Below, piece by piece: positions 1 to 40,054 of a DNA stretch of 40,054 nucleotides. The translations under genes and the position numbers were made by a program. Positions within the stretch are counted from its first letter, which is position 1. The number at the start of each line of letters is the position of its first letter. Location: positions 1 through 40,054 of the forward strand of contig JAAETJ010000505.1 of assembly GCA_024228495.1 (NCBI GenBank), in the 5' to 3' direction. The notes under the pieces were generated by a model. That model was not told the DNA's origin. It saw only the letters and a program-made list of their open reading frames with translations, and did not search any database. The stretch comes from a bacterium. GTDB taxonomy: Bacteria > Pseudomonadota > Alphaproteobacteria > Rhizobiales > JAKIUO01.

Positions 1-414
1 GGTGTCGATGCGAAAAGCGGGCTGGTGCATGTTGTCGGCAACACAACCGGCAGCGTGCATGACGCCAAAGTGATGGACGAACTGATCCGTGAGGACGATG
101 AAGTGGTTTTTGGCGACAACGGATATGTCAACGAAAAAAAGAAAAAAGCGGCGCGTAAAGCCGGGGTTCGCTGGGCCATAACCGAAAAGAAAAAACCGAA
201 AAAACAGCTGTCCTCATCACAGAAAAAACGCAACGAAAAACATGGCTCGGTGCGGGCCAAAGTCGAGCATGTTTTTCGCGTTGTCAAATGTCAGTTCGGC
301 TATCGCAAGACCCGCTATCGCGGCATCAAAAAAAATAGCTGTCAGATCTTTTCGCTGATGGCGCTGGCCAATCTGTACATGGCTCGAAGACAATTGTTGG
401 AGGAGTCTGTCTGA
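1..414 (+). pseudogene. IS5-family transposase, C-terminal part (5' end cut by window edge)
   Basis: The frame is open from base 1, beginning G-V-D-A-K-S-G-L-V-H, and ends at a TGA at 412-414. It carries the second half of a DDE transposase of the IS5 family: the GVDAKSG..H strand, the G-D-N-G-Y segment with a catalytic Asp, a Lys/Arg-rich stretch, and a VEHVFRVVKCQFGYRKTRYRG block containing the catalytic Glu. The N-terminal half lies outside the window, so it cannot be told whether the copy is intact. An ATG/GTG inside it (25) is not a real start. The IS right end follows about 100 bases downstream. Confidence 0.85.
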
Positions 415-531
415 GTGCGGGAAAATAGACAGGAAAGCCTGCGCTTTTGGGCTTGTGATCAGCGTAAGAGCAAAAAATAGCCCGTATTCACAATGAAGAG
501 GCGAAATGGGAGCTTGTTCAGAGGTTCCTAA
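415..531 (+). mobile_element. Right end of the IS5-family element
   Basis: Past the transposase stop the sequence runs to AGCTTGTTCAGAGGTTCC (511-528). Its reverse complement (GGAACCTCTGAACAA...) has the form of terminal inverted repeats known from several IS5-group elements. It is followed by CTAA/TAA, which fits the YTAR or TNA target preference of the family. The left end is outside the window, so the repeat pair and the target duplication cannot be confirmed. Confidence 0.55.
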
Positions 532-742
532 ACCCATCACATCCACAGGCGGCGGTTTGCCAGCGCGGTTGTCCCTCACTTCCAATGATACAGCCGGACA
601 CAATAAACGTTTTTACGGGCAGCAAAAACAAGTGTCATATCAACCCAATATTCGCGCCAAATCGCCACCTGTGGCCAGGAGCCCGGAACGCCGGGATCGT
701 TATCCCTGGCTGGCGATCTATCCGCTAGCACAGCGGTTGTAG
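532..742. other. Gene-free spacer between IS5 end and transfer-gene fragment
   Basis: This stretch has short open frames on both strands but none has a recognisable protein, a good ribosome site or homology that I can recall. A TAG at 740-742 sets the upstream limit of the reading frame of the following transfer-ATPase fragment. It is probably debris between two mobile-element remnants. Confidence 0.35.
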
Positions 743-1276
743 ATAAATAGTACCATCCCCAGGCACCGCACACGCAATACGATCTATTTCAACCCGTCCG
801 ATCTTGCCCGCCCTGTTGGTTTTAATCCTCTGTCAGGTATACCAGTCGAGCAGCGAGCCGTTGCAGCTGACGGAATTCTAGCCGCATTCAAGCACCAGTG
901 GTCGGATAGTTGGGGTCCAAAGCTCGAACATATCCTATTCAATTCTGTGCGACTATTGCTCGGTATGCCCCACGCTTCCCTATTGGCCATCCCCAAACTT
1001 TTGACCAATAATACCTATCGACAAAAAGTGCTGAGCCATGCCACCGATCAGGTCAATATTTCCTTTTGGAAAAATGAGTTCAGTACCTGGAATGAGCGCT
1101 ATCGAACCGAGGCCATCGCGCCAGTGCTGAACAAGGTCAATCGTTTTCTAGCCAGTCCAGCCATCCGCAATTGTTTAGGCCAGAGCAAAAACAACATCGA
1201 TCTGCGCCGGGTGATGGACGATGGCCAGTTGTTTATCGCCAATCTATCAAAAGGCCTACTTGGTGAGGTTGATTGA
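743..1276 (+). pseudogene. Fragment of a conjugative-transfer (VirD4/HerA-like) ATPase
   Basis: The frame open from 743 encodes a stretch typical of the large type IV secretion / conjugative DNA transfer ATPases with a HerA-like fold: IYFNPSDLARPVGFNPLSG, then a Q-W-S-D-S-W-G-P-K-L-E-H-I-L segment, a TEAIAPVLNKV segment and MDDGQLFIANLSKGLLGE. There is no start codon or Walker A motif upstream, and the frame ends at a TGA directly after LLGE-V-D, where family members continue with a second ATPase half. It is therefore a central fragment truncated on both sides. It sits between an IS5 end and hipBA, which suggests that an integrated conjugative region was lost here. Confidence 0.6.
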
Positions 1277-1364
1277 GCTGTGATAGCATCATTCTTCCTT
1301 GGATTTTCAGAGCTAGGCTCCGTAATTTCAAAGAAGCAGGATGGCCTTTCTATCGTGATTAGGC

Positions 1365-2624
1365 TCATTCCATAGAAAATGGATTCAGAAATTGGCGACC
1401 CCAGAGCATATTTCGATCCACTTCATTGAGCTGGGCTTCATCACAAACCCTATCCCAGTTTTCTTCGATGGCCACTTGCTGTTCCTCAAAAATCTCAACG
1501 GCCTGTTCTTTTGACAGAAGAAAGTTATGCGCCGCCTCAAGACAAGTCTTGAGCTGGCTTAAATTATTACTGCTGGATATCAGCATGGCTTGAGAGGCCT
1601 CATTCCCTGTACGGCCTTGTGGACATATGTCGTAAGCTGGCGTTAGCGTCAGGCTATTACCATTCCAAAATGCTGCATGATTACGAGCGTGATCATCGGT
1701 ATTGCCACTCAAAATATTAAAGACCAGTCGGGAGAACAGCTCTTTCAAAGTATCTTTCGGATCAGTAAATCGGTGACGGATAATTTCAGCAAAAACCTCA
1801 TAGCTGGCATATCTTGCCATCAGCTCATCCAGCCCGAATAGTGTCAGGGCTGAAACCATTGCTTTACGTTCCCAACCATCCTTCACCTTAGATCGATCAA
1901 AGCGTTCGATCAGCAACACATCCTTGTGAGCGGCTTTAACAAGCTTTACTGGCGCTATATTCAGCCCCGCATATTTCGCCAGTCTCATTGCTATAAATTC
2001 GCCCTTCACCACGCTGTATAAATCTGTACTGGAAGAGAATTTAGCAACGTATTTTTTCCCCTGATCTTCAATCAAGGCCTTTGGTCGCGCACCACCGATA
2101 GAACTGCCATGAAACAGCGCCTGATCTAATTCCTGCGTGAGTGAAACACCACTTTCAACCCGCCTGGCGGATTGCAGCAATTCCGCCAGTGGCACATTGG
2201 CAGCGAGGCGTGGTACATATTCGGTTGGAGAGCGTTGGAAGTCCAATGCACCAATGCGGTCAGAGCCAGATTCCAGAAGATAGGTCAGCTCGCCAAGATC
2301 GGCTGTATCGCTCGCAGCCCCTTTATTTCCAAACTTGCGATTAATGATAACGCGGCGACCCCAGGCATCGGGAGCAGCATCCCTGATACAGCCAGGAATA
2401 CTCAACCCATCGAGTAGGGGCAGCACGCCTGCTTTAAGTGGTAGTTCCGGTTCGTAGATTGAAATGGCGGGCTTGGTATTACTAATCCGTTCAAAATAGC
2501 TCTTGCCGTAGTTGAACTGTATTTTTCCATTGTCCCTCTCAAGCTTTCCAGCGACAACAGGCTTCGTTTCACCGGGCAACCAGATCCACACAAAGGCCTC
2601 CCGATTGGATGTGTTAGAAGTCAT
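1365..2624 (-). CDS. hipA: HipA-family Ser/Thr kinase toxin
   Basis: This is the toxin of a HipBA type II module; in E. coli HipA phosphorylates glutamyl-tRNA synthetase and arrests growth. The 419-residue frame has the N-terminal HipA couple domain and the kinase core. Visible motifs are GSSIGGARPKAL (about residue 173, the loop holding the autophosphorylated Ser in E. coli), the catalytic loop GNTDDHARNH with Asp near 311, and the metal-binding TPAYDICP with Asp near 332. All catalytic positions look intact. Start: two ATGs lie in tandem (2627 and 2624); the second is better spaced from AAAGGTGG. It overlaps the hipB stop by 11 bases, so translation is probably coupled. The exact kinase target cannot be read from sequence. 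Confidence 0.92.
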   Translation of the reverse strand: MTSNTSNREAFVWIWLPGETKPVVAGKLERDNGKIQFNYGKSYFERISNTKPAISIYEPELPLKAGVLPLLDGLSIPGCIRDAAPDAWGRRVIINRKFGNKGAASDTADLGELTYLLESGSDRIGALDFQRSPTEYVPRLAANVPLAELLQSARRVESGVSLTQELDQALFHGSSIGGARPKALIEDQGKKYVAKFSSSTDLYSVVKGEFIAMRLAKYAGLNIAPVKLVKAAHKDVLLIERFDRSKVKDGWERKAMVSALTLFGLDELMARYASYEVFAEIIRHRFTDPKDTLKELFSRLVFNILSGNTDDHARNHAAFWNGNSLTLTPAYDICPQGRTGNEASQAMLISSSNNLSQLKTCLEAAHNFLLSKEQAVEIFEEQQVAIEENWDRVCDEAQLNEVDRNMLWGRQFLNPFSME

Positions 2625-2952
2625 CATCAACCACCTTTGTCCCCTTGCGCACGGATTTGGGCAGCAATGCCAGCTTTTCATCTACATGATGAAGCTGCCG
2701 CGTCAACGTCGTTTCGTCGGCATCAAACAGCTTCACACCAACAATTGTGGCAACCTCAAAAGCCGCACCAATTTCGCATTTCAGATCGCCTTTTTCGATG
2801 CGTTGCAGCAGCCCTCTCGATATGCCTGCACGCTCTGCTAATTCCTGTGCCGTGAGCTTACGCTCTTTACGCGCAGCACGTATAAGCCCGCCAAGCAGGG
2901 CAACCGCATCGCGGCTATATCTGGAATAGGTACGTGGTATTGATCGGGGCAT
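2614..2952 (-). CDS. hipB: HipB-like XRE-family antitoxin and repressor
   Basis: A 112-residue protein with an XRE/Cro helix-turn-helix at about residues 20-75 (LIRAARKERKLTAQELAERA, then GISRGLLQRIEKGDLKCEIG). It lies directly upstream of hipA and overlaps it by 11 bases, the standard hipBA order. It should bind HipA and repress the operon. The C-terminal tail is longer than in E. coli HipB and rich in Lys and Asp. Four TGATCT-N6-AGATCA-like palindromes upstream are its likely operators. Confidence 0.9.
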   Translation of the reverse strand: MPRSIPRTYSRYSRDAVALLGGLIRAARKERKLTAQELAERAGISRGLLQRIEKGDLKCEIGAAFEVATIVGVKLFDADETTLTRQLHHVDEKLALLPKSVRKGTKVVDDDF

Positions 2953-2963
2953 AATCTCGTTTT

Positions 2964-2981
2964 TGCTCTATATATAGATCA
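2964..2981. promoter_or_regulatory. Operator-like palindrome 1 for HipB
   Basis: TGCTCT-N6-AGATCA, with one mismatch to the consensus TGATCT-N6-AGATCA. It starts 12 bases upstream of the hipB start codon and contains a perfect TCTATATATAGA core. A position this close to the start suits autorepression. Confidence 0.6.
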
Positions 2982-2994
2982 CAAGAGGGTTCTT

Positions 2995-3012
2995 TGATCT
3001 TTCTGTAGATTA
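2995..3012. promoter_or_regulatory. Operator-like palindrome 2 for HipB
   Basis: TGATCT-N6-AGATTA, one mismatch to the consensus. It begins exactly 31 bases from operator 1. On the minus strand a TATAAT hexamer (3009-3014) overlaps its edge and could be the hipBA -10 element; no convincing -35 was found. Confidence 0.6.
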
Positions 3013-3048
3013 TATTATCACATAAACAACAGTAGAGCAATGTCATAT

Positions 3049-3066
3049 TGATCTATATGAAGATCA
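3049..3066. promoter_or_regulatory. Operator-like palindrome 3 for HipB
   Basis: A perfect inverted repeat, TGATCT-N6-AGATCA, and the best match among the four sites. It is 54 bases from operator 2 and 31 bases from operator 4. Confidence 0.65.
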
Positions 3067-3079
3067 CAAAGACATCAAA

Positions 3080-3097
3080 TGACTTATATATAGATCA
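3080..3097. promoter_or_regulatory. Operator-like palindrome 4 for HipB
   Basis: TGACTT-N6-AGATCA: the right half is perfect and the left half degenerate (4 of 6). It is spaced 31 bases from operator 3, repeating the spacing of operators 1 and 2, which supports a real array rather than chance AT-rich palindromes. Confidence 0.5.
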
Positions 3098-3126
3098 ATA
3101 TGTATTGCGATACCAGTTTGCTCTTT

Positions 3127-3186
3127 CGCGACAAAATAGTGTCGCGATCCTTGTTTGCGCGACATAATTTCTGAAAAAATGTCGTG
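3127..3186. repeat. Two adjacent hairpins built from CGCGACA arms
   Basis: The first hairpin is perfect: CGCGACA (3127-3133), six-base loop, TGTCGCG (3140-3146). The second has CGCGACA (3158-3164), a 15-base loop and TGTCGTG (3180-3186). Four copies of one 7-base motif in 60 bases suggest a recombinase or transposase binding region, or a mobile-element end. No matching partner end was seen elsewhere in the window. Confidence 0.5.
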
Positions 3187-3200
3187 AGAAAAGGTAGAAT

Positions 3201-3303
3201 TGTTGACTTTAGGCCTCTAACTGTCAATGAGCATTTAAAACTGACCCGGGTTTGGCGTTTAAAATTGACCCACCATTTGGGTGTTGGAGATATGGAGCTG
3301 TAG
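3201..3303 (+). mobile_element. IS21-like left terminus with a dead istA start
   Basis: The stretch begins TGTTGACTTTAGGCC and carries two copies of TTTAAAAYTGACCC (3234-3247 and 3258-3271), 24 bases apart, like the multiple terminal transposase-binding sites of IS21 elements. A ribosome-site-like GGAG precedes ATG at 3292, which reads M-E-L and then TAG. Nothing downstream resembles IstA or IstB. I infer a solo end left after deletion. The family assignment rests on the general shape of the terminus. Confidence 0.4.
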
Positions 3304-3552
3304 GGCTGTGGTCAAGGCGGGCTACTGGTATCAGGGCTGGAAACAGCAACGAACCTATGTCGTGCACACGAGATATTTGGCGCTTGCGCCAACGAGTTCT
3401 CGGTGCGGCGAAAAGAGTATTGCGTTAAAATCCACAGGTATCCCTGCAGTGCTCTTGGAGAGCTGCTTACAGCTCCAACCACTAACATCTCTTGAGTTGC
3501 CTACCTGTATTGGGTCAACGGATGAATGGAAATCACCTTAGTAGCCGCCAAG
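3304..3552. other. Gene-free stretch between IS21-like end and tolC
   Basis: One plus-strand frame of 86 codons spans 3281-3541, but it begins inside the IS-like end, has no recognisable domain and an atypical composition. I see no terminator with a T-run for the neighbouring tolC, which ends at 3553. This is probably transposon debris. Confidence 0.35.
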
Positions 3553-4872
3553 TCAATAAGCACCATTGCTGCCATGCAAGCGGCCCATGGCGCTTAACAG
3601 GCGGAAATAGGCGTTGATATAGTCTCCGCGCACCTGCTGTAACGCGACCTTTGCTTCCAGCAATTCCTGTTCCGCATCAAGCACATCGAGCACAGTTCTT
3701 TGACCAACTTTTTCTTCATTAGTGATACCAAGCAAAGCTTTTTGCGCCGCTGCGATCTGTGCGTGCGCGGAATTGATGCGCGCTTTGGAAGCGGCCATGC
3801 CCCCCCAGTTGGAGACAATTTGCGAGTGCGTGCTTGCTTGTGCTGCTGATACTTCGAGGGTTTTTTGCCGATAGGTCGCCCGCGCGCGGCGGATTCTGGC
3901 CATCACCGCGCCACCTTGATAAAGTGGCATGGTACCGCTCAGCTTGATGTTAGCGGTGCGTTGCTGCTCGACGCTTTTGCTCACATCCCAATGACTATCA
4001 AAACCAGCTTCCAGCGACAGCTGGGGCAAGCGCTCTCCTCGCACCTGATCAATAGCAAACTGGGCAGCATCCTTGGCATAGAAAGCTGCGAGGATCCCCG
4101 GGTTCTCATTTTTTCCAATATTGATCGCCGCCATCAGATTACCGGCCGTTCGCTTTCCGCGCACCGCAGGATAAAATAGCTTCGTCGCGCCCCTCCCCGT
4201 CAGCCGCATATATTCGGCGCGGGCGGTCCGCAAATTTGCATCCGCCAGCGTTAATTCCGATTGGGCAGCACTTTTGCGCGATAAGGCCAGTGCCACATCT
4301 GTGCTGGTCACAACGCCTGCGTCATGACGACCTCTGGTGGCGCGTAATTGCTTATCCAACAGGCGCAGATCATTTTTGCGCAAGTCCTTGATAGCCGTAT
4401 CGCGCACGACCGTTACATAGGTTGTGGCGACGTCCAAAAGTACATTTTGCTCGACATTGCGTAAGGCTTCGCGCGCCGCCAAACTATTGGCCTCGGCTTC
4501 ACTAACCGCCGCGACCGTACGCCCACCGCGATAAAGAGGCTGGCTGAACGTTACCGAATAGCCGCGCGATGTGAAGGTGTCGTCAGTATCGCTACTGGCA
4601 GTATAGTCGGTGCTGCTGTTTTGGCGGGTGACGTCACCGTTCAGGGAAATAGTGGGGCGATAACCTGCCCCGGCGATATCGAGGCCCTCATCTACGGCGC
4701 GCAATTTCTCGCGCTCGGCATTGATAGTTGGATTGGTTGCCAGCGTACGCTGCAACGCCTGAGACAGAGATTCAGCATTAGCTGCGAGGGCAGAAGCGAC
4801 CAATAGGCCCGCCACCATAAATCCCGACAAGAGACAGGACATAACCCTCCATCGTTTCGCAAGTCCCACCAT
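3553..4872 (-). CDS. tolC: TolC-family outer-membrane efflux/secretion channel
   Basis: TolC proteins trimerise into an outer-membrane barrel with a periplasmic alpha-tunnel, serving type I secretion and drug efflux. The 439-residue product has a signal peptide (hydrophobic SCLLSGFMVAGLLVASALA, cut near ANA-ES) and two tandem OEP repeats. Typical segments are LSQALQRTLATNP at the mature N-terminus, FSQPLYRGGRT and its repeat MPLYQGGAV, and ERVGQRTVLDVLDAEQEL-like residues near the C-terminus. Start: ATG at 4872 puts the signal peptide in the right place; the longer frame would begin at a TTG at 4902. No inner-membrane transporter or adaptor is adjacent, so the partner pump must be encoded elsewhere. 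Confidence 0.9.
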   Translation of the reverse strand: MVGLAKRWRVMSCLLSGFMVAGLLVASALAANAESLSQALQRTLATNPTINAEREKLRAVDEGLDIAGAGYRPTISLNGDVTRQNSSTDYTASSDTDDTFTSRGYSVTFSQPLYRGGRTVAAVSEAEANSLAAREALRNVEQNVLLDVATTYVTVVRDTAIKDLRKNDLRLLDKQLRATRGRHDAGVVTSTDVALALSRKSAAQSELTLADANLRTARAEYMRLTGRGATKLFYPAVRGKRTAGNLMAAINIGKNENPGILAAFYAKDAAQFAIDQVRGERLPQLSLEAGFDSHWDVSKSVEQQRTANIKLSGTMPLYQGGAVMARIRRARATYRQKTLEVSAAQASTHSQIVSNWGGMAASKARINSAHAQIAAAQKALLGITNEEKVGQRTVLDVLDAEQELLEAKVALQQVRGDYINAYFRLLSAMGRLHGSNGAY

Positions 4873-5038
4873 TTTACTCAGATACTCTCTACACTCACAC
4901 AATGTTTGATAGCCTAGACTATATTTTCCATCGCCCCAACGTCTACTAGCAAATGGGCGCAGGTCCTTCTATTCGATCATTTAAAAACTCTATGTGATAT
5001 ATATGATCTCTTGGAGAGAATCCTGATCACCCTCAAAG

Positions 5039-5959
5039 CTATTTCAACGTTTTTTTGACGCTAACCGCGAGATTATAGACTTTTGAACGTGGCAGATCGA
5101 ATTTGGCGCAGATAGCCGCAACGGCGTCACGCAGACTGTTTTCTTGCAATTCTATCGCCAGTTCTTTGGCCAGTTCCTCCTGACTTAAAATGAACGCATC
5201 TTTATCGGCAGCGCCCACCACAATGACGATTTCGCCCTTGATCACCTCTTGTTGCTCAAAATACGCGGCCAGCTCTGGCAACGTCCCCGTCAAAACCGTT
5301 TCATGCAGTTTGGTTAGCTCGCGGGCAATGGCGGCACGGCGATCCCCGAAACAAACGCTAAAATCTCGTAACGAGGCTTTTAGACGTTTTGGCGACTCGA
5401 AAAATATCAAGGTGGCTTCACTGCTCACAAACTCCAGCAGGCGGTTTTTGCGCGCAGCTTTTTTGGGTGGTAAAAATCCGGCAAACAAAAAGCTGTCAGT
5501 TGGCAGGCCCGCGCTGACCAGTGCGGTGATCGGGGCGCTGGCACCAGGAATAGCCACCACCAGCAAATCGCGCTGCTTGGCTTCCACCACTAGTTTGAAA
5601 CCAGGGTCAGACACCAACGGCGTCCCGGCATCCGAGATCAACGCCACACTTTTGCCCTCGATTATATGGGCCAGCAAAGGTTCAAGCTCGCGGTCGGCAT
5701 TATGCTCATGATAGGATTGCAGCTTACCACAAATGGCATAATGATTGAGCAGCTTGGCAGAATGGCGCTTGTCCTCGCAATAGATAAGGTCGGCATTACT
5801 CAAAATACCAAGGGCTCGCAAGCTAATATCGGCCAGATTACCGATAGGGGTCGCAACCAAATATAGCCCTGCGGGCAGATCGCTGGCTAGTTGGCGCGAT
5901 AACTGGGTTTCGACGGCGCGAAACAACATTTCATGCGGTTTTGATGGCGATTGCCCCAT
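5039..5959 (-). CDS. rsmI: 16S rRNA 2'-O-ribose C1402 methyltransferase RsmI
   Basis: RsmI methylates the 2'-hydroxyl of C1402 in the decoding centre using S-adenosylmethionine. The 306-residue protein has the tetrapyrrole-methylase fold. YLVATPIGNLADISLRAL is near residue 33, SDAGTPLVSDPG near 113, and PGASAPITALVSAGLPTDSF follows. The C-terminal helical part (KFDLPRSKVYNLAV) matches the family. The ATG at 5959 gives an N-terminal extension of about 30 residues, common in alphaproteobacteria. It is divergent from the lpoA-like gene, a usual arrangement in Hyphomicrobiales; the yraN gene that often follows rsmI is not present here, and tolC follows instead. Confidence 0.93.
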   Translation of the reverse strand: MGQSPSKPHEMLFRAVETQLSRQLASDLPAGLYLVATPIGNLADISLRALGILSNADLIYCEDKRHSAKLLNHYAICGKLQSYHEHNADRELEPLLAHIIEGKSVALISDAGTPLVSDPGFKLVVEAKQRDLLVVAIPGASAPITALVSAGLPTDSFLFAGFLPPKKAARKNRLLEFVSSEATLIFFESPKRLKASLRDFSVCFGDRRAAIARELTKLHETVLTGTLPELAAYFEQQEVIKGEIVIVVGAADKDAFILSQEELAKELAIELQENSLRDAVAAICAKFDLPRSKVYNLAVSVKKTLK

Positions 5960-6116
5960 TCATGCTGTTCCCAATTGGCCACTTGTTTTTGCGCCCTTAT
6001 TACTGTCATACTAACTGCGAATATTCCATCATAGATTATCGGCCCGCGCAATCAGTCTTGCTTGAGCCATGTTTGATCTCTAGTTTCGTGATGAAAATAG
6101 TGGGCAGGTACGGGGT

Positions 6117-7478
6117 ATGGCAATTAGCGTGATCAAAATAGCTGCTACATTGCGGACGCGAAACCGCGTTAGCGCGCACGACGTATTGACCTTTTTGTCG
6201 ATCTGTACCTTGTCGCTTGCGCTAAGCGCTTGTGGCAGCAGCAATCTCAACAAACCATTGGCCGGATCGGGCGAAATCACCCAAAATAGCGAGATTGAGA
6301 ATCCCGGTACCATCGAGCAGGCGCAAACCCGCATTGCCGACACATCCGCACAAAGGATCCGCCAGCAAAAAGGCATCAAGGTTGCCCTTTTGCTGCCACT
6401 TGGTAACAAGGGTAACACCGCAAAAATAGCCACAGCACTCAAACAGGCCGGCCAATTGGCCATGTTTGATTTTAATAATCCCGATATCATCCTCACCACC
6501 AAAGATACCAAAGGCACTCCTGCAGGGGCCAAAGCAGCGGCCAGCGAAGCCATAAAATCGGGAGTAGAACTGATTATCGGCCCGTTGTTTGCAAAAAATG
6601 TCAAGGCAGCCGCTCCCATCGCGCAAAAAGCCGGAGTGCCGATGATTGCCCTGTCCTCAGATCGCAAGGTCGCAGGCAATGGGGTCTATCTGTTGAGTTT
6701 TTTGGCTGGACAGGATGTGGATCGCATCGTCTCTTATGCGGTAAGCCACGGCAAATCACGCTTTGCCGCCTTGATCCCCGATACGCCTTATGGGCATTTG
6801 GTCGAAAGCGCCTTCCAAAGCGCCGTACAAAAACATGGTGCCCGGCTCGTCGCCATCAAGCGCTTCCCGGTGGATCCCAACGGTATGCTTGGACCGATCG
6901 AAGAAATTTCCAAGCTAGCCCGCACCAAGGACGAAGAAACCAAAGAACCCATTGAACCCCAGATTGATGCCCTGTTCATTCCCTCTGGCCCCGATATAAT
7001 TCCCACCCTATCGCCGATTCTACCCTATTTTGAGGTGGACACAACAGCCGTCAAACTGATTGGAACAGGCAGCTGGGACTATAGCGATATCGGCCGCGAA
7101 AAACCATTGCGCAAGGCCTGGTTCCCTGGCCCCGACCCAAAGGGTTGGCGCAAATTTACGCAGCGTTATGCCGCCACATTTGGCACCGCACCACCGCGGA
7201 TCGCTTCACTTGCCTATGATGCGGTAAGCCTTGCCGTATCTCTTTCAAAACAGCCGCATGGGTCGCGCTTTACAAACCGCCAGCTGACCCGCAATTCCGG
7301 ATTTGCCGGAGTTGATGGCCTATTCCGCCTACGATCAGATGGCACTTCGGAGCGAGGGCTCGCTGTGCTGGAAATCCAGAAATTTGGCCCTCGCGTCATT
7401 GACGGGGCGCCCAGCATCTTCTCGCGCACGGCCTCGTCCAGTAGCAATTTGCGGCGCAAAGGTTTTAATCCGTTTTAA
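6117..7478 (+). CDS. Penicillin-binding protein activator (LpoA/LppC-like lipoprotein)
   Basis: This family of outer-membrane lipoproteins has a periplasmic-binding-protein fold and is thought to stimulate peptidoglycan synthases. The 453-residue product has a lipoprotein signal with lipobox L-S-A-C (Cys near residue 39). A leucine-binding-like domain follows: KVALLLPLGNKGNTAKIATAL, LIIGPLFAKNV, and IALSSDRKVAGNGVYLLSF. It lacks the N-terminal TPR domain of E. coli LpoA, as alphaproteobacterial members do. The ATG at 6117 sits just after GGGG. The 3' end overlaps the convergent DCC-family pseudogene by 14 bases. Confidence 0.85.
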   Translation: MAISVIKIAATLRTRNRVSAHDVLTFLSICTLSLALSACGSSNLNKPLAGSGEITQNSEIENPGTIEQAQTRIADTSAQRIRQQKGIKVALLLPLGNKGNTAKIATALKQAGQLAMFDFNNPDIILTTKDTKGTPAGAKAAASEAIKSGVELIIGPLFAKNVKAAAPIAQKAGVPMIALSSDRKVAGNGVYLLSFLAGQDVDRIVSYAVSHGKSRFAALIPDTPYGHLVESAFQSAVQKHGARLVAIKRFPVDPNGMLGPIEEISKLARTKDEETKEPIEPQIDALFIPSGPDIIPTLSPILPYFEVDTTAVKLIGTGSWDYSDIGREKPLRKAWFPGPDPKGWRKFTQRYAATFGTAPPRIASLAYDAVSLAVSLSKQPHGSRFTNRQLTRNSGFAGVDGLFRLRSDGTSERGLAVLEIQKFGPRVIDGAPSIFSRTASSSSNLRRKGFNPF

Positions 7479-7907
7479 GATCAACACGAAACCGGGCCTG
7501 TAAGTCTGGTGTTAGGACCATGCAGCGATTTTTCTTGCCAAACAAACTATAGCGACTGCGAGCGACCAGATTATAAATCATTTTTCGCAATGGTCTGGGA
7601 ACAATTCTCAATCCTGATAATACGGGCCACAGGCCAGGGAGTTGCTTGCTGATTTCCAACGCGGCATCGGAGCACAAATAGCACTTGCCCTCCTTGACCG
7701 GCACAAAACTATCTTCACCAATACCTGCTAAATGTCGAGTCCCGAGAGATCATATGCCTTCAACAATGATGTAGCAAAGGGGCTCTGGACCGGGCTGAAC
7801 ATGAATGTTTAGTTCCTATCCCGGGCAATGATGAAATTCACACAACCATTGCAAAGATAGCACACACCATCGAAGATTATGATCTGTCGCTCGTCATGAC
7901 GGGACAA
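7465..7907 (-). pseudogene. DCC-family thiol-disulfide oxidoreductase (DUF393), broken
   Basis: Reading the minus strand gives a whole DUF393 protein in pieces. The N-terminal part has the hallmark IIIFDGVCYLCNGCV and continues IIARDRN, then an in-frame TAA (plus positions 7809-7811), then TFMFSPVQSPFATSLLKAYD. A frameshift near 7725-7735 moves to the last part, AGIGEDSFVPVKEGKCYLC, SDAALEISKQLPG and IVPRPLRKMIYNLVARSRY. The first codon is also uncertain: an ATG at 7897 is one frame off, and a TTG at 7907 is in frame. The CxxC redox site survives but the chain cannot be made intact. It lies just downstream of purC on the same strand. Confidence 0.82.
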
Positions 7908-7912
7908 GAGCT

Positions 7913-8692
7913 CTAGTCCTCGTTGGAACTCACGAGACGTGGGCCGGACTTGTCGGTCGGGGGTTCATTTTCCATCAATATACCAAGACGGCGGGCGACT
8001 TCATGGTATGCTTCAACAAGCCCGCCCATATCGCGCCGGAAACGGTCTTTGTCCAGCTTCTTGTCAGTATCAGCATCCCACAAGCGGCAGCTATCAGGAC
8101 TAATCTCATCGGCCAGCACGATGCGTACCATATCGTTTTCAATGAGACGGCCAAATTCAATTTTAAAATCTATCAGCCTGATACCAATACCCGTAAACAG
8201 ACCCGACATATAGTCATTGATCCGCAAGGCCATTGCCGTCATTTCATCGATTTCGGGAGGATGAGCCCAACCAAAAGCCGTGATATGTTCTTCCGATACC
8301 ATCGGATCATCAAGCTTGTCTTCTTTGAAATAGAACTCGACAATGGAGCGCGGCAACGTCGTACCCTCTTCAAGGCCAAGCTTTTTGGCGATGGAACCAG
8401 CCGCCACATTTCGCACCACCACCTCAAGGGGAATGATTTCTACCGCCTTGATCAATTGCTCGCGCATGTTGAGACGTTTGATAAAATGGGTCGAAATACC
8501 GATTTCGGCCAGATGCACAAAAAGATATTCGGAAATGCGGTTATTGAGCACGCCCTTGCCATCAATCACTTCATGTTTTTTGGCATTAAAAGCCGTCGCA
8601 TCATCTTTGAAATGCTGAACAAGAGTCCCTGGTTCTGGACCCTCATAGAGAATTTTTGCCTTGCCTTCGTATATCCGGCGTCTTTTGCTCAT
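7913..8692 (-). CDS. purC: Phosphoribosylaminoimidazole-succinocarboxamide synthase (SAICAR synthetase)
   Basis: PurC joins CAIR and aspartate with ATP in step eight of IMP synthesis. The 259-residue protein opens with [19 protein letters not shown] and has [40 protein letters not shown] and DFKIEFGRL, all conserved. The ATG at 8692 gives the usual family N-terminus. It is divergent from the zeta-subunit gene with about 210 bases between them. In related genomes purS, purQ and purL follow; none is found here, and a dead DCC gene follows instead. Confidence 0.96.
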
Positions 8693-8901
8693 GATGCTGT
8701 CCCTGATGTTGCGCGATTATCCGTTAGAAGCGACCCTAGCCCATTGCTCAACCTGAAACAATGAGGCTGTTGTATCTGTCCCCTGCTGAGTTTTTCTGTT
8801 CTGCAATGATCTTTATTGATTTGCTGTCAATGTCAGTCTATCTGATGATAAGGGTCTGTCACCATCGAGTGGCAATTGCATTAATTTTGAAAGGATTGGA
8901 T

Positions 8902-9225
8902 ATGGGTGAGTTTGAAAAACGCGGCAAAGGAGAAGAGGGAAAGTTTGCTCTCGACAACGAAACCCGCTTCAAAGCTGAAGCACGACGTAACAAACTGCTG
9001 GGGCTTTGGGCCGCGCAGCTTATGGGGATCACAGGAGAAGAAGCTGCGAACTACGCCATCGAAGTCGTTAAGTCGGACCTTGAAGAAGTCGGCGAAGAAG
9101 ATGTCTTTCGCAAAATTCGCAGAGATTTTGATGCCAGGAATGTAAATCTATCAGATCATCAGATCCGCCGTGAAATGGAACAGCTAATGGCGACGGCTGT
9201 TAAGCAGATCAGCGAGCAATCCTGA
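8902..9225 (+). CDS. ATP synthase inhibitor zeta subunit (DUF1476)
   Basis: The zeta subunit of alphaproteobacteria blocks reverse rotation of F1-ATPase through its N-terminal inhibitory helix. The 107-residue product starts MGEFEKRGKGEEGKFALDN and continues with RFKAEARRNKLLGLWAAQLM, the EEVGEEDVFRKI segment and a final helical SDHQIRREMEQLM. Start: ATG at 8902 is preceded by AAGGA (8891-8894 area) and gives the family N-terminus; a longer upstream frame exists but is not supported. Its usual neighbour purC is adjacent and divergent. Confidence 0.92.
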   Translation: MGEFEKRGKGEEGKFALDNETRFKAEARRNKLLGLWAAQLMGITGEEAANYAIEVVKSDLEEVGEEDVFRKIRRDFDARNVNLSDHQIRREMEQLMATAVKQISEQS

Positions 9226-9353
9226 TATAACGGTAAAAATCAGCTTTTTGAGTAAGATCAATGAGTCTCTTCTTCTTTATGTTAAGTTCGCCATACAGCT
9301 TATCGGACTTGCCGAGAAGATTATACGGGAAATCTAACCATAGGGAGGATGTT

Positions 9354-9572
9354 ATGATCAAAATAATGGCGATCTTGTTCATTATGATTGCGCCAACACT
9401 GATGGGTATACTGGTTGTAGCCGTTTTGTCCATGTCTTCGCCAATCACGGGTGGTACGTCGTTAAGCTCACAAGGTACGACCATCTTGCTGGTGGTCGCG
9501 GGCGCAGCGCTCGCCGCTCTCCCTATCAGCTATTTCGTAGCAGGAAAAATCACTCGCACATTCAATAGCTAG
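9354..9572 (+). CDS. Small two-helix membrane protein
   Basis: A 72-residue protein with two hydrophobic segments: residues about 3-27 (KIMAILFIMIAPTLMGILVV) and about 44-66 (TILLVVAGAALAALPISYFV), ending in a short basic tail. A strong GGGAGG ribosome site at 9343-9348 sets the ATG at 9354. It resembles a short hydrophobic protein encoded among the purine genes of many rhizobia, sometimes mislabelled 'CTP synthetase' in databases; that link is from memory. Function unknown. Its place beside purC and DUF1476 agrees with that synteny. Confidence 0.7.
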   Translation: MIKIMAILFIMIAPTLMGILVVAVLSMSSPITGGTSLSSQGTTILLVVAGAALAALPISYFVAGKITRTFNS

Positions 9573-9578
9573 GCTGTC

Positions 9579-9959
9579 TTACCGTAATAGACAGACACTT
9601 GCCGAGCCGCGCCTGACAAAGCCCAGTTTGCGAGCAGCTGCACGCGAAACATCAATGATACGACCACGGGTAAACGGCCCACGATCATTTATACGCACCA
9701 CCACCGAACGCCCATTGCGGCGATTGCGCACTCGCACCTTTGTACCAAATCGCAAGGTCCGATGAGCCGCCGTCATGCGCCGCGAATTCATGATTTCTCC
9801 ATTGGCTGTTCTGCGCCCATCAAGCGCATACCATGAGGCCCGACCGCATTGAGCTGCATGCGCAATGTTGACAATACTTACCGCTATTACGAGCACGCTC
9901 GCACCGATTGTCAACGGAGAACTACAAAACTGCTTGGTGATTTTCTTAACTTCGGTCAT
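9579..9959 (-). CDS. rlpA: RlpA-like double-psi beta-barrel protein
   Basis: RlpA-family proteins act on peptidoglycan: several cleave glycan strands that lack stem peptides at the septum. The 126-residue product has an N-terminal hydrophobic signal (SPLTIGASVLVIAVSIVNIA) and one DPBB domain: CGRASWYALDGRRTANGE, MTAAHRTLRFGTKVRV, VVVRINDRGPFTRGRIIDVS. The catalytic-type Asp in NDRGPF and the His in AAHRTL are present. There is no SPOR domain, so it is a minimal RlpA. The signal has no clear lipobox Cys. Confidence 0.85.
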   Translation of the reverse strand: MTEVKKITKQFCSSPLTIGASVLVIAVSIVNIAHAAQCGRASWYALDGRRTANGEIMNSRRMTAAHRTLRFGTKVRVRNRRNGRSVVVRINDRGPFTRGRIIDVSRAAARKLGFVRRGSASVCLLR

Positions 9960-10105
9960 ATTTCTTCACATACTCGCTTCTTGTCGTCATAAAAGGGCTT
10001 TAAGAGCAATCGATATGAACATGTATATATTTTCTATAAATAGTGCAACATATTGATTACATTGAAATTTAGAACTATTCTTAGTAAAAAGAAAGCTGTT
10101 TCGAT

Positions 10106-10807
10106 ATGAATGACGACGCGCTTCTTGCTCCTCTTGCTCCGCGCACGATCGCCATTTTCGGCGTGTTATGCGGTATTATAGCAGCTTTGATCTTTACGCT
10201 CTGGCCGCAAATCGATCTGTTTACCTCCGCGTTATTTTACAAAGGCAATGGCCGGTTTTTGCTGATCGGCAATCCCCTTGGTACCATTCCTCGCAGCATT
10301 TTCAAGATTCTGTTCATCACTTTTTGTGCCATGGCTCTAATCGGTTTGCTGGTCACAGCTTTGCGCCGCTCTCGCCTGTTTGGACTTGGGGTCCCCCACT
10401 GGGCCTATCTCGTGGCTTGTCTGGTGCTCGGCCCAGGCTTGCTAACCAATGCGATCTTGAAGGATCACTGGGGACGCGCCCGGCCCATACAGACCGAGCA
10501 ATTTGGGGCCGGCGGCAAATTCACGCCTGCTCTCGTTCCAAGCCAGGCCTGTAATCGCAACTGCTCATTTGTATCAGGCGAATCCTCTTCCATCTTCATG
10601 GCGTTTTTCGCTCTTGCTTTACTATTGTCCAATTACCGAAAACTCTTGTTGGTCGCGGGTGTTTTAATCGGCAGCCTGTCTGGCCTCGTGCGTATCGGCA
10701 TGGGAGGGCATTTTTTGTCAGATGTCGCCTTTTCAGGTATTTTCATGCTGCTGACGGCCAGCGCCCTTTACTGGCTTGTTTTCACAAAATTGGCTCCAAA
10801 AACATAA
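10106..10807 (+). CDS. PAP2-family membrane phosphatase
   Basis: PAP2 enzymes remove phosphates from lipids such as undecaprenyl diphosphate, phosphatidylglycerol phosphate or lipid A. The 233-residue protein has about six membrane segments, and the three signature blocks are visible: KDHWGRARP (near residue 124), SFVSGESSS (near 155), and RIGMGGHFLSD (near 198). In the second block the usual His of SGH is Glu, a variant I recall from other rhizobial members; the essential His and Asp in the third block are kept. The substrate cannot be told from sequence. Confidence 0.85.
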   Translation: MNDDALLAPLAPRTIAIFGVLCGIIAALIFTLWPQIDLFTSALFYKGNGRFLLIGNPLGTIPRSIFKILFITFCAMALIGLLVTALRRSRLFGLGVPHWAYLVACLVLGPGLLTNAILKDHWGRARPIQTEQFGAGGKFTPALVPSQACNRNCSFVSGESSSIFMAFFALALLLSNYRKLLLVAGVLIGSLSGLVRIGMGGHFLSDVAFSGIFMLLTASALYWLVFTKLAPKT

Positions 10808-10838
10808 ACGCTCCCCCATCAAATAATGAAAGAGCGTT
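10807..10838. terminator. Possible terminator between convergent PAP2 and ppk2 genes
   Basis: AACGCTC (10807-10813) pairs with GAGCGTT (10832-10838) over an 18-base loop, at the end of the plus-strand PAP2 gene and facing the minus-strand ppk2 gene. No clear T-run follows on either side, so it is weak. Confidence 0.35.
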
Positions 10839-10863
10839 CAATATTAGATCTATGCGAAACTTG

Positions 10864-11862
10864 CTATTTGCGCCGTAATGCCGGGTGCAGACTGGCCCCC
10901 AATATATGTTCAGAGCGACCAATCACATGATCCGAATTACCAACGATCAAAGGATCAGGGCCTCGCACCACATCCTGATCCTTGCCGGGATAGGCAAGCG
11001 TCGACAAAAAATGCTGCATGGTGTTTAAACGAGCACGCTTTTTATCGTCCGATTTGACGATCATCCAACGTGCATCCGCCGTATCGGTGTAAAAGAACAT
11101 GGCTTCCTTGGCTTCAGTGTAATCGTCCCATTTGCCAAGCGAGGCGCGATCAATCGGCGACAATTTCCACTGTTTCAAGGGCTCACCCTCGCGCGATTTG
11201 AAACGTCGGCGCTGCTCTTCCTGAGTGACCGAGAAATAATATTTGTAGAGCCGAATACCAGACTGCACGAGCATACGCTCAAACATCGGGGTCTGGCGCA
11301 TGAATTCAAGATATTCGTTGGGCGTACAAAAATCCATCACCCGCTCTACACCTGCACGATTGTACCACGAACGATCAAACAATACCATTTCACCAGCGCT
11401 TGGCAAATGCTCGATATAACGCTGATAGTACCATTGAGAACTTTCACGCTCTGTTGGCTTGTTAAGCGCCACGACCCGTGCGGCCCTTGGATTGAGATGC
11501 TCCATAAAGCGCTTTATGGTGCCACCTTTGCCAGCCGCATCACGGCCTTCAAACAGGATTACAACCCGTTCGCCGGTCTTTTCAACCCAGTCCTGCACTT
11601 TCAGCAATTCGACCTGCAGCTCGCGCTTATGGCCCTCATAAACCACTCGTTTGATTTTCTTTTTATACGGATAATCTCCACTTTCGAATGCTTCACGAAT
11701 GGTGTCTTGATCATGGTGCAATTTGGTCAAAGCACCCAGCACGCCAATGCTTTGTGCAGCATTTTTTTTTGCCGCTTTTTTGACCTTTTTTTTACTCTTG
11801 AGTAGGGGCTTTACGACACGTGGATTGCGCTTGCCGTTTATTGATATTGCTGCTTCTACCAT
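10864..11862 (-). CDS. ppk2: Polyphosphate kinase 2 (PPK2 family)
   Basis: PPK2 enzymes transfer phosphate between polyphosphate and nucleoside phosphates. Short class I members mostly make ATP or GTP from the diphosphates. The 332-residue protein has a single P-loop kinase domain: Walker A GRDAAGKGG at 106-114, the lid segment with RESSQWYYQRYI, and Walker B LFDRSWYNR at 161-169. The first 50 residues are an unusually Lys-rich extension (KKKVKKAAKK). The start ATG at 11862 is the only good one. It is convergent with the PAP2 gene. Confidence 0.93.
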   Translation of the reverse strand: MVEAAISINGKRNPRVVKPLLKSKKKVKKAAKKNAAQSIGVLGALTKLHHDQDTIREAFESGDYPYKKKIKRVVYEGHKRELQVELLKVQDWVEKTGERVVILFEGRDAAGKGGTIKRFMEHLNPRAARVVALNKPTERESSQWYYQRYIEHLPSAGEMVLFDRSWYNRAGVERVMDFCTPNEYLEFMRQTPMFERMLVQSGIRLYKYYFSVTQEEQRRRFKSREGEPLKQWKLSPIDRASLGKWDDYTEAKEAMFFYTDTADARWMIVKSDDKKRARLNTMQHFLSTLAYPGKDQDVVRGPDPLIVGNSDHVIGRSEHILGASLHPALRRK

Positions 11863-12008
11863 GATGGAACCACTCGCTAACTGAAATCATCTGAATATTA
11901 ATTTCACTAATAATAACAAGTAAATACCTTATATCACATTAAGAATATAACTTTTTTATCATTCTCTCAAATGGCCAAGATCTAGAGGAGGAAGTACAGC
12001 CTCTTTTA

Positions 12009-12722
12009 TCAGGTCTCTAGCGTCTTTTTATTAAATTTGCAAAGGTCGAAAATCGAGCAGTTTGGACAACCTGGCTTGCGCGCCTTGCAGATATAACGGC
12101 CATGTAAAATAAGCCAGTGATGGGCGTGCAATTTATAAAGATCTGGCACAATCCGTTCGAGAATTTCCTCAACCGCATTGGGTGTTTTCCCCGGGCCAAG
12201 CCCGGTACGGTTTGAGACCCGGAAAATATGTGTATCAACGGCGATAGTTGGCTCCCCAAACGCGACATTGGCCACCACACTGGCGGTCTTGCGCCCGACT
12301 CCCGGCAATTTTTCCAATTGCTCGCGATCAGTTGGCACTTCGCCACCAAAATCATCAAGTAACATTCGCGACAGGGCGATAATATTTTTGGCCTTGGTAC
12401 GAAACAGGCCGATGGTGCGGATATACTCAATCAGCTTGGCTTCCCCCAGCGACACCATCTGCGCCGGGGTTGTGATCTTCTCAAACAAGGCTCTGGTGGC
12501 TTTGTTAACCCCCGTATCGGTGGCTTGTGCGGATAGGGCAACGGCCACCACCAGCGTATAGGGATTGCTGTAATTGAGCTCGCTTTGGGGTTCAGGGCGA
12601 GCTTCGCGCAAGCGAAAAAACAGGGCTTCAATTTCTACTTTTTTCAACTTCGAGCGGGAGAGACGCTTTTTGCGCACGGTGTTTTTGGGGCGCGTTTTTT
12701 TTTCTGATGGTTTTGTGTTCAT
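12009..12722 (-). CDS. nth: Endonuclease III (DNA glycosylase/AP lyase)
   Basis: Nth removes oxidised pyrimidines and nicks abasic sites. The 237-residue product has the helix-hairpin-helix LPGVGRKTASVV with catalytic Lys145, catalytic Asp163 in AVDTHIFRVSNR, and a [4Fe-4S] cluster motif C-x6-C-x2-C-x5-C (Cys 212, 219, 222, 228). The first 30 residues form a strongly basic extension. It is divergent from a broken DUF2244 gene, the usual neighbour in Hyphomicrobiales. Confidence 0.96.
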   Translation of the reverse strand: MNTKPSEKKTRPKNTVRKKRLSRSKLKKVEIEALFFRLREARPEPQSELNYSNPYTLVVAVALSAQATDTGVNKATRALFEKITTPAQMVSLGEAKLIEYIRTIGLFRTKAKNIIALSRMLLDDFGGEVPTDREQLEKLPGVGRKTASVVANVAFGEPTIAVDTHIFRVSNRTGLGPGKTPNAVEEILERIVPDLYKLHAHHWLILHGRYICKARKPGCPNCSIFDLCKFNKKTLET

Positions 12723-12772
12723 GAATGATAACCTGCTGAAAAGAAATTTCTACTTTGGAATCTGGGCCTGTC

Positions 12773-13246
12773 ATGGAACAAAATATAGGGACCGATCAAC
12801 ACTCCTCTCATTTTAGTGCACTATTATGATCGCATCGCTCCTTGTCCTCCAGAGGATTCTAGATCATGATGCTCATTGTTGCCTTTACAAGCCTGATCAT
12901 TGACTTTTAGTTCTATCAAAAAGGCGCCTGGCCAGTACTTGGGTTTTTCGACCTTGATATTCTTATATTATATCATGCCTTCAAAGCGAACGATCGCGGT
13001 ACGGATATATATGAAACCGTTGAACTGACCCCCAATCATCTGTCGATCATCCCTTGCGTGGAGAACAACGCCAATGGCGCTTCAATTCTTATTGGGTAAA
13101 ACTGCGCGTCGCGGCAATAGGTGTCAGGTAGAAGCCTCCTCGCATGGCAACAAGCTGACCTTTGCAAAAATATTTTGTCCAATGATGAAAAATGCGATTT
13201 CACCAAAAGCCTCAATTAAGCCCTCGCCAAAATGCAGATCAATTAG
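12773..13246 (+). pseudogene. DUF2244 membrane protein, heavily degraded
   Basis: From ATG 12773 the frame reads MEQNIGTDQHSSHFSALL, TGA (12827), SHRSLSSRGF, TAG (12860), IMMLIVAFTSLIIDF, TAG (12908), FYQKGAWPVLGFFDLDILIL, then ETVELTPNHLSI. After a frameshift near 13078-13090 it reads FNSYWVKLRV, and a further shift gives SNDEKCDFTKSLN, TAA (13217), ALAKMQIN, TAG (13244). The GAWPVLGFFDLD and VELTPNHL blocks are DUF2244 hallmarks. With four internal stops and at least two shifts it cannot make a protein. Its position between nth and an Ada-like gene matches the intact gene in relatives. Confidence 0.85.
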
Positions 13247-13323
13247 GCGCTCAGAGCGATAAAAACTCAAAACCTACAAGAAACGGGTCGCCAGCCCGCC
13301 TTGACGCGCTTAATATCTTTGCC

Positions 13324-14196
13324 ATGAACAAACTCAGTCAAATATCTGCGGCCCCGACCGCAAGCGATGATTATCTGCTTGTCCGTAACGCGATCCTGTT
13401 CATCAAGGACCATGCTCTTGAACAGCCCCCACTTGAGGAAATAGCCCATCATGTCGGTCTCGGCCCGACGCAATTTCACAAATTGTTCAGTCGCTGGGCG
13501 GGGCTGACTCCCAAAGCATTTTTGCAATCCCTGACCATTGATCACGCCAAGCGGCTGCTCGACGACAATAACAGCGTTTTGCAAACCAGCTTTAAAACTG
13601 GCCTGTCAGGAAGTGGTCGCCTACACGATCTATTTGTGCAATATGAAGCCTTGAGCCCGGGGGAATATGCCCGCAAAGGCCGAGGGCTCATCATACATTA
13701 CGGCTTCCACGACAGCCCATTTGGCCTGGCGCTGTTGATGATGACGAAACGGGGCATAGCCGGGCTTGGTTTTGCCGATGGCGACGATCAACGCCATGAG
13801 GCGCTACAAGATATGATGCGGCGCTGGCCCAAAGCCACTTATACTGAAGATGAAACGATAACCGGCCCCGCCGCCAGTCGGATTTTTTCAACCGCAAACT
13901 GGCAAGCCGCTCAGCCTTTGCGGGTCGTTCTAATCGGATCTGATTTTGAATTAAGCGTCTGGAAAAGTCTGTTGCAAATCCGCCCCGGCCAATGCGTCAC
14001 CTATGGAAATTTGGCCGCCAGCATCGACAAGCCACTGGCCCACCGCGCCGTGGGCTCTGCAGTTGGCCGCAATCCCATCAGCTTCGTCGTGCCTTGTCAC
14101 CGCGTCTTGCGCAAAGGTGGCGCACTTGGTGGTTATCATTGGTCCCTGCCCCGCAAACAAGCGATCATCGGCTGGGAAAAGTGCCTGACAAAATAG
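13324..14196 (+). CDS. AraC-type HTH / methylated-DNA-protein-cysteine methyltransferase (Ada-like)
   Basis: The protein couples an AraC-type DNA-binding domain (about residues 20-118, with HHVGLGPTQFHKLFSRWAGL) to an O6-alkylguanine methyltransferase domain (about 125-288). The acceptor Cys258 lies in the canonical PCHRV, and the family segments TYGNLAASIDKP and AVGSAVGRNP are present. The N-terminal zinc-binding Ada domain that senses phosphotriesters is absent, so induction by that route is unlikely. Start: ATG 13324 gives 290 residues; the longer open frame from 13192 runs through the DUF2244 pseudogene and is not real. Confidence 0.92.
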   Translation: MNKLSQISAAPTASDDYLLVRNAILFIKDHALEQPPLEEIAHHVGLGPTQFHKLFSRWAGLTPKAFLQSLTIDHAKRLLDDNNSVLQTSFKTGLSGSGRLHDLFVQYEALSPGEYARKGRGLIIHYGFHDSPFGLALLMMTKRGIAGLGFADGDDQRHEALQDMMRRWPKATYTEDETITGPAASRIFSTANWQAAQPLRVVLIGSDFELSVWKSLLQIRPGQCVTYGNLAASIDKPLAHRAVGSAVGRNPISFVVPCHRVLRKGGALGGYHWSLPRKQAIIGWEKCLTK

Positions 14197-14287
14197 TCAA
14201 AATGATAAAACGGAAAAAAGAGGCCCCGAGCGACCATTTGACTGGCCGGTAACGGGACCTGCTTTACGACGCAATACATGCTTAAGT

Positions 14288-14377
14288 GATCGAAATCAAT
14301 ATGGATTGATCGAGATCGGGTGGATCTCGCCAGACCGTCAAAACTCTTGCTTCAAGAGCGTGACGCGGTTTCTGGCG
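14288..14377. repeat. Cluster of palindromes, including a 50-base hairpin
   Basis: The main structure runs 14328-14377: CGCCAGA, CCGTCA, AAA, CTCTTG, a three-base loop, CAAGAG, CG, TGACGCGG, TT, TCTGGCG, pairing almost end to end. Just upstream are ATCAAT-N4-ATTGAT and GAGATC-N6-GATCTC type repeats. It lies between two convergent genes (the ada-like gene ending at 14196 and the M15 gene ending at 14407). There is no T-run, so it is not a standard terminator; a REP-like or MITE-like palindrome is an alternative. Confidence 0.6.
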
Positions 14378-14406
14378 AGTGCCTTAATTCTTGACCTTTT
14401 AGGCTC

Positions 14407-15381
14407 CTAGCTCAGAGAATCCCGGAGACGTGCCATACGGCGCTTGCGGGCAATACGACGGGCTCTCTTTACCCGGCTAACACGCCGTTTGCTGCGATAC
14501 CGGCGCTTTTTCGAAGCGTGGCGTTTTTTACGACCACCCCAGTGCCAGCTGCGACGCGGTCCAACATCGAGATGTACAATGCGATTGCCGCCATAGGTGC
14601 CGACACCTCCGCGTCCAGGCAAACTCTTGAGATAACGGGCCAGCGCATATTTATTGATACCGGGGACATAAAAGTCAGCGGCTGTACAATGCAAATGCTG
14701 TGAACGTCTGGCACCACCAATGCGACGATTGTGCCGATGAGAGCGATAGCCAGAAGTAATATGCAATTTGCGACCATAGTGAGCGGATACCTTTTTCAAA
14801 AGGTTACGCAGACGTTTGGGAAAACAGCTAGTTGAAACACCACGTTTTGCAACCTGGTAACCTAGACCCTTGCTACGAGTTCTCCAGCCGCGCTTGGTCT
14901 TTTTGCTGGCCGTCTTGCGTTTAGCGGACTTACGCTTTGCCGAACCACGTCGTGTTAGTTTACGTACTGACCGCGCGTTCAACCGGCGACCGATTTTACG
15001 TAGCGACTTGTTCTTACCAAATGATTTTTTCGTACGGCGTGCAACTCTTCTTTTGCGTACAGAACGGCGCGCACCCTTTTTCTGCCGGGTAGAACGGATC
15101 TTGACGCGAGATTTTGATTTTGATTTTGATTTTACTTTGGGCTTAGATTTAACAACCGAACGGCTGGCATCGTTTAGTATCCGCGTCGGGCGGATAGATG
15201 CAACTTTATAGCTCTTTTTTAGGGCAGCTTTTTTCTCGACGACACCACTCATGCAGCGAAATGATTTCACCATAACATCACAAGTTCTTGCACCAGCATT
15301 GCCCGGGGCAAACAAAAATGCCCCCGAAGCAATAACCACACTTAAAGCAACTTTAATACGATCACTCAACATTTTACTCAT
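14407..15381 (-). CDS. Secreted M15-type peptidase with long basic arms
   Basis: The C-terminal half carries an M15A_3-type peptidase domain (about residues 175-283): ITSGYRSHRHNRRIGGARRS, QHLHCTAADFYVPG with His and Asp metal ligands, and IVHLDVGPRRSWHWG with the final His. Such domains cleave peptidoglycan cross-links. A signal peptide (VALSVVIASGAFLFAPGNAGA) starts at ATG 15381, behind GGAGAGG; a longer frame starts at 15417. Unusual: residues about 72-173 and 284-319 are extremely rich in Lys, Arg and Ser, like histone H1 tails, so the 324-residue protein is very basic. These arms may bind the anionic wall or lipopolysaccharide; this is inference. Confidence 0.82.
   Translation of the reverse strand: MSKMLSDRIKVALSVVIASGAFLFAPGNAGARTCDVMVKSFRCMSGVVEKKAALKKSYKVASIRPTRILNDASRSVVKSKPKVKSKSKSKSRVKIRSTRQKKGARRSVRKRRVARRTKKSFGKNKSLRKIGRRLNARSVRKLTRRGSAKRKSAKRKTASKKTKRGWRTRSKGLGYQVAKRGVSTSCFPKRLRNLLKKVSAHYGRKLHITSGYRSHRHNRRIGGARRSQHLHCTAADFYVPGINKYALARYLKSLPGRGGVGTYGGNRIVHLDVGPRRSWHWGGRKKRHASKKRRYRSKRRVSRVKRARRIARKRRMARLRDSLS
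15115..15137. repeat. Hexanucleotide repeat inside the M15 gene
   Basis: Tandem TTTTGA-type units (plus strand) encode a K-S-K-S-K-S run in the basic arm of the M15 protein. Each unit is in frame, so slippage would only change arm length. Confidence 0.6.
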
Positions 15382-16111
15382 AACATCCTCTCCTAGTACG
15401 AACAACTGGCTTGCCAATACTCAAATCTCCGGCAACCGGTTTTACTAATAGGGCTACACTATTGATTGCCATGACCTGCGAGAAGATTTTCATCTTCAAG
15501 TGCAAATCACACTTAAATAGTGTATCCGGCGGCGTATAGAGGAGAATTGATGCAGTTGTCTACTAGAAACGTCATCCAGAGGATGCGTTCAAACAGCACA
15601 GATCGGAGTCTTTAACTCTGCATTTTCACAAATAGGGAGCAACATGCCCCTCAAAATCATTAGCCCGCCAGGCGGCCTAACCATCCCTCAACTTAACCGG
15701 ATATGGACGCTATTCCCTCAAACATCGCCCATGTCCCTACAATATTTAACTAGAACAATCATCTATTATTATGATTAATAGTAAGTAAACCCAATAGTAA
15801 ACGGGGTTCATTCTGTTACACACCTATATATGGGCCGTTTTTACTGTTGTTAATAAATTTGCTATCTTTGATGTTAACTTTTTCTGATCATTTGTGATTA
15901 ATATTCCATTGAAATAACCGGCTTTTTCGGATTTTTGCTATTTTTGGACGAGCAGGTGCGATACTTATATTATAGTCGGTATGCCTGCGAGAACCACGGC
16001 CTTTTCCCGTACAGCACATTGCTTTCTTGCGTCTTCACATCAACAAAGATAGGCTACCGATGTTTTCCACAGCCTGACAACTCTTCTTCTTGCTTATCGA
16101 AAGACCTTTTC
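15382..16111. other. Long intergenic region with two possible micro-ORFs
   Basis: No recognisable gene. Two very short frames have ribosome-like sites: ATG 15550 (GAGGAGA upstream, 21 codons) and ATG 15644 (GGGAG upstream, 43 codons, MPLKIISPPGGLTIP...), neither with known relatives that I recall. The 3' third (15780-15920) is AT-rich and may hold the promoter of the following kinase gene. No tRNA was seen. Confidence 0.3.
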
Positions 16112-17119
16112 ATGTCTCATACCCGTTACGATGTCCTTGGCATTGGCAATGCCATTGTCGATGTCCTGGCCCGCTGTCAAGACCAGTTTCTCACCGACAA
16201 TAATCTCGCCAAAGGTCATATGCGCCTCATCGATACGGCAGAAGCTGACAGCCTTTACGAAGTTATGGGCCCGGCAATTGAGATTTCTGGTGGATCAGCC
16301 GCCAACAGCATGGCAGGACTGGCAAGCCTTGGCGGGGATGCGGCTTTTATTGGCAAGGTCGCCAATGATCATCTGGGAGAAGTGTTCGGGCATGATCTAC
16401 GGGCCGCTGGCGTCACCTATCAGACAAAGGCTGTCAGCAAAGAAGGACGCAAACCTACTGCGCGATGCATGATCCTTGTGACCCCGGACGGTGAGCGCAC
16501 CATGAACACCTTTCTTGGCACCTCTGTAGAGCTTGGCGTTGGCGAGCTTGATCGCCAAATGATCATAGAAGCCCGCATTACCTATCTGGAAGGCTATTTA
16601 TTTGATCCTCAAGAAGCCAAGGAAGCATTTGTTGAAGCAGCCCGGATTGCTGGCGAGGTGGGGCGCAAGGTTGCCCTTAGTCTATCGGATGGTTTTTGTG
16701 TCGACCGCCACCGCGCAACGTTTCGCGCGCTGATCAAAAGTGGCATCGATATTCTGTTTGCCAATGAGGACGAGATTTTATCACTCTATGAAACACAAGA
16801 TTTCGATAAAGCCTGTAATCAGGCACGCGCCGAATGTGATCTTGTCGCCATCACGAGGGGCTCTGTTGGCTCCGTGATCCTCACGCCAGACGAACGCATT
16901 CTCGTCCCTGCCGAACCCGTCAATGAGGTCGTCGATACAACAGGTGCCGGTGATCTTTATGCCGCCGGGTTCCTGTACGGCTATGCCAAAGAGCTTGAAC
17001 TTGCAAAATGTGGACGGCTGGCGGCGCTGGCCGCATCCGAGATCATCAGTCATATGGGTGCCCGCCCCGAACATAATCTGCGAGACCTGGCGATTGAAAA
17101 AGGACTGTTGAAGGCCTGA
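16112..17119 (+). CDS. PfkB-family kinase, adenosine-kinase-like
   Basis: Members of this ribokinase-fold family phosphorylate adenosine or sugars with ATP. The 335-residue product has the N-terminal DVLGIGNAIVDVLARC, the substrate-lid GGSAANSMAGLASLGG, and the second PfkB signature DTTGAGDLYAAGFLYG with the catalytic Asp. Alphaproteobacterial proteins with this pattern are usually called adenosine kinase. The start ATG 16112 gives the family N-terminus; the open frame extends upstream without support. Confidence 0.88.
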   Translation: MSHTRYDVLGIGNAIVDVLARCQDQFLTDNNLAKGHMRLIDTAEADSLYEVMGPAIEISGGSAANSMAGLASLGGDAAFIGKVANDHLGEVFGHDLRAAGVTYQTKAVSKEGRKPTARCMILVTPDGERTMNTFLGTSVELGVGELDRQMIIEARITYLEGYLFDPQEAKEAFVEAARIAGEVGRKVALSLSDGFCVDRHRATFRALIKSGIDILFANEDEILSLYETQDFDKACNQARAECDLVAITRGSVGSVILTPDERILVPAEPVNEVVDTTGAGDLYAAGFLYGYAKELELAKCGRLAALAASEIISHMGARPEHNLRDLAIEKGLLKA

Positions 17120-17182
17120 GGGTCAGTGATGAGGTTGAGTTGGAACACCTACTAAACACTCAACACTGGAGCACAATAACCC

Positions 17183-17860
17183 CTACCATACCAATATCTC
17201 ACCATTGGTATGCCAGAACAAACCAGTTTGATCTACATCCAGCCGATCCATTATGGCAATCAGGCCTTGCGCTGATTCGGGCGCATCAATCAGACCATTG
17301 CCCCCCGTCATATCGGTGCGCACCCAGCCTGGATGCAGCATCGCCACGCTGATCCCCCGATCCTTCAAATCAACCGACAAGGAACGCCCCGCCATATTGG
17401 CAGCCGCTTTTGACATGCGATAGCCATAAGAGCCACCCGAATCATTATCATCAATCGATCCCATACGGGAGGTGACAATGCCGACTTTGGCGTGATCCGA
17501 TAAATGGCCAAGCAAAGCATGGGTGACGCGCAGAGGTGCTACCGCATTGATTTCAAACTGTTTGTAAATGGAAGCGATATCAAGATTTTCGAGTGTCACC
17601 GACGCCATGATGCCCGCGTTATTGATCAACAGATCGATCTTGTCGCCGCCTAGCGCCTCCACCAGCTTGTCGACATCCTGATCGTTCGTAACATCAACGT
17701 CCTCGATGATGCGCAAAAGAGAACTGCTCTTATTTCCCAGCTCATCAAGGCCTTGTGAGCGTTCCCGACAAACAGCGATGACCTCATCGCCGCGCTGCAA
17801 AAGCTGCGTACAAAATGCCAAACCGATACCCCGATTTGCTCCGGTGATCAGTGCTTTCAT
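17183..17860 (-). CDS. Short-chain dehydrogenase/reductase
   Basis: A 225-residue SDR with the classical cofactor motif GANRGIG at 7-13, DVTNDQDV at the adenine-binding turn, NNAG near 89, a catalytic Ser in VTSRMGS and the YxxxK pair in YGYRMSKAA. It ends shortly after PGWVRTDMTGG, as in the C-factor / sniffer-like SDR subgroup. The substrate is unknown. It is divergent from the LCIB-like gene, with about 150 bases between starts. Confidence 0.9.
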   Translation of the reverse strand: MKALITGANRGIGLAFCTQLLQRGDEVIAVCRERSQGLDELGNKSSSLLRIIEDVDVTNDQDVDKLVEALGGDKIDLLINNAGIMASVTLENLDIASIYKQFEINAVAPLRVTHALLGHLSDHAKVGIVTSRMGSIDDNDSGGSYGYRMSKAAANMAGRSLSVDLKDRGISVAMLHPGWVRTDMTGGNGLIDAPESAQGLIAIMDRLDVDQTGLFWHTNGEILVW

Positions 17861-18013
17861 AATGTCATTCTCCTCACGATATAGCGGTGTAAACCTGTCT
17901 TAAATGGGTCGCTGAATCAAATTGAACAAATTCTTCGCTTCAAATCGATACACGCACGTCTTATGCTGGTCACTGTACTATCAGTTCTTTACATGACAGC
18001 GAAGGTTTCCACC

Positions 18014-18727
18014 ATGGTGATGACAAATATCCAGCAATATTTTCCAAACCCAACGCAAGAGAGTGTTTTTTTCGCCAAAACGGCTTCCACTTTGGCAAAC
18101 CTTGGGTTCAGAGGTGAAAACACGCTGCCAATCATAGCGGTCTGCCGTGATGAGATCTGCGCAAGCTTTGTTAGTGCTGCCGAACAGCATTGGGGCAATA
18201 GTTTTACACTTGGCGGCCTTGCCGGATTGCCCTTTGCTGGTAAAACCGGCATGGGAGCTGCCAGCCACCATGCCCCCGATAAATATGACCGAGAACGCTT
18301 CGTCATTTACGCCATGACTCATATTGGTTTTGGGCCAGACGCTGAAATCGGCGGCTGTGTGCGCCCCGGCATGGAACATCTCAATGGGGCTTGCGGCGCG
18401 CTGATGGCCTATACGGGGCAGCTCAAAGAAAACAATGTGGAAACCAAGGTTTTCACAGATGATGGGGAGTTCGGACTGCTCACTCATCGGCTAGCCAAAG
18501 TCGCGCCAACCGACAACCCCGACCTGATCGGCGTCACCAGTGCAGCCCTCAAAGCCATCCGTCAGGATATTGATGGGTTGGCTACCAGCGTGATCGATAC
18601 AGAAAAAGCAGATTACGCCGTCTTTACCGGTACGCAGGTCCATCTGCCAGATGGCAATTACGTGCAAGCTGCAGACAGCTGGGTGGTGATGAACGGTCAG
18701 CGCCAGGACATCAATTTCAACAGCTAA
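18014..18727 (+). CDS. LCIB-type (theta-class) carbonic anhydrase homologue
   Basis: The 237-residue protein matches the limiting-CO2-inducible protein B/C family, known from the algal CO2-concentrating system and found in some bacteria; members have a beta-carbonic-anhydrase-like zinc fold. Family hallmarks are IIAVCRDEICASF, FTLGGLAGLPFAGKTGMGAA followed by SHHAP, YAMTHIGFGPDAEIGGCVRPG and NGACGALMAY. Plausible zinc ligands are the Cys of CRDE, the His of THIGF and the Cys of GACGAL, all present. Start: ATG 18014 behind GAAGG; ATG 18020 and an upstream ATG 17963 are alternatives. No bicarbonate transporter or carboxylase is nearby. Confidence 0.72.
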   Translation: MVMTNIQQYFPNPTQESVFFAKTASTLANLGFRGENTLPIIAVCRDEICASFVSAAEQHWGNSFTLGGLAGLPFAGKTGMGAASHHAPDKYDRERFVIYAMTHIGFGPDAEIGGCVRPGMEHLNGACGALMAYTGQLKENNVETKVFTDDGEFGLLTHRLAKVAPTDNPDLIGVTSAALKAIRQDIDGLATSVIDTEKADYAVFTGTQVHLPDGNYVQAADSWVVMNGQRQDINFNS

Positions 18728-18748
18728 ATTGAACGAATTTTCATACAA

Positions 18749-19102
18749 CTACCGACAGTCGTCGGCAGGTTTTTCTGAGTGCTTCTCAATATACTGAAGT
18801 ATGATGTCATCAGTTATCTGACCACTTGTGGTACTGAAATAGCCCCTGCCCCAAAATCTGCGATCCCGGTACCTCTTTCTCTGTTCGGGAAACTCTTGCT
18901 GGATTTTTCGCGATGTGCGTCCTTTGATGACCCTCATCAAATTACTGATCGATACTTTGGAATGCACCGACACGAACATATGCACATGATCACTCGACAG
19001 CACACCACTGATGATAGTCACACCGAGTTCGCCACAGACTTGACGAGTGATTTCCCGGATACGCTACCGCATCTCTCCGCGCAAAATCTTGAACCGGTAT
19101 CA
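18749..19102 (-). pseudogene. IS200/IS605-family transposase relic (TnpA)
   Basis: The minus strand encodes a Y1 transposase remnant: SSDHVHMFVSV holds the HxH metal site, KGRTSRKIQQEFPEQRKRY and FWGRGYFSTTSG follow, and ILQYIEKH holds the catalytic Tyr. Upstream the same frame reads YRFKILRGEMR, then an in-frame TAG (19064-19066), then RIREITRQVCGELGV. A TGA at 19100-19102 stops anything earlier, and the first part of the family is missing. It is therefore dead, though the HUH core is intact. A small hairpin (CCGAC / GTCGG, 18752-18765) overlaps its end. Confidence 0.8.
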
Positions 19103-19163
19103 TCTCCTGCCTGGTCACCTAGTGCCTGAAAACAAAAAACCGAATCAAAAAATTGGTCGGGCG

Positions 19164-19979
19164 TTATATCTTCAGATCGACAATCACCGGTGCATGATCA
19201 GAGGGGCGCTCCCAACTGCGAGCCGGTTCTACAACCTGCATATAGGTCGCACACCCTTCCAGACTTGGCGTCATCCACACATGATCAAGGCGCCGGCCCC
19301 GATTGCTGGCCTGCCAGTCCTTTGCCCGATAGCTCCACCAGGTAAAAAGTTTTTCCTCGTCCGGTACATGACAGCGCATGACGTCAATCCATGACAGCGA
19401 TTGCGCAACCTTGTCGAGATGCTCGACCTCAATAGGCGTATGAGAGACAATTTTCAGCATTCGCTTGTGTGACCAGACATCATTTTCCAGAGGGGCGATA
19501 TTGAGATCCCCCACCAGGATCATCGGGGCATCGCGATCTTTTTGTTTGCGAAACGTTTTCGCCATATCGGTTAAAAAATCAAGCTTGTGAGCAAATTTTG
19601 GATTGGTCTTTTTATCAGGGGCATCGCCACCAGCTGGAACATAGAAATTGTGAATTTGCACGGGCTTGCCATTGCGCTTGACCCCCGGCATTTCCACATT
19701 CAGGTGACGGGCTTCATCAATACCGCCAAACACCGTGCGCTCAACGGTGCGCAAAGGCATGCGAGCCAAGGTCGCGACGCCATGATAGGCTTTTTGTCCG
19801 TTCAACTCGACATGCTCATAGCCCTGGGCTGCCAGCTCATCGAGCGGAAATTGCTCATTTTGGCATTTAATTTCCTGCAGGCATAAAACATCAACCTCAT
19901 ATTCTTGCAAAAACCGCAGGATCTGCGGCATGCGCAATCGCGCTGAATTGATATTCCACGTGGCCAGTCTGATGTTCAT
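19164..19979 (-). CDS. xth: Exodeoxyribonuclease III
   Basis: Exonuclease III / AP endonuclease for base-excision repair. The 271-residue protein starts MNIRLATWNINSARLR and has the active-site Glu in LCLQEIKCQ (near 36), the VGDLNIAP strand with Asp and Asn, and a terminal SDHAPVIVDL with Asp and His. The length and start agree with the family. In relatives it lies beside lolA and ftsK, as here, separated by an HTH fragment and a structured gene-free region. Confidence 0.95.
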   Translation of the reverse strand: MNIRLATWNINSARLRMPQILRFLQEYEVDVLCLQEIKCQNEQFPLDELAAQGYEHVELNGQKAYHGVATLARMPLRTVERTVFGGIDEARHLNVEMPGVKRNGKPVQIHNFYVPAGGDAPDKKTNPKFAHKLDFLTDMAKTFRKQKDRDAPMILVGDLNIAPLENDVWSHKRMLKIVSHTPIEVEHLDKVAQSLSWIDVMRCHVPDEEKLFTWWSYRAKDWQASNRGRRLDHVWMTPSLEGCATYMQVVEPARSWERPSDHAPVIVDLKI

Positions 19980-20067
19980 GGATGTTCCTCAGCTCCCCAA
20001 CTGCGCTCGTATTAGCCCGGCCATCAAATAAATGGCTCTGCTATACGGTTCAATGTACTAATATTGG

Positions 20068-20274
20068 ATGACCAAAACAGATGCAAGATCCATGGAGCCC
20101 AAAACTCAGGAGCAGCTTCGCGAGCAAGCGATAAGGCTGTGGCACAAGGGTAAAAAATACGCAGAGATCGCCGATATTGTCGGCGTTAGCGAAAACACCG
20201 TTGGCAAACATACCCAGGTAACACCAGTCTCAACTTTTTCCAGTTCCCATACCGAACGAAACGTGATTCCATGA
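20068..20274 (+). pseudogene. Orphan helix-turn-helix fragment, probably transposase N-terminus
   Basis: A frame of 68 codons whose first half (TQEQLREQAIRLWHKGKKYA followed by EIADIVGVSENTVGKH) is a clear helix-turn-helix of the kind found at the N-terminus of transposases and small terminases. After GKH the sequence loses resemblance and ends in low-complexity residues. I take it as the stub of a mobile-element gene. It could also be a tiny real regulator, but no ribosome site is obvious. Confidence 0.4.
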
Positions 20275-20315
20275 GGTTGTAAACCAACCGACCATTATCT
20301 GACATGGAGGGTTGC

Positions 20316-20548
20316 CCCGTTTCAGAGTTGAAACGGGTATCATAAAACAAAGGTTTTTGAGAGGTGCGCCGCCATTCTCAAACAGTGTGAGCTGGTGTCA
20401 CTTAATTTGAGCTGAAAATCACCTTGTTTGCGAGGCGTTACATCTATTGGTCCACAAGAAAACAAAAAACAAGACGTTCGGCTCAAATCTGGGGGATGAG
20501 CCGAACACCTGTTTACCGTTTCTACGGGCGTCGGGAGGGCACCGACGC
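20316..20548. ncRNA. Gene-free region with four strong hairpins; candidate structured RNA
   Basis: Four perfect stems follow each other: CCCGTTTCA/TGAAACGGG (20316-20337, 4-base loop), TTTGAGA/TCTCAAA (20356-20382), GTTCGGCTCA/TGAGCCGAAC (20476-20506) and GCGTCGG/CCGACGC (20528-20548). A weaker GGTG/CACC stem lies at about 20394-20424. There is no open frame with coding character. I tried to fit 6S, tmRNA, SRP and RNase P RNA and none matched. It may be an unrecognised small RNA or structured ends of a lost element. Strand unknown. Confidence 0.4.
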
Positions 20549-20724
20549 TTAGTGATCGCCGCTTGGGATAGCAAGAGAGGGCTAAGATCCTAAGAACATT
20601 TGACGATTACCTTGACTCATAGATATGTTCTTTTTGAACCAATACAAGGCCACACGCAAAAAGGACTGAAAACCGGTGTTTTCTATCCGTTATCGCTCGA
20701 CTATAGCCAACGTTCCGGGCATCT

Positions 20725-21507
20725 TTATTTTTCGCCAAATACGTTTTCAAGAGCAATATTTGAAGCAGCAAACAGCTTTTTGCCAAGCTTCTTCTCATAG
20801 TTCAGATTGCTGATCTCAATCCGCGTATGCAACCCTTGCGCATCTGTGATGACCCATTCTTTCAGCTTTATGTCTGGCAGAGAGAAAAACAATTGAATCT
20901 GACCAGCCGACTGGCCACTTCTGTCGGCCAATTTAATCGAAGCGCTGGTATCTGAACTTGCCAGGGCCAAAATCCGAGCATCCCGTTGCAAATCTACATT
21001 TTTGGTCAGCAACATTCTAAAGGGTGTTGATTCGAGGGGATATTTATTGACGGTCTTGAGATCATGATCTTCGATCGAGAGATATTCCCCGTCAGAAACG
21101 ATGCGCAGGCGGCTGGGGCGTGCATAGTCAAAACGCATGCGTCCGGGGCGCAAAACATAGAACACTCCCTTTTGCACCACATTGTCAGGATTGGTCTGAA
21201 TGAACTGGCCTTCAAGATCATTGAACTTTTGCATAAAGGTATTGATCTTTTGCAGCAGTTTGCGCTGATCTTCTGGCAATGCAGAGCTGTCACTATCAGG
21301 TTCAGCTGGCGTTACTTCGGCTGTCCAGGCACTCCCAGAAATAGCATTGACGGGGGGTTTTTCCTTACTGACGCGCACATCATCAAGCGCCATGGAGGGG
21401 ACCGAGAACCCCACACAAATCAACAAGCCAGCAATCAGTAAGCTGGCATTCCAGAGCACAGCACCACACCAGTCTTCAACGTCAAAATCAGGCCCCGAAA
21501 ATTTCAT
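20725..21507 (-). CDS. lolA: Outer-membrane lipoprotein carrier protein LolA
   Basis: LolA ferries lipoproteins across the periplasm from LolCDE to the outer membrane. The 260-residue product has an N-terminal hydrophobic signal (LLIAGLLICVGFSVPSMA) and a LolA domain from about residue 85: LLQKINTFMQKFNDLEGQFI, GVFYVLRPGRMRFDYARP, YLSIEDHDLKTVNKYPLEST and PFRMLL. An acidic/Pro linker precedes the domain. It is typically placed next to ftsK in Hyphomicrobiales. Confidence 0.92.
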   Translation of the reverse strand: MKFSGPDFDVEDWCGAVLWNASLLIAGLLICVGFSVPSMALDDVRVSKEKPPVNAISGSAWTAEVTPAEPDSDSSALPEDQRKLLQKINTFMQKFNDLEGQFIQTNPDNVVQKGVFYVLRPGRMRFDYARPSRLRIVSDGEYLSIEDHDLKTVNKYPLESTPFRMLLTKNVDLQRDARILALASSDTSASIKLADRSGQSAGQIQLFFSLPDIKLKEWVITDAQGLHTRIEISNLNYEKKLGKKLFAASNIALENVFGEK

Positions 21508-21806
21508 TAAAGTGTCCCCCTGAGGTTCGATACCAGCAATATTGCGGTTCTCGCCATCCTGTATTGATCAGATCAATGCTCCACACACTGCCGCATATTC
21601 CCAAACGCACTATTTGAGAATAGCATGGGCCGCATAAGTAATGATGCGTCAACTTCATGGCTAAAATTGGATCAATCCAGCACCATTGCAACTATCTCGG
21701 GGGTCGCTCATCAATCAGTTTGTATGAGTGTTATTTCGGCAACAAATCAAGCCGTACTAGTCGATCTGATCGAAGACAATCACATCCCCAGACTTTCAAC
21801 AAAAAG
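21508..21806. other. Intergenic region between lolA start and ftsK terminator
   Basis: It should hold the lolA promoter, read leftward. A plus-strand frame from ATG 21625 is open but runs through the terminator hairpin and into the opposite strand of ftsK, so I do not accept it. No other feature was recognised. Confidence 0.4.
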
Positions 21807-21830
21807 CAGCCCGCACATATATGCGGGCTG
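21807..21830. terminator. Strong terminator hairpin after ftsK
   Basis: CAGCCCGCA (21807-21815), six-base loop, TGCGGGCTG (21822-21830). Read on the minus strand it is followed by CTTTTTG, a good intrinsic terminator for ftsK, which ends 36 bases upstream. On the plus strand it is followed by TCAATTTTTG, so it may work both ways. Confidence 0.8.
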
Positions 21831-21866
21831 TCAATTTTTGTTTTTGTTACAAAGCTTTAAGCGCAG

Positions 21867-24425
21867 TTACATTGCCGCTTCGGATGGATCGGCAGGTACG
21901 AGAATTTCGCGTTTACCAGCATTATTGGCGCGGCCAATAATCCCTTCATCCTCCATCCGCTCGATCAATGTCGCCGCTTTATTGTACCCAATTGACAAGC
22001 GCCGCTGAACATAGCTGGTTGAGGCTTTTTGATCGCGCACAACAATCGCCACCGCTTCATCATAGAGACTTTCAAATTTCTCTTTGGCAGTATCCTTGGC
22101 GCTTGGCAGATCCACTTCTTCTTGCAAGCCTTTGGTGACCGCTTCAAGATATTGTGGCACACCCTGGGCTTTGAGGAAGTTGGCAACCCGTTCGACTTCT
22201 TCATCTGAAACAAACGAGCCGTGAACACGAGTGATCTGGCCACCTCCTGCCATGTGCAGCATATCGCCCATGCCAAGCAATTGTTCGGCGCCCATTTCAC
22301 CAAGAATGGTGCGGCTATCGATTTTTGAGGTCACCTGGAAACTGATCCGGGTGGGGAAATTGGCCTTGATAGTGCCTGTGATCACATCGACGCTTGGGCG
22401 CTGGGTGGCGGTAATCAAATGAATACCGGCCGCACGGGCTTTTTGCGCCAGACGCTGAATGGATCCCTCGATTTCTTTACCAGCCACCATCATCAAGTCT
22501 GCCATCTCGTCAATCACCACAACGATAAATGGCAGCTCTTGATAATCAAGCTTTTGCTGTTCGTAGATCGCCTGCCCGGTGCCTTTATCAAAGCCTGTCT
22601 GCACTGTATTGGTGATCTCAACGCCATGTTCCTTGGCTTCCTTGATGCGAGAATTATAACCGCCAATATTACGCACATTGATCTTCGACATTTTATGATA
22701 TCGCTCATCCATCTCACGCACCACCCAATTAAGCGCAACGACCGCTTTTTTGGGATCGGTGACAACGGGTGTCAGCAAATGCGGGATGCCATCATAGATG
22801 GACAGCTCAAGCATTTTGGGATCGATCATGATAAATTTGCACTGCTCGGGCGTCAGATTGTACAAGAGTGACAAAATCATTGTGTTGATGCCAACTGACT
22901 TACCGGATCCGGTAGTACCAGCGATCAGCAAATGAGGCATCTTGGCAAGGTCAACAATATTGGCTGCACCAGATATATCCTTGCCAAGTACCAATGGCAG
23001 TTTGGCTTTATTTTCACCCGCGTAAATAGACTCCAATTGCTCACGCAGATAGACGATTTCACGCGTTTCATTGGGCAACTCGATACCGATTGCATTCCGT
23101 CCAGGAACAACCGCAACACGAGCCGAAATGGCGCCCATGGTACGGGCGATATCATCGGCCAGACCTATGATCTGCGCTGACTTGACGCCACGAGCTGGTT
23201 CAAATTCATACATGGTGACGATGGGACCGGGTTTGACGTCGATCACTTCACCTTTTACCTTGAAGTCCTCAAGCACCTGTTCAAGCAGGTCTGCCCTATT
23301 TTGCGATTCTTCGTCAGATAGAACGACACTTTTCGTACCAAGCGGCGTTGATTTCAAAAACTCCAGCGGTGGAAGCGAAAAACCATTCTGATGCGTATCC
23401 AGTAACGGCAATTGCTCGCTGCGGATCACTTTGGCGCGGCTCTGCTTCCTGTCCATTTCAGGATCATAAGCATAGACGGGGGCCGGCGGAGCGGACGCTT
23501 TAGCCTTTGGCATCTCTACTGACTGGCCATCCATCGATACAACATTGTTTTCCATTGGAGCCGTGTTGGCGCTCATTGGCGCAACAGCTTCAGCTGGCTC
23601 AATATTTTCGGTAGCATTGATCTGCACCTGTTCCAAGATAGAAGGTGCTGCTTGCTCGGCAACAATTGGTGCAGGAACCTTCGGTTCGATACGGCCCATA
23701 TGATCAACATGACCAACAACAGGAATACGGTTGCTCTGATCGCTATATGGATCTACAGGAGCGCCGGGTTCCGCAATATAGTCGATGACGTCTTCATCAA
23801 AAGCCGGCGTTGATTTGTTGGTCGCTGGTTTCAGCAAAAGCGTATAATTGGACGGCTTGATCCCGCAAGCTGCAGAAAGTCCCCAAAAGCTCAGGATCGG
23901 CAAAAGGACATTGGCCAATAGTTTGGTAATGGCGGTGTTGACCTCAATGAACGATCCAGCAATCATCACGGAGCGCAAAACATGGTCGCCGATAAAGCCA
24001 CCATGACCAACAGACAAAGGCCAGCCTTTGGCAACCGACAATGCTGCAAAAGCGCCCGCCAGCATGGCCAACGATAAAGGCCAAAGCAACAAACGTTCAA
24101 TGACCCGGTTTGGTCTGATGAGTGCGAGCAAATGCCAACCCCATGCCGCCATGGGGAAAAACACCAATATGGATGCCAGTCCCAATGTCTGAAACAACAA
24201 ATCAGCAATGATCGCCCCGCCACTACCAAGCAGGTTGGTAGCCACAAGATCGGTTGCATTGGACATGCTGGGATCATGATTGGACCAGGTGGCAAGGCAC
24301 AACCATCCGGCAATCGCCGTCATGATCAAAAAACCGCCAAATAATCTCGTAAATGCGCGTTTTGCTCCCGAACCCAAACTATCTGGAAACAAACGCGTGT
24401 GCTCAATATTCGCTACTATCGACAT
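21867..24425 (-). CDS. ftsK: DNA translocase FtsK
   Basis: FtsK anchors at the septum and pumps chromosome termini for dimer resolution. The 852-residue protein has about four N-terminal membrane helices (within residues 25-190), a Pro/Ala/Glu-rich linker to about 360, the alpha and beta motor domains with Walker A AGTTGSGKSVGIN near residue 507 and Walker B FIVVVIDEMADLMM, and a C-terminal winged-helix gamma domain (VQRRLSIGYNKAATLIERME). The linker is short compared with E. coli, as is usual in this class. It is followed by a terminator and preceded by an aminotransferase gene. Confidence 0.97.
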   Translation of the reverse strand: MSIVANIEHTRLFPDSLGSGAKRAFTRLFGGFLIMTAIAGWLCLATWSNHDPSMSNATDLVATNLLGSGGAIIADLLFQTLGLASILVFFPMAAWGWHLLALIRPNRVIERLLLWPLSLAMLAGAFAALSVAKGWPLSVGHGGFIGDHVLRSVMIAGSFIEVNTAITKLLANVLLPILSFWGLSAACGIKPSNYTLLLKPATNKSTPAFDEDVIDYIAEPGAPVDPYSDQSNRIPVVGHVDHMGRIEPKVPAPIVAEQAAPSILEQVQINATENIEPAEAVAPMSANTAPMENNVVSMDGQSVEMPKAKASAPPAPVYAYDPEMDRKQSRAKVIRSEQLPLLDTHQNGFSLPPLEFLKSTPLGTKSVVLSDEESQNRADLLEQVLEDFKVKGEVIDVKPGPIVTMYEFEPARGVKSAQIIGLADDIARTMGAISARVAVVPGRNAIGIELPNETREIVYLREQLESIYAGENKAKLPLVLGKDISGAANIVDLAKMPHLLIAGTTGSGKSVGINTMILSLLYNLTPEQCKFIMIDPKMLELSIYDGIPHLLTPVVTDPKKAVVALNWVVREMDERYHKMSKINVRNIGGYNSRIKEAKEHGVEITNTVQTGFDKGTGQAIYEQQKLDYQELPFIVVVIDEMADLMMVAGKEIEGSIQRLAQKARAAGIHLITATQRPSVDVITGTIKANFPTRISFQVTSKIDSRTILGEMGAEQLLGMGDMLHMAGGGQITRVHGSFVSDEEVERVANFLKAQGVPQYLEAVTKGLQEEVDLPSAKDTAKEKFESLYDEAVAIVVRDQKASTSYVQRRLSIGYNKAATLIERMEDEGIIGRANNAGKREILVPADPSEAAM

Positions 24426-24441
24426 TCCTCGAAGACCCTCG

Positions 24442-25644
24442 CTAAATAACTGAAACTATACGCTCCAAAGCCGATCTTGTGGTCTCAAGGTCATGCACCA
24501 AGGCGATACGAACATCGTTGTGAGCCGGATTTGCTCCCTTGGGTGCGCCGAGATCCTCTTTTGCAAGATAGGCACCTGGAAGCATTTTGACACCGCATCC
24601 TTTCCAAATCCTTTCCGTTGCTCGCTCTCCCCCCCCTAAATCACTCATTTTTATCCATAAAAAGAACCCGCCACCCGGTTTTTGGAATAAAATGTGGTTT
24701 TTAAGTATCTTTTCGGCCAGCTCCATCTTGTGCGCATAAAGCACCCTGTTCTCCTCAACATGAGGCTCGTCCGCCCAAATTTTAGCGCTGGCATATTGTA
24801 CAGGAAGCGGCATTTGCGGACATGAAACATTGCGAAAACAGGCGTATTTTTCTATAAATTGGGGATCACCTGCTACAAAACCCGAACGCAGTCCCGGTAG
24901 ATTTGAACGCTTGGACAAGGAGTTAAACGCCGCGACTTTTGAAAAATCGCCGCTCATCAAATACGCCGCTTGCAGTATACCCGTGGGTTTTTCGTCAAAA
25001 TAAATTTCCGAATAGCATTCGTCGGCAAAGATCATAAAATTATTTGCCCGGGCCAGAGAAATAGCCTGTTGCAAATAGGCTTTGGGAGCAATCGCTCCTT
25101 GCGGATTCGATGGCGAACACAAAAATAAAACGCTGGTACGCTCTAATAGCGCTGCGTTTTCTTCAAGCTTATCAAGATCTGGCAAATATCCATTTTCTTG
25201 CGGAGCCTCCAGATATACTGGTTCCAACTGCGCGGCCAGGGCCCCTGATGCATAGACCTGATAAAACGGATTGGGAATGAGCGCGGCACGATTGTGACCT
25301 GGTTTCATGTCTCTTGCAGTAAACACCGCCGAGAACAAGCCCTCTCTCGATCCCATTACCGGAAGCAACATGCGATCCCGGTCAATATGCCCCGCCAATT
25401 CATAGCGCTGCTCGATCCAGCCGCCAATCGCATCGGCCAGTACAGGAATAGCACGAATGGGCGGATATTTGATATAAAGCTCATGCTTGTCCGCCAGCAC
25501 CTGCTTGATAAACGGAGGAAACGCATGTTGCGGCGCACCAATCGTCATATCAATCGCTGGCTCAATACCTGGCCTTGCGTCGCCAAGCAGCTCACGCAAA
25601 CGGGCAAAGGGATTAATGATCTCGTTGTTTGATTGCTTGTTCAT
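24442..25644 (-). CDS. Class I/II PLP-dependent aminotransferase (DapC-like)
   Basis: A fold-type I aminotransferase of 400 residues: IPNPFYQVYASGA, LCSPSNPQGAIAP, FADECYSEIYFDEKP with the PLP-ring Asp, SLSKRSNLPGLRSGF with the Schiff-base Lys, and R in DVRIALVH binding the substrate carboxylate. Proteins at this locus in relatives are often called succinyldiaminopimelate aminotransferase (dapC), which fits the opening INPFARLRELL. Substrate specificity remains inferred. It ends 17 bases before the ftsK start and may be co-transcribed with it. Confidence 0.85.
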   Translation of the reverse strand: MNKQSNNEIINPFARLRELLGDARPGIEPAIDMTIGAPQHAFPPFIKQVLADKHELYIKYPPIRAIPVLADAIGGWIEQRYELAGHIDRDRMLLPVMGSREGLFSAVFTARDMKPGHNRAALIPNPFYQVYASGALAAQLEPVYLEAPQENGYLPDLDKLEENAALLERTSVLFLCSPSNPQGAIAPKAYLQQAISLARANNFMIFADECYSEIYFDEKPTGILQAAYLMSGDFSKVAAFNSLSKRSNLPGLRSGFVAGDPQFIEKYACFRNVSCPQMPLPVQYASAKIWADEPHVEENRVLYAHKMELAEKILKNHILFQKPGGGFFLWIKMSDLGGGERATERIWKGCGVKMLPGAYLAKEDLGAPKGANPAHNDVRIALVHDLETTRSALERIVSVI

Positions 25645-25849
25645 CGCATTTCACCCATAAGCTAAAGAAAACGAATGTCCTTTCGGACGGAACGCCTTTG
25701 CGGCGGGCAGCAAAGGGCGAGATCCTTGCATCCCCAAATTATATAATGGGGTCCAGGGGCTAGTCCCCAGCGCGGTCCGCACAGGACGCCAGTCTGGCGA
25801 AGACATTCTTGCTATCTATAATGTGAGCGTTAACGAAGAGCAAAAGCAA

Positions 25850-27067
25850 ATGAAACGCCATGAGACAACGCAGGTAAGGGTCGGCAATCTCACCATTGGC
25901 GGTAATGCGCCCATTCGTGTGCAGTCCATGACCAATACGGACACCGCTGATATTGAGGCCACCACCAACCAGATCGTAGCGCTGGCAAAAAGTGGTTCCG
26001 AACTTGTGCGCATCACGGTGGACCGCAAGGAAGCCGCCAAGGCCGTTCCTTATATTAAGGAAAATCTTGATGCGCTGGACGTTCATGTGCCAATCATTGG
26101 CGATTTTCATTATATAGGCCATACGCTGCTGCAGGAATTTCCTGATACAGCACAAGCTCTTGATAAATATCGTATTAATCCAGGAAATGTTGGCTACCGC
26201 ACAAAACGATCGGATCAGTTTTCCCGCATCATTGAGATAGCAATGCAATATGACAAGCCCGTACGAATCGGTGTCAATTGGGGCTCTCTGGACCAGGAAT
26301 TACTGACGCAGCTGATGGACGAAAATGCCAAAGCCCCTGCCCCGCTTGAGACACAAAACGTGCTTCATGAAGCGATTGTGCAATCAGCACTTTTGAACGC
26401 GGAACTGGCACAAAAAATGAGCATGAAATCGGACAAGATCATTCTTTCCGCCAAAGTCAGTAAAGTGCAGGACCTGCTGGCAGTCTATAAAATGCTCGCC
26501 GCTCGCTCCAATCATGCCCTACATCTGGGGCTGACGGAGGCTGGCATGGGCATCAAGGGTACTGTTTCCTCAACAGCGGGACTGGCCATTCTACTACAGC
26601 TGGGCATTGGCGACACCATCCGCGTGTCGCTAACACCTGAACCAAACGAGCCGCGCACCAACGAAGTTCAGGTCGCCCAGGAAATACTACAAAGCCTTGA
26701 TCTGCGTCATTTTACTCCACAGGTCATCGCCTGTCCCGGATGCGGTCGCACCACCTCAACGGTTTTTCAAGAACTGGCACGCGATATTTCGGATCATATC
26801 CGGGAGCAAATGCCGCAATGGCGCTCAAAATATCCTGGTGTCGAACAGCTCGACATTGCCGTCATGGGCTGCATCGTCAATGGCCCGGGCGAAAGCAAAC
26901 AGGCCGACATTGGCATCTCCCTCCCCGGCACCGGCGAAACCCCCGCTGCTCCCGTGTTCATCGACGGAAAAAAAGCCATGACCCTGCGCGGTGATCGCAT
27001 CGCAGATGAGTTTAAAAAAGTGCTGGCTGGATATATTGAAGATCGATTTGGGGAAACTCAAGAGTGA
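25850..27067 (+). CDS. ispG: 4-hydroxy-3-methylbut-2-enyl diphosphate synthase (flavodoxin)
   Basis: IspG reduces MEcPP to HMBPP in the non-mevalonate isoprenoid pathway with a [4Fe-4S] cluster. Visible are [55 protein letters not shown] and the cluster ligands in [10 protein letters not shown] and [10 protein letters not shown]. Start: the frame is open from GTG 25823, but a TATAAT hexamer lies at 25817-25822 directly against it, so I prefer ATG 25850 (405 residues); the longer version has 414. The gene overlaps the reconstructed start of a DUF7684 pseudogene. Confidence 0.94.
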
Positions 27068-27482
27068 TCCTCAATATATTCACCTGATTAATGGTGACAA
27101 ATTCCCAGAATTGAGAATGTCAAAACCATTCAAATCTATTATCATTGCTGAGGAAGAGGTATCCAAAGAGTAGCAATATGCGGCTAGTTTATGGCTTGTC
27201 CAGCAAGGATATCGCTACATGATAGCCTGGGGAATCGACAGCTCATCATGGGATGATGCAGTGGACTATGCAAGTCTCGAAATCTTCCCTACCGAGCCAG
27301 CTCCGGGCGCAGAGTTTGTGATGACGACTTGGCATGCTGATGAAACTTTGCATCCCGTATTCAGTTTTTGGAAAAAATGGGCGCTTCACCCAACTCTCGA
27401 ACTAAACAAGGTCATCATAATACATATTGCTCGAGATGCGAAAAAGGGAAATTTTATCGACAAGTATTTACGCGCATCCTGA
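27048..27482 (+). pseudogene. DUF7684-family protein with an internal amber stop
   Basis: One continuous frame encodes YIHLINGDKFPELRMSKPFK, SIIIAEEEVSKE, TAG (27171-27173), QYAASLWLVQQGYRYMIAWG, SSWDDAVDYASLEIF, EFVMTTWHADETLHPVF and ALHPTLELNKVIIIHIA. This is a full-length DUF7684 protein except that a conserved Trp codon (TGG, in E-W-Q) has become TAG. The frame is otherwise undamaged, so the loss is recent, or a suppressor tRNA could read it. The start is unclear: the only candidate seen is TTG 27048 inside the ispG end. Function of the family is unknown to me. Confidence 0.72.
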
Positions 27483-27509
27483 TGCAGTTTTTCTATTGTC
27501 AAAAATGCT

Positions 27510-27539
27510 CACCCCGCCCTAAGACACCTCTTCGGGGTG
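27510..27539 (-). terminator. Possible terminator overlapping the end of the cyclic-nucleotide gene
   Basis: CACCCCG (27510-27516) pairs with CGGGGTG (27533-27539). On the minus strand the stem is followed by AGCATTTTTG. It overlaps the last codons of the leftward gene ending at 27519. Confidence 0.45.
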
Positions 27540-28040
27540 GTCGATATCTTTGGTTTGTGTTGGGGTCACTGGCTCGGGAGGAGTGGCCGGGGCATCAGAG
27601 GGCCGGTCGAAGCAGCGTAATTGTTCGACCATTTTCGACAAGCGGCCATGAATACGCATGGAGAAATATTCGGCGATTGGTGGGAATTGTTGCATCATGC
27701 GATGGATTAATTCTCGTGGCAATTCAATAACTTCCAGCTCTTCACTGGCAATGGCCGTTGAAGAAAAAGTAAACTCGACGAGCATGGCCAGTTCGCCAAG
27801 CATGGCCCCTGGTCCGACCAGATGGATGCGCCGTTTTTCACCATTACCTTCGATAATTTCAGCCGACCCCGACAGCACCACAAAAGCCGCGTGACCCAAC
27901 TGACCATCCACCATCAGCTTTTCACCGCGACGAAACAACAAACGCTCGGAACTAAACGCGATCATCGAGAGATGTTCGCGGTCCATGCCGCTAAAAATCG
28001 GCAGTTTTTGTAAAATTCCAACGTCTTTATCAAGAAGCAT
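27519..28040 (-). CDS. cpk: Cyclic-nucleotide-binding-domain protein (Cpk-like)
   Basis: A 173-residue protein with one cNMP-binding domain (about residues 10-120): LPIFSGMDREHLSMIAF, FRRGEKLMVDGQLGHAAFVV and PGAMLGELAMLVEF with the phosphate-binding-cassette Gly-Glu. After it come a helical segment and a Pro/Thr tail, with no DNA-binding domain, so it is not a Crp-type regulator. Brucella has such a protein, named Cpk, encoded next to the response regulator OtpR and tied to beta-lactam and acid tolerance; the same pair stands here with the regulator upstream. Start: ATG 28040; the longer frame from 28160 has no support. Confidence 0.8.
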   Translation of the reverse strand: MLLDKDVGILQKLPIFSGMDREHLSMIAFSSERLLFRRGEKLMVDGQLGHAAFVVLSGSAEIIEGNGEKRRIHLVGPGAMLGELAMLVEFTFSSTAIASEELEVIELPRELIHRMMQQFPPIAEYFSMRIHGRLSKMVEQLRCFDRPSDAPATPPEPVTPTQTKDIDHPEEVS

Positions 28041-28380
28041 CGTTCTATCCCGGTGGTATCCTGAAAAGATCAGGTTCAGTTCGAATGAAATCGAGTATGT
28101 GTTAGGACTATACCGGCCACAAAACAGCGCAAAAGGACAAACTCTTCGTGCAGCCCCCATTTAGATCAACATTTACAAACAATACTCGCAATCAAAAGAG
28201 CGTATTGCAGTACTCTTCATCCATCTACAACAAATATACTCGCTGCAAACAGACGTTGCGACGCTTATTTTTGATGAGCATGAACTGAACTTAACTCAAT
28301 AAATCAGATTCTATCCGCGCTTGTCCAGATGTGAGCACCTAGTTTAACAAAATATTAATCAATTTTTGTCAGCTGGTGCC
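28041..28380. other. Intergenic region between otpR-like and cpk-like genes
   Basis: A spacing of about 340 bases means the two leftward genes may have separate promoters. No terminator hairpin, RNA gene or coding frame was recognised. Confidence 0.35.
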
Positions 28381-29067
28381 TTAAGGAACCAGCTTGTAGC
28401 CACCAGCTTCGGTCACCAGTAATTCGGTGCTGGAGGGATCTGATTCGATTTTTTGACGCAAGCGATATATATGAGTTTCCAATGTATGGGTCGTGACGCC
28501 CGCATTATAACCCCAAACCTCATGTAGCAATATTTCGCGCGTCACCACCTTGTGGTTAGCACGATAGAGATATTTCAGGATAGAGGTTTCTTTTTCAGTC
28601 AGCCGTACTTTCTGGCCATCTTCCTTTTCCAGCATTTTTTGCGCGGGACGGAAGGTAAAATGGCCAATGGCAAACACCGCGTCATCGCTTTGTTCGTGCT
28701 GGCGAAGCTGGGCTCTGATACGCGCCAGCAAGGCTCCAAACCGAAACGGTTTGGTCACATAATCGCTGGCCCCGGACTGCAGCCCAAGAATTTCATCGGC
28801 CTCGCTATCATGACCGGTTAGCATGATGACCGGCCCTTTAAAGCCATCGGAGCGCATCACCTTGCAGACTTCACGTCCATCCATATCGGGAAGGCCCACA
28901 TCGAGCAAAACCAGATCGACATGATTGCTTTTCATCAACTCGATCGCATTAACCGCGCAGTTTGCGTCAAGAGTTCCAAATTCATTATGTAAATCAAGTT
29001 GTTCTACAAGAGAGGTGCGCAAGTCTTCGTCGTCATCAACAACGAGAATGCATCGCTTCGTGCTCAT
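28381..29067 (-). CDS. otpR: OmpR/PhoB-type response regulator, OtpR/CenR-like
   Basis: A 228-residue regulator. The receiver domain has acidic pocket VVDDDED (10-16), phospho-acceptor Asp56 in LLDVGLPDMDG, Thr84 and Lys106 in YVTKPFRFGAL. The C-terminal winged-helix domain has LTEKETSILKYLYRANHKVV, the WGYNAGVTTHTLETHIYRLR recognition region and a TEAGGYKLVP end. No histidine kinase is adjacent. The neighbours cpk and an L,D-transpeptidase match the otpR (cenR) locus of Brucella and other Hyphomicrobiales, where it controls envelope homeostasis. The symbol is by synteny and is therefore tentative. Confidence 0.85.
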   Translation of the reverse strand: MSTKRCILVVDDDEDLRTSLVEQLDLHNEFGTLDANCAVNAIELMKSNHVDLVLLDVGLPDMDGREVCKVMRSDGFKGPVIMLTGHDSEADEILGLQSGASDYVTKPFRFGALLARIRAQLRQHEQSDDAVFAIGHFTFRPAQKMLEKEDGQKVRLTEKETSILKYLYRANHKVVTREILLHEVWGYNAGVTTHTLETHIYRLRQKIESDPSSTELLVTEAGGYKLVP

Positions 29068-29211
29068 AAAAGACCTCTTTTGTATAGGGTTTGCTTTTGC
29101 CAGTATTCAAATTGGTTTATGCTCCATGTTACACGATTGCACAAGGAAATAGCAGACAATGACACTGGTTTGTGAACGAAAGTGAAAAAAAACAAGGTTA
29201 ACAAAAAAGCC

Positions 29212-29721
29212 ATGATATTGAGGACGGTCTCTGCGAGAGCCACCAATGGCTGGCTGAGAATTGGCAATCGGCTATTTCTCTGTCAGCTGGGTCGCGCTGG
29301 GCGCTTTGCTCGTAAAGTTGAAGGCGACGGCACAACCCCCATCGGTATCTGGCCAGTTGTGAGCGTCTATTATCGCGCTGATCGCCTTAAAAGACCCAAA
29401 ACCATGTTGCCGGTCAAGACCCTGCGCCCCGAACATGGCTGGTGCGACGACCCGATGGATCGTAACTATAACAAACCCGTCACGTTCCCCTATTCCGCAA
29501 GTGCAGAGCGGCTATGGCGCGAGGATCATGCCTACGATTTGATCGTCGTGCTCGACTATAATTTTTCGCACCGCGCAATGAACCTGGGTAGTGCCATTTT
29601 CCTGCATCTTGCCCATGATGATCAGCGCCCGACCGCTGGTTGTCTGGCTTTTTGTGAACGTGACATGCGCATGATTTTGAAGTATTTGAGACCGGGCGAC
29701 CAAGTTGTTGTAAGAAACTGA
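29212..29721 (+). CDS. L,D-transpeptidase (YkuD) family protein
   Basis: L,D-transpeptidases make 3-3 cross-links in peptidoglycan or attach proteins to it. The 169-residue product has the short rhizobial form: LFLCQLGRAGRFARKVEGDG, TTPIGIW, and the catalytic block HLAHDDQRPTAGCLAF with His and nucleophilic Cys. No signal peptide is obvious at the N-terminus, a feature shared by this subgroup. Start: ATG 29212 gives the family opening MILRTVSARATNG; a GTG at 29182 is possible. It is divergent from the otpR-like gene. Confidence 0.88.
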   Translation: MILRTVSARATNGWLRIGNRLFLCQLGRAGRFARKVEGDGTTPIGIWPVVSVYYRADRLKRPKTMLPVKTLRPEHGWCDDPMDRNYNKPVTFPYSASAERLWREDHAYDLIVVLDYNFSHRAMNLGSAIFLHLAHDDQRPTAGCLAFCERDMRMILKYLRPGDQVVVRN

Positions 29722-29745
29722 AAGCGATGATCAAAAAACCATTCA

Positions 29746-29762
29746 TTTTTTTTTTTTTTTTT
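29746..29762. repeat. Run of 17 T
   Basis: A homopolymer of seventeen T follows the L,D-transpeptidase gene by about 25 bases. It may act as the T-tract of a terminator, though no GC stem precedes it. It is prone to length change and to sequencing error. Confidence 0.8.
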
Positions 29763-29797
29763 AATACCCAATTACAAAAAATTTCGTAATTGGTTCT

Positions 29798-29983
29798 TTG
29801 TTCTGGGCTTCATCTATTCTTTTGCCATGGTTTTTATTTCTCTATGAAAATGGCTCGCTCATTGTCCCTCTTTTTGGCTTACCGCTTCGACATCGCAATA
29901 GCTGTTTAATAGATATCACACTTGTTTTTCTGGTCCCCTATATATTTGTGATTTGGTGGTATGTGAGAAAAATCGACAAATAG
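29798..29983 (+). CDS. Possible small two-helix membrane protein
   Basis: A frame of 61 codons that could start at TTG 29798 encodes two hydrophobic segments (SSILLPWFLFLYENGSLIVP and DITLVFLVPYIFVIWWYV) and a basic end RKIDK. There is no good ribosome site, and a hairpin (CCAATTAC / GTAATTGG, 29768-29793) lies directly upstream. The topology looks protein-like, but the frame could equally be chance in AT-rich DNA. Confidence 0.3.
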   Translation: MFWASSILLPWFLFLYENGSLIVPLFGLPLRHRNSCLIDITLVFLVPYIFVIWWYVRKIDK

Positions 29984-30556
29984 TCAGCCCATCTGCCATG
30001 TTTTGATGGCTTCAACCGGATATAGCAGCATAATGATATTGAGGGTGAGATTATCGCGAATGATGAAACCGACTGTTAATTCAAGAACAACAATCAACAG
30101 CACCGACAGCCATATGGGGACGCGCCAAGCGACCACAAAACCAATGACCATAAACAAGATATCACTGGTGGAATTCAATACACTGTCGCCGAAATAATCG
30201 AGCGCAATGGTGGCTTCTCTGTAGCGGTTGATAATGAAATCTGTATTTTCAAATATTTCCCAGACGCTTTCGATCAGCATGGCGATGCTAAGTCGTGCAC
30301 CTATGGAAACAGACCCAAGCAGCCACGCCAGGGCTCCGTAAAACAACAGGCCATGGATGAAATGCGACGGGGAATACCAGTCAGTGATATGCTGCGAATT
30401 CTCCGAACTAACAACAATCCCGTGCCAGAACTTGATCTCACCGCATTTGCAAATAGCAGGCTGGCCCATCCACAACAACACGCCAATACAAGCGGCGAGT
30501 ATTGCCCCGGCAAGCGCCACATAGCGCAATTGAATAGAGGAAGTATTTTGGATCAT
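29984..30556 (-). CDS. DUF2585 (UPF0314) membrane protein
   Basis: A 190-residue integral membrane protein with about five helices. The conserved block ICKCGEIKFWHGIVVSSENS, followed by QHITDWYSPSHFIHG and ESVWEIFENTDFII, identifies the DUF2585 family, which is largely confined to Hyphomicrobiales. Function unknown. It lies downstream of hisF on the same strand, 27 bases after the hisF stop, so it is probably in that transcript. The family usually sits elsewhere, and hisE would be expected here. Confidence 0.88.
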   Translation of the reverse strand: MIQNTSSIQLRYVALAGAILAACIGVLLWMGQPAICKCGEIKFWHGIVVSSENSQHITDWYSPSHFIHGLLFYGALAWLLGSVSIGARLSIAMLIESVWEIFENTDFIINRYREATIALDYFGDSVLNSTSDILFMVIGFVVAWRVPIWLSVLLIVVLELTVGFIIRDNLTLNIIMLLYPVEAIKTWQMG

Positions 30557-30583
30557 GATCGTCCTTCACTAGCAATATTGGAT

Positions 30584-31357
30584 TTAATCCATTCGCACCG
30601 GCAGGCCAGCATCCTTCATATATTGCTTGGTTTCACCAATGGAAAAAGTACCAAAATGAAAGATTGAAGCCGCTAGCACTGCACTGGCGTGGCCATCACG
30701 CACGCCTTCCACCATATGTTCTAGCGTGCCAACGCCGCCAGAGGCGATCACCGGCACGGACACCGCATCCACAATGGCCCGCGTCAAATCGATATTGAAC
30801 CCGGACTGGGTACCGTCTTTATCCATGCTGGTAACAAGAAGCTCCCCTGCCCCCAGCGACACCACTTCTTTGGCAAAATCAATCGCGTCAATGCCGGTTG
30901 GCTTGCGCCCGCCATGAGTGAACAGCTCCCAGCGCTTGGGAGCGCCATTCGCGCTAACCTGTTTGGCGTCTATGGAGATGACAATACATTGATTGCCGAA
31001 TTTGTTGGCGGCCCGGCGCACCAGATCACGATCATTAACGGCGGCTGTGTTGATGGCCACCTTGTCGGCACCAGCTTCAAGCAGCTTACGCACATCACCC
31101 ACTTGACGCACACCGCCACCAACCGTCAGCGGCATAAAGCAATGCTCGGCTGTTTTCGACACCACATCATAAATGGTATCGCGATTATCACTGGAGGCTG
31201 TAATATCGAGAAAAGTCAGCTCATCTGCGCCCGCCGTATCGTAGGCCTTAGCGCTTTCAACGGGATCCCCAGCATCAATCAGATCAACAAAATTGACGCC
31301 CTTGACGACGCGCCCGTCTTTAACATCAAGACAAGGAATGACCCGCACTTTCAGCAT
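30584..31357 (-). CDS. hisF: Imidazole glycerol phosphate synthase, cyclase subunit
   Basis: HisF with HisH turns PRFAR into IGP and AICAR. The 257-residue (beta/alpha)8 barrel begins [19 protein letters not shown] with catalytic Asp11; the second catalytic Asp lies in VISIDAKQV (near 130). Phosphate-binding GGGVRQ and [10 protein letters not shown] are present. It is part of a leftward hisB - DUF2628 - hisH - hisA - hisF series. Confidence 0.97.
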
Positions 31358-31511
31358 AATTTCTCTGTTCCCGTTTTTCAGCCCTGCAATGTTTCATAGC
31401 AGTAAACAGCGGGAGAAGGATTGTAAATGCCATGACAGTAACCGCAAGATAACCAAGCGAATTAAAAATGCCGATCTGTAGCCAAATCTGTTCCATGACA
31501 AAATCTTTCAT
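31326..31511 (-). CDS. Possible small single-helix protein overlapping hisF start
   Basis: A 61-codon frame from ATG 31511 (or ATG 31496) encodes one hydrophobic segment ([20 protein letters not shown]) and a charged tail, and it overlaps the first 32 bases of hisF. The arrangement would allow translational coupling. The ribosome site is poor and I recall no family, so it remains doubtful. Confidence 0.3.
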
Positions 31512-31621
31512 CTTTTTATATATAGAGAATAGGATGTTACAGCGTTGATTGCAATTCACTATATGGTCGCAGCAAGATATGAACCCCCGAATAACCATTT
31601 ATATCACAGATGGGGTCGGAT

Positions 31622-32347
31622 CTATTTCGACAGTAATGCCAGCGCCTTAGCAGGATCAAGGCGGCCATCATAAAGCGCACGCCCAGAGATCGCTCCTTCC
31701 AGAACGCCGTTTTCCGGGCGTATCAGTTCGACGATATCGTCAATCGAGGCCAGTCCACCAGAGGCGATCACAGGGATGGATACGGCTTGCGCCAAAGCCC
31801 GTGTCCCCTCAAAATTGAGACCCTTCAATATGCCGTCACGGGCGATATCCGTGTAGATGATCGCCGCCACTCCGGCATCCTCAAATTTTTTGGCCAGATC
31901 AATGGCGGTGAGTTCCGACAGCTCGTCCCAGCCCTCGATTGCCACCAGGCCATCACGCGCATCAATGCCCACCGCGATTTTGCCGGGAAATTTTTTGCAA
32001 GCCTCGATCACCAGCGCTGGATTGCGCACCGCTACAGTGCCAAGAATGATCCGCGCAATACCCTTGTCGAGCCACATCTCAATGGTTTCCAGATCGCGGA
32101 TCCCGCCCCCTAATTGTGCGGGGATCGAAATAGCGCCAAGAATTGCCTCTACCGCCGCGCCGTTCACCGGCTTGCCCTCAAACGCACCGTTCAGATCAAC
32201 AATGTGCAAATATTCAAAGCCTTGGTCTTCAAAGCTTTTGGCCTGCGCGGCCGGATTGTCATTAAACACCGTGACGCGCTCCATGTCGCCAAGTTTAAGA
32301 CGCACGCACTCGCCGTCTTTTAGGTCAATGGCTGGGAATAGGATCAT
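31622..32347 (-). CDS. hisA: Phosphoribosylformimino-5-aminoimidazole carboxamide ribotide isomerase
   Basis: HisA catalyses the Amadori rearrangement of ProFAR to PRFAR. The 241-residue barrel begins [17 protein letters not shown] with catalytic Asp8, has the second half-barrel Asp in [13 protein letters not shown], and phosphate sites LGGGIRD and [10 protein letters not shown]. Start: ATG 32347 fits the family; an upstream ATG at 32371 adds eight residues. A gap of 264 bases separates it from hisF. Confidence 0.96.
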
Positions 32348-32381
32348 ATTTTTGCTCTGAAATTTTCGCATTTAGCCACGG

Positions 32382-32477
32382 TGTCATCCCCGCGAAAGCG
32401 GGGATCCATACGCCGCAGTATCAGTAATTTAATTGCAAATCTAGGGGTTATGGTTCCCTGCCTTCGAGGGAATGACA
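32382..32477. repeat. Palindromic intergenic repeat (REP-like)
   Basis: The outer arms TGTCATCCC (32382-32390) and GGGAATGACA (to 32477) are inverted. Inside are two hairpins: CCCCGC-GAAA-GCGGGG (32388-32403) and TTCCCT-N7-AGGGAA (32454-32472). The TGTCAT-CCC-GCGAA-GCGGGGATCCA wording belongs to a dispersed palindrome seen in many alphaproteobacterial genomes. It separates hisA from hisH. Confidence 0.7.
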
Positions 32478-32523
32478 ATTTACGTCTTTTTTAGAATCAC
32501 TTACGCAATAAAAACGCTCATTC

Positions 32524-32581
32524 ATTAGATTTTGCGACAATTAGAAATGGTTATCCACCTCCTATCCTGACAAAATCTAAT
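32524..32581. repeat. Perfect 11-base inverted repeat with a 36-base spacer
   Basis: ATTAGATTTTG (32524-32534) and CAAAATCTAAT (32571-32581) are exact inverted copies between hisH and hisA. It could be a small transposon footprint or a regulator site. No coding content. Confidence 0.5.
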
Positions 32582-32672
32582 CAACAGATTTCGCACCCTA
32601 TGAACCGAAAAATCGAGTTGTGTCAAATAGGCAAGCTAATATATTTGGTGACGTCAAGGGATCATGATCCCA

Positions 32673-33323
32673 TCAAGGCGACCACTTCAAAAAATTAGCG
32701 ATCAAAGCCAGGCCCAGTTTCTGGCTTTTTTCGGGGTGGAACTGGGTGCCGACAATATTATCTTTTGCAACCATCGCGGTCACCGGACCCCCATAATTGG
32801 TTTCCAGAATATCATTGGCTGGCAATGTTGTCTTAAAATGATAGGTGTGGACGAAATAGGCGTGCAGACCATCAGGGCCAAGAGGAATTCCATCCAGCAA
32901 GGCGTGATTGTTCATGACATCCAGAGTATTCCAGCCCATATGTGGAATTTTCAAATCAGGATCACTCGGCTTGATCTTTTCGACCTCTCCCGCGATCCAT
33001 GAAAGGCCCCGGTGAGTGCCATGCTCCAGCCCCCGGTCGGCCAGCAATTGCATGCCAACACAAATGCCAAAAAACGGTTTGCCCAGTTTGTGAACACTCT
33101 CGGTGAGCGCATCGACCATGCCATCGACGGCGTGCAGACCACTGGCACAATCGGCAAAAGCACCAACGCCGGGCAACACAATACGCTGCGCTTTGCGAAC
33201 CTCATCGGGATCGCTGGTCAGCTTGATCTCAAAACCGGTATCACTTTCCGCATTGGCGCGCGCAAAACTTGAATGGGCCGAGTGCAGATTTCCCGAGCCA
33301 TAATCAATGATCACAACACTCAT
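32673..33323 (-). CDS. hisH: Imidazole glycerol phosphate synthase, glutamine amidotransferase subunit
   Basis: HisH supplies ammonia to HisF. The 216-residue class I amidotransferase has [18 protein letters not shown] at its start, the oxyanion PGVGAF, nucleophile Cys in [11 protein letters not shown], and the catalytic His-Glu in TQFHPEKSQ. The insertion of a few residues after the first motif ([10 protein letters not shown]) is typical of alphaproteobacteria. It overlaps the DUF2628 gene by 4 bases, so the two are coupled. Confidence 0.96.
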
Positions 33324-33742
33324 ATATTTGCCTCGTTCGAAATAACCTTTTGCAACGATGACCAGTGCGAGAAAAATCGCCGCTCACACTCGATTTTAGA
33401 ATGCCCGGCAATGGCCCCGATCATTTGATATTGTTGGCGCTCCAAAACCGCTCTCCTGATATCATTGGCCAAAAAGCCAAGTGCAATCGACAGCCCGACA
33501 AACAAAATGCCGCCAGCGCCGGGAACACCTCCAAACAGATGCGCAAGACCGGTCAAGAGGCCGATGGCTACGATAAAGCCGATCAATGGTATCCACAAAT
33601 GGTGATAGATCATCCAGAATACGGAGCCGGTCATCGCCCAGAATGAAAAGCCATCCTTGACAAAAATCAGCTCATCGGCCCGCGCCACCAATTCTTTTTG
33701 TGGCTCAATGGGTTCGTAAATTGTGTAGCTTAGATCTTTCAT
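33320..33742 (-). CDS. DUF2628 membrane protein
   Basis: A 140-residue protein with two or three membrane segments ([49 protein letters not shown]) and a C-terminal soluble tail. DUF2628 genes are regularly found between hisB and hisH in Hyphomicrobiales, without known function. Its stop overlaps the hisH start by 4 bases. Confidence 0.85.
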
Positions 33743-33778
33743 GGTGAAGGTCCGTCTTTGATACTGATCCCTTGCGGG

Positions 33779-34372
33779 CTAACTGCCCAGCTTGCCCTTG
33801 GTGGTTGGCAACTGATCGGCTTGTCGGCGATCAATCGTCAGCGCGGCCCGCAAGGCGCGCGCCAATGCCTTGAAACAGCTCTCAATAATATGGTGATTAT
33901 TCTCGCCATAGAGATTTTCAACATGCAGGGTCAGTCCGGCATTTTGTGCCAGCGCCTGAAAGAACTCGTGAAACAGTTCCGTGTCCATATCGCCTATTTT
34001 ATCTCGTGGAAATTCCACATTCCAGACCAGCCAGGGTCGACCCGAAATATCAACGGCGACTCTGGTTAACACTTCATCCATAGGGATATAGGAAAACCCA
34101 TAACGCCGGATGCCCTTCTTGTCGCCAAGCGCTTTAGTGAGCGCCAGCCCAAGAGCAATACCCGTATCTTCTGTGGTATGATGGCCATCAATGTGCAGAT
34201 CGCCTGAAGCGCGCACCTTGATATCGATCAAGGAATGGCGCGACAGCTGCTCCAGCATGTGATCCAGAAATCCTATACCGGTTTCCACATCGTAAGTACC
34301 GGTTCCATCCAGATTGATGGAAACGCTGATCTGGGTTTCTTTGGTCTCTCGCGTAACAGAGGCTTTGCGCAT
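33779..34372 (-). CDS. hisB: Imidazoleglycerol-phosphate dehydratase
   Basis: HisB removes water from IGP with two manganese ions. The 197-residue single-domain protein has [47 protein letters not shown] and [16 protein letters not shown], with all the His/Glu ligand clusters. It lacks the phosphatase domain fused in enterobacteria. It is the first gene of the leftward his series. Confidence 0.97.
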
Positions 34373-34453
34373 TATATTTTCCCGATTTAACTCATATTCA
34401 CTTTTGCAAATCTATGTAGCAGCATCCGTGCCAAAGGACCAGAAAGAGTTTAG

Positions 34454-34483
34454 ATCGCCCCTGCCGCTAGCCGCACGGGCGAT
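34454..34483. terminator. GC-rich hairpin downstream of the antiporter gene
   Basis: ATCGCCC (34454-34460) pairs with GGGCGAT (34477-34483) over 16 bases that are partly self-complementary. It lies 8 bases past the antiporter stop on the leftward strand and upstream of hisB. No T-run, so it is weak as an intrinsic terminator. Confidence 0.4.
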
Positions 34484-34490
34484 TAAACCC

Positions 34491-35780
34491 CTATTCAACG
34501 CCCTCCCCAAGAGCAGCTGGATCTTCCGTGCGGACATCGCTGATGGTGCGCTTTACCAGTCCCTGCATGGTCAGGCCTTGCACAATGATCGAGAACACGA
34601 CGACCGTATAGGTAATCGCCAATATCACCGGCTTGTACTCATTATTGGGCAAGGACAGAGCCAATGCCACGGAAATGCCGCCGCGCAAACCGCCCCATGT
34701 GAGGATGGTGATGGCGCCCTCGGTAAATTTTTCACGCAATGATAATAGTTTGATAGGAATGCCTACCGAGATGAAGCGCGCAGCAAGCACGATGGGGATG
34801 GTCAGTAAGGCAAGGCCTGCATATTGTAAATGCACGCCGATCACCAGCACTTCAAGACCAATCAGCAAAAACAAAACCGAGTTCAATATTTCATCCGTCA
34901 GGTCCCAAAAACCAAATACCGCCTCACGGGTATTATCACTCATGGCAAACTGGGCCCCGTGATTGCCAATCAACAAGCCAGCCAGGACCATAGCGATTGG
35001 CCCCGATACATGCAGCTTGATGGCCAGTGCATAACCGCCAGTGACGAGCGCCAAAGTAATCATCACCTCAAGATTATGATCATCCAGTGCACGCATCATC
35101 TTAAAGGCGATATAACCAGCAACAAGGCCCAGCACTACACCACCAAGCGCTTCAATCACAAACAGTTGGGCAATATCCATTGCACCAACCGGACCATGCC
35201 CCCCTACCCCTGCAATCGCCAGCAGAACCGTAAAAACAACCACGCCGACGCCATCATTAAACAGGCTTTCACCAGCGATTTTAGCGTGCAGCAAAGGCGG
35301 CACATGTACAGTTTTTAAAATGCCGAGCACGGCAACAGGGTCGGTTGGTGATATCAGCGATCCAAACACCAGCCACCAGATGAACGGCAACTCAATGCCA
35401 AACAATCCGCCAAGCAGCAACATGACGATGGCAATCATGAAGGTTGATAACAACACGCCAAGAGTGGCCATCAAGGAAATCGCCCATTTGCGCGAGGCCA
35501 GTTCCGCCAGATCAATATGGATGGCACCGGCAAACAGCAAGGCGCTCAAAAAACCGTGCATCAAAGCTTCATGGAAATCGATGGCGTCGAGCGCACCGCG
35601 TACCGTATCGCCAATCACCAGGTCTGCAAAAACAAGATCGGCCAATACAATGCTAGCGGAGGCCGCAAGTGCCATCACCACAAGCCCAATGGTATGAGGC
35701 AATTTCAACCATTTGTGATTGGCAAAACCAAACAACGCCGAAAGCGTCAGCAGCAGCGCAATAATATCAAGCAAGCTCAT
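34491..35780 (-). CDS. Na+/H+ antiporter of the CPA1 family
   Basis: CPA1 antiporters exchange sodium or potassium for protons in the inner membrane. The 429-residue protein has about twelve helices. Landmarks are SPTDPVAVLGIL in the unwound helix, GESLFNDGVGVVVF with the ion-binding Asn-Asp pair, and a late WGGLRGGISVALAL with the conserved Arg. It lacks a long C-terminal cytoplasmic domain. It is upstream of hisB on the same strand but separated by 118 bases and a hairpin, so transcription is probably separate. Confidence 0.9.
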   Translation of the reverse strand: MSLLDIIALLLTLSALFGFANHKWLKLPHTIGLVVMALAASASIVLADLVFADLVIGDTVRGALDAIDFHEALMHGFLSALLFAGAIHIDLAELASRKWAISLMATLGVLLSTFMIAIVMLLLGGLFGIELPFIWWLVFGSLISPTDPVAVLGILKTVHVPPLLHAKIAGESLFNDGVGVVVFTVLLAIAGVGGHGPVGAMDIAQLFVIEALGGVVLGLVAGYIAFKMMRALDDHNLEVMITLALVTGGYALAIKLHVSGPIAMVLAGLLIGNHGAQFAMSDNTREAVFGFWDLTDEILNSVLFLLIGLEVLVIGVHLQYAGLALLTIPIVLAARFISVGIPIKLLSLREKFTEGAITILTWGGLRGGISVALALSLPNNEYKPVILAITYTVVVFSIIVQGLTMQGLVKRTISDVRTEDPAALGEGVE

Positions 35781-35819
35781 GTGTGAAAGGGTCCATTAAA
35801 AGTAATCGAGAGTCCAATT

Positions 35820-36443
35820 TCATGTCATGGTTTTTTGAAATTGCTGCAACATTCCTTCACCCCAATCCATAAATCCACTTGGATTGGTGGGAATATCATA
35901 CAGCATGACAGCGCCATTCAGGGAGTAAACCAGAGAAACAAGGGTCAATATCAGGCTCATGGCAAACAATGACCCTCCACCAACAACCATAGAAGCAGAT
36001 GCCAGAACAATGGCAATCTGCATGAGGGTCACTCCGACTTTATAATAGTCGCCCTTCGCCAAAGCATTTTTTCTGATTTTTTCCTGCGCTCGCGCCTTTT
36101 TAAAAATTTCCAGTTTTTCATCACTATATCGATTGGCTTTTTCCTGCCAATAGGCCGCAAGCTTTGGTGCATCAAGTTTCTCAAAAAGCCTGGCGGCAAT
36201 TTCGGTATCAGTATGACGGATATTTTTGGCCTGAAAATAGGCAAACTTGTTCGCCGACTCTATATGCGCTGACATGGCAATTTTATCAGTCTCAGTATCG
36301 GCCAAACTGATGATAGACAACAATGCCGCTAACGCTGCAATAAACAGGGGTATTTTTGAATGTTGCGGCTTATGCAACGCATCTTTTAGCTCTTTTCTAA
36401 AAGCCAACAAGGTAGATTGTTCGCCTTGATCAGTTTCACTCAT
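35820..36443 (-). CDS. DUF4337-family membrane protein
   Basis: The 207-residue product has one N-terminal helix (IPLFIAALAALLSIISLA), a soluble middle with AYFQAKNIRHTDTEIAARLF and a charged coiled-coil-like stretch, then two C-terminal helices (VGVTLMQIAIVLASASMVVG, FAMSLILTLVSLVYSLNG). This layout, with WAFYQAK-like and LLQIAIVLASV-like blocks, is that of DUF4337. Function unknown. It lies 39 bases upstream of the antiporter gene on the same strand. Confidence 0.78.
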   Translation of the reverse strand: MSETDQGEQSTLLAFRKELKDALHKPQHSKIPLFIAALAALLSIISLADTETDKIAMSAHIESANKFAYFQAKNIRHTDTEIAARLFEKLDAPKLAAYWQEKANRYSDEKLEIFKKARAQEKIRKNALAKGDYYKVGVTLMQIAIVLASASMVVGGGSLFAMSLILTLVSLVYSLNGAVMLYDIPTNPSGFMDWGEGMLQQFQKTMT

Positions 36444-36556
36444 ATTACTTATCCCTCTATAAAAGATGATACCCCCTGTATTAATATTTTTGGCACCCCC
36501 GCTAGCAACCCTTGAAAAACCTCACCACCAGACCGGATTAATTAAGCAATATGCCA

Positions 36557-36856
36557 TCAGGATACGCCATCTGGCGCACCAAACAACCATTTCCATGGCC
36601 GGATATCGACGCTTTCAAAAACCCCCGCAATCGCATAGGGATCGTTGGCGGCGATCTCCCTGGCAGCTGCCAAACTATCGGCTTCAACAATCACCAGACT
36701 ACCACGGGGCTCCAGACCGTCTTCGCTCATAAACGGCCCAGCACTTTTCATCACATCTCCAAGACTGTCCAGATAGGCCAGATGTTTGTCACGATTTTGC
36801 GAACGAAGTACCAACCCCTCCCCAGGCTTGTCCGTGCAAATAAAAGCATAAAGCAT
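36557..36856 (-). CDS. YciI-like protein
   Basis: A 99-residue dimeric ferredoxin-like fold of the YCII family: MLYAFICTDKPGEGLVLRSQ, NRDKHLAYLDSLG with the conserved His, GPFMSEDGLEPRGSLVIVEA and ANDPYAIAGVFESVDIRPW with the conserved Asp. The His-Asp pair resembles the proposed active site. Many members are annotated without known reaction. Confidence 0.9.
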   Translation of the reverse strand: MLYAFICTDKPGEGLVLRSQNRDKHLAYLDSLGDVMKSAGPFMSEDGLEPRGSLVIVEADSLAAAREIAANDPYAIAGVFESVDIRPWKWLFGAPDGVS

Positions 36857-36981
36857 ACAGCTCTCCCAATAGTTTGATTTTTAACAAAGAATGGTAGAGC
36901 GCAAGGCGCGAAGCGTCCAGCTAAAAAGACCGACCATATGCTGTCTGGTCGCTTATTGCCAAAAAACAAAAAAACCGAAAA

Positions 36982-37067
36982 TAAAATTCACGACCAAGCA
37001 GAGATTGACACATATCCATAATTTGGGATTGCTGTAGTAATTTTAACACTTTGTTAACTCAGTTTTT
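36982..37067. repeat. Upstream copy of the duplicated barrel-gene promoter region
   Basis: TAAAATTCACGACC(A)AGCAGAGATTG through GTTAACTCAGTTTTT is repeated at 38935-39021 with small changes. The pair marks the left border of the tandem duplication that contains the two barrel genes. The conserved GTTAACTCAG may be part of the shared promoter. Compared with the second copy, about 100 bases of extra AT-rich sequence lie between this block and the gene. Confidence 0.75.
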
Positions 37068-37315
37068 ATTAATTGTTATTATAATTTGTTCTCACCTATT
37101 TTTTTTGTAAGATGGTCGCAAAATGGTATTGCCGGTTTGTTTCGTTCAGTTATTATTTTGTTTCATTAAGTACCCTCGTCTGTTCGATGAGGTCGTAAGT
37201 ATAGCTTTCCATAAATCAGTTGAATTATTTGTACGAATCCAAGTCTTCTCAGACAAGGATAGGTTTATTGATTCGATCAATAAACGAACACATTTTCAAT
37301 GGCTTGGAGGGAAAC

Positions 37316-38140
37316 ATGAAATTACGTACAGGGCTATCTTGTTTGAGCATATTGGCGGCTTTTGCTTTAAATACATCAGCGATGGCAAAAGAAGAAAGTA
37401 AACAATCGGAAGCCGGAAACTGGTCGGGTTTCTCATTTTTTGTAGGAATCGGGACCGGCTCGGTCGATCATAATATCGACGAAGATCATACCAATCACGG
37501 ATATGAGCGCGGCTTCGACTATGACATCTTCAACAATTTTGATGAAATTACTGATGGTATCTTTGGTACTTTCGGCATTGGCTATGACCGTCAGGTTTCG
37601 GAACGTTTTGTCCTGGGCCTTTTTACCGACTTTGATATTTCCAGTAGTGGTTCAACCAACAGCTTTACAACAGATTGGATAGATGAAAGAGATCAGTTTA
37701 TCTCAGATGGTTTTTTCACGACAAACGAATCTACCAGTCTTGAGCATAAATATAGCTGGAATGTTGGCGGGCGTTTTGGTTACCTGGTTCGCCCAAACAC
37801 CATGATTTACGGCCTTGTGGGATATACTCGTGGAAAATTCCATCAAAATTTCGGATTTAATGGTACGGTCGGCGCGAGCGCTCTAACCAGCTCAACAAAT
37901 TCTTCACGGGATCTGACATTTCATGGCATCACTCTTGGTGCAGGCTTAGAGCGCAGGCTTGCCAATAACCTGTTTATTCGTGGTGAATATCGTTACACCG
38001 ATTTTCGTAAAAAATCGACATCCGACCGCTCTGATATTGTGCTCAACGGCCCCAATGGTTATTCAGTCACATCTGATGGTGAAACATTTGATCCATCCAA
38101 TCATACAGGCAGAATTTCGCTTGTTGTAAAATTCAACTAA
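37316..38140 (+). CDS. Outer-membrane beta-barrel protein, copy 1
   Basis: A 274-residue protein with signal peptide (KLRTGLSCLSILAAFALNTS, cut near SAMA-KE) and an Omp25/Omp31-like barrel of alternating strands: WSGFSFFVGIGTGS, FVLGLFTDFDIS, YSWNVGGRFGYLV, NTMIYGLVGYTRGKFH, ITLGAGLERRLANNLFIRGE and a final RISLVVKFN. The usual last-residue Phe is followed here by Asn. Start: ATG 37316 with GGAGGG upstream; the longer frame from 37220 is not supported. A near-identical copy follows at 39098. Its natural terminator (38763) is now cut off by an IS630 insertion. Confidence 0.88.
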   Translation: MKLRTGLSCLSILAAFALNTSAMAKEESKQSEAGNWSGFSFFVGIGTGSVDHNIDEDHTNHGYERGFDYDIFNNFDEITDGIFGTFGIGYDRQVSERFVLGLFTDFDISSSGSTNSFTTDWIDERDQFISDGFFTTNESTSLEHKYSWNVGGRFGYLVRPNTMIYGLVGYTRGKFHQNFGFNGTVGASALTSSTNSSRDLTFHGITLGAGLERRLANNLFIRGEYRYTDFRKKSTSDRSDIVLNGPNGYSVTSDGETFDPSNHTGRISLVVKFN

Positions 38141-38162
38141 AGTCTGGCTGGACAATTGACTA

Positions 38163-38747
38163 AAACCAGCTCGCGAAAGTGTTGGCTCACGATTGATGGA
38201 TTCCCATACAGTCGTTGAAATCTGATTTCAGGACGAAATAAGGGTGAGTCAGAAAAATGGACTGATCTATCAATGGGCAAAAAGAGGCACGCGCCCGCGC
38301 CAGCCAAAGGATCAGCGCTATGCTTCGTGCTATATTTTTGGTACCGTCTACCCGCAACGCGATGTCGGGGCAGCACTCGTCATGCCCTATGCCGATAGTG
38401 AGGCCATGCAAAACATCTTGATGAGATCAGCAAAAATGTCAGCCCGAAAGCTCATGCAGTCATCTTGATGGACGGAGCGGGCTGGCACAAATCGGGCGAT
38501 CTCAATATCCCGAAAAACAGCTCCGTCATGCTCATCCCACCCTATTCTCCTGAACTTAACCCGGTCGAAAATATCTGGCAGTTCCTGCGCCAGACCTACC
38601 TGTCAAATCAGGTCTTCGAAGATTATGACAAAATCGTCGATGCCTGCTGCAATGCCTGGAACAGCCTGATAAACGAAGCAGGCCGCATCACATCAATCGC
38701 CTCAAGAAAATGGGCAAGCAACGATCAATGATTTTGCGAACTGGTAT
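38163..38747 (+). mobile_element. Internally deleted IS630-family element with both ends
   Basis: Inverted ends AAACCAGCTCGCGAAA (38163-38178) and TTTTGCGAACTGGTAT (38732-38747) flank 585 bases, and each end is bordered by a TA dinucleotide (38161-38162, 38748-38749), the IS630 target duplication. Known elements of the family are about 1.1 kb, so roughly half is missing, all from the 5' half of the transposase. If a transposase is supplied elsewhere it may still move, like a MITE. Confidence 0.8.
38217..38731 (+). pseudogene. IS630-family transposase, N-terminal deletion, nonsense and frameshift
   Basis: The frame reads V-E-I, TGA (38223-38225) where Trp is expected, then FQDEIRVSQKNGLIYQWAKR with the first catalytic Asp, GTRPRQPKDQRYASCYIFGT and YADSEAMQN. 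One base is lost near 38411-38416, after which the next frame gives HLDEISKNVSPKAHAVILMD with the second Asp, GAGWHKSGDLNIPKN, PPYSPELNPVENIWQFLRQT with the catalytic Glu, and an end at 38731 inside the right repeat. The DDE triad is visible but broken across frames, and the DNA-binding half is absent. Confidence 0.85.
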
Positions 38748-38762
38748 TAGACAAACAATTTA

Positions 38763-38793
38763 AAAGCCCTGCTTGGCCGAGCAGGGCTTTTTT
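38763..38793 (+). terminator. Strong intrinsic terminator of barrel gene copy 1
   Basis: AAAGCCCTGCT (38763-38773), six-base loop, AGCAGGGCTTT (38780-38790), then TTTTTT. It lies directly after the IS630 element. Removing the element would put it about 30 bases after the stop codon of barrel copy 1, so it is very likely that gene's own terminator, now displaced. Confidence 0.88.
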
Positions 38794-38934
38794 ATGCCTG
38801 GATATATTCTATTTGCGACACCTTGGCTGATGTTGTGGGGACAACTCAGCTCACGAATAGCATCCGGGTCGTTCAACCGGCAAAGTATGTGATCTCTGAC
38901 CACACCCAAAGAACGTAGGTTTCTATGTGGTTAC

Positions 38935-39021
38935 TAAAATTCACGACCAGGCAGAGATTGGAGTCATATCAATAATTGGAGTTAATCAAATAAATTCAGC
39001 ACTTTAGTTAACTCAGTTTTT
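38935..39021. repeat. Downstream copy of the duplicated barrel-gene promoter region
   Basis: Counterpart of 36982-37067: TAAAATTCACGACCAGGCAGAG through GTTAACTCAGTTTTT. It shows that the duplication took the promoter with the gene, so both copies could be expressed and share regulation. A TTTCATCAAGTATCTTCG stretch that follows is also matched upstream of copy 1. Confidence 0.75.
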
Positions 39022-39097
39022 GCTTTGTTTCATCAAGTATCTTCGTTTGTGCAATCAATAAAAAAACAAATACATCTTAACGGTTTGGAAGAGAAAA

Positions 39098-39940
39098 ATG
39101 AAATTACGCATGGGACTATCCTGTTTGAGCATATTGTTGGCTTTTGCTTTAAATACGTCCGCGATGGCAAAAGAAGAAAGTGAAGACTTGGGAGAAAGTA
39201 AATACTTAGGAGAAAGTAAATATTTGGAAACCAGAATCTGGTCAGGTTTCTCATTTTTTGTAGGAATCGGGATTGGCGTGGGCGATCATGATGACGACGA
39301 TGACGACGATGACGACGAAGATGTTACCAATCTCGGAAATGAGTCCGACTTCGACTTTTTCAACGGTACTATCGGCATTGGCTTTGACCAACGGGTTTCG
39401 GAACATTTTGTCCTGGGCCTTTTTACAGACTTTGATATTACCAGTATTAGTTCAACCGACAGCTTTACAACGGATTGGATAGATAAAAGAAATAGGTTTA
39501 TCTCAGATGGTTTTTCGACGACAAACGAATCCACCAAACTTGAGCATAAATATAGCTGGAATATTGGCGGGCGTATTGGTTACCTGGTTGACCCAGACAC
39601 CATGATTTACGGCCTTGCTGGATATACTCATGGAAAATTCCATCAAAATTTTGGATTTAATGGTACGGTCGGCGCGAGCGCTCTAACCAGCTCAACAAAT
39701 TCTTCACGGGATCTGATATTTCAAGGCGTCACTCTTGGTGCGGGCTTAGAGCATAGGCTTGCCAATAACCTGTTTATTCGTGGTGAATATCGTTACACAG
39801 ATTTTCGTAAAAAATCGACATCCGACCGCTCTGATATTGTGCTCGACGGCGCCAATGGTTATTTAGTTACATCCGATGGTGAAACATTTGATCCATCCAG
39901 TCATACGGGCAGAATTTCGCTTGTTGTAAAATTCAACTAG
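39098..39940 (+). CDS. Outer-membrane beta-barrel protein, copy 2, with Asp tract
   Basis: A 280-residue paralogue of the protein at 37316. The signal peptide (KLRMGLSCLSILLAFALNTS) and the last ~170 residues are nearly identical to copy 1 (FGFNGTVGASALTSSTNSS, RGEYRYTDFRKKSTSDRSDI, RISLVVKFN), while the first loop region differs. Two DNA repeats lie in the divergent part: an 18-base unit encoding L-G-E-S-K-Y twice (39188-39223) and a 9-base unit GATGACGAC three times (39290-39316), giving a run of nine Asp. The Asp tract is in the place of a surface loop and could bind cations; inference. Start ATG 39098 with GGAAGAG upstream. Confidence 0.88.
   Translation: MKLRMGLSCLSILLAFALNTSAMAKEESEDLGESKYLGESKYLETRIWSGFSFFVGIGIGVGDHDDDDDDDDDEDVTNLGNESDFDFFNGTIGIGFDQRVSEHFVLGLFTDFDITSISSTDSFTTDWIDKRNRFISDGFSTTNESTKLEHKYSWNIGGRIGYLVDPDTMIYGLAGYTHGKFHQNFGFNGTVGASALTSSTNSSRDLIFQGVTLGAGLEHRLANNLFIRGEYRYTDFRKKSTSDRSDIVLDGANGYLVTSDGETFDPSSHTGRISLVVKFN
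39188..39223 (+). repeat. 18-base tandem repeat after the signal peptide
   Basis: Two units TTGGGAGAAAGTAAATAC / TTAGGAGAAAGTAAATAT encode L-G-E-S-K-Y each. In frame, absent from barrel copy 1. Confidence 0.75.
39290..39316 (+). repeat. 9-base tandem repeat encoding an Asp tract
   Basis: Three perfect units of GATGACGAC; codons are all Asp. In frame, so slippage would change loop length without breaking the protein. Absent from barrel copy 1. Confidence 0.8.
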
Positions 39941-40054
39941 AGCGGTTTGCGTTCACTCAGAATCATTTCAGCTGGCGGTTTTGCTCCGTTTTCGGCGCAA
40001 AGAAACTTGAAAATATCCAGATATATCCTGCATTTCTTCACTTGAAACCGAACC
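39941..40054. other. 3' flank of barrel copy 2, possibly a dispersed repeat
   Basis: The stretch after the stop begins AGAGCGGTTTGCGTTCACTC, wording that recurs between genes in rhizobia as far as I recall. No terminator hairpin like that of copy 1 is seen before the window ends, so the duplication did not carry the terminator. Confidence 0.3.

Follow-up and report, generated by a model that had tools for sequence, protein, structure and literature searches.

The gap between xth and lolA in this DNA (the window, meaning the whole analysed stretch of 40,054 nt) contains two unrelated things: a predicted small-RNA gene in its right part and an insertion-sequence (IS) end with a palindromic repeat in its left part. 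In our model of the locus, the minus strand quite probably encodes a stand-alone small RNA of ~155 nt, the homologue of Caulobacter RusT at the lolA–xth locus. This RNA would be transcribed from its own promoter, ended by an intrinsic terminator and assisted by Hfq. The gene was found with a promoter-like box, a terminator and four hairpins, between lolA and xth and on the same strand as both. The features of the locus are as follows:

19164–19979, minus strand: xth (exodeoxyribonuclease III), downstream neighbour (Pfam Exo_endo_phos, E 1.7e-29)
20219–20318, plus strand: truncated remnant of an IS end, aligning with the IS ends at L002 and L003; outside the RNA
20315–20337, no strand: dispersed palindromic repeat CCCCGTTTCAGAGTTGAAACGGG, whose 20-bp core has further copies in the genome; outside the RNA
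20459–20613, minus strand: predicted small-RNA gene, RusT-locus homologue, ~155 nt, with its start placed from the -10 box
20459–20506, minus strand: H4, intrinsic terminator (20476–20485 with 20497–20506), then a U-run (T-rich tail 20459–20475)
20516–20527, minus strand: H3, small hairpin CCGU-AGAA-ACGG
20528–20548, minus strand: H2, hairpin GCGUCGG-UGCCCUC-CCGACGC, with the loop (20535–20541) as proposed pairing seed
20551–20611, minus strand: P1 stem, base of the composite first hairpin (20604–20611 with 20551–20558), from folds
20562–20594, minus strand: P2 stem (20587–20594 with 20562–20569) with a C-rich apical loop (20570–20586), from the alignment and folds
20620–20625, minus strand: -10 box TATCTA, after a 16-nt spacer; CATATCTAT is invariant in five congeners, the window's genome included
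20642–20647, minus strand: -35 box TTGTAT, conserved in congeners
20658–20688, minus strand: terminator-like hairpin of lolA, 5' of the RNA promoter, conserved in five congeners
20725–21507, minus strand: lolA, upstream neighbour (Pfam LolA, E 1.2e-28)

Structure of the predicted small-RNA gene

The sequence-only reading had described 20316–20548 as a gene-free region with four perfect stems of 7–10 bp and more structure than expected. All four stems are there, at 20316–20337 (9 bp with a 4-nt loop), 20354–20383 (7 bp), 20476–20506 (10 bp) and 20528–20548 (7 bp). No convincing protein-coding open reading frame (ORF) was found in the span, and it is more stably folded than any of 200 dinucleotide shuffles, whichever strand is taken (z -3.4 on the plus strand and -5.2 on the minus strand). 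The span itself, however, joins unrelated parts and cuts through a conserved element. It is incomplete because P1, P2 and the promoter of the minus-strand RNA fall outside it. The predicted RNA, from 20613 to 20459, folds with a z of -5.7. A plus-strand reading was rejected, as the conserved promoter box, the terminator and the orientation of the neighbours all indicate the minus strand.

The promoter of the RNA is separated from lolA by the hairpin at 20658–20688. Across the window's genus the -35 box reads CTTGTAT or CTTGAAA in the alignment, and boxes resembling the -10 box are also present 5' of the majority of distant homologues. Of 54 homologues, 46 have a TTGNA box 26–42 nt 5' of the RNA start, whereas shuffled sequences gave 2.8 on average and never more than 8; most of the boxes in the homologues are TTGAA. 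At the other end, the structured RNA in the congener alignment finishes with a strong hairpin, followed in most by a U-run.

The hairpins themselves are maintained by compensating changes, as a covariance analysis of homologous regions, which the sequence-only reading had proposed as a check, makes clear. The consensus structure was set by voting over single-sequence folds. In an alignment of 19 sequences, 93.3% of the cells are paired and 22 of 38 pairs have changed on both sides (13.4 when shuffled), and sliding the partners as a control lowers the pairing to 33–44%. When the window's genus is included, H2 and H4 together are 98.4% paired, with 13 of their 18 pairs changed on both sides. The seven pairs of the H2 stem are 99.4% paired (four changed on both sides), the 11 pairs of H4 are 97.7% paired in 24 homologues (nine changed on both sides), and P1 has changed on both sides in 10 of 13 pairs. 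H3 appears in the folds of nearly all homologues, with variable sequence. Pairing is thus kept in relatives of the RNA, where its lack had been named as a reason to drop the idea.

Conservation is higher in the loops than in the stems. It is strongest in the C-rich loop of H2, where CCCUCC is the same in all 24 aligned homologues. The P2 loop is GCCCCCCGUCU or GCCCCCCCGCU across most of the class, but it has drifted in the window's genus.

Spread across the Alphaproteobacteria

The conservation of the locus is seen already among its closest relatives. A query of 20270–20720 found a long match, 70–86% identical, between lolA and xth in each of the four same-genus genomes. In these four congeners no conservation was found for the spacer at 20338–20443, nor for the IS remnant and the palindrome. 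A covariance model built from five congeners (R1) was then used for a blind scan of 298 genomes from the order. Outside the genus, it gave 10 matches with E < 1e-3, every one immediately after lolA and on its strand, in most cases with ftsK and xth nearby; the five weaker matches all lie at other places. In the window's genome the R1 scan finds a single copy of the RNA; several copies had been named as grounds against a small RNA, and only the palindrome and the IS end are repeated. On 80 named loci fetched via Xth, R1 points to the same position in Methyloceanibacter, Methyloligella and other Hyphomicrobiales.

A second model (R2), built from 19 relatives with the window's genus left out, recovers the window RNA at 20461–20615 (41.7 bits, E 3.8e-8); because the training relatives came from R1, this recovery is not fully independent, unlike the synteny and the promoter box. 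A blind R2 scan of 385 genomes of the class gave matches in 43. At these loci lolA and/or xth lie within the fetched stretch in 23 of the 30 fetched and in 21 of the 24 best. Of the three exceptions among the best 24, two (L140 and L142) carry the RNA at full length, but near an aminotransferase gene. Among 18 named genomes examined, the RNA lies at lolA in Kaistia hirudinis, Methyloligella sp. GL2, a Marinicaulis metagenome-assembled genome (MAG) and Lutibaculum baratangense, the last having xth elsewhere; no match was found in Sinorhizobium, Rhizobium, Nitratireductor, Xanthobacter, Ancylobacter, Fulvimarina, Methylocystis or Aureimonas. In those matchless genomes that were read and have adjoining lolA and xth, the gap is mostly ~90–175 nt.

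The RNA comes in two lengths. In the long class (~150 nt), single-sequence folds give the same four hairpins almost throughout. A shorter class of ~120 nt occupies the same locus in six cases (L145, L147, L148, L152, L155 and L158). The RNA is spread over many alphaproteobacterial families, which suggests that it is an ancient feature of many Alphaproteobacteria and not a speciality of Caulobacter.

Other forms were seen in passing. An Afifella locus (L105, 4720–5000) has an apparently shortened form, below the R2 threshold, in which the GCCCCCCGUCU loop and the terminator are kept and H2 seems to be lost. Three probably sphingomonad loci (L175, L180 and L181) carry another candidate RNA with a C-rich loop in the lolA–xth gap (UUUCCCCCCUGUUGCC and a terminator), which in L181 is a weak R2 match.

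RusT, proposed function and rival readings

The known RNA that matches this place is RusT (CCNA_R0199) of Caulobacter crescentus, a 118-nt RNA that lies between lolA and xth, on their strand and with its own promoter (PMC11005374). It has four stem-loops, the last of which is the terminator; it depends on Hfq, which contacts it at stem-loop 3 (PMC11005374). The seed of RusT is in the loop of stem-loop 2 (nt 45–57, with C53), and the RNA acts by base-pairing there (PMC11005374). It is induced by iron starvation or zinc excess and repressed by NtrX, and its main targets, which it represses, are TonB-dependent receptors (PMC11005374). Homologues have been reported only from Caulobacteraceae close to C. 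crescentus (PMC11005374).

The window RNA resembles RusT in its place and strand at lolA–xth, its own promoter, its four stem-loops and its final terminator with a U-run; the conserved loop of its second hairpin may likewise be the seed. Its H3 occupies the place of the Hfq-binding stem-loop 3, and an Hfq gene is present in the window's genome and in three congeners. It differs from RusT in length (~155 nt vs 118 nt), in its long first hairpin, which has a separate C-rich apical loop, and in the absence of the main target class of RusT from its genome. The two RNAs are linked by an intermediate. Genome G573 has a 114-nt R2 match at lolA–xth (E 3e-5 in 46 kb), and the loop of its hairpin 2 is AUCCCCUUCCCGG. 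This genome and its relative G650 probably belong to the Caulobacter family, judged by MipZ: against the Caulobacter protein, theirs score 372 and 386 bits, far above the 216 of a genome outside their family. By locus, architecture and this profile match to a probable Caulobacter-family genome, the window RNA is likely, though not proven, to be homologous to RusT. The guess of a new small RNA was therefore right for the right half of the span, on its minus strand, and wrong in taking the RNA as wholly new. The Rfam family CC2171 (RF01867), tried as a marker for Caulobacteraceae, proved unspecific (matches in 84 of 385 class genomes, 13 of them above the cut-off) and was discarded.

Other known RNAs were considered as well. 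A search of Rfam 15, another check proposed from the sequence, matched no family at the RNA under either strict (gathering threshold) or permissive settings; it gave only chance matches, for example, to a plant microRNA precursor and a Streptococcus small RNA. The 6S RNA (RF00013), which is structured and of similar length, has no match at this locus and lies at another place in the genome (G000:C19), in agreement with the earlier judgement that the region is not 6S. Like the predicted RNA, the alpha-R8 family and NfeR1 are alphaproteobacterial trans-acting small RNAs, and they have C/U-rich pairing loops. No Rfam family of alphaproteobacterial small RNAs matches the RNA even permissively. The alpha-R8 family corresponds to SisA–D of Caulobacter (PMC12559287) and NfeR1 is found in rhizobia (PMC10746234). 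GsrN of Caulobacter also has an exposed C-rich loop, which recognises G-rich target sites; it is driven by a sigma-T (EcfG) promoter, and its homologues are usually near general-stress genes (PMC5869019). Identity with GsrN was rejected on the lolA–xth locus and on the promoter box, which is of the TTGNA type and not of the sigma-T/EcfG kind.

How might such an RNA work? By analogy with RusT, it is probably an antisense repressor that acts through its C-rich loops with the help of Hfq. RNA polymerase would start near 20613 and stop after H4. The C-rich loops, that is, the almost invariant UGCCCUC of H2 and the P2 loop, would stay single-stranded and could pair with G-rich, Shine-Dalgarno-like stretches or ribosome-binding regions of mRNAs, and Hfq may bind near H3 and aid the annealing. 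Under stress, translation of the target mRNAs, probably those of envelope or transport genes, would usually be repressed. These targets must differ from those of RusT at least in part because the window's genome, rated 99% complete, has no detectable TonB Plug domain (PF07715), while the same search detects the domain in the Caulobacter control; TonB receptors were rejected as targets on this ground. Perfect complements of the H2 loop before an ATG, sought in five congeners, gave no convincing conserved target: those common to several congeners have no long frame after the ATG or lie in differing contexts. The sole candidate worth noting, a weak one, is a channel-like membrane protein common to two congeners.

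Of course, the shared locus could mislead. It is possible, though rather unlikely, that the RNA is a conserved small RNA at the locus of RusT and yet no homologue of it, the site having hosted unrelated RNAs in which C-rich loops arose repeatedly. The presence of two architectures at lolA–xth (~150 nt and ~120 nt) and of a third C-rich form in sphingomonad-like genomes would fit such a history, as would the unequal lengths of the window RNA and RusT and the missing target class. However, a single covariance model detects both length classes, and it also detects the short RNA of the probable Caulobacter-family genome at the E-value given above, an RNA that has a similar C-rich H2 loop, hairpin order and set of neighbours. 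An improbable alternative is that the RNA titrates a protein, either in the manner of 6S or through a protein that binds C-rich loops, in place of pairing with mRNAs. Strong structure and exposed loops that are more conserved than the stems are what one would expect of such an RNA, but 6S is encoded elsewhere in this genome, no Rfam family matches, and RusT base-pairs through its loop 2 (PMC11005374).

Two further readings explain the structure without a trans-acting RNA. That it is a conserved terminator or leader of lolA or xth is very improbable: it does have a co-oriented gene on each side and a terminator at its end, but lolA has its own terminator-like hairpin, the RNA has its own promoter box, and it stops before xth, more than 100 nt short in several genomes. 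In Lutibaculum, moreover, the RNA adjoins lolA though xth is elsewhere, and invariant loops are not needed by terminators. The sequence-only reading had also offered the structured end of a lost mobile element, and there is indeed an IS end and a dispersed palindrome abutting the left side. As an account of the RNA this can hardly be entertained, since the RNA is present in one copy per genome at a fixed locus across families and the IS remnant stops at 20318, ~140 nt away. The mobile-element reading is contradicted for the RNA and holds for 20219–20337 only.

We lean slightly towards the view that the RNA dates back to an ancestor of much of the Alphaproteobacteria and has stayed fixed beside lolA, with RusT as a shortened branch and the conserved pairing module rewired to other targets. 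If this is true, the loops are older than the known regulon, and lineages without TonB receptors use them on other envelope or metabolic mRNAs. The kind of RNA is already known, and so is a named RNA at the locus in one family. What is new is the occurrence of the RNA in many families, a longer form that has a second C-rich loop, a promoter box found across the class, the lack of an Rfam entry and a conserved seed whose known target class is missing. Most of what is known about small RNAs in Alphaproteobacteria comes from single genera, and a class-wide RNA absent from Rfam would rank among the older small-RNA families of the class. It would also be a natural setting in which to see how targets are gained and lost around a conserved seed, and the covariance model provides a concrete means of annotating it.

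Mobile-element debris in the left half

The guess of a mobile-element end is borne out for 20219–20318, which aligns with two IS ends and interrupts an ORF with an HTH_23 domain. This ORF, the helix-turn-helix fragment that had been noticed nearby, starts at 20068 and is broken at about 20219. Longer copies of the IS end lie in the window's genome at G000:C216 (L003) and G000:C977 (L002), and the 110-aa ORF of the IS end has no Pfam name. The palindrome at 20315–20337 can also be written as CCGTTTCAGAGTTGAAACGG; its copies at L006, L007 and L008 share a longer unit of ~55 bp, which runs to ACATCTG..CTGATGGAATATG. On the far side of xth, at 18752–19021 on the minus strand, lies an IS200-like transposase (Y1_Tnp) lacking its N-terminal part, its profile being matched from position 42 only.
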